A stretch of 55,975 nucleotides of DNA, taken from the NCBI GenBank assembly GCA_026415715.1, contig JAOAGO010000017.1, positions 1-55,975 on the forward strand. Reading direction: 5' to 3'. The stretch comes from Chitinophagaceae bacterium. GTDB lineage: Bacteria > Bacteroidota > Bacteroidia > Chitinophagales > Chitinophagaceae. The notes beneath the pieces were generated by a model. It did no database searches, was not told where the DNA came from, and saw only the letters and a program-made list of their open reading frames with translations. The position numbers and the translations under genes are program-made. This document shows positions 1 through 55,975 of this stretch, piece after piece (within the stretch, counting starts at the first letter, position 1; every line of letters begins with the position of its first letter).

Positions 1-449
1 AACTTATATTTACCATAAGAGAAATGGGTTTGGTTTTGTCACCTCTAAGGTAACTTAGATTTAATGAACCACTTCTCACTTTTTTATTTAGAATGCTATT
101 ATTTTTATACCATCCTTTATTGTTGGAATATTGAGGTTCAAATTTTTCTGTATGTTTTCATTGCTTTGAAAGTTGTTTCAATTACCTCAACTATTTATTT
201 CATGCTAAGGTTTTTTTTTGACTTCGTAAGGAAACATTTTAAGCGCTATTTTTTATGTTTATTATACTTATGGACTTTTTTACACTATTAAATAATTTAA
301 GTGTCAGTCTAAAATTTAAAAGAAGAAGGATGACAAAATGAATGTGTCTCAATAATCCCCAAAATATTTATGTAAATAAAAAAAACGAATTTGGATGGTA
401 CAAGAAAGTTTTTATACAAATCATTCTTTTAGATCAGGAGATTATTTTT
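1..449. other. AT-rich gene-free stretch
   Basis: No supportable gene. A 75-codon open frame at 64-291 (+) is rich in Phe, Tyr, Leu and Ile, as expected from AT-rich DNA, and matches nothing I recognise. No clear terminator is seen downstream of the minus-strand gene ending at 450. Confidence 0.5.
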
Positions 450-1124
450 TTAATTTTCAAAACTTTCGTTCTTTTTCCGTTTTGATTTAGTGAAATAATT
501 GCACCCTTCCGCCAGTCCGCATTCGTTGCATTTCGGATTTCGGGCCGTACAAACATACCTGCCGTGCAATATAAGCCAGTGGTGCGCCTTATGGATCAGG
601 TTTTGCGGTATGTACCGCGTCAGTTCTTTTTCTACGGCCAGCGGAGTTTTGGCTTTGGATGAAGCCAGTCCTATACGTTTACTTACCCGATACACATGCG
701 TATCCACAGCCATGTTAGGTTGTTTGTCAATTACCGACGTGATAACATTCGCGGTTTTTCGTCCCACACCCGGAAGTTTAACCAATTCTTTAACGTCCAT
801 AGGAATTTCGCCACCATACTCTGCCACTACTTTCTGCGCCATGGCTATCAGATGTTTGGTTTTGTTATTCGGATAGGAGATGGATTTTATGAGGGGAAAA
901 AGCTCTTCAAAACGGGCTTTGCTCAATTGTTTCACGGTGGGATATTTCCGGAAAATAGCGGGAGTGCTTTGATTTACCCTCTTGTCGGTGCATTGTGCAG
1001 AGAGCATTACAGCCACCAGCAACTGATACGGATTTTCATAATGAAGTTCCGTTTCTGCCACAGGCATATTTTTCTGAAAATAATTTAAAACAAAGGCAAA
1101 TCGTTGCTCACGGTTCATGAACAC
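450..1124 (-). CDS. nth: endonuclease III (DNA glycosylase/AP lyase)
   Basis: Base-excision repair enzyme that removes oxidised pyrimidines and nicks abasic sites. The 224-residue length is normal for the family. The helix-hairpin-helix reads LPGVGRKTANVI (about residues 117-128), and the catalytic Asp follows in the VDTHVYRVSKR segment. The C-terminal 4Fe-4S cluster motif C-x6-C-x2-C-x5-C is complete (CTARNPKCNECGLAEGC). The first two codons give Met-Phe-Met, so the real start may be the second Met (position 1118). Transcribed alone on the minus strand. Identification rests on conserved motifs and is secure. Confidence 0.96.
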   Translation of the reverse strand: MFMNREQRFAFVLNYFQKNMPVAETELHYENPYQLLVAVMLSAQCTDKRVNQSTPAIFRKYPTVKQLSKARFEELFPLIKSISYPNNKTKHLIAMAQKVVAEYGGEIPMDVKELVKLPGVGRKTANVITSVIDKQPNMAVDTHVYRVSKRIGLASSKAKTPLAVEKELTRYIPQNLIHKAHHWLILHGRYVCTARNPKCNECGLAEGCNYFTKSKRKKNESFEN

Positions 1125-1180
1125 AAAGTAATACAGCTTTTGGTTTCACCTGAAATAAGGAATTCAGAATTTATTTTGCT

Positions 1181-1210
1181 CTTCCGGCAAAACGTTCCGG
1201 AAGTTTTTTT
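1181..1210 (+). terminator. hairpin plus T-run in the plus orientation
   Basis: CTTCCGG at 1181-1187 pairs with CCGGAAG at 1197-1203, followed by seven T. The T-run follows the stem only when read on the plus strand, yet both flanking genes are on the minus strand, so it would stop antisense rather than gene transcription. Confidence 0.55.
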
Positions 1211-1252
1211 AAACAGAAAAACAAAACATTAAAAAAAAACATTAAGATGCGC

Positions 1253-1999
1253 TTAGCGGGTTTTGGGACAGTCAGTAAGCGGATTTTTACCAAAGCTGAA
1301 TATCAGACCTGCCGTAATTGTGTAATAGTGATCGTCTCGGTTGGGATTGGCCGATTGACTGAAACCATCCAGATAGTCGGTAAATAATATTCTGTAATTG
1401 ATTTCGGCATAGCTTGAAAGGCGGGGCGATAGCTGATATCTGATTCCCATTCCGGACGGTATAATCAGGCGAACGGAAGGCAATTTTTGCTGAAGATCGG
1501 CCTGCAAACCTTGGGTGATTTCAGAGCCGGAACCAAAATGAGATAGATTAAACCGGCTGTAATCCCTACGTATGTTCAACTTAGCCAAACCGGCGCCGGC
1601 ATGCAAATAAAAAGATTTTGATTTTATCAAACCACTGTTTAAATGAAAGTTGAGGACTATCTGAGGGGTTATTTCCCAAACTTTTGCCGTAAACCGAAAT
1701 GCCCGGGATCCTCTGTATTCCGGGTTTGCATATATTGCTTCATCACCACGCAGATTTCCATAGGCTCCCGATAGTCTGAACGCCAGTAAAGAATTTATTG
1801 GTTTACTTATCCAAAGATGAATGCCCGTTTTCAGTGATGGCCATGATCCGATATGCTGTGGAGTAAGATCGCCCTGATAAATAAAGCCCGATAATCCACC
1901 GCCCGATTCCCACTTGGGTAAAAAATGTTGTGCTTTAGATTGCAAGCTCCATAATAAGAAAAACAAAATATTTAAATTAAGAAAAATCTTTTTTTGCAT
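1253..1999 (-). CDS. outer-membrane beta-barrel protein, DUF6089-like
   Basis: Probable secreted beta-barrel protein of about 248 residues. I chose the Met at 1999 because it is followed by a basic and hydrophobic signal peptide ending in SKAQ; the frame stays open 36 codons further upstream, but that extension would bury the signal. The mature part starts with a glycine-rich strand (ESGGGLSGFIYQGDL) and has alternating strands ending in an aromatic-rich C-terminus (AGLIFSFG), as in small Bacteroidota porin-like proteins. The GxxGxxxYxGDL start resembles the DUF6089 family, an assignment from memory. Specific function unknown. The next gene in the same direction is nth, 128 bp away across a plus-oriented terminator. 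Confidence 0.7.
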   Translation of the reverse strand: MQKKIFLNLNILFFLLWSLQSKAQHFLPKWESGGGLSGFIYQGDLTPQHIGSWPSLKTGIHLWISKPINSLLAFRLSGAYGNLRGDEAIYANPEYRGSRAFRFTAKVWEITPQIVLNFHLNSGLIKSKSFYLHAGAGLAKLNIRRDYSRFNLSHFGSGSEITQGLQADLQQKLPSVRLIIPSGMGIRYQLSPRLSSYAEINYRILFTDYLDGFSQSANPNRDDHYYTITAGLIFSFGKNPLTDCPKTR

Positions 2000-2206
2000 G
2001 TCCTGATTTTTAGTTTTAAAAAATGGATGGAATAATTTAAATGAGAGTTTTAGAGTTGTTTCATGAGTATGCTGGCTATGTACAGTTAAATAGACTTCTT
2101 TATTCACTTAAGGTTTATTACATTATTTCCGGAAAGAAGAAAAAGTAATGTGAAAAAAATGTAAAAAAAAAGATTTGCCATATCATAAATTCTGAATTGC
2201 GATACT

Positions 2207-2214
2207 TACATTTG
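2207..2214 (+). promoter_or_regulatory. promoter -7 box for the cobalamin riboswitch and btuB
   Basis: TACATTTG matches the Bacteroidota -7 consensus TAnnTTTG exactly. Transcription would start near 2221, just at the 5' edge of the riboswitch. No clear -33 TTTG at 19-21 bp spacing. Confidence 0.5.
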
Positions 2215-2215
2215 C

Positions 2216-2424
2216 TGCGGCTTGGTTCCGCCCCGGGCGGATGAAAAGGGAAGTCCGGTGAAGTGAATCCTCATCACGAGTCACGAGTCCGGCGCTATCC
2301 CCGTAGCTGTGATACCCCCGCAAGATTTTTTCCTGCGGAGTGTTTGCTGAAAATAAGACCACTGTCCTCTAAGACGGGAAGGTTTCAGCAAGGGTAAAGC
2401 CAGAAGACCTGCCAGGCCCTGAGT
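2216..2424 (+). promoter_or_regulatory. cobalamin (adenosylcobalamin) riboswitch
   Basis: The leader of the TonB receptor gene carries the ordered conserved segments of the cobalamin aptamer: GGGAAGTCCGGTGAAG near 2249, a GCGCTATCCCCGTAGCTGTGA-like core near 2291, CCACTGTCCTC near 2360, GGGAAGG near 2377 and the B12 box AAGCCAGAAGACCTGCC at 2397-2413. A TTGCTTT/AAAGCAA hairpin (2435-2455) follows directly, then an intrinsic terminator. Ligand-bound RNA is expected to reduce btuB expression when B12 is plentiful. The aptamer call is strong; the mechanism is inferred. Confidence 0.93.
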
Positions 2425-2489
2425 AATTTATTTTTTGCTTTCGGGCGAAAAGCAAGAAATGTAACAGCACTCCGCTTTTATATTTCTTC

Positions 2490-2518
2490 AGGGCATATTC
2501 TCTCTGCCCTTGATTTTT
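2490..2518 (+). terminator. riboswitch expression-platform terminator
   Basis: AGGGCA (2490-2495) pairs with TGCCCT (2505-2510) around a 9-nt loop, followed by TGATTTTTT. It lies between the aptamer and the btuB start at 2554, where a ligand-controlled terminator belongs. Confidence 0.6.
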
Positions 2519-2553
2519 TCCTGAAAGCAGTCACACAAAAAATCTTTACAGGT

Positions 2554-4485
2554 ATGAAAAAAGGATTCTTTGTGCTGGCTGTGGCAGTATGGGCCAGCCC
2601 GCTGATTGCGCAAAAAGATACTGCCGTACTGGATGAAGTAGTCGTAACCGCAAACAAGATGGAACAAAAGCAAAGCCGAACCGGAAAGGTCGTCACGGTT
2701 ATCGGCAGAGATGTATTAGAACGAAATGCAGGAAAAACGCTCGGGCAGGTATTAAATGAACAGGTAGGATTGAATATCGTTGGGGCCTATCAGACACCCG
2801 GGAGTGTACAAACCGTATTTCTGCGCGGCGCCTCATCAGGTCGAACACTCATCTTATTAGACGGCATTCCGGTTTATGACCCCTCGCTGATAAATAATGA
2901 GTTTGACATTAATTTGATTTCATTAAATGATGTTGAACGCATCGAAATATGCCGGGGCGCTCAATCCACGCTCTACGGAAGCGATGCTATCGGCGGGGCC
3001 ATAAATATCATCACGGCAAAAAAAGACCAAAGCAAACCTTTTCAGGGAACAGGCCTGCTGCAATACGGCAAACTGAATACGGGCAGAGCAAATGTAAAAG
3101 TGTATGGACGTATCGTTGAAAAACTGACCTATTCCGGTGGTTTTGCTAAAATGACAACGGATGGCTTTTCGGCTGCACACGACAAAAACAACACAGGCCG
3201 TTATGATGATGATAAATTTAACGGGAATATGGGCAATTTTTCCCTGAATTATCAAATTGCCCCCTCTCTTTCTGCCAGAGCATATATCCTGAACAGCGAG
3301 TATAAGGGAGATATAGATAACGCCGCATTTCGGGATGATAAAGATTATACTCTAAGAAATCAGTCGCTTTATTCCGGCGGCGCCATCCAATGGAAAAAGG
3401 GAAAGCTTAACCTTACAGCCAATGTTCAGTGGGGCAACCTGAAAAGAAGATATATTGATGACAGTCTTTTTGTAGGGGGCTTTGCCAAATACAGCAGAAA
3501 TATTTACAACGGCAATACCCGCTTTGCCGAACTGTACGGGAATATCCGCATATTGGATTGGTTGACATTGCTGGCAGGAACAGATTACCGCAAAGGAAGC
3601 ATGAAGCAGGATTTTCTTTCCATAAGCAGCTTCGGCCCTTATACGAGCAAATTTGAAAACAAATGGCTGGAACAGATTTCGGGGTATGGTTCCGTTTTTC
3701 TGAATTTTTTACAGAATAACCTTACCATTGAACTGGGGGCCCGCTACAATGACCATTCTCGTTACGGAAATAATACTACGTTTACCTTTAATCCTTCCTA
3801 CCTGATAAAAGACCGGATACAGTTTTTCGGTAGTATAGCTACAGGATTTAAAGCGCCTTCCGTTTTTCAGATTTATGATGCTTTCTCCGGCAATCAGAAT
3901 CTTAAACCTGAAAAATCCGTGAATTACGAGTTGGGTGCAAATTTTTTGCACCCTAAAATCAGAAGCCGTCTAGTGTATTTTCACAGAGAAATTACCGATG
4001 GGATAGATTATAATTATGTCACCTTTAAATATTTCAATCTTTTAAAGCAAACCGTAAACGGTGCAGAGGTTGAACTGAATGTGACTCCTGTAAAAGGGCT
4101 TCAGATTACATCAAATTATACTTTTTTGAATGCTGAAGAAAAAACCCAAAGCAGAAGAACTTTTAAAGACACTACGTACAGCTATTTGTTGCGACGCCCC
4201 CGTCATCACCTGAATCTTACCCTAGGCTATCAGTTTGCGCCCTCTTTGTTTGCCTCGGTCAGTGCAAAAGCGGTGAGTAAACGATTTGATGTGGGTGGTT
4301 TCCGGGCAAATGATGTGGAAGTGGGTGGTTTCTTTCTTTTAAATGCTTATGCGGAATATGAGTTCGGCAAGCAAGTGCGCCTCTTCATGGATTTGCAGAA
4401 TATAACGAATAAGACGTTTTTTGAGATTAACGGATATAATGCCATACCGTTTCTGGCTTCGGGAGGCTTATCGTTCCGCTGGTAA
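2554..4485 (+). CDS. btuB: TonB-dependent vitamin B12 receptor, BtuB type
   Basis: Outer-membrane active transporter, 643 residues. A signal peptide (residues 1-19, ending LIAQ) leads to a TonB-box-like DEVVVTA, a plug domain (about 30-150, with LLDGIPVYDP and GAQSTLYGSDAIGGAINI) and a long beta-barrel ending FLASGGLSFRW with a terminal aromatic residue. At 643 residues it is close to BtuB (about 600) and much shorter than SusC-type receptors. The cobalamin riboswitch directly upstream makes corrinoid the likely substrate. No BtuF, BtuC or BtuD genes are nearby, so periplasmic and inner-membrane steps must be encoded elsewhere. Confidence 0.92.
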   Translation: MKKGFFVLAVAVWASPLIAQKDTAVLDEVVVTANKMEQKQSRTGKVVTVIGRDVLERNAGKTLGQVLNEQVGLNIVGAYQTPGSVQTVFLRGASSGRTLILLDGIPVYDPSLINNEFDINLISLNDVERIEICRGAQSTLYGSDAIGGAINIITAKKDQSKPFQGTGLLQYGKLNTGRANVKVYGRIVEKLTYSGGFAKMTTDGFSAAHDKNNTGRYDDDKFNGNMGNFSLNYQIAPSLSARAYILNSEYKGDIDNAAFRDDKDYTLRNQSLYSGGAIQWKKGKLNLTANVQWGNLKRRYIDDSLFVGGFAKYSRNIYNGNTRFAELYGNIRILDWLTLLAGTDYRKGSMKQDFLSISSFGPYTSKFENKWLEQISGYGSVFLNFLQNNLTIELGARYNDHSRYGNNTTFTFNPSYLIKDRIQFFGSIATGFKAPSVFQIYDAFSGNQNLKPEKSVNYELGANFLHPKIRSRLVYFHREITDGIDYNYVTFKYFNLLKQTVNGAEVELNVTPVKGLQITSNYTFLNAEEKTQSRRTFKDTTYSYLLRRPRHHLNLTLGYQFAPSLFASVSAKAVSKRFDVGGFRANDVEVGGFFLLNAYAEYEFGKQVRLFMDLQNITNKTFFEINGYNAIPFLASGGLSFRW

Positions 4486-4618
4486 GTTGAAATAGGCGGC
4501 TGTCTGAATCCGGGTTATGAATCGTTTTATTGTGCAGGGATAGTTTTAAGGTTCTGTGCAAAATAAAGTAAGCAAGAAAAAAAATGTTTTCAGGCGGCCG
4601 CTTTACAAAATCAGGGTT

Positions 4619-4831
4619 ATGCATGAAATAAAAATCTGCCCTCGTTGCCAAAAGCAATTTGAATGCAAAGCAGGCAGTATTACCCAATGCCAGTGCTACG
4701 AATTTACTTTTACAGACACCGAAAAGGCATACATTGCTCAGCGATATCAGGATTGTTTATGCAGAGAATGTCTTGCCGGGCTGAAAAATCAGGTTAATTT
4801 TTTTATGGAGAAATATTTTTTTCTGAAGTAG
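4619..4831 (+). CDS. cysteine-rich CWC-like small protein
   Basis: A 70-residue protein starting MHEIKICPRC. Cysteines fall as ICPRCQKQFEC, QCQC and CLCREC, a pattern like the cysteine-rich CWC family of unknown function, probably zinc-binding. I chose the ATG at 4619 because cysteine-motif similarity begins there; the open frame continues upstream to about 4556 with low-complexity Lys and Arg. Its 3' end overlaps the 3' end of the convergent gene on the other strand by 29 bp. Function unknown. Confidence 0.65.
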   Translation: MHEIKICPRCQKQFECKAGSITQCQCYEFTFTDTEKAYIAQRYQDCLCRECLAGLKNQVNFFMEKYFFLK

Positions 4832-5942
4832 CGGCCAGTAGTTCATTGGTTTGCTTTACAGGAAGGGCTTTGCTATATATATCTTTAGCCGGAAATGAGA
4901 TGCCCATAAGTTGAGCCAGAGTGGGTGCAATCTGGTACAGATAATTTTGTTGCGGAATTTTGATTTCACCTACAGGCAAAATATCCGGGCCGGATATCGC
5001 AGCCCAGATTTCAGATGAGCCGGGAGTGAGAGCATTATGGTAAGGCCATTTATGTTTTTTTCGCCCCCGACCATGATCTGTGGTGATTAAAAAATAAGTC
5101 TTGTTTCTGTATTCGGAGCAGGTCTGCGTCCAGTTCCATAATTCAGCTATCATTCTGTCAATCGCATTGGCCTGTTGCAGATATAAATCGTACCGCTTGT
5201 CATGTGCAAATTCATCCGTTTCGCCAAAGGCGATATACAGAAATTTCGGTTTTTTGTTTTTCAGGTATTCTTTTGCAGCCAGAAAAGTCAGTACGTCGTA
5301 ACGTGTAGGATTTTTCGAATTTTCAGATTGAATTTCATAAAATGTCGGAGACAGCAATTTATCACATTCAGGGAGGGTTTCAGAGCCGCTGTAAATCATC
5401 AGTCTGCTTCGCTCACGATGAAGAATGTATGGAAAGATATTCCAGGAAGCGAACACAGCCACCTGTGATTTCAGTTCCGGAAGCTGATTCATAAATTCCA
5501 GTACGGAGAAATTCGGATTTTTTATTTTACGGTTGCTGCTGATGAAGGGGTCAGCCATACCGGTGAGCATTTCATTATAACCCGGATAAGATAATGAATA
5601 GAAATTTGAAACATTCATATTGTTTCCGTATAGGCGGTTTCCGAAAATTTGTCCTCTTTTTCCGAAAACAGACCAGAAGAAGGGCATCAGCATTTTTCTT
5701 CTGCTTTCCGCTTCGGGATGCCAGTACAGCATTTTCAGGGTGGCGGTGTCCGGAGTATAATCAGGGTCATGTAATAATGACGAATCAGCTCCCAGAAAAA
5801 CTTCCTGCCAGCGAAAGCCATCCAGGGTAATCAGAATTACCCGAGTATCTGGAGGAGCAGCTGCTGTTATTGGATTTTGAATTTTGTGAGAGAAAACGGG
5901 AACCCATGCAAGTACGAGTACGGAAATGAACCGGTATTTCAT
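4803..5942 (-). CDS. secreted alkaline-phosphatase-superfamily phosphodiesterase-like enzyme
   Basis: Predicted exported metalloenzyme of about 379 residues. The start at 5942 gives a signal peptide (MKYRFISVLVLAWVPVFS); an upstream Met at 5972 is possible. The metal-binding strand VILITLDGFRWQEVF, the nucleophile region NFYSLSYPGYNEMLTG and the late motif TTDHGRG match the type I phosphodiesterase/nucleotide pyrophosphatase and sulfatase-like fold. Further residues FGETDEFAHD supply metal ligands. Substrate cannot be told from sequence; a phosphoester is more likely than a sulfate ester because there is no C-x-P-x-R sulfatase signature. It is divergent from marC. Confidence 0.75.
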   Translation of the reverse strand: MKYRFISVLVLAWVPVFSHKIQNPITAAAPPDTRVILITLDGFRWQEVFLGADSSLLHDPDYTPDTATLKMLYWHPEAESRRKMLMPFFWSVFGKRGQIFGNRLYGNNMNVSNFYSLSYPGYNEMLTGMADPFISSNRKIKNPNFSVLEFMNQLPELKSQVAVFASWNIFPYILHRERSRLMIYSGSETLPECDKLLSPTFYEIQSENSKNPTRYDVLTFLAAKEYLKNKKPKFLYIAFGETDEFAHDKRYDLYLQQANAIDRMIAELWNWTQTCSEYRNKTYFLITTDHGRGRKKHKWPYHNALTPGSSEIWAAISGPDILPVGEIKIPQQNYLYQIAPTLAQLMGISFPAKDIYSKALPVKQTNELLAATSEKNISP

Positions 5943-6036
5943 CGGGAAGGTTTTGCAAAATTTCATTATCATCTTAACCGAATTGTTTATTCTTTGTTAT
6001 GTAAAAATGAATTCTTTAAATCTGATACCGGAGATG

Positions 6037-6044
6037 TACCTTTG
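6037..6044 (+). promoter_or_regulatory. promoter -7 box for marC
   Basis: TACCTTTG is an exact match to TAnnTTTG. Transcription would begin about 6051, only about 8 nt before the GTG start, giving an almost leaderless message. A TTTA at 6015 sits 18 bp upstream. Confidence 0.5.
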
Positions 6045-6058
6045 TCAAAAGCACTATT

Positions 6059-6634
6059 GTGATTGAAATAAAGGAGCTCATTACGGTTACTTTTACATTA
6101 TTTGCGGTGATAGATATAGTAGGTTCGGTGCCTGTTTTAATTTCACTGAAAGAAAAAATCGGGCAAATCAATGCCTTTCGCGCCACATCCGTTTCCGGTT
6201 TACTGATGTTGTTGTTTTTATTTTTAGGGAAACCTTTTCTGAGTTTGTTGGGATTGGATGTACGTTCTTTTGCCGTAGGCGGCTCAATTGTAATTTTCAT
6301 TTTAGGATTGGAAATGGTTTTGGGTATTGAGTTTTTCAAAAGTGATAAAGATGTGCGGGCTTCCACATTAGTGCCTATTGCGTTTCCGTTGATTGCAGGG
6401 TCGGGCACACTGACTACTATCATGTCGCTGAAAGCCAACTATAGTCAAATCACCATTCTTATTGCCGTTTTCATCAATCTGATAATTGTTTTTATCACCC
6501 TTCGTTCGTTAGATGGAATAGCCCGGCTGCTGGGCCCCGGCGGACTGGTAGCGCTGAGAAAATTTTTTGGCGTTATCCTGCTGGCCATCGCGGTTAAAAT
6601 ATTTGCATCAAATGCCAGAGGGCTTTTGGCATAA
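6059..6634 (+). CDS. marC: MarC-family integral membrane protein
   Basis: Polytopic inner-membrane protein of 191 residues, the usual size of MarC/UPF0056 proteins. Family hallmarks are the N-terminal FAVIDIVGSVPVLISL helix and the later PIAFPLIAGSGTLTTIMSL segment; six membrane segments can be drawn. The start codon is GTG; no ATG nearby keeps the first helix. The biochemical role of the family is unsettled: the old multiple-antibiotic-resistance link was not supported for the E. coli protein. Single gene with its own promoter and a weak terminator-like stem after it. Confidence 0.88.
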   Translation: MIEIKELITVTFTLFAVIDIVGSVPVLISLKEKIGQINAFRATSVSGLLMLLFLFLGKPFLSLLGLDVRSFAVGGSIVIFILGLEMVLGIEFFKSDKDVRASTLVPIAFPLIAGSGTLTTIMSLKANYSQITILIAVFINLIIVFITLRSLDGIARLLGPGGLVALRKFFGVILLAIAVKIFASNARGLLA

Positions 6635-6643
6635 AATGGAAAT

Positions 6644-6661
6644 ACGGAATAACCGTTTTTT
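6644..6661 (+). terminator. weak terminator-like stem after marC
   Basis: ACGG (6644-6647) and CCGT (6653-6656) form a 4-bp stem followed by a T-run. The position 10 nt after the stop is right, but the stem is short. Confidence 0.3.
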
Positions 6662-6934
6662 GTACATTTTATGATAATGTAATTCAATTCACTAAACTGA
6701 CATTCGAAAAATTTTTTATCATCAGATACAGATGATTTTGTAAATCAATTCTTGAAAGTGTTAAATATTTTTCATTGATAACATTTGTGCAGTAATTTTT
6801 CATGATGTGGATAAATGATGTTACGACGCCTGAATTAATTAAAGCAATTTATCTCACAAAGCGAATAAAACTTCCCGGTTTGTAAGAGTTTTTATTTTAA
6901 AATAAATTGCAAATTTTATCACCATCTCTATGTA
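6662..6934. other. AT-rich gap between marC and rtcB
   Basis: No open frame of note and no RNA gene recognised. It must hold the rtcB promoter; a degenerate TAAATTGC near 6898 is the nearest thing to a -7 box, too weak to annotate. Confidence 0.4.
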
Positions 6935-8371
6935 ATGGCAAAACTTAAACTTACCGGGAAAGAACTTCGTTCAATCGGTTATCCGCAAGGTCCGGTAATC
7001 AGTGTGGCCATTACTGTATTTGAAAAACATTTCAGGCATCACAAAAAAACGGAAGCTTTTGCCATTTTAAAAGATATATTGAAACAACCTGAAAACTATC
7101 TGAACGATTCTGTGCTTAAACCAATTGCCCTGAAGCTTGTTCCTCAGCCCGTGAAGGCGGGAACGCAGGAATCACTAAAAAGTTCAGGAGTTCCGGTTCA
7201 AATCTTTGGTCATGAATATATAGATGAAAGCTCATTAAAACAAATGGAAACGGCAGCCCGCCTGCCGGTAAGTATTGCCGGCGCTTTAATGCCGGACGCT
7301 CATGCCGGATACGGCTTGCCGATTGGCGGAGTGCTGGCAACGGAAAATGCCGTAATACCTTATGGCGTGGGGGTGGATATAGGCTGCCGAATGTGCCTGA
7401 GTGTATTTGCCATCCCCCCTGATATCCTCCGAAAAAAAACCAACGATTTTATACGCATTCTACAGGAGGCCACACTTTTTGGCGCCGGATCAGAATTTAA
7501 AACCTCTGCAGGACATCCCGTGCTTGAACATCCTTTATTTCGGGAAATACCGTTGCTTACACAACTGCACGGAAAAGCAGCAAAACAACTGGGCACATCA
7601 GGTTCGGGAAATCATTTTGCCGAATTCGGCATCGTGGAAATTGAAGCAAAAGATGATATGCTCAATATCGAACCCGGGCGATATGTGGGATTTCTGACAC
7701 ACTCCGGTTCTCGGGGGCTTGGCGCTTCCGTTGCCAATCATTACACTCAGCTAGCAAAAGCTAAACGCATGTTGCCAAAAGAGGCCCAGCATCTTTCCTG
7801 GCTTTTTTTACACGAGGCGGAAGGCGAAGAATACTGGGCCGCCATGAACCTGGCCGGTGAATATGCTTCAGCCTGTCATCATATCATTCATGAAAAAACA
7901 GCAAGGCATTTGGGCGAAACCCCGCTGCGAAGAATAGAAAACCATCACAATTTTGCATGGAAAGAAATCTGGGAAGGCAAAGAAGTGATCATACATCGGA
8001 AAGGCGCCACGCCGGCTGCGAAAAACGTTCTTGGAATTATTCCCGGCTCTATGACGCAACCCGGATTTATTGTGAAAGGCAAAGGTGAACCGGCTTCTTT
8101 ATATTCTGCCTCACATGGAGCCGGACGAAAAATGAGCCGCAACCAGGCTATGCAATCCTTAACCGACAAGGAAGTCAGAGAAGAGTTGGAGCGTCACGGA
8201 GTAATACTCATCGGAGGCGGAAAAGATGAAGCACCTATGGTGTATAAAAACATTGAAGAAATTATAAAAGCCCAGAAAATGCTGGTGGATGTGTTAGGCA
8301 AATTTATTCCCCTCATTATTCGCATGGATGATGCAGATCACAAAGGTTGGAGAAAAAATAGAGAAAAATAA
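6935..8371 (+). CDS. rtcB: RtcB-family RNA ligase
   Basis: RNA 3'-phosphate (or 2',3'-cyclic phosphate) to 5'-OH ligase, 478 residues. Manganese and GMP-site motifs are all present: GVGVDIGC with the metal-binding Cys, GTSGSGNHF, THSGSRGLG, HHNFAWKE and SHGAGRKMSR, whose His is the guanylylation site in characterised RtcB. The C-terminus keeps the DADHKGWRK lysine region. No archease, RtcA or RtcR neighbour is present, so cofactor dependence and induction cannot be judged. In bacteria these enzymes repair cleaved RNAs such as tRNA; the target here is unknown. Confidence 0.93.
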   Translation: MAKLKLTGKELRSIGYPQGPVISVAITVFEKHFRHHKKTEAFAILKDILKQPENYLNDSVLKPIALKLVPQPVKAGTQESLKSSGVPVQIFGHEYIDESSLKQMETAARLPVSIAGALMPDAHAGYGLPIGGVLATENAVIPYGVGVDIGCRMCLSVFAIPPDILRKKTNDFIRILQEATLFGAGSEFKTSAGHPVLEHPLFREIPLLTQLHGKAAKQLGTSGSGNHFAEFGIVEIEAKDDMLNIEPGRYVGFLTHSGSRGLGASVANHYTQLAKAKRMLPKEAQHLSWLFLHEAEGEEYWAAMNLAGEYASACHHIIHEKTARHLGETPLRRIENHHNFAWKEIWEGKEVIIHRKGATPAAKNVLGIIPGSMTQPGFIVKGKGEPASLYSASHGAGRKMSRNQAMQSLTDKEVREELERHGVILIGGGKDEAPMVYKNIEEIIKAQKMLVDVLGKFIPLIIRMDDADHKGWRKNREK

Positions 8372-8385
8372 TTTTTATAAAATCT

Positions 8386-9537
8386 TTACACCTTGATATA
8401 AATTTTCTTTTTATCAAGCCACCGGCTGATGGCCCACATAAACAGGATTACACTGACGGCATACAGCAAAGAACCGTTTTCTTTAGGTCCGGGTGTATGT
8501 ATCAATACTTTTTTGTACCACCAGTTCCAGGGATTCACACCATCGCCCAAACGAATGAGGGCAAGGCCTTTGGGTAAAAAAGAACTGAGCGCAAATATGA
8601 AAAGCGCATTTTTCCCGAATACATTGAAAAAACCGGCCAGCCCCCCTTTGTAGTTTTTGAATTCAATAAAATAAATCATTACGCCAATGGTCAGCATGGC
8701 CAAACCTGATGTATAGACGACATAAGAACTGGTCCATATTTTTTTGTTAATCGGAAAAACCATATCCCACATATAGCCGGCCACCAGCAGTCCGATACCC
8801 GCCACAAACAAATGGTTTAGCATTTCCGGGGTCTTTCCTTTTTTTACAATCAAATGGCCGGTCAGATAGCCAAAAAGAACCTGAGCAATAGCCGGTAGGG
8901 TGCTCATGATTCCTTCAGGCTCAAAAGGCATTCCTTCGCCTTTGTACATGTGCGCTACACCCAAAATGGCATAATCTACTTTGTTACCGAACCATCCTTT
9001 CATGCTGAAAGGATCATTTTTATCGCCCAGCATGAAACACAATGACCAATACAGGAGTAACAGAAGGCACGCCGCCACAAACGAGCCTCTGGCTTTGAGA
9101 AAATAAATAATGATGGAAGCAAAAAAATAGCAAAGGGCAATCCGCTGCAACACTCCCATAATACGAACTCCCTGGGGCATTCCTTTTTCGTCCACGTATG
9201 CCCACTGTTTGAATACCAGCTCGTTTCCTGACCATTTAAAAAAAGGCCACCAAGATAGGAATAACCCAATGGCAAAGATGATAAGTGAGCGTTGAATAAT
9301 TTTTTTCCAGAAAAATGACGGTCCGCCGGCTTCCATACGGGGCATTACAAAAGCCAGGGCATTGCCCACGGCAAAAAGAAAAAAGGGAAAAACAAGGTCG
9401 GTAGGGGTAAGCCCGTGCCACGGGGCATGCTCCAACGTGTCATAAATATGGCTCCACGTACCGGGATTATTCACCAGAATCATCAACGCTACGGTAGCGC
9501 CGCGAAATACATCTAAAGAGTAAAAACGTTGTTGCAT
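8386..9537 (-). CDS. membrane acyltransferase of the HGSNAT/DUF5009 type
   Basis: Polytopic membrane protein of 383 residues with about ten hydrophobic segments. The N-terminus RFYSLDVFRGATVALMILVN, followed by TPTDLVFPFFLFAVGNALAF, is typical of bacterial relatives of heparan-alpha-glucosaminide N-acetyltransferase (DUF5009/NagX-like), which move acetyl groups across the membrane onto amino sugars. A conserved His follows in the first loop (APWHGLTPTD). Convergent with rtcB (14 bp between stops) and divergent from the WbpD-like gene. A role in cell-wall amino-sugar recycling or surface-sugar acetylation is inference. Confidence 0.8.
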   Translation of the reverse strand: MQQRFYSLDVFRGATVALMILVNNPGTWSHIYDTLEHAPWHGLTPTDLVFPFFLFAVGNALAFVMPRMEAGGPSFFWKKIIQRSLIIFAIGLFLSWWPFFKWSGNELVFKQWAYVDEKGMPQGVRIMGVLQRIALCYFFASIIIYFLKARGSFVAACLLLLLYWSLCFMLGDKNDPFSMKGWFGNKVDYAILGVAHMYKGEGMPFEPEGIMSTLPAIAQVLFGYLTGHLIVKKGKTPEMLNHLFVAGIGLLVAGYMWDMVFPINKKIWTSSYVVYTSGLAMLTIGVMIYFIEFKNYKGGLAGFFNVFGKNALFIFALSSFLPKGLALIRLGDGVNPWNWWYKKVLIHTPGPKENGSLLYAVSVILFMWAISRWLDKKKIYIKV

Positions 9538-9635
9538 CTGAACGAAAGGTATAAAAGTTTTTAAAAAAAATGATATGTATATTTCCTTTGAGAAAACATA
9601 TTCATTTTAGCTGGATTCATACTATTTTTATTCTT

Positions 9636-10223
9636 ATGAACAATCAGGATTTTTTTATACATCCATCTTCGGTGGTGGATGATGGGGTTTTTATAGGGAA
9701 AGGAACAAGAATCTGGCACTTTTGCCATATTATGTCAGGGGCAAAAATTGGAGAAAATTGCATTTTAGGGCAAAATGTTTTTGTCGGAAAAGATGTGCTC
9801 ATCGGCCAAAATGTAAAAATCCAAAATAATGTTTCGGTTTATAGCGGGGTGTTGCTTGAAGATGATGTATTTATCGGTCCATCGGCTGTGTTTACGAATG
9901 TCATCAATCCCAGAAGTTTTATAGAAAGAAAAGAAGAGTTTAAAAATACAATTGTTCGAAAAGGGGCTTCCATCGGTGCAAACGCTACGATTTTATGTGG
10001 AATAGAAATAGGTAAATTTGCCATGATAGGCGCCGGAGCTGTGGTAACAAAATCTGTTCCCGATTATGCTTTGGTGGTAGGAAATCCTGCTGTTCAAACG
10101 GGCTGGGTAAGTAAAGCCGGATTAAAATTGAACTTTAATGAAAAAGGATTTGCCGCTTGTCCTGAAAAAGGCAGCCTGTATAAATTAGAACAAAATCGTG
10201 TTTTTCCCTTTTCTGACCTTTGA
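9636..10223 (+). CDS. WbpD-like UDP-amino-sugar N-acetyltransferase (hexapeptide repeat)
   Basis: Trimeric left-handed beta-helix acetyltransferase of 195 residues. Hexapeptide repeats run through most of the protein ([20 protein letters not shown] onward), and the C-terminal lid [18 protein letters not shown] is that of WbpD/WlbB, which acetylate the 3-amino group of UDP-2-acetamido-3-amino-2,3-dideoxyglucuronate. I chose the ATG at 9636 because family similarity begins there; the frame is open further upstream. It stands just before the capsule operon but has its own promoter space. The partner dehydrogenase, oxidase and aminotransferase (WbpA, WbpB, WbpE) are not in the window. Confidence 0.85.
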
Positions 10224-10287
10224 ATTGTGAGTAATAATACATTCAGAATTAAGGTATTTTATTTTTTTCTCACTCACACTCTTGCTT

Positions 10288-10295
10288 TATATTTG
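10288..10295 (+). promoter_or_regulatory. promoter -7 box of the capsule operon
   Basis: TATATTTG is a perfect TAnnTTTG box with a T-tract at the -33 position. It would start transcription near 10302, leaving a leader of about 84 nt before the antiterminator gene. Confidence 0.6.
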
Positions 10296-10301
10296 CACCT
10301 T

Positions 10302-10372
10302 AAATGTAATTGTAAAATTTACATTTTTTAATTTATTAGTAATCAGTTACTTGTAAAAAGAGTATGTGACTG
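10302..10372 (+). promoter_or_regulatory. structured leader ahead of the antiterminator gene
   Basis: Two stems can be drawn: AAATGTAA (10302-10309) with TTACATTT (10319-10326) followed by T residues, which looks like a weak terminator, and CAGTTAC (10344-10350) with GTGACTG (10366-10372). UpxY/RfaH-type proteins are recruited in the leader of their operon, so these are candidates for a pause or loading element. Functional role is inference. Confidence 0.35.
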
Positions 10373-10385
10373 AGAGGGCGAAGCT

Positions 10386-10934
10386 ATGTCCAGAACTCAC
10401 CAGGTTAGTTCCACAGCTAAATGGCTGGCAGTATATACTAAACCCCGCTGGGAAAAAAAAGTTTTTCGTTTGCTTGTGGAGAAAGGGATAGAATCGTACT
10501 GCCCTTTGAATAAAGTGAAACGCAAATGGAGCGACAGGATAAAAAAAGTAGAAGAACCCTTATTTAAATCTTACGTGTTTGTAAAAATTTCAGACAAACA
10601 AAGGACTGAGGTAAGAACTACCCAAGGGGTAATAAATTTTGTATATTATAATGGTAAGCCGGCCGTAATACGTGAAAAGGAAATTCAGGCCATCAAAAAG
10701 TTTCTGGATGAACATGAAGAAGTAATGGCAGTTCCCGTTGACTTAAAAATCGGTGATCGTGTAAAAATTTCTAGAGGGGTAATGATGGACTGCGAAGGCC
10801 GGATTTTGGAATTAAGAAGAAAAACCGCAAAAATAGCTATAGACAGCTTAGGTTATATTTTAATTGCATATATCGAAAAAACTAAACTATTTTCGGCGCG
10901 GCCAACATCCCGAACATCACAATATTTCATTTAA
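10386..10934 (+). CDS. UpxY-family transcription antiterminator (NusG-like)
   Basis: Specialised NusG paralogue of 182 residues that lets RNA polymerase read through long polysaccharide operons. The NGN domain occupies about residues 10-110 (KWLAVYTKPRWEKKVFRLL, then FKSYVFVKI), and a KOW-like segment follows (about 121-165, LKIGDRVKISRGVMMDCEGR). First gene of the capsule operon, which is the standard place for UpxY proteins in Bacteroides capsule loci. Terminator-like hairpins inside the downstream operon fit this role. Confidence 0.9.
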   Translation: MSRTHQVSSTAKWLAVYTKPRWEKKVFRLLVEKGIESYCPLNKVKRKWSDRIKKVEEPLFKSYVFVKISDKQRTEVRTTQGVINFVYYNGKPAVIREKEIQAIKKFLDEHEEVMAVPVDLKIGDRVKISRGVMMDCEGRILELRRKTAKIAIDSLGYILIAYIEKTKLFSARPTSRTSQYFI

Positions 10935-10948
10935 ATGATTTTTTAAAG

Positions 10949-11701
10949 ATGCACAAATTCATCAGCGGCCTGATTCTTATCATTATAATTCAATTTTCGG
11001 CATGCAAACCGGTTCAGGAATTGCCTCAATATTTGCAAAGGCAATATGATACTACCTTTAAAAAAACAGTTCATCAGCCTGAATTGCGTTTTCAAAAATA
11101 TGACTTGTTGAATATTCAGATATTAAGTCTGAGCCATTATCCGACTCTTTCAGATTCATTATACAACCAACCGGGACCGTTTATGGTGGATGAGAACGGG
11201 TATATTGTTCATCATCGTTTGGGTCTTATAAAAGCAGAAGGCCTTACAAAAAAGCAGCTGGCCGCTGAAATAAAAAAAAGACTTACAGAGCCCGTGGAAC
11301 TGCTTAAAAACCCTACAATTACCATAAATCTTGTTAATTTTAAGGTGACCGTTCTGGGCCAGGTAGGTAAAGAAGGGGTGATTCAAGTTCCCGGCGAAAA
11401 TGTAAATATTTTTGAAGCTATAGGAATGGCGGGAGGAATTACGGAGTACGGGAGAAAAGAACAGGTGAAAATTATAAGGGAGACAGATGGTATCCGGCAA
11501 ACCGGTATTGTGGATCTGACTTCAGATAGTGTTTTTTACTCCCCTTTTTATCATTTAAAGCAAAACGATTTGATTTTGGTAGCCTCTACAAATCAGAAGC
11601 TCAAAGAAGCTGAGCAAATGAAAAATTTTCAGAAGGCATCAATTCTTTTATCAATGGTGACTGCAGCAGCAACTCTGATTAGTATAATTCGTCTATTTTG
11701 A
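10949..11701 (+). CDS. wza: polysaccharide export lipoprotein, Wza-type
   Basis: Outer-membrane polysaccharide export protein of 250 residues. The signal peptide ends in the lipobox FSAC (Cys about residue 19). A poly-export domain follows (about 45-115, YDLLNIQILS... GLIKAEGLTKKQLAAEI) and one SLBB domain (about 125-190, FKVTVLGQVGKEGVIQVPG). A hydrophobic helix at the C-terminus (SMVTAAATLISIIRLF) probably spans the outer membrane, as in Wza. Shorter than E. coli Wza (about 379 residues) because it has one SLBB repeat rather than several. Partner of the Wzc kinase immediately downstream. Confidence 0.92.
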   Translation: MHKFISGLILIIIIQFSACKPVQELPQYLQRQYDTTFKKTVHQPELRFQKYDLLNIQILSLSHYPTLSDSLYNQPGPFMVDENGYIVHHRLGLIKAEGLTKKQLAAEIKKRLTEPVELLKNPTITINLVNFKVTVLGQVGKEGVIQVPGENVNIFEAIGMAGGITEYGRKEQVKIIRETDGIRQTGIVDLTSDSVFYSPFYHLKQNDLILVASTNQKLKEAEQMKNFQKASILLSMVTAAATLISIIRLF

Positions 11702-11715
11702 TAATAAATATTAAA

Positions 11716-14139
11716 ATGTTACCAGAGCAGGAAAATAGAATTCAAGAGGTAAAAGCACAATTATGGAGCTTAACCTTAAAAGATTTATTTTTTAAATATT
11801 TAAGATTTTTGCCATGGTTTGTATTTTTTATAATTATTTCACTTACTGCAGGTTATTTATATATTCGATATTCTACACCCATTTACAGTACTTCCGGATT
11901 ATTATTATTAAAAACAGAAAAACAAAACAGGCAAGAAGATAAATATGAAGAAATATTTTACACATCAAGAATTCAAGATCTTCAAAATGAAATTGAAATT
12001 TTACGATCTAAAGCATTATTCAGTCGGGTCATTCAAAAAAACAGATTAAATTTTGAATTTTTTACTAAAGGAAGAATAAAAACGCAAAACTCTTACAAAC
12101 AGATACCATTCACATTGATAGTAGAAAATCTTAAAGATTCTTCAATTTCCTTTTCTTTTAAAATTCTGTTTTTTGGTAAAAACAAATTTCGGCTAAATAA
12201 AGACGGTATTTTATATTCACTAAACAAATCATTTCAAAATGAATTTGGAACATTTAGAATAGTTTCTACGGATTCAAATCTCATAAAAGGTGAATATTAT
12301 ATTAGATATCGACCGGTTTGGATGAAAGCAGCTGACTATGCTTCTCGGCTAAAAGTAAAACCCAAAAGTCCGGGGTCTTCTTTATTAATCATTTCAATGG
12401 AACATTCTAACCCACACCTTGCAGCCGATTTAGTTAATTATTTAATGGAAGAATATGCAGAATTTTCCCGCGAGCAGAAAAAAAGAACAGCCGATACCTC
12501 ACTGGTATTTATTGAAAATCGTCTTAAACAATACGGAAAAGAGCTGGATAGTGTTAAAAATATTTTATTAGATTATATGATAAAAAATAAAATTTATGAT
12601 CTGGAGCAACAATCATTAAATTATTTTGAAAAAATAACTCAACTTGATAATTCTAAAATGAATCAATTGCTTCAATTAAATACTGCCGAATTTATTGAAA
12701 ATTATCTGAGAGATAAAAAAAACAGTTATAGCACTGTTTTAGTTCCATCGTCGTTAGGCTTAACGGATGCCACCTTGAATAGCCTGGTAAGCCATTATAA
12801 TTTATTACAGATGGAAAGACAAAAATTAATTGATGGGAACGTTCCGGCTTCAAATCCGGTCATTGTAAATCTGAACAATCAGATTGAAGAACTTAGAATT
12901 AACCTTTTAGAGATCTTAGCTAATATTCAAAATTCATTAAAAAAAACCATTAAATCCCTCCAAAAAAGTAATGAAGAAACTCAAAATATTCTAAGCAATA
13001 TACCATCAAAGGAAAAAGAATATCTGGAAATTAAGCAACAAGTTGAAAATAAGCAAATACTTTACAATCTCTTGATGCAAAAAAGGGAAGAAACAGCATT
13101 ATCCCGTGCAGCAAGCTTAGAGAATTCTCAAATTATTGAAAAAGCTACCCCGCCAGCACAACCCATTAAGCCGCGAAAGAGTTTAGTGTATTTTGTTACA
13201 TTAGTTTTTGGTCTGGTGATTCCTTTTTTATATTTATTCGTAAAAGAAGTTTTTAATGATAAAGTGAATACTCGTTACGATATTGAAAATATAACTCAGG
13301 CACCTATACTGGGAGAAGTTGGTCATTCACTTTCAAAAGACGTTTTAGTAGTTAGTAAAAATTCCAGAAAAGTAATTTCAGAGCAATTCAGAATAATTCG
13401 ATCTAATTTGCAATTTATTCTTGTGAAAAAAAGCCCTGCTACTATTTTAGTTACCTCTTCATTGAGTGGCGAGGGGAAGACTTTTACAAGCATTAATATG
13501 GGCGCAGTGTTAGCCTTAACTGGAAAAAAAACAATAATTCTGGAGTTTGATATTCGTAAACCGAAACTCTTATCTTCACTCAATTTCAAAAAAGGAAAAG
13601 GTATAGTAAACTTTCTGGTTGGTAAAGAAAATGAAATTGCTTCGTTAATTTACAACGTTCCACAAATTGAAAATTTATATATTTTAGGAAGTGGTCCTAC
13701 CCCTCCCAATCCCGGCGAGCTTTTATTAAGCGAAAAAGTTGCGGTTCTATTTAATTGGCTAAAACAAGAATTTGAAATCATAATTATAGATACAGCGCCT
13801 GTTGGTTTGGTAAGCGATGCCCAAACGCTAGCGAAATTTGCAGACTGTACATTGTATGTTGTTCGTCATAATCATACTTTAAAAAAGCTAGTAACTTTTA
13901 TAGATGATTTTTATAAAAAAAATAAGCTTCCTTCTGTATCTATTGTTATTAATGATGTAAAAGATTCAATTGGTTACGGTTATTATGGTTACGGATATTA
14001 TGGTTATGGAAGACATGGCTACGGTTATGGCTATGGAGAATATTTTGATATTGAAAAACAAAAAGAAAAAAATTCCATAAAAAAATTATTTGGCTTTTTG
14101 AAGTCTTACAGGAATTCATCTTCAAATAATAATACCTGA
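11716..14139 (+). CDS. wzc: Wzc-type polysaccharide co-polymerase and tyrosine autokinase
   Basis: Inner-membrane chain-length and export regulator of about 807 residues. The N-terminal Wzz domain has a membrane helix at about 33-52, a coiled-coil periplasmic region and a second helix near residues 487-508. The cytoplasmic kinase carries Walker A (SSLSGEGKTFTSINMG), Walker A' (IILEFDIRKPKL) and Walker B (IIIIDTAPVG). The tail is a Tyr/Gly repeat with eleven tyrosines within about 25 residues, the expected autophosphorylation cluster. A TTG at 11698 overlaps the wza stop and is also possible; I prefer the ATG at 11716. The gene is conspicuously AT-rich compared with the sugar-nucleotide genes that follow. 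Confidence 0.93.
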   Translation: MLPEQENRIQEVKAQLWSLTLKDLFFKYLRFLPWFVFFIIISLTAGYLYIRYSTPIYSTSGLLLLKTEKQNRQEDKYEEIFYTSRIQDLQNEIEILRSKALFSRVIQKNRLNFEFFTKGRIKTQNSYKQIPFTLIVENLKDSSISFSFKILFFGKNKFRLNKDGILYSLNKSFQNEFGTFRIVSTDSNLIKGEYYIRYRPVWMKAADYASRLKVKPKSPGSSLLIISMEHSNPHLAADLVNYLMEEYAEFSREQKKRTADTSLVFIENRLKQYGKELDSVKNILLDYMIKNKIYDLEQQSLNYFEKITQLDNSKMNQLLQLNTAEFIENYLRDKKNSYSTVLVPSSLGLTDATLNSLVSHYNLLQMERQKLIDGNVPASNPVIVNLNNQIEELRINLLEILANIQNSLKKTIKSLQKSNEETQNILSNIPSKEKEYLEIKQQVENKQILYNLLMQKREETALSRAASLENSQIIEKATPPAQPIKPRKSLVYFVTLVFGLVIPFLYLFVKEVFNDKVNTRYDIENITQAPILGEVGHSLSKDVLVVSKNSRKVISEQFRIIRSNLQFILVKKSPATILVTSSLSGEGKTFTSINMGAVLALTGKKTIILEFDIRKPKLLSSLNFKKGKGIVNFLVGKENEIASLIYNVPQIENLYILGSGPTPPNPGELLLSEKVAVLFNWLKQEFEIIIIDTAPVGLVSDAQTLAKFADCTLYVVRHNHTLKKLVTFIDDFYKKNKLPSVSIVINDVKDSIGYGYYGYGYYGYGRHGYGYGYGEYFDIEKQKEKNSIKKLFGFLKSYRNSSSNNNT

Positions 14140-14144
14140 CCTTA

Positions 14145-15104
14145 ATGAAAGTTTTAGTTACGGGTGGAGCCGGTTTTATAGGATCACACATTACTGAACG
14201 TCTATTGAATCATCCTAACATTTTATTGGTTAGAGTTGTTGATAATCTGTCAACAGGTTCATTGAAAAATATAAACGTTTTTTTCTCGAATCCAAAGTTT
14301 GAATTCGTTAAGTGCGATATCCGGAATTTTTCCGATTGCCGGCACGCCTGTAAGGACATCACGGCGATTTGTCATCAGGCAGCCCTGGGTTCAGTTCCCC
14401 GTTCCATCCAAGACCCTCTTACAACCAACGAGGTGAACATCACCGGCACGCTTCATATTTTCGTTGCAGCAAAAGAGTATGGAATTAAAAGAATTGTTTA
14501 TGCAGCCAGCTCTTCCACCTACGGCGATCATCCGGGTTTGCCCAAGGTGGAGGATAAAACCGGCAATCCCCTTTCTCCCTATGCGGTCACCAAGCTGGTA
14601 AATGAGCTGTATGCCAGGGTGTTTGCCTCTGTGTATGATATGGAGTTTATCGGCCTTCGTTATTTCAATATTTTCGGACCAAGACAAAACCCGAAAGGCC
14701 CCTATGCAGCTGTAATTCCACTTTTTATAAAAGCAGTTCTGAGCAATCAGTCACCCGTCATCAATGGCGACGGGAGCCACAGCCGTGATTTCACCTATGT
14801 AGATAATGCCGTACAGGCCAATCTTGCCGCGCTTTTTACCGAAAATAAAGAAGCAATAAATCAGGTGTACAATATTGCCTGCGGCGAACAAACCTCTCTT
14901 TTGCAACTCTTTAATTATTTAAAGGAAATAAGCAACACTACCGTCACGCCGATTCATGGTCCGGAACGTATGGGTGATGTAAAACACAGCCTGGCCGATA
15001 TATCCAAAGCCATACGGTTATTAAACTACAAAGTAGAAGTAAAAATCAGGGAAGGCTTGGAGAAAACATTTGAGTGGTATAAAAACAATCCATCATGTCT
15101 GTAA
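14145..15104 (+). CDS. UDP-N-acetylglucosamine 4-epimerase, WbpP/TviC-like
   Basis: Extended short-chain dehydrogenase of 319 residues. The NAD-binding motif is TGGAGFIGSH near the start; the catalytic Ser region is AASSSTYGDHPGLPKVED and the YxxxK pair lies in SPYAVTKLVNE. The AASSSTYGDHPGLPKVED stretch is characteristic of WbpP/TviC enzymes that interconvert UDP-GlcNAc and UDP-GalNAc or their uronic acids. The gene begins 5 bp after wzc and its last 10 bp overlap rfbB, so the genes are probably translationally coupled. Exact substrate is inferred. Confidence 0.87.
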   Translation: MKVLVTGGAGFIGSHITERLLNHPNILLVRVVDNLSTGSLKNINVFFSNPKFEFVKCDIRNFSDCRHACKDITAICHQAALGSVPRSIQDPLTTNEVNITGTLHIFVAAKEYGIKRIVYAASSSTYGDHPGLPKVEDKTGNPLSPYAVTKLVNELYARVFASVYDMEFIGLRYFNIFGPRQNPKGPYAAVIPLFIKAVLSNQSPVINGDGSHSRDFTYVDNAVQANLAALFTENKEAINQVYNIACGEQTSLLQLFNYLKEISNTTVTPIHGPERMGDVKHSLADISKAIRLLNYKVEVKIREGLEKTFEWYKNNPSCL

Positions 15105-16159
15105 AAATCCTGATTACGGGGGGGTGTGGTTTTATCGGTTCTCATGTGGTGCGCCAGTTTGTGATGAAATATCCCGATTATCAAATCCTGAACGCCGATG
15201 CCCTTACATATGCCGGCAATCCGGAAAATCTGAGGGATATTGAGCATTATCCGAATTATGTTTTCCGCCAAACCAATATTGTTGATGAAAAGGCGGTAGA
15301 AGAACTGTTTCAATCGTTTCGTCCCGATGCCGTAATTCATCTGGCCGCCGAAAGTCATGTGGATCGTTCCATTCTTTCTCCGCTGGATTTTGTATATACC
15401 AACGTTATCGGTACGGTAAATTTACTGAATGCGGCAAAGCGCATCTGGATTGATGAAAAAAATAATTCTGCCTCACGGCTTCTTTTTTATCATATATCAA
15501 CCGATGAAGTGTACGGAGCATTAGGTGAAACAGGATATTTCACGGAAGATACAAAATACGATCCGCACTCTCCCTACAGTGCCAGTAAAGCCGCCAGCGA
15601 TCACTTTGTCAGGGCATATCATGATACATATGGATTGCCTGTTGTCATCAGCAATTGTTCAAACAACTATGGCCCCAACCAGTTTCCCGAAAAACTGATT
15701 CCGTTGTTTATTCATAATATAATACATAAAAAACCACTTCCGGTATACGGCGACGGACTTTATACCCGTGACTGGCTTTACGTTAAAGATCATGCCGAAG
15801 CCATAGACCTGATCTTTCACAGGGGGAAAACAGGTGAAACCTATAACATTGGCGGCCATAATGAATGGAAAAATATTGACCTGGTCAAACTCTTGTGCCG
15901 GCTTATGGACCAAAAGCTGGGGAGGCCCAAAGGCGAAAGCGAAAAGCTGATCACCTTTGTAAAAGACAGACCCGGCCACGACAGGCGCTATGCCATAGAC
16001 GCATCCAAAATACAACGTGAACTCGGCTGGAAACCCTCCGTTACATTTGAAGAGGGACTTTCCCTGACTATTGACTGGTATCTTGAAAATACGGAATGGC
16101 TGCAGCATGTTACCAGTGGGGAGTATATGAAATATTATCAAAAGCAATATGAGCAATAA
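15095..16159 (+). CDS. rfbB: dTDP-glucose 4,6-dehydratase
   Basis: Converts dTDP-glucose to dTDP-4-keto-6-deoxyglucose. 354 residues, normal for RfbB. Motifs: TGGCGFIGSH, HLAAESHVDRSI, STDEVYG with the catalytic Thr-Asp-Glu, and SPYSASKAASDH with the YxxxK pair. C-terminal RPGHDRRYAIDASKI is the family signature. Overlaps the preceding epimerase gene by 10 bp. The next gene supplies its substrate. No rfbC or rfbD is present in the window. Confidence 0.96.
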   Translation: MSVKILITGGCGFIGSHVVRQFVMKYPDYQILNADALTYAGNPENLRDIEHYPNYVFRQTNIVDEKAVEELFQSFRPDAVIHLAAESHVDRSILSPLDFVYTNVIGTVNLLNAAKRIWIDEKNNSASRLLFYHISTDEVYGALGETGYFTEDTKYDPHSPYSASKAASDHFVRAYHDTYGLPVVISNCSNNYGPNQFPEKLIPLFIHNIIHKKPLPVYGDGLYTRDWLYVKDHAEAIDLIFHRGKTGETYNIGGHNEWKNIDLVKLLCRLMDQKLGRPKGESEKLITFVKDRPGHDRRYAIDASKIQRELGWKPSVTFEEGLSLTIDWYLENTEWLQHVTSGEYMKYYQKQYEQ

Positions 16160-16219
16160 AATGCTGATTTCTGAATTCTCGTTTTTTTAAATTGAATAAA
16201 TAAACGACTCAAAATTTTC

Positions 16220-17083
16220 ATGAAAGGAATCATTTTGGCCGGCGGTTCGGGCACACGGTTATATCCCATCACCAGGGCTATCAGCAAGCAGTTGATGCCG
16301 GTGTACGACAAGCCCATGATATATTATCCGCTTTCCACACTGATGATGGCGGGTATCCGGGAAATTCTTATCATCACCACACCGGAAGATCAGCCGCAGT
16401 TCAAAAAGTTGCTGGGCGACGGCAGTCAGCTGGGCTGCCGCTTCAGTTATGCGGTTCAGCCGGTACCCAACGGACTGGCTCAGGCATTTGTGATTGGCGA
16501 AGAGTTTATTGGTAAGGATAAGGTGGCGCTCATTCTGGGAGACAATATATTTTACGGCAGCCGCATGGGCGCTCAGCTGAAAGAACTGACCGATATAGAG
16601 GGCGGCTATGTTTTTGCCTATGCCGTATCAGACCCCGAACGTTACGGAGTGGTAGAATTTGATGAGCAGTTTAACGCGGTGAGCATAGAAGAAAAACCCG
16701 TTAACCCAAAGTCAAAATTTGCCGTTCCCGGACTTTACTTTTACGACAATCAGGTAATTGAAATAGCCAAAAGCCTGAAGCCCTCAGCCCGTGGCGAATT
16801 CGAAATTACCGATGTGAACAAAGCTTATCTGGAAATGGGAAAGTTAAAAGTAGCCGTACTGGACCGGGGCACCGCCTGGCTGGATACAGGTACCTTTGAT
16901 TCGCTGAGCGATGCCGGCGAATTTGTACGGGTCATAGAAAAAAGACAAGGATATAAAATCGGATGCATTGAAGAGGTTGCCTTCCGAAACGGTTTTATCA
17001 CCAGGGAACAACTGCTGGCATTGGCTGCTTCGCTGGAAAAAAGCGGATATGGGGAGTATTTGAAGAGTTTGGCTGATTCGTAA
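16220..17083 (+). CDS. rfbA: glucose-1-phosphate thymidylyltransferase
   Basis: Makes dTDP-glucose from dTTP and glucose-1-phosphate. 287 residues. The signature [17 protein letters not shown] at the start is the nucleotide-binding loop, followed by [27 protein letters not shown] with the metal Asp, and [14 protein letters not shown]. Very well conserved. In the operon after rfbB, with which it forms a two-step dTDP-sugar module. Confidence 0.96.
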
Positions 17084-17120
17084 TGGTAATGCAATAATGT
17101 AAGAAAATTTAATTATTGAA

Positions 17121-18599
17121 TTGGTGGAAAATCATGAGCATAAAGAAAAAAGTATTTCAGGGGAGATAAAAAAATCCTTTAAAGATTATATTTATATAAT
17201 TTTTTTTCATGCAATATCCTCATTGCTTGCATTTGGTTCGGTATGGTTTATCAGTAAAAAAAATGGCCCGTCAGGTTATGGGCTGGTGGCTGCAGTTTTA
17301 GCCGGTTCACAATTTCTTCAGATTTTCGTAAACTGGAGTTGTCTGGCGTTGGCCCGTTTCGGTATGGAAGAATTTGTACAAAACGGAAAAATTGAAAAGA
17401 CATTCTGGTCCCGTACTGTATTATTTCTTCCCAATCTTTTTTTTGTTCTTGCCTTATCATTTCTCTGGCTGCCGCTTTTAGGCGATTTTTTGAAACTTCC
17501 TTCAGGACTCAATTTATTATTGATGCTTCTCTTTGTAGTTCAGTCTGTTTGGATGCATGTACAGCATGCCTTGCAGGGAGCCAAACTCATGACATATCAA
17601 TCTTTTTTGTTAGCGCTTGAAAGACTTATCATTTTTTTTTTGTTGATTTTTTTTGAGTTTTCGGGTAAAAGATTAAATGAATACACGGCAGTTTCCGCTT
17701 TTGCGGCTGCTCCATTTTTTGTTAGTATTATCGGAATATTCAGAATTTATCGTTTAATAGGTTTGAAAAGATATCAATTCAATAAAAAATTTCTGAAAAA
17801 AATTCTTGTTTTTTCTTTACCTGTCATTCCGTTTACTTTTGTTGGTTTTTTTGCTACAGGGTATCTGGATGCCTTTTTTATCATACGCTACCTTTCTGTC
17901 AGGGATTGGGGTATTTATTCCTTAGCCTATCAGTTTATGGGCATCTTTATGCAACTACCGGTTCTGGCGAATACCTTACTCCTGTCGCTGTTCGTTACAT
18001 TAAAAACAAAAGGAGAAGAAGGTAAAATTGTTTTATATATGGAGAAGATTTTACCGCTTATAACTCTGTTGTGGAGTTCAGTTTGTGTTTTTTTGACTTT
18101 AGCAGGGGTTTACTTTATTAAAATTTTCTGGAATGAAAATTTTGAACAATCAGCAAATTTACTTTTTGTACTGAGTTTAAGTCCGGTTGTAAATCTTCCT
18201 GTGCTTTTGGGTTATGCCCCTTATATTAATACCCTGGGCGTTACTTATATCAGCGCCTTTTTGAATTTAACTCTGGCTGCCGTGAATGTAATCCTTAATT
18301 TTTTACTGATACCACAGTTTGGCCTTACAGGTTCTGCCTGGGCAACCAATCTGGCTTATTTCTGTAGCGTTATAACAGCTCATGTTTTTGTTTTCAGAAA
18401 ATATTCCCTGCCTCGTTTTTTTTCTCTCAATTTTACTCTTCCTTATTTTTTGGGAGTTGTAGTATTCAGCTTAACTAAAAATATTCTTTTAAGCGGCTTT
18501 ATCATTCTTTTTTTGAATTATTGGGTCTTCAGGTATTTAAAAATGAATTCAAATGATTTATTGATTAATATTAAATCGCTTCAGTCTTACTTCAGGTAA
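17121..18599 (+). CDS. wzx: polysaccharide flippase, Wzx-like
   Basis: Polytopic membrane protein of 492 residues with about twelve to fourteen hydrophobic segments, typical of MOP-superfamily O-unit flippases. The N-terminal helix with SSLLAFGSVWFISKKNGPSG and the later segment NFLLIPQFGLTGSAWATNLA (the usual NxxLIPxxGxxGAA motif) support the call. Start is unusual: no ATG is available in frame before the first helix; TTG at 17121 or GTG at 17124 must be used. Expected to move the lipid-linked repeat unit across the inner membrane. Weak sequence conservation is normal for Wzx, so the name rests on topology and context. Confidence 0.8.
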   Translation: MVENHEHKEKSISGEIKKSFKDYIYIIFFHAISSLLAFGSVWFISKKNGPSGYGLVAAVLAGSQFLQIFVNWSCLALARFGMEEFVQNGKIEKTFWSRTVLFLPNLFFVLALSFLWLPLLGDFLKLPSGLNLLLMLLFVVQSVWMHVQHALQGAKLMTYQSFLLALERLIIFFLLIFFEFSGKRLNEYTAVSAFAAAPFFVSIIGIFRIYRLIGLKRYQFNKKFLKKILVFSLPVIPFTFVGFFATGYLDAFFIIRYLSVRDWGIYSLAYQFMGIFMQLPVLANTLLLSLFVTLKTKGEEGKIVLYMEKILPLITLLWSSVCVFLTLAGVYFIKIFWNENFEQSANLLFVLSLSPVVNLPVLLGYAPYINTLGVTYISAFLNLTLAAVNVILNFLLIPQFGLTGSAWATNLAYFCSVITAHVFVFRKYSLPRFFSLNFTLPYFLGVVVFSLTKNILLSGFIILFLNYWVFRYLKMNSNDLLINIKSLQSYFR

Positions 18600-18650
18600 C
18601 TATTATATTAAAGATTTTAAATTCCCCCAAGACAAATTTTTACTATCTGT

Positions 18651-19802
18651 ATGAAGTATAAAATTTTACATATAATTCCAACTTTAGGTAGTGGCGGAGC
18701 AGAAAGGCAGTTGGTGAATCTTGTTACATATTCTGACAAAGAGGAATTTGAACACATCGTTTGTGTTATACGTGAAGAAGGTTTTTTCGGAGAAAAAATT
18801 AAATTATCAGGTCATAAGCTAATTGCGCTGCACTTAAATGGAAAATATCCTTTTCTGAAAGCTTCCTTGAAGTTAAAAAAAATTATAAAAGATTATAAGC
18901 CTGACATTTTACATTCATGGTTATATGATGCGAACATTACAGCCCGTTTGGCCCTTCTCTTTTCAAAAAAAATACCCTTAATAACTTCTTTACAGGCAAC
19001 AGATTATGAGCCTTATTCCATCAAAGCAGCAGGGTGGAATTCCTTTAAAGTGAAAATGCTTAAAAAAATTGATCAGTTACTTGCTTTTTTTACAAAACCT
19101 TATTTTGTGGCTTGTTCTGAATTTGTAAGGAGTTCTTACATAAAAAATTTCAGAGTTTCAGAAGAAAACATTCAAGTCATTTATAATTCTTTTGCTCCGG
19201 ATTACTTAATATCACATCCTGCTGAAACAGAAAAGTTAAAAAATAAATTATTTAACAATTCAAATCCTTTTGTCATTTTGAATATCGGACGTTTGGATCC
19301 TCAGAAAAATCAGAAAACCTTGTTGAAGGCTTTTGCTATGATCCATGAAAAAATGCCGGATGCCCGCTTGCTGATCGTGGGGTCTGGATTCCTGGAAAAT
19401 GAATTGAAAAAGCTGGCAACATCGTTAAATATAGAAAAAAAAACTCTTTTTTTGGGGAGAAGAAGCGATATCAATGAGCTCCTTGAAATAACTGATGTAT
19501 TTGCATTTCCTTCTTATTTTGAAGGATTTGGAATTGCTTTGGCAGAAGCAATGTTTAAATCTGTGTCATGCATTGCATCAAATATAGAGGTACTTAGAGA
19601 GTTAATTAGTCATGAAGAGAATGGAATATTGGTGAAGCCGGATGTGCCGGAAGATTGGGCCCAAGCTATATATAGGCTTTATTCTGACTTTTCACTTAGA
19701 AAAAAGATTTCTGAAAATGCCAAACTTACAGCTATACAAAAATTTCACATTAAAAATAACATTAAATTATGGGAAATTTTGTATCGTAATCTTGCCAAAT
19801 AG
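18651..19802 (+). CDS. glycosyltransferase family 4
   Basis: Retaining GT-B glycosyltransferase of 383 residues. The N-terminus reads ILHIIPTLGSGGAERQLVN, a GT4 donor/acceptor loop; the C-terminal domain has ILNIGRLDPQKNQKTLLKAF and the E-x7-E motif in FPSYFEGFGIALAEAM. Probably cytoplasmic at the membrane, adding one sugar to the lipid-linked repeat unit. Donor and linkage cannot be deduced. Confidence 0.87.
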   Translation: MKYKILHIIPTLGSGGAERQLVNLVTYSDKEEFEHIVCVIREEGFFGEKIKLSGHKLIALHLNGKYPFLKASLKLKKIIKDYKPDILHSWLYDANITARLALLFSKKIPLITSLQATDYEPYSIKAAGWNSFKVKMLKKIDQLLAFFTKPYFVACSEFVRSSYIKNFRVSEENIQVIYNSFAPDYLISHPAETEKLKNKLFNNSNPFVILNIGRLDPQKNQKTLLKAFAMIHEKMPDARLLIVGSGFLENELKKLATSLNIEKKTLFLGRRSDINELLEITDVFAFPSYFEGFGIALAEAMFKSVSCIASNIEVLRELISHEENGILVKPDVPEDWAQAIYRLYSDFSLRKKISENAKLTAIQKFHIKNNIKLWEILYRNLAK

Positions 19803-19810
19803 AAAAAATA

Positions 19811-19828
19811 AATTTCTTTGCAAAAATT
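19811..19828 (+). promoter_or_regulatory. promoter-like element, copy 1, ahead of first carbamoyltransferase
   Basis: AATTTCTTTGCAAAAATT occurs here and again at 26906-26923, each time just before a carbamoyltransferase gene. TTTCTTTG differs from the TAnnTTTG box at one position, and a CTTG lies 18 bp upstream (19791-19794). Probably an internal promoter; evidence is the repetition and position. Confidence 0.45.
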
Positions 19829-19841
19829 AATCAATAGGATT

Positions 19842-21614
19842 ATGAATACAACAACAAAAAAATCGGTCTATGTGTTGGGCATCAGTGGCAAGTTTGCATC
19901 TGGGGTGCCCGGTGGCGATGCTCATCATCCCTCAGCGGCTTTGCTCAAAGACGGTGAAATAGTGGCATTGGCCAGTGAAGAACGTTTCGTAAGGGTTAAA
20001 TATGCCATAGGTTTTTTCCCTTACCACTCTATAAAATTCTGTTTAGATACTGCCGGAATATCCATTACGGATCTGGATGCGATTGCCTGGTCAAATAATC
20101 CCTATTTGGCAACGGAGAGGTGGATAAAAGCCAATAATCGTTTCATAAAAAGAACTGTCTATAACGTAGCAAAGTTTTTACACCGTTCAAAGAACGGAAT
20201 CAGAAAGGGATTAAACTTTCTGGATATTTCCTTAAAACCATGGCAGGAAGTAGAAAATGAAAAATCAGGGTTCAGAAGCCGGTTTCGTGAAAATATTGAT
20301 CATATTCCGTTTTTTTGTATAGATCATCATCAATCGCATGCTGCTTCTGCTTATTATGCAAGCGGTTTTAATGAAGCTACGGTAATTACATGGGATGGAA
20401 GCGGAGATGGCCTTAGCGCCACTATTTCTCATGGAAAAGATGGTAAATTAACTGTTCTGGAAGAAAGAAATGACTTTTCCATCGGGGAAGCTTATTGGGC
20501 TATTCATCGTTTTTTACAATTAAGTGATGAAGGCTCATTGATGGGGCTTGCAGGATACGGAAAACCCGCCGGTACTTTTGATAAAATTACGGATCCGGAA
20601 CGTTTTTACATGGATTTTTCTAAAATCAGCCGCCCCTCTGTTGCGCCGGGCGTTGGTTACTGTGAAGAATTGACGAGGTGGCTTGGCAAACCTCGCGGAG
20701 AAGAGGATGAAATAGAGGAATGGCATAAAAATGTAGCCTATGATTTACAGAAATTGGTAGAAGATTTCGGATTTGCCTTTTTGAAAAGAGCCTTGAATAT
20801 GACTCAATGCAGGAATGTGGTGTTTGCCGGAGGGGTTGCGCTTAATGCTACAATGAACGGTAAGTTTGCCCGATCAGGATTGATAGATAATATTTTTATA
20901 CAGCCCGAAGCCGGAGATGCCGGCGGAAGTCTGGGTGCTGCCTACATGGGGTATATACAATTGGGATATGAATTAAAACCTAAATTCATGGAGCATCCTT
21001 ACTGGGGTATTGGATTTACAGATGAGCAGATTCAAAATGCGCTGGATATAGTAAAGGTGAAATACCGTAAGCTTACCCCGGAAGAGCTGATTGATAAAGT
21101 TTCTGACCTGATTATGCAGGGAAAAATTGTAGGTTGGTTTCAGGGAAGAGCTGAATGGGGCCCCCGGGCACTCGGAGCCCGTTCCATTCTGGCAGACCCC
21201 AGAAACAGAGAGATGCTTTATAAAGTAAATGCAGCCGTAAAATACAGAGACGGATGGAGACCTTTTGCTCCTTCCATGATTGAAGAAGCTGCAAACGATT
21301 ATCTGGAAGGTGCCGTTTACGCTCCGTTTATGATAATGACATTCCCGGTAAAGGAAGAAAAAAAGAATGAAATTCCGGCAGTGGTACATGTAGACGGAAC
21401 AACCCGACCGCAAATGGTTAGAAGAAGTGTTAATCCTTTATACTATGATTTAATTAAGCGGTTTGGCGAAAAAACCGGAACACCGGTTATAATGAATACA
21501 TCCTTTAATTTAAAAGGAGAACCAGTTGTTAACTCTCCAAGAGATGCAATCAGAACTTTCTTCAGCTCAGGCTTGGATGCTTTGGCAATGGGTAGCTTTT
21601 TGATTGAAAAATAA
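19842..21614 (+). CDS. carbamoyltransferase, NodU/CmcH family (first copy)
   Basis: O-carbamoyltransferase of about 590 residues that uses carbamoyl phosphate and ATP to make a carbamoyl-adenylate and transfer it to a hydroxyl, here presumably of a capsule sugar. The N-terminal Kae1-like domain has GDAHHPSAALLKDGEIVALASEER-type motifs (split here: HHPSAALL, ASEERF) and metal-site histidines in DHHQSHAASAYY; VITWDGSGDG and the later VVFAGGVALN bind nucleotide. The C-terminal domain has WGPRALGARSILADPR and WRPFAPSM. I chose the ATG at 19842; an upstream TTG at 19818 would overlap the promoter-like element. Confidence 0.9.
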   Translation: MNTTTKKSVYVLGISGKFASGVPGGDAHHPSAALLKDGEIVALASEERFVRVKYAIGFFPYHSIKFCLDTAGISITDLDAIAWSNNPYLATERWIKANNRFIKRTVYNVAKFLHRSKNGIRKGLNFLDISLKPWQEVENEKSGFRSRFRENIDHIPFFCIDHHQSHAASAYYASGFNEATVITWDGSGDGLSATISHGKDGKLTVLEERNDFSIGEAYWAIHRFLQLSDEGSLMGLAGYGKPAGTFDKITDPERFYMDFSKISRPSVAPGVGYCEELTRWLGKPRGEEDEIEEWHKNVAYDLQKLVEDFGFAFLKRALNMTQCRNVVFAGGVALNATMNGKFARSGLIDNIFIQPEAGDAGGSLGAAYMGYIQLGYELKPKFMEHPYWGIGFTDEQIQNALDIVKVKYRKLTPEELIDKVSDLIMQGKIVGWFQGRAEWGPRALGARSILADPRNREMLYKVNAAVKYRDGWRPFAPSMIEEAANDYLEGAVYAPFMIMTFPVKEEKKNEIPAVVHVDGTTRPQMVRRSVNPLYYDLIKRFGEKTGTPVIMNTSFNLKGEPVVNSPRDAIRTFFSSGLDALAMGSFLIEK

Positions 21615-21783
21615 TTTTAAAGGAGATGAAATATTTTTTAACAACAGGATTGCTGAAGTGAATATTCATTTGGAAAATCTAAAGATTTTTTAAAAGTAAA
21701 ATTTTATTTGCTGAAATCAACTCACAATTCCAACCGAATAATGGGTAAAATACCTCTTTTGGCGTACCTAATGTTTAAAAAAT

Positions 21784-22730
21784 ATGAATCTAAGGTCTCC
21801 CATAACATATACTTCCCGTGTGAGATATATTGATAGTATTCCTTCTGATTTAATTATTAAACTATACAAAAAACAGGATGGATTAGAGGTGAGCCGTTAT
21901 TTTAAAAACATTGATGAAGTAAAAATTCTCCAATGCGAGGATACCTTACTGCGGTTTTATTATCCTTTTTCTTTATGCGGTGATGAAGATTTTTATAAGC
22001 AACTAAAATTACAGATTAATAAAAAAGGATTAAGTTATGATAGGGATAATGAACCTGATCATTTATTTGCATTATCAAAAATCAATCCGGGAGAATCAGT
22101 GCTTGAAATCGGATGTGGCACGGGAAAATTTTTAGAAAGATTATCCCCTTTAACAAAAAATTATTTAGGTATTGAACTGAATCAGGATGATGTGTCAGGT
22201 GCACAAAAAAAAGCGTTGCCGGTAAAAAAAATATTAATTGAAGAGTTGGCAAAAGAATGCCCGGATACTTTTGATGTAGTATATGCATTCCGGGTACTGG
22301 AGCATATATCCGATATTAAAAGTTTTTTTCAGTCTTCTATACAGGTGTTAAAAAAAGGGGTTAAATAATTTTTAGCGTACCCAACAGCGATCCATATTAT
22401 CAGCGATTCAGCAAATATGAAACCTATAATCTTCCTCCTCACCATATGAGCTTATGGAATCTGGAAGTTTTTAAAAAAATGCAAAATCTGTTTCCTGTAA
22501 AATTAATTGACTTTTCTTATCACGGGAAAAACGGCCTGCTCATTGATGCTTATGTAAGAGCCGGAATGTATTTAAACATACAAACGCCTGCGGGCCTCCA
22601 ATCCCGGAAACAAAAATTTTACAGACTCTTGTTTATGCCATTCATGATCCCGTTTAGTTTACTTGATTTTATAAAAGGAAAGAAAAATTATGCTTATCTG
22701 ACAGTTGTATTTCGTAAAGAAGAACAATGA
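21784..22730 (+). pseudogene. SAM-dependent methyltransferase split by a one-base frameshift
   Basis: The first frame (21784-22368) encodes 194 residues of a class I methyltransferase with motif I VLEIGCGTGKFLERL and the later FDVVYAFRVLEHISD, then stops right after VLKKGVK. From 22365 another frame continues without a gap as IIFSVPNSDPYYQRF through PPHHMSLWNLEVFKKM to 22730. The joined protein would be about 315 residues, with the expected motif-IV and C-terminal parts. One missing A in the AAA at 22363-22365 restores the frame. No productive slippery site explains it, since a -1 slip on the A7 run would hit TAA at 22362. Either a real mutation or an assembly error. Confidence 0.8.
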
Positions 22731-22959
22731 ATCCTTTATATCGGGCAGATGGCTTAAATGAAAAAATCAGAAAATATTTCCTTTTAAAACGGCTTGAATT
22801 AATTTAAACAAGTGGGAAAAATAAATTTTTTCTTATGTTTTCCGTGTCTGGATTTTATCCTGAATACGGGTTTATTTACAGATCAAAACAAGACAAGCTT
22901 ATTGTGCACAGGTATTCCCAACCTATTCTGATTTTAATTTTCTTTATTAGAAACAAGTC

Positions 22960-23928
22960 ATGGAATTAATTAATCCTCATAACAAAATTAAATTGTTTTT
23001 CAGCGAAGCCGGACTGACAGATAATTCAGGTAATTATTTTCCCGTTATCAATTCCATCCCGCGCTTTGTTTCTGACGAAAATTATTCTTCCAGTTTCGGC
23101 TTTCAGTGGAACCGGTTTGTGCAAACGCAGATAGACAGAGTGAAAAATCAACTGACTCAGTCGTATGAACGTTTTTTTAAAGTGACCGGCTGGGATAAGG
23201 AAGATTTAACCGGTAAGTACATACTGGAAGCCGGATGCGGCGCCGGCCGGTTCAGTCAGATTGTTTTGGATTATACCAAAGCTATTCTGTACAGTTTTGA
23301 CTATTCCAATGCTGTTGAGGCCAACCTGAAAAATAACGGTCATCATGGCGATCGCCTGAAGCTGTTTCAGGCCAACATTTATGAAATGCCTTTTCCTGAT
23401 AACAGTTTTGATAAAGTGTTTTGTTTTGGGGTACTTCAGCATACCCCCGATGTCAAAAAATCAGTACAGTGCCTGATTCAGAAAGTAAAACCGGGCGGAG
23501 AAGTGGTGGTGGATTTTTATCCCATCAAAGGGTGGTGGACCAAAATACACATTAAATACCTGTTGCGCCCTTTTACAAAAAAAATGAATCATGAAAAACT
23601 GCTCCGGTTGATTGAAAGAAATATTGACTGGATGATAGTGGCAGCAAAATTTTTCAAAAAGGCAGGACTGGGCAAAATGGTCAATCGCTTTATCCCGTTA
23701 TGCGGCCTGGATACCCTCCCCGAAAACCTGAATAAAGAGCATTTCAGAGAATGGTGCATATTGGATACATTTGATATGTTTTCGCCGGCATACGATAATC
23801 CTCAAAAAATAAGCACCGTAAAAAAATGGTTTGAGGAATATGGCATGGAGGTAACATTTGCGGGTTTTATTTCTGTAGGAAGTAAAAATACGGTGGCCGT
23901 AGTGAAAGGAATTAAAAAAAATTCTTAG
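22960..23928 (+). CDS. class I SAM-dependent methyltransferase
   Basis: 322 residues. The first 60 residues resemble a Trm112-like segment (FPVINSIPRFVSDENY), often fused before small-molecule methyltransferases. The Rossmann domain has motif I YILEAGCGAGRFSQI, an acidic second-strand residue in YSFDYSNAV, and MPFPDNSFDKVFCFGVLQHT around motif III/IV. The C-terminal part (about 190-322) is helical and may select the substrate. It is likely to methylate a sugar or lipid intermediate of the capsule pathway; the substrate is inferred from context only. It may replace the broken methyltransferase upstream, though the two are not close copies. Confidence 0.8.
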   Translation: MELINPHNKIKLFFSEAGLTDNSGNYFPVINSIPRFVSDENYSSSFGFQWNRFVQTQIDRVKNQLTQSYERFFKVTGWDKEDLTGKYILEAGCGAGRFSQIVLDYTKAILYSFDYSNAVEANLKNNGHHGDRLKLFQANIYEMPFPDNSFDKVFCFGVLQHTPDVKKSVQCLIQKVKPGGEVVVDFYPIKGWWTKIHIKYLLRPFTKKMNHEKLLRLIERNIDWMIVAAKFFKKAGLGKMVNRFIPLCGLDTLPENLNKEHFREWCILDTFDMFSPAYDNPQKISTVKKWFEEYGMEVTFAGFISVGSKNTVAVVKGIKKNS

Positions 23929-24084
23929 ACTCCAATTAAATCAATCATTCAGCCGGAAGTTCCCGATTAGAAGATTTACGATTCAATTTTGAGTAAAAAT
24001 ACTTTAACCAGGGGGCTTAATTACAAAATTTTTCATGCCAAATCATCATGAGAGTTATTTTCGTACTAATAAATCCAATGATTC

Positions 24085-24987
24085 ATGAAAAAAATGTTAT
24101 TCGTACTACAGGGAGTATTTTTCTTAGCCGCAAATTTTTTCTTTTTAACCGCAATTTTTGAAATTTTCTCAGATAAAGAGGTTTCACCGGTAATTATTCG
24201 CCGAAATGAATCTCCTTTTCATATTCATGAAGACTTTGAACCGGAGCTACTAAGAATCAACAGTGTGGCAAAATTACAGGGCTATTGTGATAGTCTTTAT
24301 CAAAGAAAAATTCAAATTAATACAGCACCCATCAACTACAAGTTGGAATACCCACAGATTGTGTCAGAAGTGGTACGCAAACGTTTTTATCATGGCTATT
24401 CTCATTACGGATGGGGAGATAACTTTGTAGCAAGGCTGGGAGCTTTACTGACAAATCCCGGATACAGCGCCATCGTGATACCCGATGATATAATGAAACA
24501 TCCGAATGCTGCCTGCAGCCAGCAGGCCATTGTCATCATGGAATTGCTTCGCCGGAAAGGGTATTTTGTCAGAAAAGTTGGATTTAAAGGTAAGATATTT
24601 AATCGTGGTCATTATTGTCTCGAGGTGTTTTACAACGGGAGCTGGCACCTTATAGACAGTAACATGGAGCCAGACTTGTCAGTGCTGGCAACTTATCAAT
24701 TTCCCTCTATGAGTTACCTGGCATCGCATCCGGAAATACTATTGCAGGCATACTCTCATGTACCTAAAGAAGAAGTATTAGATTTGTTTTTAAGTTATTC
24801 ATACGGAAAAATAAATGAGAATCCGGCCCCAAGGGCTACGATATATCATCAAATCACCCGATTTTTATCTTATACGCTTTGGATTTTTCTTCTGGCATTA
24901 TTATTCATTGTTCGGAAAAAGTATAAACGACTAACTCAACCCGCTTATGTGCGGCATTGCAGGGTTTCTGTCGTACCGGCTGAATAA
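24085..24987 (+). CDS. membrane-anchored transglutaminase-like protein
   Basis: 300 residues with one N-terminal membrane helix (about 5-27) and one near the C-terminus (about 264-282), so the central domain probably faces the periplasm. That domain shows a transglutaminase/cysteine-protease triad order: Cys in NAACSQQAIVIMELLRRKGY (about residue 152), His in RGHYCLEVFYNGSWHLID (about 179) and Asp in the same LIDSN (about 192). The order and spacing match the transglutaminase-like superfamily. The last 41 bp overlap the start of the asnB gene, which implies coupled translation. Function in capsule chemistry is unknown; I do not recognise a named family. Confidence 0.65.
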   Translation: MKKMLFVLQGVFFLAANFFFLTAIFEIFSDKEVSPVIIRRNESPFHIHEDFEPELLRINSVAKLQGYCDSLYQRKIQINTAPINYKLEYPQIVSEVVRKRFYHGYSHYGWGDNFVARLGALLTNPGYSAIVIPDDIMKHPNAACSQQAIVIMELLRRKGYFVRKVGFKGKIFNRGHYCLEVFYNGSWHLIDSNMEPDLSVLATYQFPSMSYLASHPEILLQAYSHVPKEEVLDLFLSYSYGKINENPAPRATIYHQITRFLSYTLWIFLLALLFIVRKKYKRLTQPAYVRHCRVSVVPAE

Positions 24988-26812
24988 AGAAGATCTGGAA
25001 AAAATGACTTCAGCATTAAAGCATCGGGGCCCCGATGCGGAAGGATATTTTTTTGACCCGCAAAACCGTATCGGGCTGGGACATCGCCGTTTGAGCATCA
25101 TTGACCTTACCGAGGCAGCGAATCAGCCTTTTTATTCGCGTTGCGGACGTTACGTAATGATTTATAACGGCGAGGTTTATAATTTCAGGGATATTGCCGC
25201 CAAATATCGCATTCAGCCCCGCACCACATCCGATACGGAAATTATTCTGGAGGCTTTTGTGCAGAAAGGCATTGACTGCGTACATGACTTTAACGGCATG
25301 TTTGCCATTGCCATCTGGGATACACAGGAAAAAAAACTCTGGTTGATTCGTGACCGTTTCGGCGTAAAACCACTGGTTTATTATGATAACGGAAAGGAAC
25401 TGGTTTTCGCTTCAGAACTGAAAGCGCTGATGTGCCTTCCGCTGCCCAAAGAAATCAGTTTGCCTGCATTACAGGATTATCTGTTTCTGGAATATATACC
25501 TAATGCAAAATCCATATTCAAAAATTATTATAAACTGCCCAACGGGTGCTATCTCACGGCCGATGCCTCTGACCCTGATAAACTGAACATTCAAATTCAT
25601 CGTTATTATCACTTCAGAGAGAAAATAGCTCCACGCCCTTTGCCGGAGAGAAACGAAAATGAAACGTTGGATGAATTGGAATCTTTGCTTTCCTCATCCA
25701 TACGGTACAGGCAAATCAGCGATGTGCCGATAGGCGCTTTTCTGAGCGGCGGTACCGACTCGTCACTGATTTGTGCTCTTTTTCAGAAACAGAATCACTT
25801 GCCGGTCAATACATTTACCATCGGTTTTGACGTGGCAAAATTTAATGAATCGCACTATGCCGAAGAAGTGGCAGGGGTGTTGAAAACCAATCATAAAACA
25901 AAATTTCTTTCGGCAAAAAGTTCAATTGATTTAGTGGAAAGGATTACAGAATTTTGTGATGAACCCTTTGCCGTCCCTTCCATAATTCCTACTTTTCTTG
26001 TATCTCATGAATCCAGAAAACATGTTACCGTTGCCCTGAGCGGCGACGGAGGCGATGAATTGTTCATGGGTTACGGTTATTACGGGTTGTACCGGCAAAT
26101 CAAAAATATTTTTCGGCTGGATCCGGGCATCGGAAGACGACTTATAAAAAATATTTTTTCTTTATTGGGGAATCGTTATCAAAGAGCTTCCCGTCTTTTT
26201 GAGTTGCCTTCACATGGCCTGATGGCGCATCTGTGGTCTGAGCAGCAATACATGTTTTCAGAAAAGGAAATCAAAAAACTGCTGAACATAAAGTGTACGG
26301 AGCTGTCCATTTTACATACATGGGAGGAGATAGACCGGCTTTCCCTGCATGATTTCGAAAAGATCTCTTTATTTGATATTGAGCAATACCTGGCCCACAA
26401 TCTGTTATTTAAAATGGATTCCGCCTCGATGGCCAACAGCCTGGAAGTGCGCAATCCGTATCTGGATTACCGTTTGGTGGAATTTTGCTTTAATCTTCCC
26501 CTGCATTACAAAATACGTAACGGAACGGCAAAATATCTCATGAAAAAACTGCTGGAAAGATACCTGCCCCATCATCTGATATATCGTCGCAAATGGGGCT
26601 TTCCCGCACCTATCGGCGACTGGTTGATGCGGGAATTATCTTATTTAGTGGACAAATGGCTTAATATGGAACGCATAAAAAAACAAGGTATTTTTAATGA
26701 AAAGACGATTTCAGCTCTGATACCTCAATTTAGGAGCGGGAAAAAATATCATGATAAAAGGATATGGTCGCTGATATTTTTCCAAATGTGGCATGAAAAA
26801 TATGTTAAATAA
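24947..26812 (+). CDS. asnB: AsnB-type glutamine-dependent amidotransferase (first copy)
   Basis: 621 residues. The N-terminal glutaminase starts with the nucleophile Cys2 (MCGIAGFLS) and has the class II signature RGPDAEGYF, GHRRLSIIDL and YNGEVYNF. The C-terminal synthetase has the PP-loop LSGGTDSSLICALF and VALSGDGGDELFMGYGYY. Chemically these enzymes activate a carboxylate with ATP and add ammonia from glutamine. In capsule loci such homologues can amidate uronic acids instead of making asparagine, which is inferred here from context. Overlaps the transglutaminase-like gene by 41 bp. Confidence 0.9.
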   Translation: MCGIAGFLSYRLNKEDLEKMTSALKHRGPDAEGYFFDPQNRIGLGHRRLSIIDLTEAANQPFYSRCGRYVMIYNGEVYNFRDIAAKYRIQPRTTSDTEIILEAFVQKGIDCVHDFNGMFAIAIWDTQEKKLWLIRDRFGVKPLVYYDNGKELVFASELKALMCLPLPKEISLPALQDYLFLEYIPNAKSIFKNYYKLPNGCYLTADASDPDKLNIQIHRYYHFREKIAPRPLPERNENETLDELESLLSSSIRYRQISDVPIGAFLSGGTDSSLICALFQKQNHLPVNTFTIGFDVAKFNESHYAEEVAGVLKTNHKTKFLSAKSSIDLVERITEFCDEPFAVPSIIPTFLVSHESRKHVTVALSGDGGDELFMGYGYYGLYRQIKNIFRLDPGIGRRLIKNIFSLLGNRYQRASRLFELPSHGLMAHLWSEQQYMFSEKEIKKLLNIKCTELSILHTWEEIDRLSLHDFEKISLFDIEQYLAHNLLFKMDSASMANSLEVRNPYLDYRLVEFCFNLPLHYKIRNGTAKYLMKKLLERYLPHHLIYRRKWGFPAPIGDWLMRELSYLVDKWLNMERIKKQGIFNEKTISALIPQFRSGKKYHDKRIWSLIFFQMWHEKYVK

Positions 26813-26884
26813 AAAAACAAAGTTATAACATATTAACTTTAAATATATAGATATAGCCAAATCTTAATTAATTGAAGAAAATAT

Positions 26885-26923
26885 TTTGACACTTTCATTT
26901 GGTTGAATTTCTTTGCAAAAATT
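26885..26923 (+). promoter_or_regulatory. promoter-like element, copy 2, ahead of second carbamoyltransferase
   Basis: TTTG at 26885-26888 is followed after exactly 19 bp by TTTCTTTG (26908-26915), a near match to the TTTG-N19-TAnnTTTG promoter. The 18-bp string AATTTCTTTGCAAAAATT (26906-26923) is identical to copy 1 at 19811-19828. Confidence 0.55.
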
Positions 26924-26945
26924 TTGGTATTTAAATATATCTGCG

Positions 26946-28643
26946 ATGAAAATTCTGGCAGTTTATCCATACATTCATTTGTCCTCTTCTGCATTATTAA
27001 TTGACGGAGAAATTGTAGCTGCTTCACCTGAGGAGCGTTTTGATAGGCAAAAAATGAGTACTGCATTTCCCATAAAATCAGCAACATGGTGTCTGAAAAG
27101 TCAGGGCCTGAGTTGGGAAGATCTGGATATGATTGTTGTTCCGTGGAATCCCATGCGAAATATTAATTATGCTTCAAAACGATGGGTGAACGAAATGAAC
27201 TGGAGGGGCCAACTACTTTCGCATGTTCCCATCCAGATCATGCGAGCCATGAATGGTCCTTTACTGAATGAAATGGAAGTGAAGTGGGGCAAAACCCGCA
27301 TTCTTTATATGAATCACCATGAGTGTCATGCCGCTAACGGATTTTATCTTTCCCCCTTTGAAGAAGCTGATATTTTAACAATTGACGGCCATGGCGAAGA
27401 TGAAACCTGCTTTTTCGGATACGGGAAGGGAAATGTAATCACACAAAAAAGAAATGTAATCTATCCTCATTCAGTAGGATTATTTTATGGCACATTTACC
27501 GATTTTCTGGGATTTACACCGGATGTTGATGAATGGAAAGTAATGGCTCTTTCTTCATTTAATCTGACTCCGAACGGATATGATAAAATCATCAGAAACT
27601 TAATCCGGTTCACTGATACGGGTTTTGAACTGGATTTAAGTTATTTTGATTATTACACATTCGATCGTCGTCCGCACTTTTTCCACCCCAAGCTGGTTGA
27701 ATTATTAGGCCCCCCCCGAAAAAAAGATGAGCCGATTACAGAGAGGCATTATGAAATAGCCGGCGCCATGCAAAGAGTATTTGTGGAAACCGTTACTCAT
27801 TTACTAAAAGTAACAAAAAAATTAGGCTGTGGCAGTAAAAACGTGGTTTTATCTGGCGGAGCTGCCATGAATTCCGTGTTTAACGGATTGTTGGATAAGA
27901 TTGACATATATGACAACAGCAGCATTTCCAGTTGCCCTGATGATTCGGGCGTTGCAGTTGGGGCGGCATTACTGGCCTGGTATAGATACAGCGGGAAGCC
28001 CAGAAAAATACAAGAACAATTGCATAATTATTGGGGCCCTTCTTATACAGATGAAGAATTGAAAAATGTTCTTAAAAAATTTAAAATCAGATTTGAAGAG
28101 CCTGAAAATCTTTCACATGAAATTGCAGTAGAGTTAGCCAATGGAAAGCTGGTAGGGTGGTTTCAGGGGGCAATGGAGTTTGGCCACAGGGCGTTGGGCA
28201 ATCGTTCCATTTTGGCCGATCCGCGGGATGCAAAAACGAAGGATGTTGTAAATGCAGCCGTGAAATACAGAGAATCTTTCCGTCCCTTTGCCCCCGCTGT
28301 GCTTGCAGAACGAGCTGAAGAAATTTTTGATTTACGCCCGGGGCGTAAAGTCCGGTTTATGGAAAGGGTTGTTCCTATCAGGGAACACTGGAAAGATAAA
28401 TTGGGGGCAGTCAATCATGTGGATGGCACCGGCAGAGTGCAGACAGTGGAAAGAGAGCTCAATCCGCGATTTTATGACCTTATAAACGAATTCGGAAAAA
28501 TAACAGGTGTTCCGGTTTTACTGAACACATCTTATAATCTGAATGGCGAGCCTATCGTGATGACTCCCGAACATGCTATTCGCACATTTTTCTCCTGTGG
28601 TTTAGACATTTTGGTTTTAGGTTCTTGTGTTGTCAGAAAATAA
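26946..28643 (+). CDS. carbamoyltransferase, NodU/CmcH family (second copy)
   Basis: 565 residues, paralogous to the gene at 19842. N-terminal motifs are HLSSSALLIDGEIVAASPEE, MNHHECHAANGFYLSPF with the metal-site histidines, and ILTIDGHGEDET. The C-terminal domain has FGHRALGNRSILADPR, where His replaces the Pro usual in this loop, then FRPFAPAVL and LLNTSYNLNGEPIV. I took the ATG at 26946; the frame is open a little further upstream, across the promoter-like element. The two paralogues differ throughout, so they probably carbamoylate different hydroxyls or sugars. Confidence 0.9.
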   Translation: MKILAVYPYIHLSSSALLIDGEIVAASPEERFDRQKMSTAFPIKSATWCLKSQGLSWEDLDMIVVPWNPMRNINYASKRWVNEMNWRGQLLSHVPIQIMRAMNGPLLNEMEVKWGKTRILYMNHHECHAANGFYLSPFEEADILTIDGHGEDETCFFGYGKGNVITQKRNVIYPHSVGLFYGTFTDFLGFTPDVDEWKVMALSSFNLTPNGYDKIIRNLIRFTDTGFELDLSYFDYYTFDRRPHFFHPKLVELLGPPRKKDEPITERHYEIAGAMQRVFVETVTHLLKVTKKLGCGSKNVVLSGGAAMNSVFNGLLDKIDIYDNSSISSCPDDSGVAVGAALLAWYRYSGKPRKIQEQLHNYWGPSYTDEELKNVLKKFKIRFEEPENLSHEIAVELANGKLVGWFQGAMEFGHRALGNRSILADPRDAKTKDVVNAAVKYRESFRPFAPAVLAERAEEIFDLRPGRKVRFMERVVPIREHWKDKLGAVNHVDGTGRVQTVERELNPRFYDLINEFGKITGVPVLLNTSYNLNGEPIVMTPEHAIRTFFSCGLDILVLGSCVVRK

Positions 28644-29867
28644 ATGCTGCAAAAGATATTATATATATCTTACGATGGTATGACAGACCCATTGGGTCAA
28701 AGCCAGGTTTTGCCTTATCTTCAGGGTTTAGCCGCTCAGGGTTATCATTTTCATATTCTGAGCGCAGAAAAAAAACAACGATTGCAAAACAGGGGTCATA
28801 AGATTAAGGCAATGCTGAATCATGCAGGTATCAAATGGTCGTATATCCCTTTTACACAAACTATCCCGATACTTTCTAAAGTACATGATCAATGGAGGCT
28901 GAATCAAAAAGCGTTGGAGATTGCTAAAAATGAAAAGCCGGATTTAATCCATTGTCGCAGCTATGTGGCCGCAGAAGCCGGGCTGCTCATTTCCAAAAAA
29001 CTGGGAATTCCTTTTTTGTTTGATATGCGCGGATTTTGGGTGGATGAGCGGGTGGATAGCGGTCAATGGAATCTAAAGAATCCGGTTTATCGTTATCTGT
29101 ATCGTATTTATAAAAAAAAAGAAAAACAGTTTCTGCAGCAGGCAGTACACATCGTTTCACTTACTTATGCCGGAAAAAATGAGTTAATACAAAACTATCA
29201 GGTTCCCGAAAGTAAAATCAGCGTGATTCCCTGTTGTGCCGATCCGGAGCATTTCAATGCCGTTAAATACAGCAATGAGATCAAAAAAGAGGTTCGGAAG
29301 AAGCTTAATATTCCTTTTCATTCTCCGGTGTTAAGTTATTTAGGCTCGCTGGGGGGATGGTATCTTACCGATGAAATGCTTGATTTTTTTAAAGTGCTTT
29401 TGCAATATAATCCTGACTCGGTGTTTCTTTTTATTACCCATAACTCTCCCGAAGAAATCTTATCCAAAGCCCGTTCCAAAGGTATTCCTGAAGAAGCAAT
29501 CCGCATACAACCGGCACATAGAGAGGAGGTGCCGATGTATCTTTCGGTAAGCAATTGGAATATTTTTTTTATCAAAAAGGCTTATTCCAAAATCGGCTCA
29601 TCCCCCACCAAGATGGGCGAAGTGATGGCTTCCGGAATTCCCGTGATTTGCAACGATATTGGGGATAACACTAAAATAATTCGTGGTGAAGAAGCTGGCA
29701 TAGTGGTGCATCAGTTGAATACGGAAAGCTATGAAGAAGCAGTTCGTAAACTGACAAATAAAATATATGATTCAGAAAAAATAAAATATCTTGCGGCCCG
29801 GTTCTTTAATCTTCATGATGGGGTCAACTCTTATCTTAAGGTTTATCAATCAAGTATTAAATCATAA
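28644..29867 (+). CDS. glycosyltransferase, GT4-like
   Basis: 407-residue GT-B enzyme. The N-terminal loop DGMTDPLGQSQVLPYLQGLA is found in a group of exopolysaccharide GT4 proteins; the C-terminal part has SYLGSLGGWYLTDEML and GEVMASGIPVICNDIGD. The ATG follows the stop of the carbamoyltransferase without a gap (TAAATG), which argues for co-translation and for action on the same repeat unit. Confidence 0.82.
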   Translation: MLQKILYISYDGMTDPLGQSQVLPYLQGLAAQGYHFHILSAEKKQRLQNRGHKIKAMLNHAGIKWSYIPFTQTIPILSKVHDQWRLNQKALEIAKNEKPDLIHCRSYVAAEAGLLISKKLGIPFLFDMRGFWVDERVDSGQWNLKNPVYRYLYRIYKKKEKQFLQQAVHIVSLTYAGKNELIQNYQVPESKISVIPCCADPEHFNAVKYSNEIKKEVRKKLNIPFHSPVLSYLGSLGGWYLTDEMLDFFKVLLQYNPDSVFLFITHNSPEEILSKARSKGIPEEAIRIQPAHREEVPMYLSVSNWNIFFIKKAYSKIGSSPTKMGEVMASGIPVICNDIGDNTKIIRGEEAGIVVHQLNTESYEEAVRKLTNKIYDSEKIKYLAARFFNLHDGVNSYLKVYQSSIKS

Positions 29868-30201
29868 AATACCGAAACAAGTTTATTTTATTGATTACTC
29901 CTTAGTAGTGAATGCTTCAGGCCAGATCCTAGGTAATCTTTTTTTGATTATATTTTTTTATGGCTGATTATATACCAAATAAGCTATGTCAATTTTTTCT
30001 GCGTTTTCACTTGTATTATTCTATAACCAATAACTTACAATTCATCAGGGCATTTAGATTTTATTTGAATAATGAATAAGAATGAAAGTTAAAGTAAAAA
30101 ATCATAATAGATTTTTTCTCAATCTCGTTAATTCTTTTTTAAACTTTATCCTTTTTTTATAAATCCCAGTGATTTTTATTTGTATAAAAAAAATATTAAA
30201 A
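29868..30201. other. AT-rich gap inside the capsule operon
   Basis: The longest break in the operon. No gene found. GATTAC (29893-29898) and GTAATC (29933-29938) could pair across a long loop before a T-run, a possible weak terminator. The right edge carries a 30-bp sequence found again at 55899. Confidence 0.4.
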
Positions 30202-30231
30202 GCTGTATTCAACAAATAAGTGCAATTTTTT
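30202..30231 (+). repeat. 30-bp dispersed repeat, copy 1
   Basis: Thirty bases containing TTCAACAAATAAGTGCAA recur at 55899-55928 with a single difference (A versus G at position 6). This copy ends 7 bp before a glycosyltransferase start. No ORF or IS end is evident. Confidence 0.7.
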
Positions 30232-30238
30232 CAAGAAA

Positions 30239-31315
30239 ATGAAGTCCACAAAGAAAATATTGTTCATTATTCCGGCACCGAAAGGAATTTCGCCCGGACA
30301 ACGGTTTAGGTTTGAACATTATCTTGAGACGTTGAAGGAACAAGGATTTTCAATACGGTTGAGCAGCTTTTATAGTAGAAAAGCATGGAGCATATTATAT
30401 ACTAAAGGAAATTTGATAAAAAAAATCATTTTTGTATGTTTAGGATTTTTGAGGCGCTTGTTTGATCTCTTGCGTATTCATCGCTATTCTTTTGTATATA
30501 TATATCGTGAAGCAACCCCTATCGGCCCCCCTTTTTTTGAATGGATTACTACCAGAATATTCAAAAAAAAACTGATTTATGACTTTGATGATGCCATTTG
30601 GATACCCGTATCGTCTGAGTACAATCGCTCTGTAAAAAGAATTCGCAACTTCAGTAAAGTTTCAAAAATTTGCAGGTGGGCATATAAAGTAACTGTAGGC
30701 AACGATTTTCTGGCACAATATGCACGCTCATTCAATAACCGGGTTATTATAATTCCTACTGTAGTGAATACGATCGATGTGCACAACAGGCTCCAACAAC
30801 AAATTACTGATAGTCCTGCTGTGGGTTGGACAGGTACATTTAGCACCTTACCTTATCTGAATATAGTTTTACCCGTTTTACAACAGTTGCAGGAAAAATA
30901 TCATTTTCCTTTTATTGTCATTTCAGATAAAGATCCTCAATTGCCGCTGAAGTATTATCGTTTTATAAAGTGGGAAAGAGAAAATGAGGTTCGAGAACTG
31001 TTACAATTTCATATAGGATTGATGCCCCTGTATGATGATGATTTGTCTAGAGGCAAATGCGGGTTTAAGGCTATACAGTATATGTCTCTCGGTATTCCGG
31101 CCGTAGTTTCACCTGTTGGGGTAAACTCTCAAATTATAGATAACGGGATTAATGGGTTTCTATGCAATCATGAAAGTGAATGGTATGAAAAAATTGAGTA
31201 TCTGTTAAACCATCCCGAAAAAAGAAAAGAAATGGGTGCTGCCGCCAGGGAAAAAATTGAACAATATTATTCAGTACAGGCTACTAAAAATACTTTTGTA
31301 CAACTATTTACTTGA
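30239..31315 (+). CDS. glycosyltransferase, GT-B fold
   Basis: 358 residues. N-terminal KILFIIPAPKGISPGQRFRF marks a GT4-like protein; YDFDDAIW closes the N-terminal domain, and the C-terminal donor-binding part reads GKCGFKAIQYMSLGIPAVVS, the usual nucleotide-sugar loop. Preceded by the 30-bp repeat and followed by a terminator-like hairpin. Probably one of the four sugar-adding steps of the repeat unit. Confidence 0.8.
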   Translation: MKSTKKILFIIPAPKGISPGQRFRFEHYLETLKEQGFSIRLSSFYSRKAWSILYTKGNLIKKIIFVCLGFLRRLFDLLRIHRYSFVYIYREATPIGPPFFEWITTRIFKKKLIYDFDDAIWIPVSSEYNRSVKRIRNFSKVSKICRWAYKVTVGNDFLAQYARSFNNRVIIIPTVVNTIDVHNRLQQQITDSPAVGWTGTFSTLPYLNIVLPVLQQLQEKYHFPFIVISDKDPQLPLKYYRFIKWERENEVRELLQFHIGLMPLYDDDLSRGKCGFKAIQYMSLGIPAVVSPVGVNSQIIDNGINGFLCNHESEWYEKIEYLLNHPEKRKEMGAAAREKIEQYYSVQATKNTFVQLFT

Positions 31316-31330
31316 GCTGATTATATTAAA

Positions 31331-31363
31331 TTAGGATATTCTAGGATGATCCTAAATTTTTTT
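31331..31363 (+). terminator. terminator-like hairpin within the capsule operon
   Basis: TTAGGAT (31331-31337) pairs with ATCCTAA (31349-31355), followed by ATTTTTTT. It lies between a glycosyltransferase and the polymerase gene in the same direction, so full-length transcription would need read-through, for example by the UpxY antiterminator. Confidence 0.5.
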
Positions 31364-31368
31364 ATGAA

Positions 31369-32766
31369 ATGATTTTACTGGCAAGATTTTTCTCTATAAA
31401 TGATTTTTTTGTTTTTCCGGTCTGTTTCATTTTGTGTATTTTTATTTTAAGACAAGAAGCAAAAAAGCAAAAAAGTTTTTGGTTTAGAAGGATATATTTC
31501 CGGGCTTTTTATTTTAAAACTTTTTCTGTATTATTATTTGTTTTTCTAACTGAATTTTATTTCAAAGGTGGTGATACGGCCATATATTATCAGGCAATGC
31601 TTGATTTTCAAAATGCCATAAGAGATGATCCTTCAAATATCAAGCATGTAATTCTTTCTTTGAAGCTTTCTCTGGAAAGCCCGCTTTTTAATTATTTTTA
31701 TTATGACATGTATGAATATGACACTGTTTATACATATATGTTTAATTCCTCTAACTTTTTTCCTCCAAAATTAGCTTTAATCCCAGCCTTTCTTTTTTTT
31801 AACAGCTATCTGTGTATTTCCATGACTTTCGCCTTTTTTGCTCTGCTGGGCTCATTACAATTATTCAAAACGTTTTATTCCCTATATCCTAGGATTTACC
31901 GAGAATTGGCTCTTTCAACATTATTTTTGCCGAGTGTTATTTTTTGGAGCAGCGGATTATTGAAAGATTCCATAACCTTCGGCGCCGTAGGTTTTATCGT
32001 GCACTCTTTTTATAAAGCGTTTCTGCTGAGACATAAATTCATAATTCATCTTATAATAATATTTGTGAATAGCTTTCTCATTTATTTTATAAAAGTTTAC
32101 ATCTTACTGGTCTTGGTGCTTTCTTTGATAATCTGGTATTTTTCGGAAAAAAATAAATTGATTGAAAACAAAACCCTAAGAAATATATTTGCAATAATGA
32201 CTTTTATCATAGGTGGATTTATAGGTTTTCTTTTGGTTAATAATCTCACATCAACTGAGGTAGCACAGCAATATCAACTTGATAAACTCATGCAGAATAT
32301 AGAGTATCAGAGACAGATGTATGCTTATGTTTCCATGACTTTTGAAGGAAAAGACTCTTATTTTGAAATTAATGCTTCAAATCCTGTTATGATGATTTTA
32401 TCAGGACTGGTTGCTACCCTTTTCAGGCCGTTTCTTTGGGATATAAAGGCGCCAATCATGTTTCTGGCTTTTATAGAAGCCAGTATTTTTTTGTTTCTTA
32501 CTCTGAATTTTATTTTCAGAAAAGGCTTACTTACTTTTTTTAAAAATGCATTTAGCGAACCTGTATTATTATTTTGTTTTGTGTTTTCTTTTCTTTTTGC
32601 ATCCGCTGTTGGGATGACGGCTGCAAATTTTGGCGCTTTATCTCGTTACAAAATTCCTTGTCTTCCCTTTTATTTGTTTTTTCTGATTCTTCAATATCAA
32701 AAAATGAATTTACAATACCCCCGCTGGTTTCAAAAATTAATCAACTTTGCTGTACCTGCCAGATAA
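31369..32766 (+). CDS. putative polysaccharide polymerase, Wzy-like
   Basis: 465-residue polytopic membrane protein with about ten to twelve hydrophobic segments and a large hydrophilic stretch at about 90-130. The segment LPSVIFWSSGLLKDSI is a motif I associate with Bacteroidota Wzy-like and EpsG-like proteins. It is the only remaining multi-spanning protein of the locus besides Wzx, so polymerase is the best assignment. Wzy proteins have little conserved sequence; confidence comes from topology and position. Base composition is strikingly AT-rich. Confidence 0.65.
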   Translation: MILLARFFSINDFFVFPVCFILCIFILRQEAKKQKSFWFRRIYFRAFYFKTFSVLLFVFLTEFYFKGGDTAIYYQAMLDFQNAIRDDPSNIKHVILSLKLSLESPLFNYFYYDMYEYDTVYTYMFNSSNFFPPKLALIPAFLFFNSYLCISMTFAFFALLGSLQLFKTFYSLYPRIYRELALSTLFLPSVIFWSSGLLKDSITFGAVGFIVHSFYKAFLLRHKFIIHLIIIFVNSFLIYFIKVYILLVLVLSLIIWYFSEKNKLIENKTLRNIFAIMTFIIGGFIGFLLVNNLTSTEVAQQYQLDKLMQNIEYQRQMYAYVSMTFEGKDSYFEINASNPVMMILSGLVATLFRPFLWDIKAPIMFLAFIEASIFLFLTLNFIFRKGLLTFFKNAFSEPVLLFCFVFSFLFASAVGMTAANFGALSRYKIPCLPFYLFFLILQYQKMNLQYPRWFQKLINFAVPAR

Positions 32767-32775
32767 ATTTACGGT

Positions 32776-34617
32776 ATGTGTGGTATAACCGGCTCGTTGC
32801 ATTTTACTCTTGATACGGAAAGTGTAAAACAGGATTTGCTTCATCGCGGCCCGGATGAGCAGAATTATTTTGAAGAACTTCCCCTTCGTTTTTTTCATCA
32901 TCGTCTGGCCATACTGGATATTGCCGGAGGGCATCAGCCTATGCATCGGAATCACCTGACCATCATATTCAACGGTGAAATTTATAATTATGAAGAAGTG
33001 CGCAAGGACATGCAACTATCCTGCACCACACAATCCGATACGGAAACCATACTGGCTGCCTATGAAAAGGCAGGGCCTCGCTGCCTGCATGCTTTTGACG
33101 GCATGTTTGCCCTTGCGATTTATGACCGCTCCCGAAAAGAATTATTTCTGGCAAGGGACAGGGCAGGGAAAAAACCTCTTTATTATTATCATTACGGAAA
33201 ACAATTTGTATTCAGCAGTGAATTAAATGCCCTGCAGCATCAGGTGCAGGATCAGATTCAGGAAGAAAATATAAAGTCCTTTCTGCGCCTGGGCTATTTT
33301 TTTCAAAGCAATACTCCTTATATTAATATAAAGGAATTACCTGCCGGAAGTTATCTGATTACTCCCGTGGATAATCCGAAACCGGTCATCCGCAAATGGT
33401 GGGATATTCATCCGTTTTATCAGCAACGATCCGAAGATGATTTTTCAACGGCGCTCGAAAAAACAGAACATTTTCTGCGCCGCGCTGTGAAACGAAGGGT
33501 AGAAGCCTCTGACCTGGAAGTGGGATCATTTCTCAGCGGCGGGATTGACAGCGGCCTGGTTACCGCCATAGCCAAAGAGTTTAACCCCGGTTTGAAAACA
33601 TTTACCGTTTCATTTGAAGGCGAATATGATGAAGCGCCTCTTGCAAAAAAAGTTGCTGACAAATATCAGACTCAACATCAGGAAATAAGGATTTCTTATG
33701 AAAATCTGCCCGAAGAAGTATTAAAGATACTTTACAATTACGGTGAACCGTTTATGGACAGTTCGGCAATTCCCAGCTATTATGTAAGCCGAGAAGCAAA
33801 AAAATACCTGACAGTGATTCTGAATGGCGATGGTGGCGATGAATTGTTTGGCGGATACCGGCGTTATGTGCCTTTTGCCCGGTTTGATTTCTTTAAAACC
33901 CCGGGGTGGATAAAAAGTATTTCAGGTTTTATTCATCACATGCTTCCGGCACCAGCAAACAAAAAATCACTCTATAATTATATTTATCGCTTGGCTGATT
34001 TTGCCCGAAAGCAGGGCATAGCGGCATATCTCTCTGCCACGATTGATATTTTTGAAGGATACGAAAAAGAGTTGGCGGGCGGAAATGATTTGGCTGATGA
34101 ATTAGTCCGGCACTTTGAAAAAATCAATAAAAGCCCGCTGAGCGGGTTGCAGAAAATCATGAATCTGGATTTTGATAACATTTTAGCCGGCGACCTGCTT
34201 GTGAAAATGGATATCGCCACGATGGCCTATTCGCTGGAAGGGCGCAGTCCTCTTTTGGGCAAAGAATTACTGGAATATATTCCCACGCTGCCCGATGATT
34301 TTAAAATAAAAGGAAAAACCACAAAATATCTGTTACGTCGTCTTGGTGAAAAATTTCTTCCTCAGGAACTGATACATCAACCCAAACGTGGCTTTGAAGT
34401 GCCGTTAAAAAAATGGGTAAACCGGGAATTGAAAGAAATTATTTTTTCCTTTTTACTTTCTCCGAACGCATACATCAAACATTTTATAAAAAATACATTT
34501 CTGACCCGGTTGTGTGAAAATAAAATACATTGCGGCCCGGAAAAAAGAGCCAAAATGTTGTGGACATTATTTGCACTAGAGGTGTGGTATCAAAAATGTT
34601 ATAAACAAAATGCCTAA
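32776..34617 (+). CDS. asnB: AsnB-type glutamine-dependent amidotransferase (second copy)
   Basis: 613 residues. Nucleophile Cys2 in MCGITGSL, RGPDEQNYF, FHHRLAILDI and FNGEIYNYEEV form the glutaminase half; SGGIDSGLVTAIA is the PP-loop (Gly in place of the usual second Ser) and VILNGDGGDELFGGYRRY follows. Related to AsnB homologues in exosortase-type polysaccharide loci. Not a close copy of the one at 24947, so it probably amidates another acceptor. Ends with an 8-bp overlap with the next glycosyltransferase. Confidence 0.88.
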   Translation: MCGITGSLHFTLDTESVKQDLLHRGPDEQNYFEELPLRFFHHRLAILDIAGGHQPMHRNHLTIIFNGEIYNYEEVRKDMQLSCTTQSDTETILAAYEKAGPRCLHAFDGMFALAIYDRSRKELFLARDRAGKKPLYYYHYGKQFVFSSELNALQHQVQDQIQEENIKSFLRLGYFFQSNTPYINIKELPAGSYLITPVDNPKPVIRKWWDIHPFYQQRSEDDFSTALEKTEHFLRRAVKRRVEASDLEVGSFLSGGIDSGLVTAIAKEFNPGLKTFTVSFEGEYDEAPLAKKVADKYQTQHQEIRISYENLPEEVLKILYNYGEPFMDSSAIPSYYVSREAKKYLTVILNGDGGDELFGGYRRYVPFARFDFFKTPGWIKSISGFIHHMLPAPANKKSLYNYIYRLADFARKQGIAAYLSATIDIFEGYEKELAGGNDLADELVRHFEKINKSPLSGLQKIMNLDFDNILAGDLLVKMDIATMAYSLEGRSPLLGKELLEYIPTLPDDFKIKGKTTKYLLRRLGEKFLPQELIHQPKRGFEVPLKKWVNRELKEIIFSFLLSPNAYIKHFIKNTFLTRLCENKIHCGPEKRAKMLWTLFALEVWYQKCYKQNA

Positions 34618-35779
34618 ACTTATTCGAGTTACAACTGACCCTATTTCGCTTCATTCACTTTTAGCCAACCAAATGCGCTACATGAAAGACCAGGGATTTG
34701 AAGTAATAATGGTAAGCAGTGAAGGAGAATTTTGGCCGGATATTATACAAAACGAGCAATGTGATTACCGGATTGTACCCATGAAGCGGGATATCAATCC
34801 TATTGCAGATTTCATTTCATTAATGAAATTATATTTCTTATTCAGAAAAGAAAAACCCGATATCGTTCATTCTCATACACCTAAAGCTGGGTTATTGAGC
34901 ATGCTGGCTGCACGATTGGCCGGGGTTCCGGTAAAAATACACACGGTAGCCGGTTTACGTTTGCTAACACTTAAAGGAATAAAAAGAAAAATTTTGTTTT
35001 TTACGGAAAAAATCACTGCTTGGGCTGCTAATCAAATCTGGCCAAATAGTTTCTCTCTGAAAGAATATTTGATTAAAAATAAAATAGCTGATGCAAAAAA
35101 AGTAAATGTGATTGCTTATGGTTCAAGCAACGGGGTTGACCTAAAAAAGTTTTCACCGGAACATTTAGATACAGAGGTGCTTACTGAAATAAAAAAAAAA
35201 CTGGCTTTCAGTGAAAATCTTTTTTATTTTTTAAATATTGGTCGTATAGTCAGAGATAAGGGAATTGATGAAATTGTATCAGCATTTGTAGAATTAAATA
35301 AAGATTATCCGGATTTAAGACTAGTAATCATTGGTAAATATGAAGATGAACTTGACCCTGTATCGCGAATAACGAGAGAATATATCGAAAAACATCCGGG
35401 AATAATTCGAATTGAATGGACAAAAGAAATAGCCTGTTATTTACATTTATGTCATGTTTTTATTCATGCCTCCTATCGGGAAGGATTTCCTTCCATTTTA
35501 CTTCAGGCCGGCGCCATGGAATGTCCCATTGTGTGCTCCCGAATTGACGGGAATACCGATGTTGTAACTGAAGAAACCGGTTATTTATTCACTCCGGGTA
35601 ATAAAGAAGACTTAAAAACAAAAATGCTTGAATCATTTCATCATTACAAGCTTTTAAAACAGAAAGCGCAAAAATTAAAAAGTCAAATTAGGGAAAAATA
35701 TAACCAGGAATTTGTTCATAAATGCATAAAAGATAAATATCTTGAACTTTTAAAAAAATGTAACAGCAAAAAGCCATGA
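34610..35779 (+). CDS. glycosyltransferase family 4
   Basis: 389 residues. N-terminal LIRVTTDPISLHSLLANQM and HSHTPKAGLLSMLAARLAGV are typical of capsule GT4 enzymes of the PglA/WbpT kind; C-terminal NIGRIVRDKGIDEIVSAF and HASYREGFPSILLQAGAM contain the donor-binding E-x7-E-like loop. Overlaps asnB upstream by 8 bp and the dehydrogenase downstream by 4 bp. Confidence 0.85.
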   Translation: MPKLIRVTTDPISLHSLLANQMRYMKDQGFEVIMVSSEGEFWPDIIQNEQCDYRIVPMKRDINPIADFISLMKLYFLFRKEKPDIVHSHTPKAGLLSMLAARLAGVPVKIHTVAGLRLLTLKGIKRKILFFTEKITAWAANQIWPNSFSLKEYLIKNKIADAKKVNVIAYGSSNGVDLKKFSPEHLDTEVLTEIKKKLAFSENLFYFLNIGRIVRDKGIDEIVSAFVELNKDYPDLRLVIIGKYEDELDPVSRITREYIEKHPGIIRIEWTKEIACYLHLCHVFIHASYREGFPSILLQAGAMECPIVCSRIDGNTDVVTEETGYLFTPGNKEDLKTKMLESFHHYKLLKQKAQKLKSQIREKYNQEFVHKCIKDKYLELLKKCNSKKP

Positions 35780-37284
35780 TTTCTGCAGAATACATATCAA
35801 GGAGCCCGATTACTGATAAAAAATATTTCATTCCGGAAAATTTTGATGATAAAAAGAATATTGAACGTTTTTTATTGCAACATCCGGGCAAAAAGGTTGT
35901 AGTAGTACAGGGATTGGGATTTGTCGGTTCGGTTATGTCTTTGGTGGTTGCCAATGCATTGACCGAAGAATATGCGGTTATCGGTGTGGATTTGCCCAAA
36001 CCCCCGTCTTATTGGAAAATATGTTCGATTAATGAGGGGATATTTCCGGTTTTGGCCAGCGACCCGAAAATCAGCTTGTATTATGAAAATGCACGCAAGA
36101 AAAACAATTTATATGCAACCTTCGACCCTGAAGCTTATGCCAGGGCCGATGTCATCATTATTGATATAAATCTGGATGTAAAAAAAACCAACAGCGAAAC
36201 CGGAGAGCTGAAAGACTTTGATGTTGACCTGACTCCATTTCGTAAAGCCGTAGAAACAATAGGAGAATATTGCCGGCCGGATGCATTAATCCTGGTAGAA
36301 ACCACTGTTCCTCCGGGCACCACACAAAAAATCGTAAAACCGATTATTGAAGAGTATTTGCAAAAAAGGGGTCTTCCCGTTGATCAGATAAAAATCGGTC
36401 ACTCTTATGAGAGAGTCATGCCCGGTCCGAAATACATTGATTCCATTCAGAATTTTTATCGGGTGTACTCCGGTGTAAATGAAAAAAGCGCCGACGCGGT
36501 AGAAGCTTTTTTACGCACCATTATCAAAACGGATGAATATCCCTTAACCCGTTTGGGTAACACACAGGCCACCGAAATGGCTAAAGTGCTGGAAAATTCG
36601 TACCGTGCCATGAATATCGCCTTTATGGTGGAATGGAGCCGTTTTGCCGAAGAAGCCGGAGTTGATATTTATGAAGTAGTGAATGCCATACGCATGCGGC
36701 CCACACATAAAAATATTATGTTGCCCGGGCTGGGAGTGGGAGGTTATTGCCTCACCAAAGACCCCTTACTGGCCAGCTGGGCACGAAAAAACCTTTTCGG
36801 GAGCAGCGAACCTTTATGGCAAAGCGAAAAAGGCGTTCGTATCAATGACCAGATGCCTTACTTTGCTTTCCGCTATCTGCAATCACAATATCAGCACCCT
36901 TTACAGGGTAAGAAATTGATTTTGCTGGGTGTAAGTTATCTGAATGATGTGGGCGATACCCGATATACTCCGGTGGAGCTATTTTATGATCAACTCAGAC
37001 TTCACGGGTGTGCAATCAGCCTTCATGACCCTCATGTAAAATACTGGGAGGAAAAAGATCTCTGGATTCAGCAAAATCTGGAACAATTGCTGAATGAAGA
37101 ATACGATATAATTTGTATTACTACCGGGCATAAAGAATACAGAAACAATCCGGATTTCATTCAGCAACTCCTGAACCGGAATTCCTGTTTTATTTACGAC
37201 ACAATCGGGGTGTTTACTAATGAAGAAATTAAACTTCTCCAGCAAAAGCATACTGTAAAAGTATTAGGTAGAGGAGATTTGTAA
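35776..37284 (+). CDS. UDP-sugar 6-dehydrogenase family protein
   Basis: 502 residues, longer than the usual 420-450 because of about 40 extra N-terminal residues. Rossmann motif VVVVQGLGFVGSVMS, ETTVPPGTT, SYERVMPGPKYIDSI and the catalytic Cys in LGVGGYCLTKDP show a nucleotide-sugar dehydrogenase oxidising C6 twice to a uronic acid. The C-terminal domain has KKLILLGVSYLNDVGDTRYTP. Together with the epimerase next door it should supply a uronic acid, a plausible acceptor for AsnB-type amidation. Sugar specificity not determinable. Confidence 0.86.
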   Translation: MISAEYISRSPITDKKYFIPENFDDKKNIERFLLQHPGKKVVVVQGLGFVGSVMSLVVANALTEEYAVIGVDLPKPPSYWKICSINEGIFPVLASDPKISLYYENARKKNNLYATFDPEAYARADVIIIDINLDVKKTNSETGELKDFDVDLTPFRKAVETIGEYCRPDALILVETTVPPGTTQKIVKPIIEEYLQKRGLPVDQIKIGHSYERVMPGPKYIDSIQNFYRVYSGVNEKSADAVEAFLRTIIKTDEYPLTRLGNTQATEMAKVLENSYRAMNIAFMVEWSRFAEEAGVDIYEVVNAIRMRPTHKNIMLPGLGVGGYCLTKDPLLASWARKNLFGSSEPLWQSEKGVRINDQMPYFAFRYLQSQYQHPLQGKKLILLGVSYLNDVGDTRYTPVELFYDQLRLHGCAISLHDPHVKYWEEKDLWIQQNLEQLLNEEYDIICITTGHKEYRNNPDFIQQLLNRNSCFIYDTIGVFTNEEIKLLQQKHTVKVLGRGDL

Positions 37285-37324
37285 AAAAGTTGTTTAAAAA
37301 TATAATTAAAAATTATAATCATCT

Positions 37325-38335
37325 ATGTCAACAAAAGTTTTGATTTTAGGAGGCGCCGGCTTTATAGGGTTTCATTTGGCGAAACAATTGGTTGAAAAAA
37401 AATCTTATGAAATTACCCTGGCGGATAGCTTTATGAAAAAAAACAAGGACGAAGAATTTTTGAAGCTAATAAAAGAACAAAATATACGGCTAATTGAAGA
37501 TGATTTTTCGACACAACAGGCATATCATCAATTAGATTCTACATATGATCAGGTTTATATGATGGCCGCTTTGGTGGGTGTTGATAATGCCAATCAATAT
37601 CCTCATGAGGTAATTCGAAATAACACAGCACTTACTTTGTACACACTCGAGTGGTTGAAGAACAATAAAATCGGTAAGGTGATCTTTGCTTCAACCAGCG
37701 AAAATTATGCCGGAACAATTGATGCTTTCGGTTATAAAATTCCTACGCCGGAAGAAGTTCCGCTTACCATAGAAAATATTTATCATCCCAGGTTTTCTTA
37801 TGCAGTTACTAAAATACTTGGCGAGGCAGGATTTATACATTATGCTTCAAAATATAATTTTGAAACCACAATTATCAGATATCATAATGTTTTTGGACCA
37901 CGAATGGGATTTAATCATGTTATTCCTCATCTGGTTATTCGTTTCAGGAATAATGAAAACCCTTTTAAAATTTATGGTCATAATCAAACCCGGGACTTTT
38001 GTTATGTTTCCGACGCGGTTGAAGGAACTATCCTTGCCATGGAGAAACCCGGCACAAACAAAGAAATTTATCATTTGGGAACCGGTGTTGAAATTACAAT
38101 TGAAGAACTTACCCGAAAAACCGGAGAATATATGAATTTTAAAGGCGAATATATTTATGCGCCGACTTATCCTGGATCTGTTTCCCGAAGATGTCCGGAT
38201 ACTTCAAAGTCCTACCGGCATTTAGGCTTTCAGGCAAAAGTAAGTTGGGAAAAAGGATTATATGAAACGATTTGTTGGTATAATAACTATTTCGATTCAG
38301 GACATACAGTGCCGCATGAAATAAAATTTTTATAG
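37325..38335 (+). CDS. NAD-dependent nucleotide-sugar epimerase/dehydratase
   Basis: 336-residue extended SDR protein. NAD motif GGAGFIGFHLA; catalytic Ser/Thr region ASTSENYAGT; YxxxK in FSYAVTKILGE; IIRYHNVFGPRMGFNHVIP and TRDFCYVSDAVEG are family landmarks. Follows the dehydrogenase, so UDP-uronic-acid epimerase or decarboxylase is likely; residues that would separate these are not clear to me. Confidence 0.8.
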   Translation: MSTKVLILGGAGFIGFHLAKQLVEKKSYEITLADSFMKKNKDEEFLKLIKEQNIRLIEDDFSTQQAYHQLDSTYDQVYMMAALVGVDNANQYPHEVIRNNTALTLYTLEWLKNNKIGKVIFASTSENYAGTIDAFGYKIPTPEEVPLTIENIYHPRFSYAVTKILGEAGFIHYASKYNFETTIIRYHNVFGPRMGFNHVIPHLVIRFRNNENPFKIYGHNQTRDFCYVSDAVEGTILAMEKPGTNKEIYHLGTGVEITIEELTRKTGEYMNFKGEYIYAPTYPGSVSRRCPDTSKSYRHLGFQAKVSWEKGLYETICWYNNYFDSGHTVPHEIKFL

Positions 38336-38362
38336 TGATATTTTTTAATTACATTACGAATC

Positions 38363-39058
38363 ATGTATCTAATCATAAAGCGTTTTTTTGATGTTCTGTT
38401 TTCATTATTGCTTTTGTTAATCCTGTTTCCTTTATTTATATTGATTGTTATTGTAATGCTTTTAGCAGGGGAAAAGGAAATATTCTTTTTTCAGGAACGG
38501 GTGGGTTTTAAAAATAAAATATTTAAGATCTGGAAATTTGCCACCATGCTGAAAAACAGTCCCAACATGGGACATGGTGATTTAACGGTGCGAAATGATC
38601 CCCGCATCACTCCGGTTGGTAAATACCTCCGCATGACAAAGCTGAATGAACTTCCGCAGCTGATTAATATTCTCAAAGGCGACATGTCGTTTGTAGGGCC
38701 ACGGCCGCTGATGAAAAAGGGATTTGACCGATACAGCGATGAAATGAAAGCCAAAGTGTACAACGTAAAACCGGGCCTTACAGGCATCGGCTCCATTGTA
38801 TTTCGCGATGAAGAATGGATAGTTACCCACAGCCGGCTGAGTCCCGACGAATGTTACCGCCTGGAAATACTTCCCTACAAAGGAGCGCTGGAGTTATGGT
38901 ATCAGCAGCACCAGAATTTTTATACTGATTTTATGATTCTGCTGCTCACGGCTTGGTACATTGTTTTTCCGAAAAGCCGAATGGTTTATAAAGTTTTTCC
39001 CCATCTGCCGCCGGCAGAGCAATATCTGCCACGGTGGGCTATTGAACAACGCCGATAA
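38363..39058 (+). CDS. initiating sugar-phosphate transferase (PglC-like)
   Basis: 231-residue membrane protein that starts the repeat unit by moving a sugar phosphate to undecaprenyl phosphate. One N-terminal hydrophobic segment (about 10-36), then ERVGFKNKIFKIWKFATM, DPRITPVGKYLRM and LINILKGDMSFVGPRP. In characterised PglC the catalytic pair is Asp-Glu in DELPQL; here the sequence is NELPQL (Asn95-Glu96), so the nucleophile position is Asn. Its stop overlaps the phosphatase start (TAATG). Confidence 0.88.
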   Translation: MYLIIKRFFDVLFSLLLLLILFPLFILIVIVMLLAGEKEIFFFQERVGFKNKIFKIWKFATMLKNSPNMGHGDLTVRNDPRITPVGKYLRMTKLNELPQLINILKGDMSFVGPRPLMKKGFDRYSDEMKAKVYNVKPGLTGIGSIVFRDEEWIVTHSRLSPDECYRLEILPYKGALELWYQQHQNFYTDFMILLLTAWYIVFPKSRMVYKVFPHLPPAEQYLPRWAIEQRR

Positions 39059-39807
39059 TGTTTACCTTTTTTAAGAAAAAAAATGCCTTGTCCGGCGAAG
39101 TTGAAAAAATATTTTCACTTCTGCAGACCGATATGCATTCACATTTGCTGCCGGGAATAGACGACGGAGCAAAAGATACGGAAACTTCGCTGCAACTCAT
39201 CAAAGGTCTTCATCAACTTGGCTATACCCGTTTGATTACTACTCCGCATGTTTTGTGGGATCTCTATAAAAACACTCCTGAAATCATAAAGCATAAATTA
39301 CAAATTGTTCGTGAAGCCCTGGAGCAAAACAATATACCCGTTGAGATCAACGCTGCCGCTGAATATTTTCTGGACGATCATGTAGGGGATTTACTGAAAA
39401 GAAAAGAACCCCTGCTCGCTTTTGGAAAAAATTATGTACTGGTAGAATTCTCTCTTGCTTTTCCGCAACATAATATCAAGGAAATTCTGTTTGAAATGCA
39501 GATGCAGGGCTACCAGCCGGTTATTGCCCATCCTGAACGTTATATTTACCTGAAACAGAACAAACCCTTTTTTGATGAACTGAAATATAACGGATGCCTT
39601 TTTCAACTCAATCTGCTTTCGGTTACGGGTTATTACGGAAAAACCGTTACGGAGCTGTCCGGATATCTCCTGAATAAAAAATATTATGATTTGCTGGGAA
39701 CCGATCTGCATCATGTCCGTCATCTGGAAATGCTTCAGGAAAGCAGCGCTCTGCGACAAATCAGAAAAATTATTGAAAATCACAATTTTTTGAATAACGA
39801 ATTATAA
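39058..39807 (+). CDS. CpsB/CapC-type protein-tyrosine phosphatase (PHP family)
   Basis: 249-residue manganese-dependent phosphatase. PHP motifs: TDMHSHLLPGIDDGA, TTPHVLWD, and PVIAHPERY, plus GTDLHHVRH late. These match CpsB/YwqE/Wzb-type enzymes that remove phosphate from the tyrosine tail of the Wzc kinase. It closes the operon that Wzc opens, forming a kinase-phosphatase pair. Overlaps the preceding gene by 1 bp. Confidence 0.9.
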   Translation: MFTFFKKKNALSGEVEKIFSLLQTDMHSHLLPGIDDGAKDTETSLQLIKGLHQLGYTRLITTPHVLWDLYKNTPEIIKHKLQIVREALEQNNIPVEINAAAEYFLDDHVGDLLKRKEPLLAFGKNYVLVEFSLAFPQHNIKEILFEMQMQGYQPVIAHPERYIYLKQNKPFFDELKYNGCLFQLNLLSVTGYYGKTVTELSGYLLNKKYYDLLGTDLHHVRHLEMLQESSALRQIRKIIENHNFLNNEL

Positions 39808-39868
39808 AAAAAGGAACCGTTAACACGGGATAGCCGAACTTTTCTCCGTTCCTCTTGTAATAATTGAT

Positions 39869-40747
39869 ATGAACAGTTTCAGTATAAAGGATTTGGAAAA
39901 TCTGACCGGTATTAAAGCCCATACGCTACGGATATGGGAGCAACGGTACAATTTTCTGAAGCCAAAACGCACTGAAACCAATATTCGTTATTATACCAAT
40001 GATGAATTAAAGCTGCTGCTGAACGTATCGCTGTTGAACCGGTACGGCTATAAAATTTCCCAAATCAGCCGGATGAGGCCCGATGAGCTATCTGAGAAAA
40101 TCAACTTATTAACAGATCCTAAGGCAGCTCAGGAAAAAGTAATTCATCAATTGGTGCAAACCATGGTAGATTTTGATGCCGATGGATTTGAGAGAGTCCT
40201 CAACCGGCAGATTCTGCTGAGAGGAGCGGAAAAAACATTCACCGAAATTTTATTTCCTTTTCTGGAGAAGATCGGAATACTCTGGCAAACCGGTAACATC
40301 ATGCCGGCACAGGAACATGTTGTCAGTAATATTATCCGGCAAAAATTAATTTCCGCCATTGATCAATTACCACCGGTAAAACAAAATGAAAAACCGATTA
40401 TTCTTTTTCTTCCTGAAGATGAATTTCATGAACTGGGGTTGTTGTTTGCCAATTATCTGATGAAAAAAAGAGGGATAAAAACATTATATCTGGGTGCCAA
40501 TGTTCCTCTAGAGGATGTATTTGCCGTTTGTGAAATTATGAAACCTTCCTATCTCTATACGCATATTACTTCCACAGGTTCTGATTTTAATACGGATAAG
40601 TTTTTAAACTCAATAGCAAAAATTCTATCACCCTACAAAATAGTAATGTCCGGTTCTGTTACTTCTTCTTACAAAAAAGAAATCTCCCCCAACATTCAAT
40701 TCAAAAAATCTTTGAGAGAGGTTATTGAATTTATTAATAATTTATAA
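39869..40747 (+). CDS. MerR-type regulator with B12-binding domain, CarH/LitR-like
   Basis: 292 residues. MerR helix-turn-helix at about 1-70 (IKDLENLTGIKAHTLRIWEQ RYNF, with Arg/Trp at the usual places), a helical B12-cap domain (about 85-165) and a cobalamin-binding Rossmann domain (about 177-292). The photosensor signature W-x9-EH is present (Trp139, Glu149, His150). The base-off axial ligand motif reads ExHxxG (Glu185, His187, Gly190), against the usual DxHxxG. The residue after Trp139 is Gln. Such proteins bind adenosylcobalamin, repress carotenoid genes in the dark and release DNA in light. It stands just upstream of the carotenoid operon. Confidence 0.85.
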   Translation: MNSFSIKDLENLTGIKAHTLRIWEQRYNFLKPKRTETNIRYYTNDELKLLLNVSLLNRYGYKISQISRMRPDELSEKINLLTDPKAAQEKVIHQLVQTMVDFDADGFERVLNRQILLRGAEKTFTEILFPFLEKIGILWQTGNIMPAQEHVVSNIIRQKLISAIDQLPPVKQNEKPIILFLPEDEFHELGLLFANYLMKKRGIKTLYLGANVPLEDVFAVCEIMKPSYLYTHITSTGSDFNTDKFLNSIAKILSPYKIVMSGSVTSSYKKEISPNIQFKKSLREVIEFINNL

Positions 40748-40904
40748 TTAATTATTATTTGAATCAGATTAACAATCTTTTTACAGTTTATTTTTTTTAA
40801 ATTATATTATATATTTAAAATCAAATATTTAAGATAAAAATAAAACTTTAATTTATTAGTTTGATTTCAAAATTCAGTTTGAATAAATTTTTTTGTGAAA
40901 AAAT

Positions 40905-40939
40905 TTTGTTTAACTTTACGTAGCCAAAAGTTAAACAAA
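40905..40939 (+). promoter_or_regulatory. perfect 13-bp inverted repeat, likely CarH-like operator over the crt promoter
   Basis: TTTGTTTAACTTT (40905-40917) and its exact complement AAAGTTAAACAAA (40927-40939) are separated by 9 bp. TAACTTTA inside the left arm resembles a -7 box, placing the start of transcription near 40925; the right arm ends on the A of the sigma-factor ATG. A protein bound here would block the promoter. Confidence 0.75.
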
Positions 40940-41442
40940 TGAAATCGCTCAATCAATCCTTCGATCAGTTGCTTCTTGAAAACACTTCCTTTTTGAAACC
41001 CTTTGCCATCAATCTTACCCGCGATAAAGATGCAGCTGATGATTTGTATCAGGATACGCTTTGCAAGGCGCTTGCCAATAAGGATAAATATCAGCAAGGC
41101 ACTAACATCAGGGCCTGGTTATTTACCATAATGAGAAATATATTTATCAATAATTACCGAAGAAAATCAAAACAAAAAACCATATTTGATAATTCTCCCA
41201 ATGAATACCTTCTTCACACCTCAGCTACAGTAAAAAATCAGGGTATTACCAACGTACAATTGAAAGAAATCCGGAAAGCCATTCATGAGTTGCCTGAAAT
41301 CTTCAAAACACCATTCCTTCTCTATTTTGAAGGATACCGCTATCATGAAATTGCCGAAGCCCTTAACGAACCTCTGGGTACAATTAAAAGTCGTATCCAT
41401 TTTGCCCGTAAATTGCTGAAGGAACAAATCAGTCGTTATTAA
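40939..41442 (+). CDS. ECF-family RNA polymerase sigma factor
   Basis: 167 residues. Sigma region 2 runs through DLYQDTLCKALAN and NIRAWLFTIMRNIFINNYRR; region 4 is FEGYRYHEIAEALNEPLGTIKSRIHFAR. It leads the carotenoid operon, 4 bp before crtI, and no anti-sigma factor is nearby. This echoes the light-induced CarQ sigma of Myxococcus, but the resemblance of roles is inference. The start is fixed by the promoter-operator palindrome. Confidence 0.9.
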   Translation: MKSLNQSFDQLLLENTSFLKPFAINLTRDKDAADDLYQDTLCKALANKDKYQQGTNIRAWLFTIMRNIFINNYRRKSKQKTIFDNSPNEYLLHTSATVKNQGITNVQLKEIRKAIHELPEIFKTPFLLYFEGYRYHEIAEALNEPLGTIKSRIHFARKLLKEQISRY

Positions 41443-41446
41443 CAGA

Positions 41447-42925
41447 ATGTTTTCCGGAAAGAAAATTATTGTCATCGGTAGCGGTTTTGCCGGGCTGTCT
41501 GCCGCCACATTTTTAGCGCATCACGGTTTTCGGGTAACGGTGTTGGAGAAAAATGCCGTACCGGGCGGCCGTGCGGCACGTTTGGAGCATAACGGATTTA
41601 CGTTTGACATGGGCCCGAGTTTTTACTGGATGCCCGATGTATTTGAAAGATATTTTTCTCTTTTCGGGAAAAAGGTTTCCGATTATTATACGTTGTTACG
41701 TCTGAATCCCTCTTATCGGATTTACTGGGAAGACGGTTACACCGATATTCCTGCCGGATATCAGGCTTTACAGTCTCTTTTTGAAACACTGGAGCCCGGA
41801 AGTGCAAAAAAGCTGGATGCTTTTCTGAAAGAAGCGGAATATAAATACAAGGTAGGCATGAATAATCTGGTGTATAAACCCTCGCGGTCAGTTACGGAAT
41901 TTCTGAACTGGCCTACCCTGACCGGCATGATGAAACTGCAGGTGTTTACTTCCATCAGAAAACACATTGCCCGCTATTTTTCTCATCCCAGGCTCAGGCA
42001 GATGCTTGAATTTCCGGTGTTGTTTCTGGGCGCTTTACCCCAAAATACTCCTGCCTTATACAGCTTAATGAACTATGCCGATATCCGTGGCGGCACCTGG
42101 TATCCTTTAGGCGGAATGTATGCCGTGGTGGAGGGAATGCACCGTCTGGCAAAAGAAAAAGGTGTTGAGTTCAGGTTTAACCATGAAGTAAGCGAACTTC
42201 GTTTTTCGGGAAATGTAATTAAAGAAGTAGTAGCAAATTCCGACGCCTTTCAAGCCGATGCCGTCATCAGTACGGCAGACTATTATTTTACGGAAACGCA
42301 TCTTTTGCCGGAAGCGCTCAGAAGTTATTCAGAAAAATACTGGGACAAACGGATCATGGCGCCTTCGGCGTTGCTGTATTACGTAGGGCTTGGTAAAAAA
42401 CTTAAAAACATCACTCATCATGCGCTTTTCTTTGATGTTCCCTTTGAAAGGCATGCTGAAGAAATTTATTCCCATCCGCAGTGGCCCACCGAGCCTTTGT
42501 TTTATGTTAGTGTTCCCTCGGTAACCGATACTTCCGTAGCGCCGGCGGGTTGTGAGAATATCGTGATTTTGATTCCGGTAGCTTCAGGATTGGCGGGTGA
42601 TGACGAAGAAATAAGAAAGCGCTATTTTCTAACGGTTGTTAGCAGAATGGAAAGAATTGTTGGGGAAGATATCGGTAATTCCGTTATTTTTATGAAATCC
42701 TATTCGGTAAGCGATTTTAAAAGAGATTATCATTCTTTTAAAGGAAACGCTTACGGCCTGGCAAATACATTATTTCAAACGGCATTGTTCAGGCCGGCCT
42801 GCCGAAGCAAAAAAGTAAAGAATCTGTTTTATGCGGGACAACTTACCGTTCCGGGTCCGGGGGTACCCCCCGCATTAATCAGCGGTGAGGTGGCAGCAAA
42901 CTATTTAAGAAAAAAAATGTTTTAA
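41447..42925 (+). CDS. crtI: phytoene desaturase
   Basis: 492-residue FAD enzyme turning phytoene into lycopene. FAD-binding VIGSGFAGLSAATFLAHHG at the N-terminus, GGRAARLEHNGFTFDMGPS next, and C-terminal NLFYAGQLTVPGPGVPPALI, the family signature. Length and motifs are normal for bacterial CrtI. Downstream of the ECF gene in one operon with crtB. Confidence 0.95.
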   Translation: MFSGKKIIVIGSGFAGLSAATFLAHHGFRVTVLEKNAVPGGRAARLEHNGFTFDMGPSFYWMPDVFERYFSLFGKKVSDYYTLLRLNPSYRIYWEDGYTDIPAGYQALQSLFETLEPGSAKKLDAFLKEAEYKYKVGMNNLVYKPSRSVTEFLNWPTLTGMMKLQVFTSIRKHIARYFSHPRLRQMLEFPVLFLGALPQNTPALYSLMNYADIRGGTWYPLGGMYAVVEGMHRLAKEKGVEFRFNHEVSELRFSGNVIKEVVANSDAFQADAVISTADYYFTETHLLPEALRSYSEKYWDKRIMAPSALLYYVGLGKKLKNITHHALFFDVPFERHAEEIYSHPQWPTEPLFYVSVPSVTDTSVAPAGCENIVILIPVASGLAGDDEEIRKRYFLTVVSRMERIVGEDIGNSVIFMKSYSVSDFKRDYHSFKGNAYGLANTLFQTALFRPACRSKKVKNLFYAGQLTVPGPGVPPALISGEVAANYLRKKMF

Positions 42926-42934
42926 TTTAGTTGC

Positions 42935-43771
42935 ATGGTATCATTGTTTCATAAAGTATCTCAGGATTGCAGCCGTATCGTGACGAAGAAATACAGTACA
43001 TCCTTTTCTTCGGCCATTCGTTTGCTGCATAAAGACCTCAGAGCGCCGATTTACAACATATACGGATTTGTACGCTTTGCCGATGAAATTGTTGATACCT
43101 TTCATCATCAGGACAAACAGCGTTTGCTGGAAGAGTTCAAACGGGAAACCTACCATGCCCTTGAAAGAAAGTTAAGTCTGAATCCCATTTTAAACAGCTT
43201 TCAGCAAACGGTTCATCAATATCATATCAACCGCCACCTGATTGACGCTTTTTTTCACAGTATGGAAATGGATTTGACAAGAACGGCTTATGATAAAAGC
43301 GGATATCAGGAATATATCTACGGATCGGCGGAAGTGGTAGGGCTTATGTGCCTTCATGTGTTTTGCGAAGGCAATCTGGATTTATATCAAAAACTGGAAG
43401 CGCCAGCCCGTTCGCTGGGCGCTGCTTTTCAGAAAGTGAATTTTTTAAGAGATATCAAAGCCGATTATAACGGCTTGTCCAGAGTGTATTTTCCCGATTG
43501 TGATTTTAATTGTTTTACCGAAAATGACAAGCGGAAAATTGAAGAAGATATTTATGAAGATTTCAAAAAAGCCTATCACGGCATATTGAAACTCCCCTGG
43601 AAAGCCCGTTTCGGTGTGTATGTGGCTTACAAATATTATCTTTCGCTGTTCCGAAAAATACAACGCATGAAATCTTCCGTTATTCTGAATAAACGAGTAC
43701 GCATTCCTAACTACCATAAGGCCATGATTGTGGTGAGAGCCGGAGTGAAAAACAAACTGGGGCTTATCTGA
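42935..43771 (+). CDS. crtB: phytoene synthase
   Basis: 278 residues. Condenses two geranylgeranyl diphosphates. Metal-binding DxxxD motifs are FADEIVDTF (about residues 49-53) and FLRDIKADYN (about 171-175); YIYGSAEVVGLMC and GAAFQKVNFLRD are typical. Separated by 9 bp from crtI and 1 bp from idi. The diphosphate synthase CrtE is not in the window. Confidence 0.95.
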   Translation: MVSLFHKVSQDCSRIVTKKYSTSFSSAIRLLHKDLRAPIYNIYGFVRFADEIVDTFHHQDKQRLLEEFKRETYHALERKLSLNPILNSFQQTVHQYHINRHLIDAFFHSMEMDLTRTAYDKSGYQEYIYGSAEVVGLMCLHVFCEGNLDLYQKLEAPARSLGAAFQKVNFLRDIKADYNGLSRVYFPDCDFNCFTENDKRKIEEDIYEDFKKAYHGILKLPWKARFGVYVAYKYYLSLFRKIQRMKSSVILNKRVRIPNYHKAMIVVRAGVKNKLGLI

Positions 43772-43772
43772 T

Positions 43773-44312
43773 ATGCAGGAAGAGCGGGTAATACTTGTGG
43801 ATGAAAATGATGAACCGCTGGGTGAAATGGAAAAAATGCAGGCGCACCGGACGGGGGCGCTGCATCGTGCATTCAGCATCTTTTTATTTAATAAAAAAGG
43901 TGAAATGCTTTTGCAAAAAAGAGCTGATGATAAATACCATAGCGGCGGTTTGTGGACAAATGCCTGTTGCAGCCATCCCCGGCCGGGCGAAGAAATTGCG
44001 GAGGCGGCCCGAAGAAGACTGATGGAAGAAATGGGTATTGAAACCCGGTTGCAGAAAGCCTTTCACTTCATATATAAAACCCGGGTTTCCAACAACCTTA
44101 CGGAGCATGAGCTGGATCATATCTTCACAGGCGAGTTTGACGGCCCTGTACCTTTCAATCCCGATGAAGTATCGGAAATTTGCTTTAAAACGCCGGCAGA
44201 AATCAGAAAATGGCTGAATACTCATCCCGAACAATTTACGGAATGGTTTCGTCTGGCGTTTGAACGGGTTCTGTCCTGGCATCAGCAACACATGAACGGA
44301 AAAAACGTATAA
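43773..44312 (+). CDS. idi: isopentenyl-diphosphate delta-isomerase, type 1
   Basis: 179-residue Nudix-fold enzyme interconverting isopentenyl and dimethylallyl diphosphate. Catalytic Cys in TNACCSHPRPGE, Nudix-like EAARRRLMEEMGIE, and the catalytic Glu region LTEHELDHIF. Sits one base after crtB, feeding the carotenoid pathway. Confidence 0.94.
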   Translation: MQEERVILVDENDEPLGEMEKMQAHRTGALHRAFSIFLFNKKGEMLLQKRADDKYHSGGLWTNACCSHPRPGEEIAEAARRRLMEEMGIETRLQKAFHFIYKTRVSNNLTEHELDHIFTGEFDGPVPFNPDEVSEICFKTPAEIRKWLNTHPEQFTEWFRLAFERVLSWHQQHMNGKNV

Positions 44313-44323
44313 TTTTACATATT

Positions 44324-44857
44324 ATGCAAACGCTATATTACATATTGGTACTGGTATCTACGTTTGTGATTATGGAAGGCGTTACCTGGTGCACTCACCG
44401 GTATGTAATGCATGGCTTTTTATGGTATTTGCATAAAGACCATCATCAGAAAAGGCCCGGCGTATTTGAAAAAAATGATTTCTTTGCTCTCATTTTTGCC
44501 ATACCCAGTTTTTTGCTTATTTATTTTGGCACCTTCCGGCATATCTGGTGGCTTCAGGCTATCGGTTTTGGTATTATGGCTTATGGCTTTGCCTATTTTC
44601 TGGTGCACGATGTTATTATTCACCAGCGGTTTAAATGGTTCAGCCGAAGCAACAATACCTATATCCGCGCCATAAGGTGGGCACATAAAATGCACCATAA
44701 ACATCTGGGAAAACATCCCGGTGAGAGTTACGGTTTTTTATTTGTACATAAAAAATACTGGGACAAAGTAAGAAGAGATAAGCAACTGATGGCCGGAGAA
44801 GCCAAATTTGATTATGCCCCGGAACAAACAGCCGCATCGGAAAAGACATCTTCTTAA
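44324..44857 (+). CDS. crtZ: beta-carotene hydroxylase
   Basis: 177-residue di-iron membrane hydroxylase with four hydrophobic segments. Histidine clusters are CTHRYVMHGFLWYLHKDHH, HDVIIHQRF and HKMHHKHLG, the CrtZ pattern. Adds 3-hydroxyls to beta-carotene to give zeaxanthin. Its TAA stop is in the same frame as crtY. Confidence 0.93.
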   Translation: MQTLYYILVLVSTFVIMEGVTWCTHRYVMHGFLWYLHKDHHQKRPGVFEKNDFFALIFAIPSFLLIYFGTFRHIWWLQAIGFGIMAYGFAYFLVHDVIIHQRFKWFSRSNNTYIRAIRWAHKMHHKHLGKHPGESYGFLFVHKKYWDKVRRDKQLMAGEAKFDYAPEQTAASEKTSS

Positions 44858-44878
44858 TTTTTACATAATCTGGCCTTC

Positions 44879-46018
44879 ATAAAAAAATATGATTTCATTA
44901 TTGCCGGAGCCGGTTGTGCAGGTTTGAGTCTTTCGGTACATCTGCTCCGGTCGGGAAAATTTTCCGATAAAAAAATTCTGATTATTGACCGCGATGAAAA
45001 AAAGAAGAACGACAGAACCTGGTCATTCTGGGAAACCCGTCCCGGGCCTTTTGAAGAAGTGGTTTCCCGACGATGGACCCGCACCCGGATTCACGGGAAA
45101 AACGAATTTCTGCTATTGCAACTGCAGCCTTACGAATATAAGCTGATACGCGGGATTGATTTTTATAATTACTGCCTGGACTATCTCAGCCGTTTTGGTA
45201 ATGTAGAATTCATCGTTTCGGATATTGAACGAATTATAAATGAAAACGGAAAAGCGAAAGTTTTTCTGCAACACGGCGAAGCTGAAGCAGAATTTGTTTT
45301 TAACAGCCTGCCGCCCGAACCGGTTTCTCAAACGAACCGGATGCATTGGTTGTTGCAACATTTTAAAGGATGGATCATTGAAACGGACGAGCCCGCTTTT
45401 ACCGCAGATGAAGCTACGCTGATGGATTTCAGAGTATCTCAGCATCACGGCACCACTTTTGTTTATATTAAACCGTTTTCTTCCTGCCGGGCGCTGGTTG
45501 AATATACGCTGTTTACCGACCGGCTTTTGCGGCCGGAAGAGTATGATGAAGGGCTTCGCCGGTATATTTCCGACATACTGCAGGTAAAAAATTACCGCAT
45601 AGCTGAAACGGAAAGCGGTGTTATTCCGATGACGAATTTTCCCTTTCCATCGCATCAGGGCCGGATTCTTTTTACGGGTACGGCCGGCGGCCTTACCCGC
45701 CCTTCTACCGGCTATACTTTTCGTTTTATTCAGAAGTATGCTTCTGCCCTTGTGCAATCGCTTATACGATACGGGCATCCTTATGCGGCAAAAAAGCCGT
45801 TGCCCCGTCGCCATTTTTTTTACGACAGCGTTTTGCTTCGTATTTTACGTAAGGGAACCGTACCCGGACATGTAATTTTTACCCGCCTGTTTCAAAGAAA
45901 CGAACCGGCGGCTGTACTTCGTTTTTTAGACGGTGAAACTTCGCTGGCACAAGAGTTGAAAATCATTTCTTCGCTTCCGTTTTTTCCTTTTCTGAAAGCC
46001 GCCATACGGCAGTTGTAA
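44879..46018 (+). CDS. crtY: lycopene beta-cyclase with a non-standard start
   Basis: About 379 residues. The reading frame IKKYDFIIAGAGCAGLSLSV supplies the FAD-binding GxGxxG fold, and family similarity begins exactly at the codon ATA (44879), where relatives have Met. The next start-type codon, TTG at 44924, would delete the FAD motif; the only other upstream option is CTG at 44870. Further landmarks: RTWSFWETRPGPFEE, SCRALVEYTLF, and TGTAGGLTRPSTGYTF near the substrate site. Cyclises lycopene to beta-carotene. It follows crtZ in the same frame after one TAA. Either ATA or CTG initiation, or an ATG lost by mutation or sequencing error. Confidence 0.88.
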   Translation: MKKYDFIIAGAGCAGLSLSVHLLRSGKFSDKKILIIDRDEKKKNDRTWSFWETRPGPFEEVVSRRWTRTRIHGKNEFLLLQLQPYEYKLIRGIDFYNYCLDYLSRFGNVEFIVSDIERIINENGKAKVFLQHGEAEAEFVFNSLPPEPVSQTNRMHWLLQHFKGWIIETDEPAFTADEATLMDFRVSQHHGTTFVYIKPFSSCRALVEYTLFTDRLLRPEEYDEGLRRYISDILQVKNYRIAETESGVIPMTNFPFPSHQGRILFTGTAGGLTRPSTGYTFRFIQKYASALVQSLIRYGHPYAAKKPLPRRHFFYDSVLLRILRKGTVPGHVIFTRLFQRNEPAAVLRFLDGETSLAQELKIISSLPFFPFLKAAIRQL

Positions 46019-46019
46019 A

Positions 46020-46460
46020 TTATTCGTCGGGGTTAATCTGCATAAACTCTCTTTTCACTGCCTTGAGCATACTGAACAGTTGCGCTATCTGTATCAGTAG
46101 CAAAACCCAAATGGCCAGCAATACATACCACGGCAGCCTGACAGCTTCAATTTGTTTTGTTTCTTTTGCAAATTTTTCGTTGTAAAAACGGGTGACGGCA
46201 GACCCGAAAGCCATGCCGGCCAGTAAAAAAGAAAGCAGGGAAAAAACGACTTTCAGAAACATAATCCGCATGGTGGAATATCCTACCTTAAAATTTTCAA
46301 ACACGGCGGCCATCGCAATCAGCGCCAGGGCAATCCAACTCCAGTTTTTGCTGAACCATTCATCGCGTACGGTAAGGTTCAATACCAGAATAATGAGGAG
46401 GGAAAACAGTCCCCAGGGAAAGAGCAGAAAAAAAGAAGGTTTTTGATTAGCGGGTCGCAT
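46020..46460 (-). CDS. four-helix membrane protein of unknown function
   Basis: 146 residues with four predicted membrane segments (about 10-28, 40-57, 66-88, 108-130) and a charged C-terminus. I do not recognise the family. Convergent with crtY, with one base between the stops. The start ATG at 46460 gives a positively charged first residue set (MRPANQK). Confidence 0.65.
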   Translation of the reverse strand: MRPANQKPSFFLLFPWGLFSLLIILVLNLTVRDEWFSKNWSWIALALIAMAAVFENFKVGYSTMRIMFLKVVFSLLSFLLAGMAFGSAVTRFYNEKFAKETKQIEAVRLPWYVLLAIWVLLLIQIAQLFSMLKAVKREFMQINPDE

Positions 46461-46640
46461 AAAAAAGGTTTTGCTTCAGAAAGGTAATTTATTTTTTCTT
46501 GCTGGGCTTTGTTTTGGTATTCTTTTTCGTGATGGGTTGCGGGGCATTCAAATTATATTTTAAGGATGACGGATTGCTGGAATGATTTCTGAGAATTCAG
46601 AGGCTGACTTATTTTATGCAGAGAGGGAAACCAAAGGACG

Positions 46641-46810
46641 GATGATGAGCGAACCGGAAGGTGAAGGGCTGCGGCGGCCGGAGGGCGGCCGATATGCCAT
46701 GGCAGTAAGGCCGGCCTGAGTTTCGGTTTTACCGGAACGAAGGCGGAACCCCGAAGGACGCCGGACCGGCGGTGATGAGCGTATCAGCCCGCCGCCGGCG
46801 GGCCGATGAC
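46641..46810. other. GC-rich, hairpin-dense non-coding island
   Basis: The gap 46461-46847 holds no clear gene. Within it this stretch is strongly G+C-rich, unlike its surroundings. It can form several stems: GCCCGCC/GGCGGGC (787-803 of this kilobase), TTCGGT/ACCGGAA near 46731-46738, and a CGGCCG repeat near 46675-46691. Two similar segments, GATGATGAGCG and GGTGATGAGCG, lie near 46641 and 46771. It may be a dispersed repeat or a structured RNA. A short lysine-rich open frame on the minus strand ends near 46489, without a convincing start. Confidence 0.45.
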
Positions 46811-46847
46811 AGCCCCAAAACCAAATGAAAAAAATTACAACAACATT

Positions 46848-47708
46848 TCAGTAGAGCGGTAAGCCGTGTATGCGTATGTTTTTGAAATGCCAGATGATTT
46901 CGCCTGCTTTTATGAGCTCGGCTTCTACCGTTCCTTTCCAACTGATTTTTTGAACTTCTTCGCCGGCTTCTTCGTTGCCGAGTGTGGCCGTGGCCAGGTA
47001 ACGCCCTGTGAAGAAGGCTGAATTGTCGTGTATTTCGCCTGATTCAATTTCAAATTCTTCGAGTTCTATGTCGTCGTATTTTTCTTTGAACGCGTTGAGG
47101 TATTCGGCAAAGGCTTCCATGTCGTCAAAATATTTTCCGTTGAACAAAAAGCCGGGGTTATCTTCAAGGCCGGTTTCTGTATTGAAGGCGTGTTTTGTGA
47201 AGATGAAATTCATTAAATCGTAATCCAGTTTTTCGGCGCAGACAGAGTAATCGTTCGGATGAAATTCTTCGTAAATAAAATTATAGGTGAAATCCGGCAT
47301 GTCGAAGTCGTTGATTTCAAAACGGAACAGTTCTTCGGTGACAAAGCGGTAAAGTTCGGCCGCAGGGATATGGGGATTGATTGCATCTACATTGATGTTA
47401 TGGTTGGCGAGATGATTTTTTAGCGATATCCATGCCTGTTCCGTTTCTTCCTGCGGAATTTCATGAGCCGGCCTGAAATGTGCGGGCGAACCGGCTTTTT
47501 CAAATACGGTGATGATTTTGCTTTCGTCGAGTTTTTTTTCGAATTCCAGAATGTTGCTGAGAAATTTATGTTCCACTTCGGGGGGCAGTTCTTCGTTGCC
47601 CGTCTGATGAAACCGGGCACCCCGTTCCAGCATAAGTTTCATTTTGATGAATTCGTTTTCGGCTCTCAGCCTTTCTTCCTCGCTGAGGTTTTTGTATTCA
47701 TCATCCAT
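46848..47708 (-). CDS. acidic protein of unknown function
   Basis: 286 residues, rich in Glu and Asp, no signal peptide and no membrane helix. The last 90 residues (NSAFFTGRYLATATLG, then SWKGTVEAELI and IWHFKNIRIHGLPLY) look like an NTF2/SnoaL-like sheet, judged by eye. I do not recognise the N-terminal part. Ends close to the GC-rich island; upstream (33 bp) lies the radical SAM gene in the same direction, so the two may be co-transcribed. Confidence 0.7.
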   Translation of the reverse strand: MDDEYKNLSEEERLRAENEFIKMKLMLERGARFHQTGNEELPPEVEHKFLSNILEFEKKLDESKIITVFEKAGSPAHFRPAHEIPQEETEQAWISLKNHLANHNINVDAINPHIPAAELYRFVTEELFRFEINDFDMPDFTYNFIYEEFHPNDYSVCAEKLDYDLMNFIFTKHAFNTETGLEDNPGFLFNGKYFDDMEAFAEYLNAFKEKYDDIELEEFEIESGEIHDNSAFFTGRYLATATLGNEEAGEEVQKISWKGTVEAELIKAGEIIWHFKNIRIHGLPLY

Positions 47709-47741
47709 AACAAAAGTTTTGGTACAAGTTACGGTGTTTTT

Positions 47742-48788
47742 TCAGAAAAGCGAGAGTTGGCGGTCAGGTCCGGTGGTTTTTTCGACAGGTGGGGATGATT
47801 TTTCTTTGTCGAGGCCATACATTTTTTTCCAAATCTGAAATTGCCGGGCTATGACTTCGGCATAGGGCCCTTCGCCAGTCATGCGCAATCCCCAACGGCT
47901 GTCGTTTACTTTATCGCCATGGCTTTCCTGAATCATTTTCCAGACTTTTGCGGCGCGGTCGGGAAAGTTTTTGTGCAGCCAGTCATGAAACAAAATCTGC
48001 AGCGCGCCGTTAAGCCGGATAAATGTGTATGCCGAAAATAAGGCGCCATGTGCAGAGGCGGTACGCATGAGGGATTCCATTTCATGGTCATTCAGGCCGG
48101 GTATTACGGGCCCTATCATAATACCGGTTTTTACGCCGGCGCTGCTGAGTTGGGTTATGGCGTTTAGTTTTTGAGCAGCGGTAGCCGTGCGGGGCTCCAT
48201 GAGCCTTCTGAGGGGTTCGTGAAGTGAAGTAATGGTAATCATTACCGATACCAGGTTATGTTGCGCCATGCGCCGGAGCAGGTCAATATCTTTTACCACA
48301 TAGGCATTTTTTGTAATGATGCTGACGGGTTGATGGTGATTCAGGCAGATTTCCAGCAGTTTTCGGGTGAGGCGGTAGCGCTGTTCGGCCGGCTGATAGC
48401 AATCCGTATTGCCGCTAAGCGTAATGGTTTCGCCCTTCCAGGCGGGGCGTTGAAGAAATTTTCGTAGCAGCACGGGCGCATTGATTTTTACAATAATTTT
48501 TCGTTCAAAATCCAGACCGGCGCTCATATCCCAGTATTCATGCACATTGCGGGCATAGCAGTATATGCATCCGTGTTCGCAACCGGCGTAAGGGTTCATG
48601 CTGTATTCCATGCCTACGTCGGGACTATCTACTTTATGCACCAGACTTTTGGCCTGTTGTTCAATATAGAGGGTTTGGGTATCCTGTGTCCAGTCATCAA
48701 CGGCTTCCGTGAATTCGCGGCTCAGGCGGTGGCGGTGAAAGCGGTTGGGCGTATTCAGCTGAGCGCCCCGGCCTTTAAGATATATCAT
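47742..48788 (-). CDS. PA0069-family radical SAM protein (SplB-like)
   Basis: 348 residues from the ATG at 48788. The 4Fe-4S motif is CEHGCIYCYARN (C-x3-C-x2-C) at about residue 69. Further family features are GMEYSMNPYAGCEHG before it, TLSGNTDCYQPAE, and MIGPVIPGLNDHEM. Such proteins are often annotated as DNA repair photolyases related to spore photoproduct lyase; the real substrate is unknown. The frame stays open far upstream, but this is the shadow of the divergent UmuD-like gene. Shares its upstream region with that gene. Confidence 0.85.
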   Translation of the reverse strand: MIYLKGRGAQLNTPNRFHRHRLSREFTEAVDDWTQDTQTLYIEQQAKSLVHKVDSPDVGMEYSMNPYAGCEHGCIYCYARNVHEYWDMSAGLDFERKIIVKINAPVLLRKFLQRPAWKGETITLSGNTDCYQPAEQRYRLTRKLLEICLNHHQPVSIITKNAYVVKDIDLLRRMAQHNLVSVMITITSLHEPLRRLMEPRTATAAQKLNAITQLSSAGVKTGIMIGPVIPGLNDHEMESLMRTASAHGALFSAYTFIRLNGALQILFHDWLHKNFPDRAAKVWKMIQESHGDKVNDSRWGLRMTGEGPYAEVIARQFQIWKKMYGLDKEKSSPPVEKTTGPDRQLSLF

Positions 48789-48886
48789 GTTTCTGCTGTT
48801 TTTGTGTGATGCGCACCCGCTTTCCGGAAGATGGGTCTTACTGCAGACGCCTGATTTCCGAAAAAGGGATACGTCGGAAAAAATAT

Positions 48887-48922
48887 CTAAAAATTTTAGC
48901 TGCAAGTTACTAAAATTTTTAG
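48887..48922. promoter_or_regulatory. pair of mirrored 13-bp AT motifs, candidate operator
   Basis: CTAAAAATTTTAG (48887-48899) and its exact reverse complement CTAAAATTTTTAG (48910-48922) have centres 23 bp apart, about two helical turns. They lie between two divergent genes, 20 bp before the UmuD-like start. A shared DNA-damage operator is inference. Confidence 0.5.
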
Positions 48923-48941
48923 TTTTACAAAAAATTGAATC

Positions 48942-49376
48942 ATGGAAGAGACGGTATTTTATTCTTCGGCCTGGCGGGGCAGCAAGCAGTTTACATCGCG
49001 TACCGTGCGCACGGCAGAGGCTACCGGATTTGGGGCGCCGGCAGATGATTATATGGAGCGCGGGATTGATCTGAATGAGCAACTGATACGCAACAAGCCG
49101 GCTACTTTTTTTTTCCGGATGCGGGGCGATGCCATGGAGGGTTTCGGCCTGTTTGACGGAGATATTCTGATTGTGGATCGCTCTGTTCAAAACATTAACG
49201 GCCGTATTGTGGTGGCCGTGCTGAACGGGGAGATGCTGGTGCGGCGGTTTCATAAAAATTTTACATCGGCTTTTTTGATTCCGGGGAATGAAAAATATAA
49301 GATTATCAATCTGGCCGAGTTCAGTGATTTTCAGGTGTGGGGGGTGGTAACGTATGCCATTCATTCGCTGGCCTGA
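48942..49376 (+). CDS. UmuD-like S24 protein lacking catalytic Ser and Lys
   Basis: 144 residues, the size of UmuD. Alignable landmarks are GFGAPADDYMERGIDLNEQL, TFFFRMRGDAMEGFGLFDGD and IVVAVLNGEMLVRRF, then VWGVVTYAIHSLA. In UmuD the nucleophile is the Ser of GDSM and the base is the Lys of FTVKKL-type strand; here they are Ala64 and Arg101. The protein therefore should not cleave itself. UmuD cleaves between Cys and Gly; the equivalent here is Thr28-Gly29. No umuC follows. It may be a UmuD'-like binding protein or a decayed one. Confidence 0.82.
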   Translation: MEETVFYSSAWRGSKQFTSRTVRTAEATGFGAPADDYMERGIDLNEQLIRNKPATFFFRMRGDAMEGFGLFDGDILIVDRSVQNINGRIVVAVLNGEMLVRRFHKNFTSAFLIPGNEKYKIINLAEFSDFQVWGVVTYAIHSLA

Positions 49377-49503
49377 TGGTTTGGGCGCAAGAGATGTTTG
49401 GCATTGGTGAAGCGAAGTGAGAATGCGGTAAAAAGGAAGGGGTCAACGGGTGGATACAATTTCGGGTTTCCCTGGCGGGGGTGATATTGCCGGACAGAAG
49501 GGA

Positions 49504-50535
49504 TTAAAACAACCCGGGCTGAATGGAGCGGTTAAAGGGTTTTTTGCCCAGGTGTTCATAGGCTTTGGCCGTAGCTTCACGGCCGCGGGGTGTTCTTTGC
49601 AGAAATCCTTCCTGAATGAGGAAGGGTTCGTACACTTCTTCTATGGTGCCGGGCTCTTCGCCTACGGCCGTAGCGATGGTGGAAATGCCTACGGGGCCGC
49701 CTTTAAATTTTTCGATGATGGTGAGTAAAATGCGGTTATCCATTTCATCCAGTCCGTATTCATCCACATTAAGCGCTTTGAGGGCATGCCGTGTGATATC
49801 GAGGTCAATTTTTCCGTTGTTGAGCACCTGGGCAAAATCTCTTACTCTGCGTAGCAATCCGTTAGCTATACGCGGTGTGCCCCGGCTTCGGCGGCTGATT
49901 TCTTCAATGGCCTCGGGGGCGATGGAAACTCCCAGTAGTTTTGCCGAACGTTTTACGATAGCGCTGAGTAAAGGGATGGAGTAGTACTCAAGGCGGGATT
50001 TGATGGCAAATCGTGAAAGGAGGGGCGCCGTCAGCAGTCCGCTTCGGGTGGTGGCGCCAATGAGGGTAAAAGGGTTAAGATTGATTTGGATACTTCGGGC
50101 ATTCGGGCCGGAGTCAATCATTATATCAATGCGGAAATCTTCCATGGCAGAATACAGATATTCTTCCACCACGGCGCTCAATCGGTGAATTTCATCAATG
50201 AAAAGTACGTCATGAGGTTCAAGGCCGGTTAGCAGCCCGGCCAGATCGCCGGGTTTTTCTATGACGGGCCCTGAAGTTTCTTTGATGTTTACGCCCAATT
50301 CATTGGCTACGATGCGGGAAAGAGTGGTTTTGCCCAGTCCGGGCGGTCCGTGAAAAAGAATATGATCCAGGGCTTCTCCTCTGAGTTTAGCCGCTTTAAT
50401 AAAAATTTTAAGGTTTTCCACGATCTGATCCTGTCCTGCAAAATCATTGAGTACGGAAGGTCTTATGGAATTTTCGAAAGCCAGTTCGGCATCGCTGAGT
50501 CCCGTTTTTAATCGATTCAGATTGGGATTAGGCAT
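49504..50535 (-). CDS. ruvB: Holliday junction branch-migration helicase RuvB
   Basis: 343-residue AAA+ motor. Walker [20 protein letters not shown], Walker [11 protein letters not shown], sensor 1 [11 protein letters not shown], and the C-terminal winged helix with [14 protein letters not shown]. Acts with RuvA and RuvC, which are not in the window. Length and motifs are normal. Confidence 0.97.
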
Positions 50536-50603
50536 GCGGAAGATTAAAATAGCGAGGTAAAGCTAAGCAAGATTTGGCAAATGCTGAAAGAGAAAGGAGA
50601 ATA

Positions 50604-50637
50604 TAAAAAAATTGGAAGGCCTAAGAATAGGCCCTCC
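50604..50637 (-). terminator. intrinsic terminator of the DUF937-OmpA gene
   Basis: On the minus strand GGAGGGCCTA and TAGGCCTTCC form a 10-bp stem (with one G-T pair) around TTCT, followed by AATTTTTTT. It lies about 45 bp past the gene end at 50683. Confidence 0.8.
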
Positions 50638-50682
50638 GCATTTTAACCATTAAACCTTAAAGCAGAAAAAATGTATGCAAAG

Positions 50683-51951
50683 TTACTTGCTGACCACTTT
50701 TAAAGAAACTCTTCTGTTCATAGCTCGTCCTTCCGGTGTGTTCTTGTCGCCGATTGGCCACTGCGGCCCGTACCCCTCAGCGCCGGTTATGGCTGAAGTA
50801 TTCATTCCCATTTTTACCAAAAGCTTGGCTACAGTTTCAGCCCTTAATTGAGAGATTTTCATGTTAGTTAATGAATCTCCGGTATTATCCGTGTAACCTC
50901 CAATTTTGAATTTAGCGTTTGGAAAGGCTTTGGCAATTTTTACAATGTTTTCCAATTGTTTCATGGATTCATCCGTTACTTCGGTTTTTCCGGTTTTAAA
51001 GCGCACATTGGTAAAGTCGAACCAGTTTCCTTTCACCGTATCAATACCCTTAGAATTATCTTTCAAAAATTCTACCAATTTTGCTTCGGTGCTGTTTTCC
51101 CCTACTTCCAGCTTTCCGGCATTATTGGGAAGTTCAATAGTAATCATATTACCGACGTCATAAACGAAATCACCGGTAGCCGAGTCAAGAGTTCCTTTCA
51201 CGGAGGGCAATTGCCCATCGGTATCTGCTATTGTTCCCGAAGCGCCTTTATTGCCTTTATTAACAACAGCGTTGCAACCTTGTTTACTTAACAAATACCA
51301 TGCTAGAAGGGAAAGAAGCAGCAGTAACAGCAAAGGCATTAACCAGGCCATGCGTTTGCCGTTTTGGCTGATCTTTTCCATTTTTTCCCTGATTTCTGAC
51401 ATTTTCTCTGAAGCTGATTTTAAGCCCAAAGTAGAAACCAGTGAACCTAGGCCTGCTGGTATAGCTCCGAGAATAGAAGTATAATTAAAGCTGAAAATAT
51501 TTGATAATCCTTCGGCGTTTATTCCGTTTTCCGTGGCGAACTTACCGAGGCTATGTAAAGCCGCCGACGCTGCCATATTCATTAACGAAGAGGCAGAAGA
51601 AGTTTTGATTCCCGCAAATGAAGCAATGGCAGAAATAATACTTCCTGCTTTATCACCCAATAAATTTTTAATCAATTCACTGCCACGTTCCAGCAAACCG
51701 GCATTTCCGATAAGGCCGGATAAGTTGCTGAATAAACCGGACTGATAGGTGTTTTTGGCAAGATTCAACACCTCATTGGCGCCGGACTGGCCGGATGTAG
51801 CCTTGTTCGACAAGGCCCCTGTCACAGCGGGTAAAATTCCGGAAAGTGCTTTTGAAATATCGGAATCTTTTTCTCCCAAAAAAGAAGAAATATTGCCAAT
51901 CAGTTGATCGTCAAACTGATTTTTTAATATATCAAGAAGATTGAAATTCAT
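50683..51951 (-). CDS. DUF937-membrane helix-OmpA fusion protein
   Basis: 422 residues. Residues 1-160 are Ala/Gly/Ser/Leu-rich and like DUF937 (MNFNLLDILKNQFDDQLIG, LLGDKAGSIISAIASFAG). A single membrane helix follows at about 203-223 (MAWLMPLLLLLLLSLLAWYL). The C-terminal OmpA domain (about 310-422) has FKIGGYTDNTGD, SQLRAETVAKLL and GPQWPIGDKNTPEGRAMNRR with the peptidoglycan-binding residues. There is no signal peptide, so the first half should be cytoplasmic and the OmpA domain periplasmic. The arrangement links cytoplasm and cell wall; function unknown. Confidence 0.85.
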   Translation of the reverse strand: MNFNLLDILKNQFDDQLIGNISSFLGEKDSDISKALSGILPAVTGALSNKATSGQSGANEVLNLAKNTYQSGLFSNLSGLIGNAGLLERGSELIKNLLGDKAGSIISAIASFAGIKTSSASSLMNMAASAALHSLGKFATENGINAEGLSNIFSFNYTSILGAIPAGLGSLVSTLGLKSASEKMSEIREKMEKISQNGKRMAWLMPLLLLLLLSLLAWYLLSKQGCNAVVNKGNKGASGTIADTDGQLPSVKGTLDSATGDFVYDVGNMITIELPNNAGKLEVGENSTEAKLVEFLKDNSKGIDTVKGNWFDFTNVRFKTGKTEVTDESMKQLENIVKIAKAFPNAKFKIGGYTDNTGDSLTNMKISQLRAETVAKLLVKMGMNTSAITGAEGYGPQWPIGDKNTPEGRAMNRRVSLKVVSK

Positions 51952-52007
51952 ATTTGAATAAAAATTTCACTGCTAAAAAAATCAATTTATCCGGTTACTT
52001 GAAAATT

Positions 52008-52730
52008 TTAGCCCATTGCCTGAAAAAATCGGTTGAAACCGAGTATTAAATCGGCATCAGGAGAGTTCATCATCCACTGTTCTCTTTCGGAAAATTTACA
52101 TACCCCGGGATAATCTCCTTTGTAATTCCCTGTGTTGCAGATAATCTGAAAATGCAGGTGAGGAGGCCAGCCCACATTTTCTTCAATAGCTCCAAGCCGG
52201 GCAAATACCTGTCCGCCACGAATTACATTTCCTTTTTTTAAAGCAAAAAGCGAAGATCGGCTTAAATGTCCGTATAAGGTATAAAACACAAACTCATCCA
52301 TTTGATGCTGTAAAATTATCGTAGGTCCGTAGTCGCCCATCCGATGATTATCGGCAAAACTGTGGACTATGCCGTCTAACGGCGCCATGACTTCAGTGCC
52401 TGCTTTTCCCCAAATGTCAATACCCAGATGAAATCGTCTGGGTTCATCATCCTGGCCCTTGCCGTCAAAAACCGGGCTAAAGCAATACACCTTTCGCAGT
52501 TCACCGTATCCGCCAAAACCGAAAACTGCCCCCGCAGCTCTGATTTTTTTGAAAATATATTCCGAAAATTTCTGCGGACTGCTGAACACTTCTTCTGTCA
52601 GTTCCGTATTGTTTTCACTTAAATCCAAAGGGCATAAATCGCAGGCTGTTCGGTACGGCACCACCTTATTAAAAGTTTTTTGGTGTTTTAACAGTGCCTC
52701 AATCAATAGCCGGGGTTGATATGATGCCAT
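52008..52730 (-). CDS. M23-family metallopeptidase-like protein
   Basis: 240 residues. Zinc-site motifs are FHLGIDIWG (HxxxD) and PPHLHFQI (HxH); LHGxxx-like YTLYGHLS and GGQVFARLG also fit LytM/M23. There is no signal peptide, which is odd for a peptidoglycan endopeptidase, and a CDLCPL segment precedes the domain. It may act in the cytosol or be exported otherwise. Upstream of, and in the same direction as, the OmpA-fusion gene. Confidence 0.8.
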   Translation of the reverse strand: MASYQPRLLIEALLKHQKTFNKVVPYRTACDLCPLDLSENNTELTEEVFSSPQKFSEYIFKKIRAAGAVFGFGGYGELRKVYCFSPVFDGKGQDDEPRRFHLGIDIWGKAGTEVMAPLDGIVHSFADNHRMGDYGPTIILQHQMDEFVFYTLYGHLSRSSLFALKKGNVIRGGQVFARLGAIEENVGWPPHLHFQIICNTGNYKGDYPGVCKFSEREQWMMNSPDADLILGFNRFFQAMG

Positions 52731-52886
52731 GAAACTGATTTGTTAAATCAGGTTTTTTATGCTTATGAGAAAATAAGTTTCTGTACTGCAATAATACAAA
52801 ATCACAGGCCGAAAGATGTTTAATCTGAAAACCTTAACCCCCTGAATTTACATTACTTTTACTCCCCGAAAAAAATCCATTCAGAC

Positions 52887-54113
52887 ATGAAGGTAGAAAC
52901 CATGCGTTTCATTGATAAATGGGCAGGCATACCATTATGCTTTTTGATGAGTCCTGTTGCCATGCTTACGGATTTTTTGCGTGGCTCCGGGCAAAAAAAA
53001 ACGGATCTTTCCCGTACACTTTTTATTGAACTTTCCGAAATGGGAAGCGCCATACTTGCTGATCCGGCCTTGCGAAAAATAAAGAAGCAAACCGGCGGCG
53101 AACTTTATTTTGCCATTTTTAAAAAAAACCATAAAAGTCTTGCCATACTGAAAACCGTACCGGAAGAAAATATTTTTAAAATGGATGCCTCACATTTTGG
53201 GAAGCTGGTTGTTGAGGTAATCCGATTTGTCATCTGGTGTCGCCGGAAAAAAATAACGGCCGTCATAGATCTGGAATTATTCTCCCGTTTTACAGCCCTC
53301 CTTTCGTTTTTCAGCGGCGCAGCATTTCGCATCGGTTTTACCAATCTGCACGATGAAGGTTTGTTCAGAGGGTGGCTCATCAACCGCGGGGTACGGTACA
53401 ATCCGCATGTGCATATTGCCGTGAATTTTTTATCACTCACACATAAAGCACTTGGCCAATTTTCAGGTGCCTACGCCACAGCGCCGGTACACGATGAAGA
53501 CCTGATTCTGGCCCGTGCAGAAGTTTCTGAAGTAGCGATGCTTCAGGTAAAAGAAAAAATCAGGCAGTTATATCCTGGCTGGAATCGGCAGGAGGTGGTG
53601 CTTATGAATGTCAATGCATCCGATATGTTGCCGCAGCGCCGCTGGCCGGCCGAAAATTTTGTGCAAACCGCTAAAGAACTGATAAACCGATTTCAAAACA
53701 TCATAATATTACTTACCGGCGCACCTGACGAAAAAGATTATGTTGAACAGGTAGCTTCACTGGTGGCTCATGAGCGATGCATAAATGCGGCGGGCTTTTT
53801 TTCTTTCGAAGAACTCATTCCTCTGTACCGTCTCAGCACTTTCATGCTGACCAACGATTCCGGTCCGGCTCATTTTGCATCGGTTACTACATTGAAGGTT
53901 TTTGTTCTTTTCGGTCCTGAAACGCCAAAGCTGTATTTGCCTTTGGGAGGAAATGCGGAGCCTATTTATCTCGGCCTTCCATGTTCGCCTTGTGTAAGCG
54001 CTGCCAACCACCGCAAAACGTCGTGCACCGAAAGGCCATGTATTACCGGCATTCATCCGCAGAGGGTGATTGAACGCCTGCGTGAATATCTGGAACAAAA
54101 GAAAACAGTGTAG
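52887..54113 (+). CDS. glycosyltransferase family 9 (heptosyltransferase-like)
   Basis: 408-residue inner-membrane-associated GT-B enzyme. N-terminal FIELSEMGSAILADPALR is the GT9 acceptor loop; C-terminal LTNDSGPAHFASVTTL and VFVLFGPETPKLYLPLG give the nucleotide-sugar site. A hydrophobic stretch at about 14-31 may anchor it. GT9 enzymes add heptose or similar sugars to the lipopolysaccharide core. Bacteroidota often lack heptose, so the donor is uncertain. Divergent from the M23 gene. Confidence 0.85.
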   Translation: MKVETMRFIDKWAGIPLCFLMSPVAMLTDFLRGSGQKKTDLSRTLFIELSEMGSAILADPALRKIKKQTGGELYFAIFKKNHKSLAILKTVPEENIFKMDASHFGKLVVEVIRFVIWCRRKKITAVIDLELFSRFTALLSFFSGAAFRIGFTNLHDEGLFRGWLINRGVRYNPHVHIAVNFLSLTHKALGQFSGAYATAPVHDEDLILARAEVSEVAMLQVKEKIRQLYPGWNRQEVVLMNVNASDMLPQRRWPAENFVQTAKELINRFQNIIILLTGAPDEKDYVEQVASLVAHERCINAAGFFSFEELIPLYRLSTFMLTNDSGPAHFASVTTLKVFVLFGPETPKLYLPLGGNAEPIYLGLPCSPCVSAANHRKTSCTERPCITGIHPQRVIERLREYLEQKKTV

Positions 54114-54310
54114 AATGTATTTAAAAACTGAACCAGAGCGCTTTGCATTACTGTAAACATTTCAGATAAATTTTTCGTGATGAACAGCCTTTTTTTATTT
54201 ACAGCAAAAACTAATTGATGTTTTTTATCGGTCGGGTAAAAAAGAATACGCTGAATGAAAGCGGTATTCAGAACAGATTGAAAGAATAGTCAATTATTTT
54301 TATATACAAT

Positions 54311-54338
54311 AAATAAAAAAACCGGCAAGTAGCCGGTT
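54311..54338 (-). terminator. intrinsic terminator of the RRM gene
   Basis: On the minus strand AACCGGC and GCCGGTT form a 7-bp stem with loop TACTT, followed by TTTTTTATTT. It is 37 bp past the gene end. Confidence 0.85.
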
Positions 54339-54374
54339 ACAATAATGTGATACAAATGAAACGGGTTAGCCGGA

Positions 54375-54701
54375 TCAATAATTCCGGTTATAATTTCCGT
54401 AATTCTTTTTATATCCTCCGCCGAAGTTTTTCTTACGGTATCCGTTGTTTGAAGATTCCGGGCGAGGGCGACTTTCATTAACCACAAGGGGTCGTCCATC
54501 CACTTCGGAGCCGTTGAGCGCCTGAATGGCATTTTGCGCTTCGGTATCATTTTGCATTTCTACAAAACCAAAACCCTTGCTGCGCTGAGAAAATTTGTCG
54601 CGTACAATTTTGGCAGAAGCCACTTCGCCATACGGGGCGAACAGATTAGCCAGATCCTGATCGTTGAGGTTCCAGCTGATGTTTCCTACATAAATGTTCA
54701 T
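54375..54701 (-). CDS. RRM-type RNA-binding protein
   Basis: 108 residues. One RRM: RNP2 IYVGNI (residues 3-8) and RNP1 KGFGFVEM (about 41-48). The tail is Gly, Tyr, Asn and Lys rich (GGGYKKNYGNYNRNY), as in cyanobacterial and Bacteroidota Rbp proteins. I chose the ATG at 54701, where the domain begins; the frame is open further upstream. Promoter and terminator are its own, so it is a single-gene unit. Role in RNA metabolism; specific targets unknown. Confidence 0.92.
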   Translation of the reverse strand: MNIYVGNISWNLNDQDLANLFAPYGEVASAKIVRDKFSQRSKGFGFVEMQNDTEAQNAIQALNGSEVDGRPLVVNESRPRPESSNNGYRKKNFGGGYKKNYGNYNRNY

Positions 54702-54820
54702 TGTGAAAAATTTAAAAAAACAAAAAAAGTGTTTTGCAGTACACAGACACAAATGAACATTTACATCAAAACAATGGAAACGTTCAGGACCTATATACTG
54801 AAAAGAACACAGTTACCTTA

Positions 54821-54828
54821 CAAAGATA
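54821..54828 (-). promoter_or_regulatory. promoter -7 box for the RRM gene
   Basis: TATCTTTG on the minus strand is an exact TAnnTTTG. Transcription would start near 54814, giving an untranslated leader of about 113 nt. No good -33 box is seen. Confidence 0.5.
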
Positions 54829-54937
54829 ACTTTTCTTTTTGAAAAGAAGGTTTCAGTACAGAAATATTTTAATGGTTTTAACGGAATTTACCGTTGTTCC
54901 TTTATTTCGCAATCGTATTTATTCGCAAACGGATAAT

Positions 54938-55168
54938 TTAAGGTACAGGGTCATATCCGCTTCCCCCCCAGGGATGACAACGTAACAATCTTCTCAGAGT
55001 GAGCCGGAGCCCTTTCAGCATACCGTATTTTTTTAATGCTGTAATCGCATATTCCGAGCAGGTAGGCGTAAACCGACAGGAAGGGGCCTTCCACGGAGAA
55101 ATGACCAATTGATACATTTTAATTAAAAAAATAAAAGGAAGGCTAAGAGCCCGCAGAATGAAATTCAT
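54938..55168 (-). CDS. yidD: membrane protein insertion efficiency factor YidD
   Basis: 76-residue membrane-associated protein. Signature [25 protein letters not shown] and [18 protein letters not shown]. The first 26 bp of yidD overlap the 3' end of rnpA, the usual order rpmH-rnpA-yidD. Assists membrane protein insertion by YidC, which is not in the window. Confidence 0.96.
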
Positions 55169-55541
55169 GCAAACATTTTTCTAAACGTATAATTATTTTT
55201 TTTACTGTATTAAAAATCACATCGTAGTTTTCCACTTCTCTCGCTGTATATATAAAAAAAACATGCAATCCCGTATTTTCTGCTTCAAGCCTTTTTTGCA
55301 GTGGTAGTTTTTGCAGTCTGTAAGCTTCGCGGATCAGTCGTTTTAACCGGTTTCGTTGTGTTGCTTTATTAAAAATCCTTCTGCTTACGCTCACTCCGAA
55401 TTTTAGTCCGCATTCTGACAAAAAACGGTAATTTACTTTAAAAGGATATACAACAAAAGATTGGCCTGTCTGAAAGAGCTGTTCTATTGCCTTTCTGCTT
55501 TTCAGCCTTTCATGTTGGCTCAATGTAAATTGCTTAGGCAT
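55143..55541 (-). CDS. rnpA: ribonuclease P protein component
   Basis: 132 residues. The basic core [20 protein letters not shown] with RLIREAYR is the RNA-binding signature of RnpA; it binds the catalytic RNase P RNA to mature tRNA. Upstream, a strong hairpin separates it from rpmH. Overlaps yidD. Confidence 0.96.
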
Positions 55542-55543
55542 AA

Positions 55544-55572
55544 ATTAAAATTCCCCCGTGAAAACGGGGGAA
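55544..55572 (-). terminator. rpmH-rnpA intercistronic hairpin (attenuator-like)
   Basis: TTCCCCCGT (55551-55559) pairs perfectly with ACGGGGGAA (55564-55572); on the minus strand it is followed by TTTTAATTT and then the rnpA start 10 bp away. It should reduce rnpA transcription relative to rpmH. Confidence 0.75.
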
Positions 55573-55604
55573 CAAAATTTAAAAAAATTCGGTTTTCAGA
55601 AAAG

Positions 55605-55760
55605 TTATTTCAGTCTTCGTTCATCAGAGACAGTCAGTTTTTTTCTTCCTTTTTTTCTGCGATTGGCAAGTACTCGCCGGCCGTTGGCCGTTCTCATTCT
55701 TTTACGAAACCCATGTGTGGTTTTTCTTCTGCGGCGGTGAGGTTGATAGGTTCTTTTCAT
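55605..55760 (-). CDS. rpmH: 50S ribosomal protein L34
   Basis: 51 residues, very basic: [18 protein letters not shown], then [19 protein letters not shown]. This is the classical L34 sequence. Too short for many gene callers. First gene of the rpmH-rnpA-yidD cluster, followed by a strong hairpin. The overlapping frames on the plus strand are shadows. Confidence 0.97.
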
Positions 55761-55844
55761 AAAACGTATTGTTAAAGGCTGAAAATCAGCCGGTTAGTTA
55801 ATTCAAAGCAAATAGTCACGATCTTTCCCTTTTCAGGGGGAGTG

Positions 55845-55852
55845 CAAAGGTA
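55845..55852 (-). promoter_or_regulatory. promoter -7 box for rpmH
   Basis: TACCTTTG on the minus strand is an exact TAnnTTTG; a TTTA at the -33 position lies 19 bp upstream (55872-55875). The leader before rpmH would be about 78 nt. Confidence 0.6.
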
Positions 55853-55898
55853 TATAATGAAACCCAGATAATAAAACCAATTGCCGATTTTTTCAAAT

Positions 55899-55928
55899 GC
55901 TGTGTTCAACAAATAAGTGCAATTTTTT
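55899..55928 (+). repeat. 30-bp dispersed repeat, copy 2
   Basis: Same 30 bases as at 30202-30231 with one difference. Lies immediately before a long hairpin at the window end, in non-coding DNA upstream of rpmH. Confidence 0.7.
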
Positions 55929-55935
55929 AAAAGGG

Positions 55936-55969
55936 AAAGGAAAAAAGCTTTTAAGGGCTTTTTTCCTTT
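55936..55969. terminator. 13-bp hairpin at the window end
   Basis: AAAGGAAAAAAGC (55936-55948) and its exact complement GCTTTTTTCCTTT (55957-55969) enclose an 8-nt loop. The T-rich arm suggests a terminator, possibly for a gene beyond the window. Confidence 0.5.
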
Positions 55970-55975
55970 AGACCG

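Follow-up and report, generated by a model that had tools for sequence, protein, structure and literature searches.

A carotenoid operon in a Chitinophagaceae bacterium is preceded by the gene of a CarH/LitR-like regulator and by a perfect inverted repeat over its promoter, and the original prediction that the two belong together as regulator and cognate operator is strongly supported by the fold, the pocket residues and the co-occurrence of repeat and regulator. With high confidence the regulator can be predicted, from sequence, to read the inverted repeat as its operator. The protein is likely to be a CarH-like, AdoCbl-loaded dark repressor that would be freed from the operator by light and would so govern the carotenoid operon. 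The sequence, the predicted fold, the residues and the co-conservation of regulator and operator are established directly in this study. The window referred to below is the whole stretch of DNA that was analysed, 55,975 nucleotides of contig JAOAGO010000017.1.

The regulator and its operon

The regulator gene (39869..40747, plus strand) encodes a protein of 292 aa with a MerR domain at the N-terminus (MerR_1, 5e-15), in which RIWEQRY is the counterpart of RQWERRY in the MerR domain of Thermus thermophilus CarH (TtCarH), followed by a predicted four-helix plus Rossmann cobalamin domain as in CarH and class I LitR. Predicted fold and pocket residues agree with those of TtCarH. Both cobalamin motifs named in the original prediction are present: W139 is followed after nine residues by E149-H150, as in Wx9EH (adenosyl cap codons W139, Q140 to E149-H150 at 40283..40318, plus strand; alignment with TtCarH and 91 relatives), and E185-x-H187-x-x-G190 corresponds to D/ExHx2G with the axial His (lower axial ligand codons E185-F186-H187 at 40421..40429, plus strand, aligned to TtCarH E175-R176-H177). 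The ligand motif is found in print as ExHx2G (PMC8156234) and in another version as D/ExHx2G/P (PMC9304148). The Glu of this motif had been listed as a departure from CarH, which is wrong, as Thermus CarH reads GERHEIG and has Glu too. Gln140 had been listed as a second departure, and here the claim holds, since it aligns with His132 of Thermus CarH, a change that is clade-wide; larger departures had been missed, namely the inverted operator units, the change of Ser222 to His and a lost salt bridge.

The remainder of the classic motif, x41-SxT/V-x22-27-GG, is incomplete in the regulator, which has His232 (codon at 40562..40564, plus strand) for Ser and SG for GG, while the Thr and the spacings are retained. 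The protein scores 114.3 bits against the NCBIfam CarH equivalog, the cut-off of which is 400 bits. Three of the four motifs of the SignatureFinder light signature (GxxW, EH, GxxH, GxxxP) are present, Asp184 replacing Gly in GxxH; all four are complete in 68 of 92 homologues. The hallmark of CarA, a Wx9EH motif without its Trp, is absent, the regulator having Trp139. No second full-length homologue was found in the genome of the window, where the only other match is of HTH length (34%).

The operon (plus strand throughout) begins with a gene for an ECF-type sigma factor (40939..41442; Sigma70_r2, Sigma70_r4_2) and continues with crtI, phytoene desaturase (41447..42925; NCBIfam NF058655, 725.8 bits, exceeding the cut-off of 640), a phytoene synthase-like crtB (42935..43771; SQS_PSY, 1.8e-44), idi, isopentenyl-diphosphate isomerase (43773..44312; TIGR02150, above cut-off), a likely crtZ-type hydroxylase (44324..44857), which gave no Pfam or NCBIfam match and is assigned by its place and His-rich sequence, and crtY, lycopene cyclase (44924..46018; Lycopene_cycl, 1e-52). 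On the other side, a CpsB/CapC-type gene of a polysaccharide cluster (39058-39807, same strand) ends 61 bp 5' of the regulator gene; a homologue lies directly 5' of the regulator in 20 of the 80 loci of the contig scan described below.

The inverted repeat and its conservation

The repeat (40905..40939) is exactly as originally claimed: its 13-bp arms (40905-40917 and 40927-40939) are 100% complementary, the spacer is 9 nt, and the repeat ends at base 40939, on the A with which the sigma-factor ATG starts. The core TGTTTAA-N17-TTAAACA (40907..40937, centre 40922) is conserved in the family. Taken alone, the inverted repeat is weak evidence and mildly improbable, as order-1 simulation of the AT-rich intergenic stretch gave arms of at least 13 (spacer 3-25) in 32 of 2000 runs, and the case therefore rests on conservation in relatives. 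No other match to the repeat with up to three mismatches was found in the 2,626,356-base genome. A looser search of this genome with TGTTTAA-N6-30-TTAAACA found four sites, and the reversed control found one. A spacer of 16-17 occurs only at the crt site; the other three sites have spacers of 27 (within an ORF), 21 (close to the end of a contig) and 24 (5' of a 488-aa ORF), and a wider regulon in this genome is therefore not claimed.

For comparison we sampled 195 genomes from the GTDB family to which the window belongs, taking the best sigma-gene match in 136 of them, window included (L037-L172), among the matches listed; these matches reach down to 45% identity, and some may be non-orthologous. 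The 160 bp 5' of the sigma gene were searched for TGTTTAA-N14-19-TTAAACA. Where the regulator lies upstream in the same orientation (n=89), the box is exact in 73 cases, has one mismatch in 10 and two in 3, and is lacking in 3; where the regulator is reversed (n=3), one box is exact and two have one mismatch. The 44 loci without a regulator gave 9 exact boxes, 2 with one mismatch, 3 with two and 30 without any. We counted a box as qualifying if it has at most one mismatch, a spacer of 16-17 and a start 28-60 bp 5' of the ATG. Among the matches listed, such a box is present in 86 of 92 genomes with an adjacent regulator, in 10 of 15 that encode a homologue at another place (any regulator match at E <= 1e-15, paralogues counted) and in 1 of 29 that encode no homologue, the single exception, G112, being a genome that is 69% complete. 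Pooled, this gives 96/107 with a regulator homologue against 1/29 without (Fisher 5e-19), and for loci with crtI adjacent 77/80 against 0/6 (Fisher 2e-7), again among the matches listed, both P values being too small as the genomes are related. No qualifying box was found in 11 of the 107 homologue-bearing genomes among the matches listed. Six of these have an adjacent regulator. Only two-mismatch sites occur in G162 and G085, G096 has two-mismatch sites, no site is present in G183 or G111, and in G036 the box is gone together with the cobalamin residues.

A contig scan yielded 80 loci, many of them from Chitinophagaceae, Sediminibacterium, Hydrotalea, Ferruginibacter, Lacibacter or Terrimonas; this set overlaps with the family sample (e.g. 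G155 C8 / L179). The sigma gene is adjacent in 68 of the 80, and all 68 carry the box, 48 of them two boxes, with crtI within 2.5 kb in 64. Genome-wide, among the matches listed, 68 of 117 family genomes hold the exact box, with 108 copies in total, and 20 hold the reversed pattern, with 25 copies. Exact boxes away from the sigma gene were examined in 26 loci among the matches listed, and in six of these (L315, L318, L325, L326, L336, L337) the box stands directly 5' of crtI with no sigma match in the locus; in L316 and L337, among the matches listed, it stands 5' of the regulator gene. The position of the repeat at the sigma-factor promoter could mean that it belongs to another protein, such as a regulator encoded elsewhere or the sigma factor. 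We consider this very unlikely, as among the matches listed 28 of 29 sigma homologues in regulator-less genomes have no box, and boxes occur before crtI in the six loci without a sigma match as well as upstream of merR in four genomes (G008, G025, G063, G070). In these four, among the matches listed, an exact box lies 15-29 bp 5' of the regulator gene, which suggests autoregulation there; in the window no box was found upstream of the regulator gene. Among the matches listed, exact boxes were also seen in two genomes near 6-pyruvoyl-tetrahydropterin synthase genes (L317, L330, sites 2001-2030), a possible further target of a light regulon, and in three genomes between genes judged by eye from their translations as RpoD-like and START-like (L312, L322, L335, near 2001).

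Two sets were used, A1, with 30 of the 92 homologues plus the window, and A2, with 48 of the 80 contig-scan loci plus the window. When A1 was applied to 296 Bacteroidota genomes, a homologue turned up in 58, of which 9 are family members. Of 21 outside-family loci read, 13 have a box with at most one mismatch and a spacer of 16-17: in ten it sits between regulator and sigma gene (L261-L266, L269-L271, L274), crtI following in 9 of the ten, in L267 and L280 upstream of the regulator gene, and in L281 elsewhere. No such box was found in 8 of the 21, including L273, where crtI lies directly downstream of the regulator. A paralogue clade of nine rows (L342, L344-L351; SH-aLRT 99 in a quick tree) keeps the B12 pocket residues at loci away from crt genes; a response-regulator-like gene, judged by eye, adjoins the paralogue in 6 of 9. 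The exact box is present in 0/9 of these loci, and a single box with one mismatch was found, in L342. The genome of L342 (G106) has an exact box at its sigma promoter, so the paralogue clade may read the box too.

The likely -7 promoter element, which had been placed under the repeat, is supported: TAACTTTA (40911..40918, plus strand) lies inside the left half-site, and the columns of 82 boxes agree, reading TAAnTT(T/C)(G/A) from the left half-site on, with a TT that is invariant though unselected. The columns fit the Bacteroidota -7 consensus, TAnnTTTG. The -33 element is weak, TTTG being found 25 bp 5' of the -7 box in 19 of 81. A dyad over the -7 box and the start region fits the placement expected of a repressor site. 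Membership of the MerR family might instead point to a classical activator that bends the promoter, which is highly improbable, given that the site covers the -7 box and the sequence downstream of it rather than lying between the promoter elements, and that its units are 24-25 bp apart. A leader RNA hairpin hiding the start codon, with a 13-bp stem and a 9-nt loop that would end at the ATG, is barely credible, for in the set of 81 boxes that was analysed (of 82) the core, flanking and inner pairs show no compensatory change beyond what the columns predict, the bases are invariant rather than paired, and no Rfam match was obtained at 40000-42000; with no excess covariation in 81 boxes, the hairpin was rejected.

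The geometry of the sites was examined in the 92 promoters with an adjacent regulator (89 co-oriented, 3 reversed) and in 43 of the 44 without. Of the 92 promoters, 77 have inverted TGTnnA/TnnACA units spaced 25 bp and 21 have them spaced 24 bp (expected 0.5 each); tandem 11-bp units are present in 6 (expected 1.0). Other direct spacings are slightly above the shuffles (14 bp in 11/92, 17 bp in 9/92). The window has one inverted pair at 25 bp and no direct 11-bp pair. The tandem 11-bp TnnACA repeats of CarH operators in print (PMC8156234, PMC9304148) are thus missing, and a tandem-repeat operator was rejected; the Thermus locus (L173), with units at offsets 63, 74 and 85, i.e. three tandem 11-bp units, served as positive control. 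The inverted 25-bp spacing would require a two-fold arrangement of the DNA-binding domains. Among the 97 loci that have a downstream box (at most one mismatch), 59 also have a second, upstream one (at most two mismatches), at a centre distance of 55-57 bp in 52 of the 59 and otherwise 53 (2), 54 (2), 58, 46 and 36.5; the window has the downstream box only, with no second box about 56 bp upstream. The distances of 46 and 36.5 fall short of the usual one by roughly one and two helical turns, and these two cases hint at co-operative binding on a single face of the DNA.

Cofactor pocket and proposed light switch

Of the 92 homologues adjoining the sigma gene, counting that of the window, 87 retain Trp, Glu-His and axial His jointly, as do 38 of 41 further Bacteroidota homologues. 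In the homologue of L101 (genome G036) Trp, Glu-His and axial His are lost at a promoter without the box, a natural loss case. The position of Thermus His132 is variable in the 92, with Leu 27, Gln 24, Met 15, Ile 8, Val 8, Ser 4, His 3 and Thr 3, and that of Ser222 is His in 89; among the 41 further homologues, His is present in 0 at the former position and in 16 at the latter. At the Arg176 position the 92 have His 42, Tyr 29, Ile 8, Phe 7, Leu 3, Arg 1 and others 3, and at the Asp201 position Asn 74, Asp 9, Ser 8 and Val 1. The first Gly of the Thermus GG is replaced by Ser in 86 and the second is Gly in all 92.

It is very probable that the regulator binds AdoCbl, and release from DNA by light is likely. 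We infer AdoCbl binding, an oligomer, repression and release by light to act as follows. In the dark, AdoCbl would be held from below by His187 and capped by Trp139, Glu149 and His150, which would stabilise the oligomer, the MerR domains of which would grip both inverted TnnACA half-sites (40907-40937). The bound oligomer would cover the -7 box and the stretch as far as the sigma start codon and keep RNA polymerase off sigma-crtI-crtB-idi-crtZ-crtY. Light would break the Co-C bond, the oligomer would loosen and free the operator, and sigma factor and carotenoid enzymes would be made. With His132 missing, a bis-His light state like that of Thermus cannot form by way of this position; water held by the capping Glu, as described for CtMerR, would be the likelier cobalt ligand in the light.

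The supply of cofactor is in keeping with this. The genome encodes a PduO-type adenosyltransferase (E 7e-63), and the window contains a cobalamin riboswitch (2206..2430, plus strand; RF00174, 88.4 bits); no other was found elsewhere in the genome. The pocket, the PduO-type enzyme and the riboswitch are consistent with control by AdoCbl and light, which is plausible. The riboswitch precedes a gene for a BtuB-like TonB-dependent receptor (2554..4485, plus strand; TIGR01779, E 8e-72, 242.6 bits, below the cut-off of 599.7), about 36 kb away from the regulator.

The presence of riboswitch and receptor in the window also suits a different view, that the AdoCbl-dependent repressor reports cobalamin supply or redox state instead of acting as a physiological light switch, pigment being made when B12 is short. 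Of the 92 homologues, 89 lack the Thermus His132, changes are also seen at Ser222 and in the interface pair, and Thermus H132A mostly fails to dissociate in light, being mostly tetramer in one study, which notes an earlier contrary report (PMC10442372). Such a supply sensor is nevertheless unlikely: Trp, Glu-His and axial His are kept together in 87 of 92, the target genes make photoprotective pigments, and CtMerR, with Arg at the His132 position, still monomerises in light (PMC11796333). The same source gives Gln at this position in SasPcob (PMC11796333), and with both examples the change of His132 is compatible with a light switch. The homologues may represent a separate Bacteroidota branch of B12 photoregulation, with no His132, two-fold dyads in place of tandem repeats and a clade-specific His by the axial-ligand relay, a reading that we judge quite possible without favouring it. 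The light-state chemistry and the DNA-bound assembly might then both be unlike those of Thermus CarH, and the dyads, we would tentatively add, might often be paired, about 56 bp apart and helically phased.

Comparison with known systems

A literature search that covered few subscription papers revealed no CarH/LitR function in Bacteroidota and no B12/light regulator of carotenoids for this group. In the accessible part of a report on a Nonlabens crt cluster a MerR-type gene is named at its head and nothing further (PMC11855829), and that of a Chryseobacterium study describes light-induced pigment and reports no MerR gene (PMC7064467). If light control is true, many pigmented Bacteroidota would gate their carotenoids by B12 and light. 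It is disputed whether His132 of Thermus CarH is needed for DNA release in light (PMC10442372), and a clade that mostly lacks His132 and yet keeps regulator and operator together opens this question to direct testing. The dyad, being sharply defined, might also serve as a part in light-controlled gene expression.

Thermus CarH/LitR (PDB 5C8D, 5C8E, 8C31-8C37) shares the half-site TnnACA with the system described here. In contrast to it, the regulator has Gln140 for His132, Phe186 for Arg176, Asn211 for Asp201, His232 for Ser222 and SG for GG, and lacks the Arg176-Asp201 salt bridge at the interface; where Thermus has tandem 11-bp repeats, the operator of the window has inverted units at a spacing of 25 bp, and the operon starts with an ECF sigma gene. 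Chloracidobacterium CtMerR (PDB 8JBS, 8JBT) is 18% identical to the regulator in the aligned part. The photocobilin SasPcob (PDB 8J2W, 8J2X) has, according to the accessible description, a bilin-binding region and no MerR domain, unlike the regulator. In Myxococcus xanthus, CarH and CarA lie beside carotenoid genes, as the regulator does in the window. An earlier proposal had CarA bind inverted repeats (PMC9304148), and direct repeats are now favoured by the M. xanthus footprints; the Trp of Wx9EH is missing from CarA, and its anti-repressor CarS is restricted to myxobacteria (PMC8156234, PMC9304148).

As the second half of the classic motif, a score above the NCBIfam cut-off and a tandem-repeat operator are all missing, the regulator is a CarH-like variant and not textbook CarH. 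In Streptomyces coelicolor, LitR pairs with the ECF sigma factor LitS, which is reportedly tied to light-dependent crt expression. The likeness to the window, drawn by description only, consists in an ECF sigma factor that is linked to light-dependent crt genes. With the features of the adenosyl cap and the axial ligand retained, the regulator probably works like CarH.
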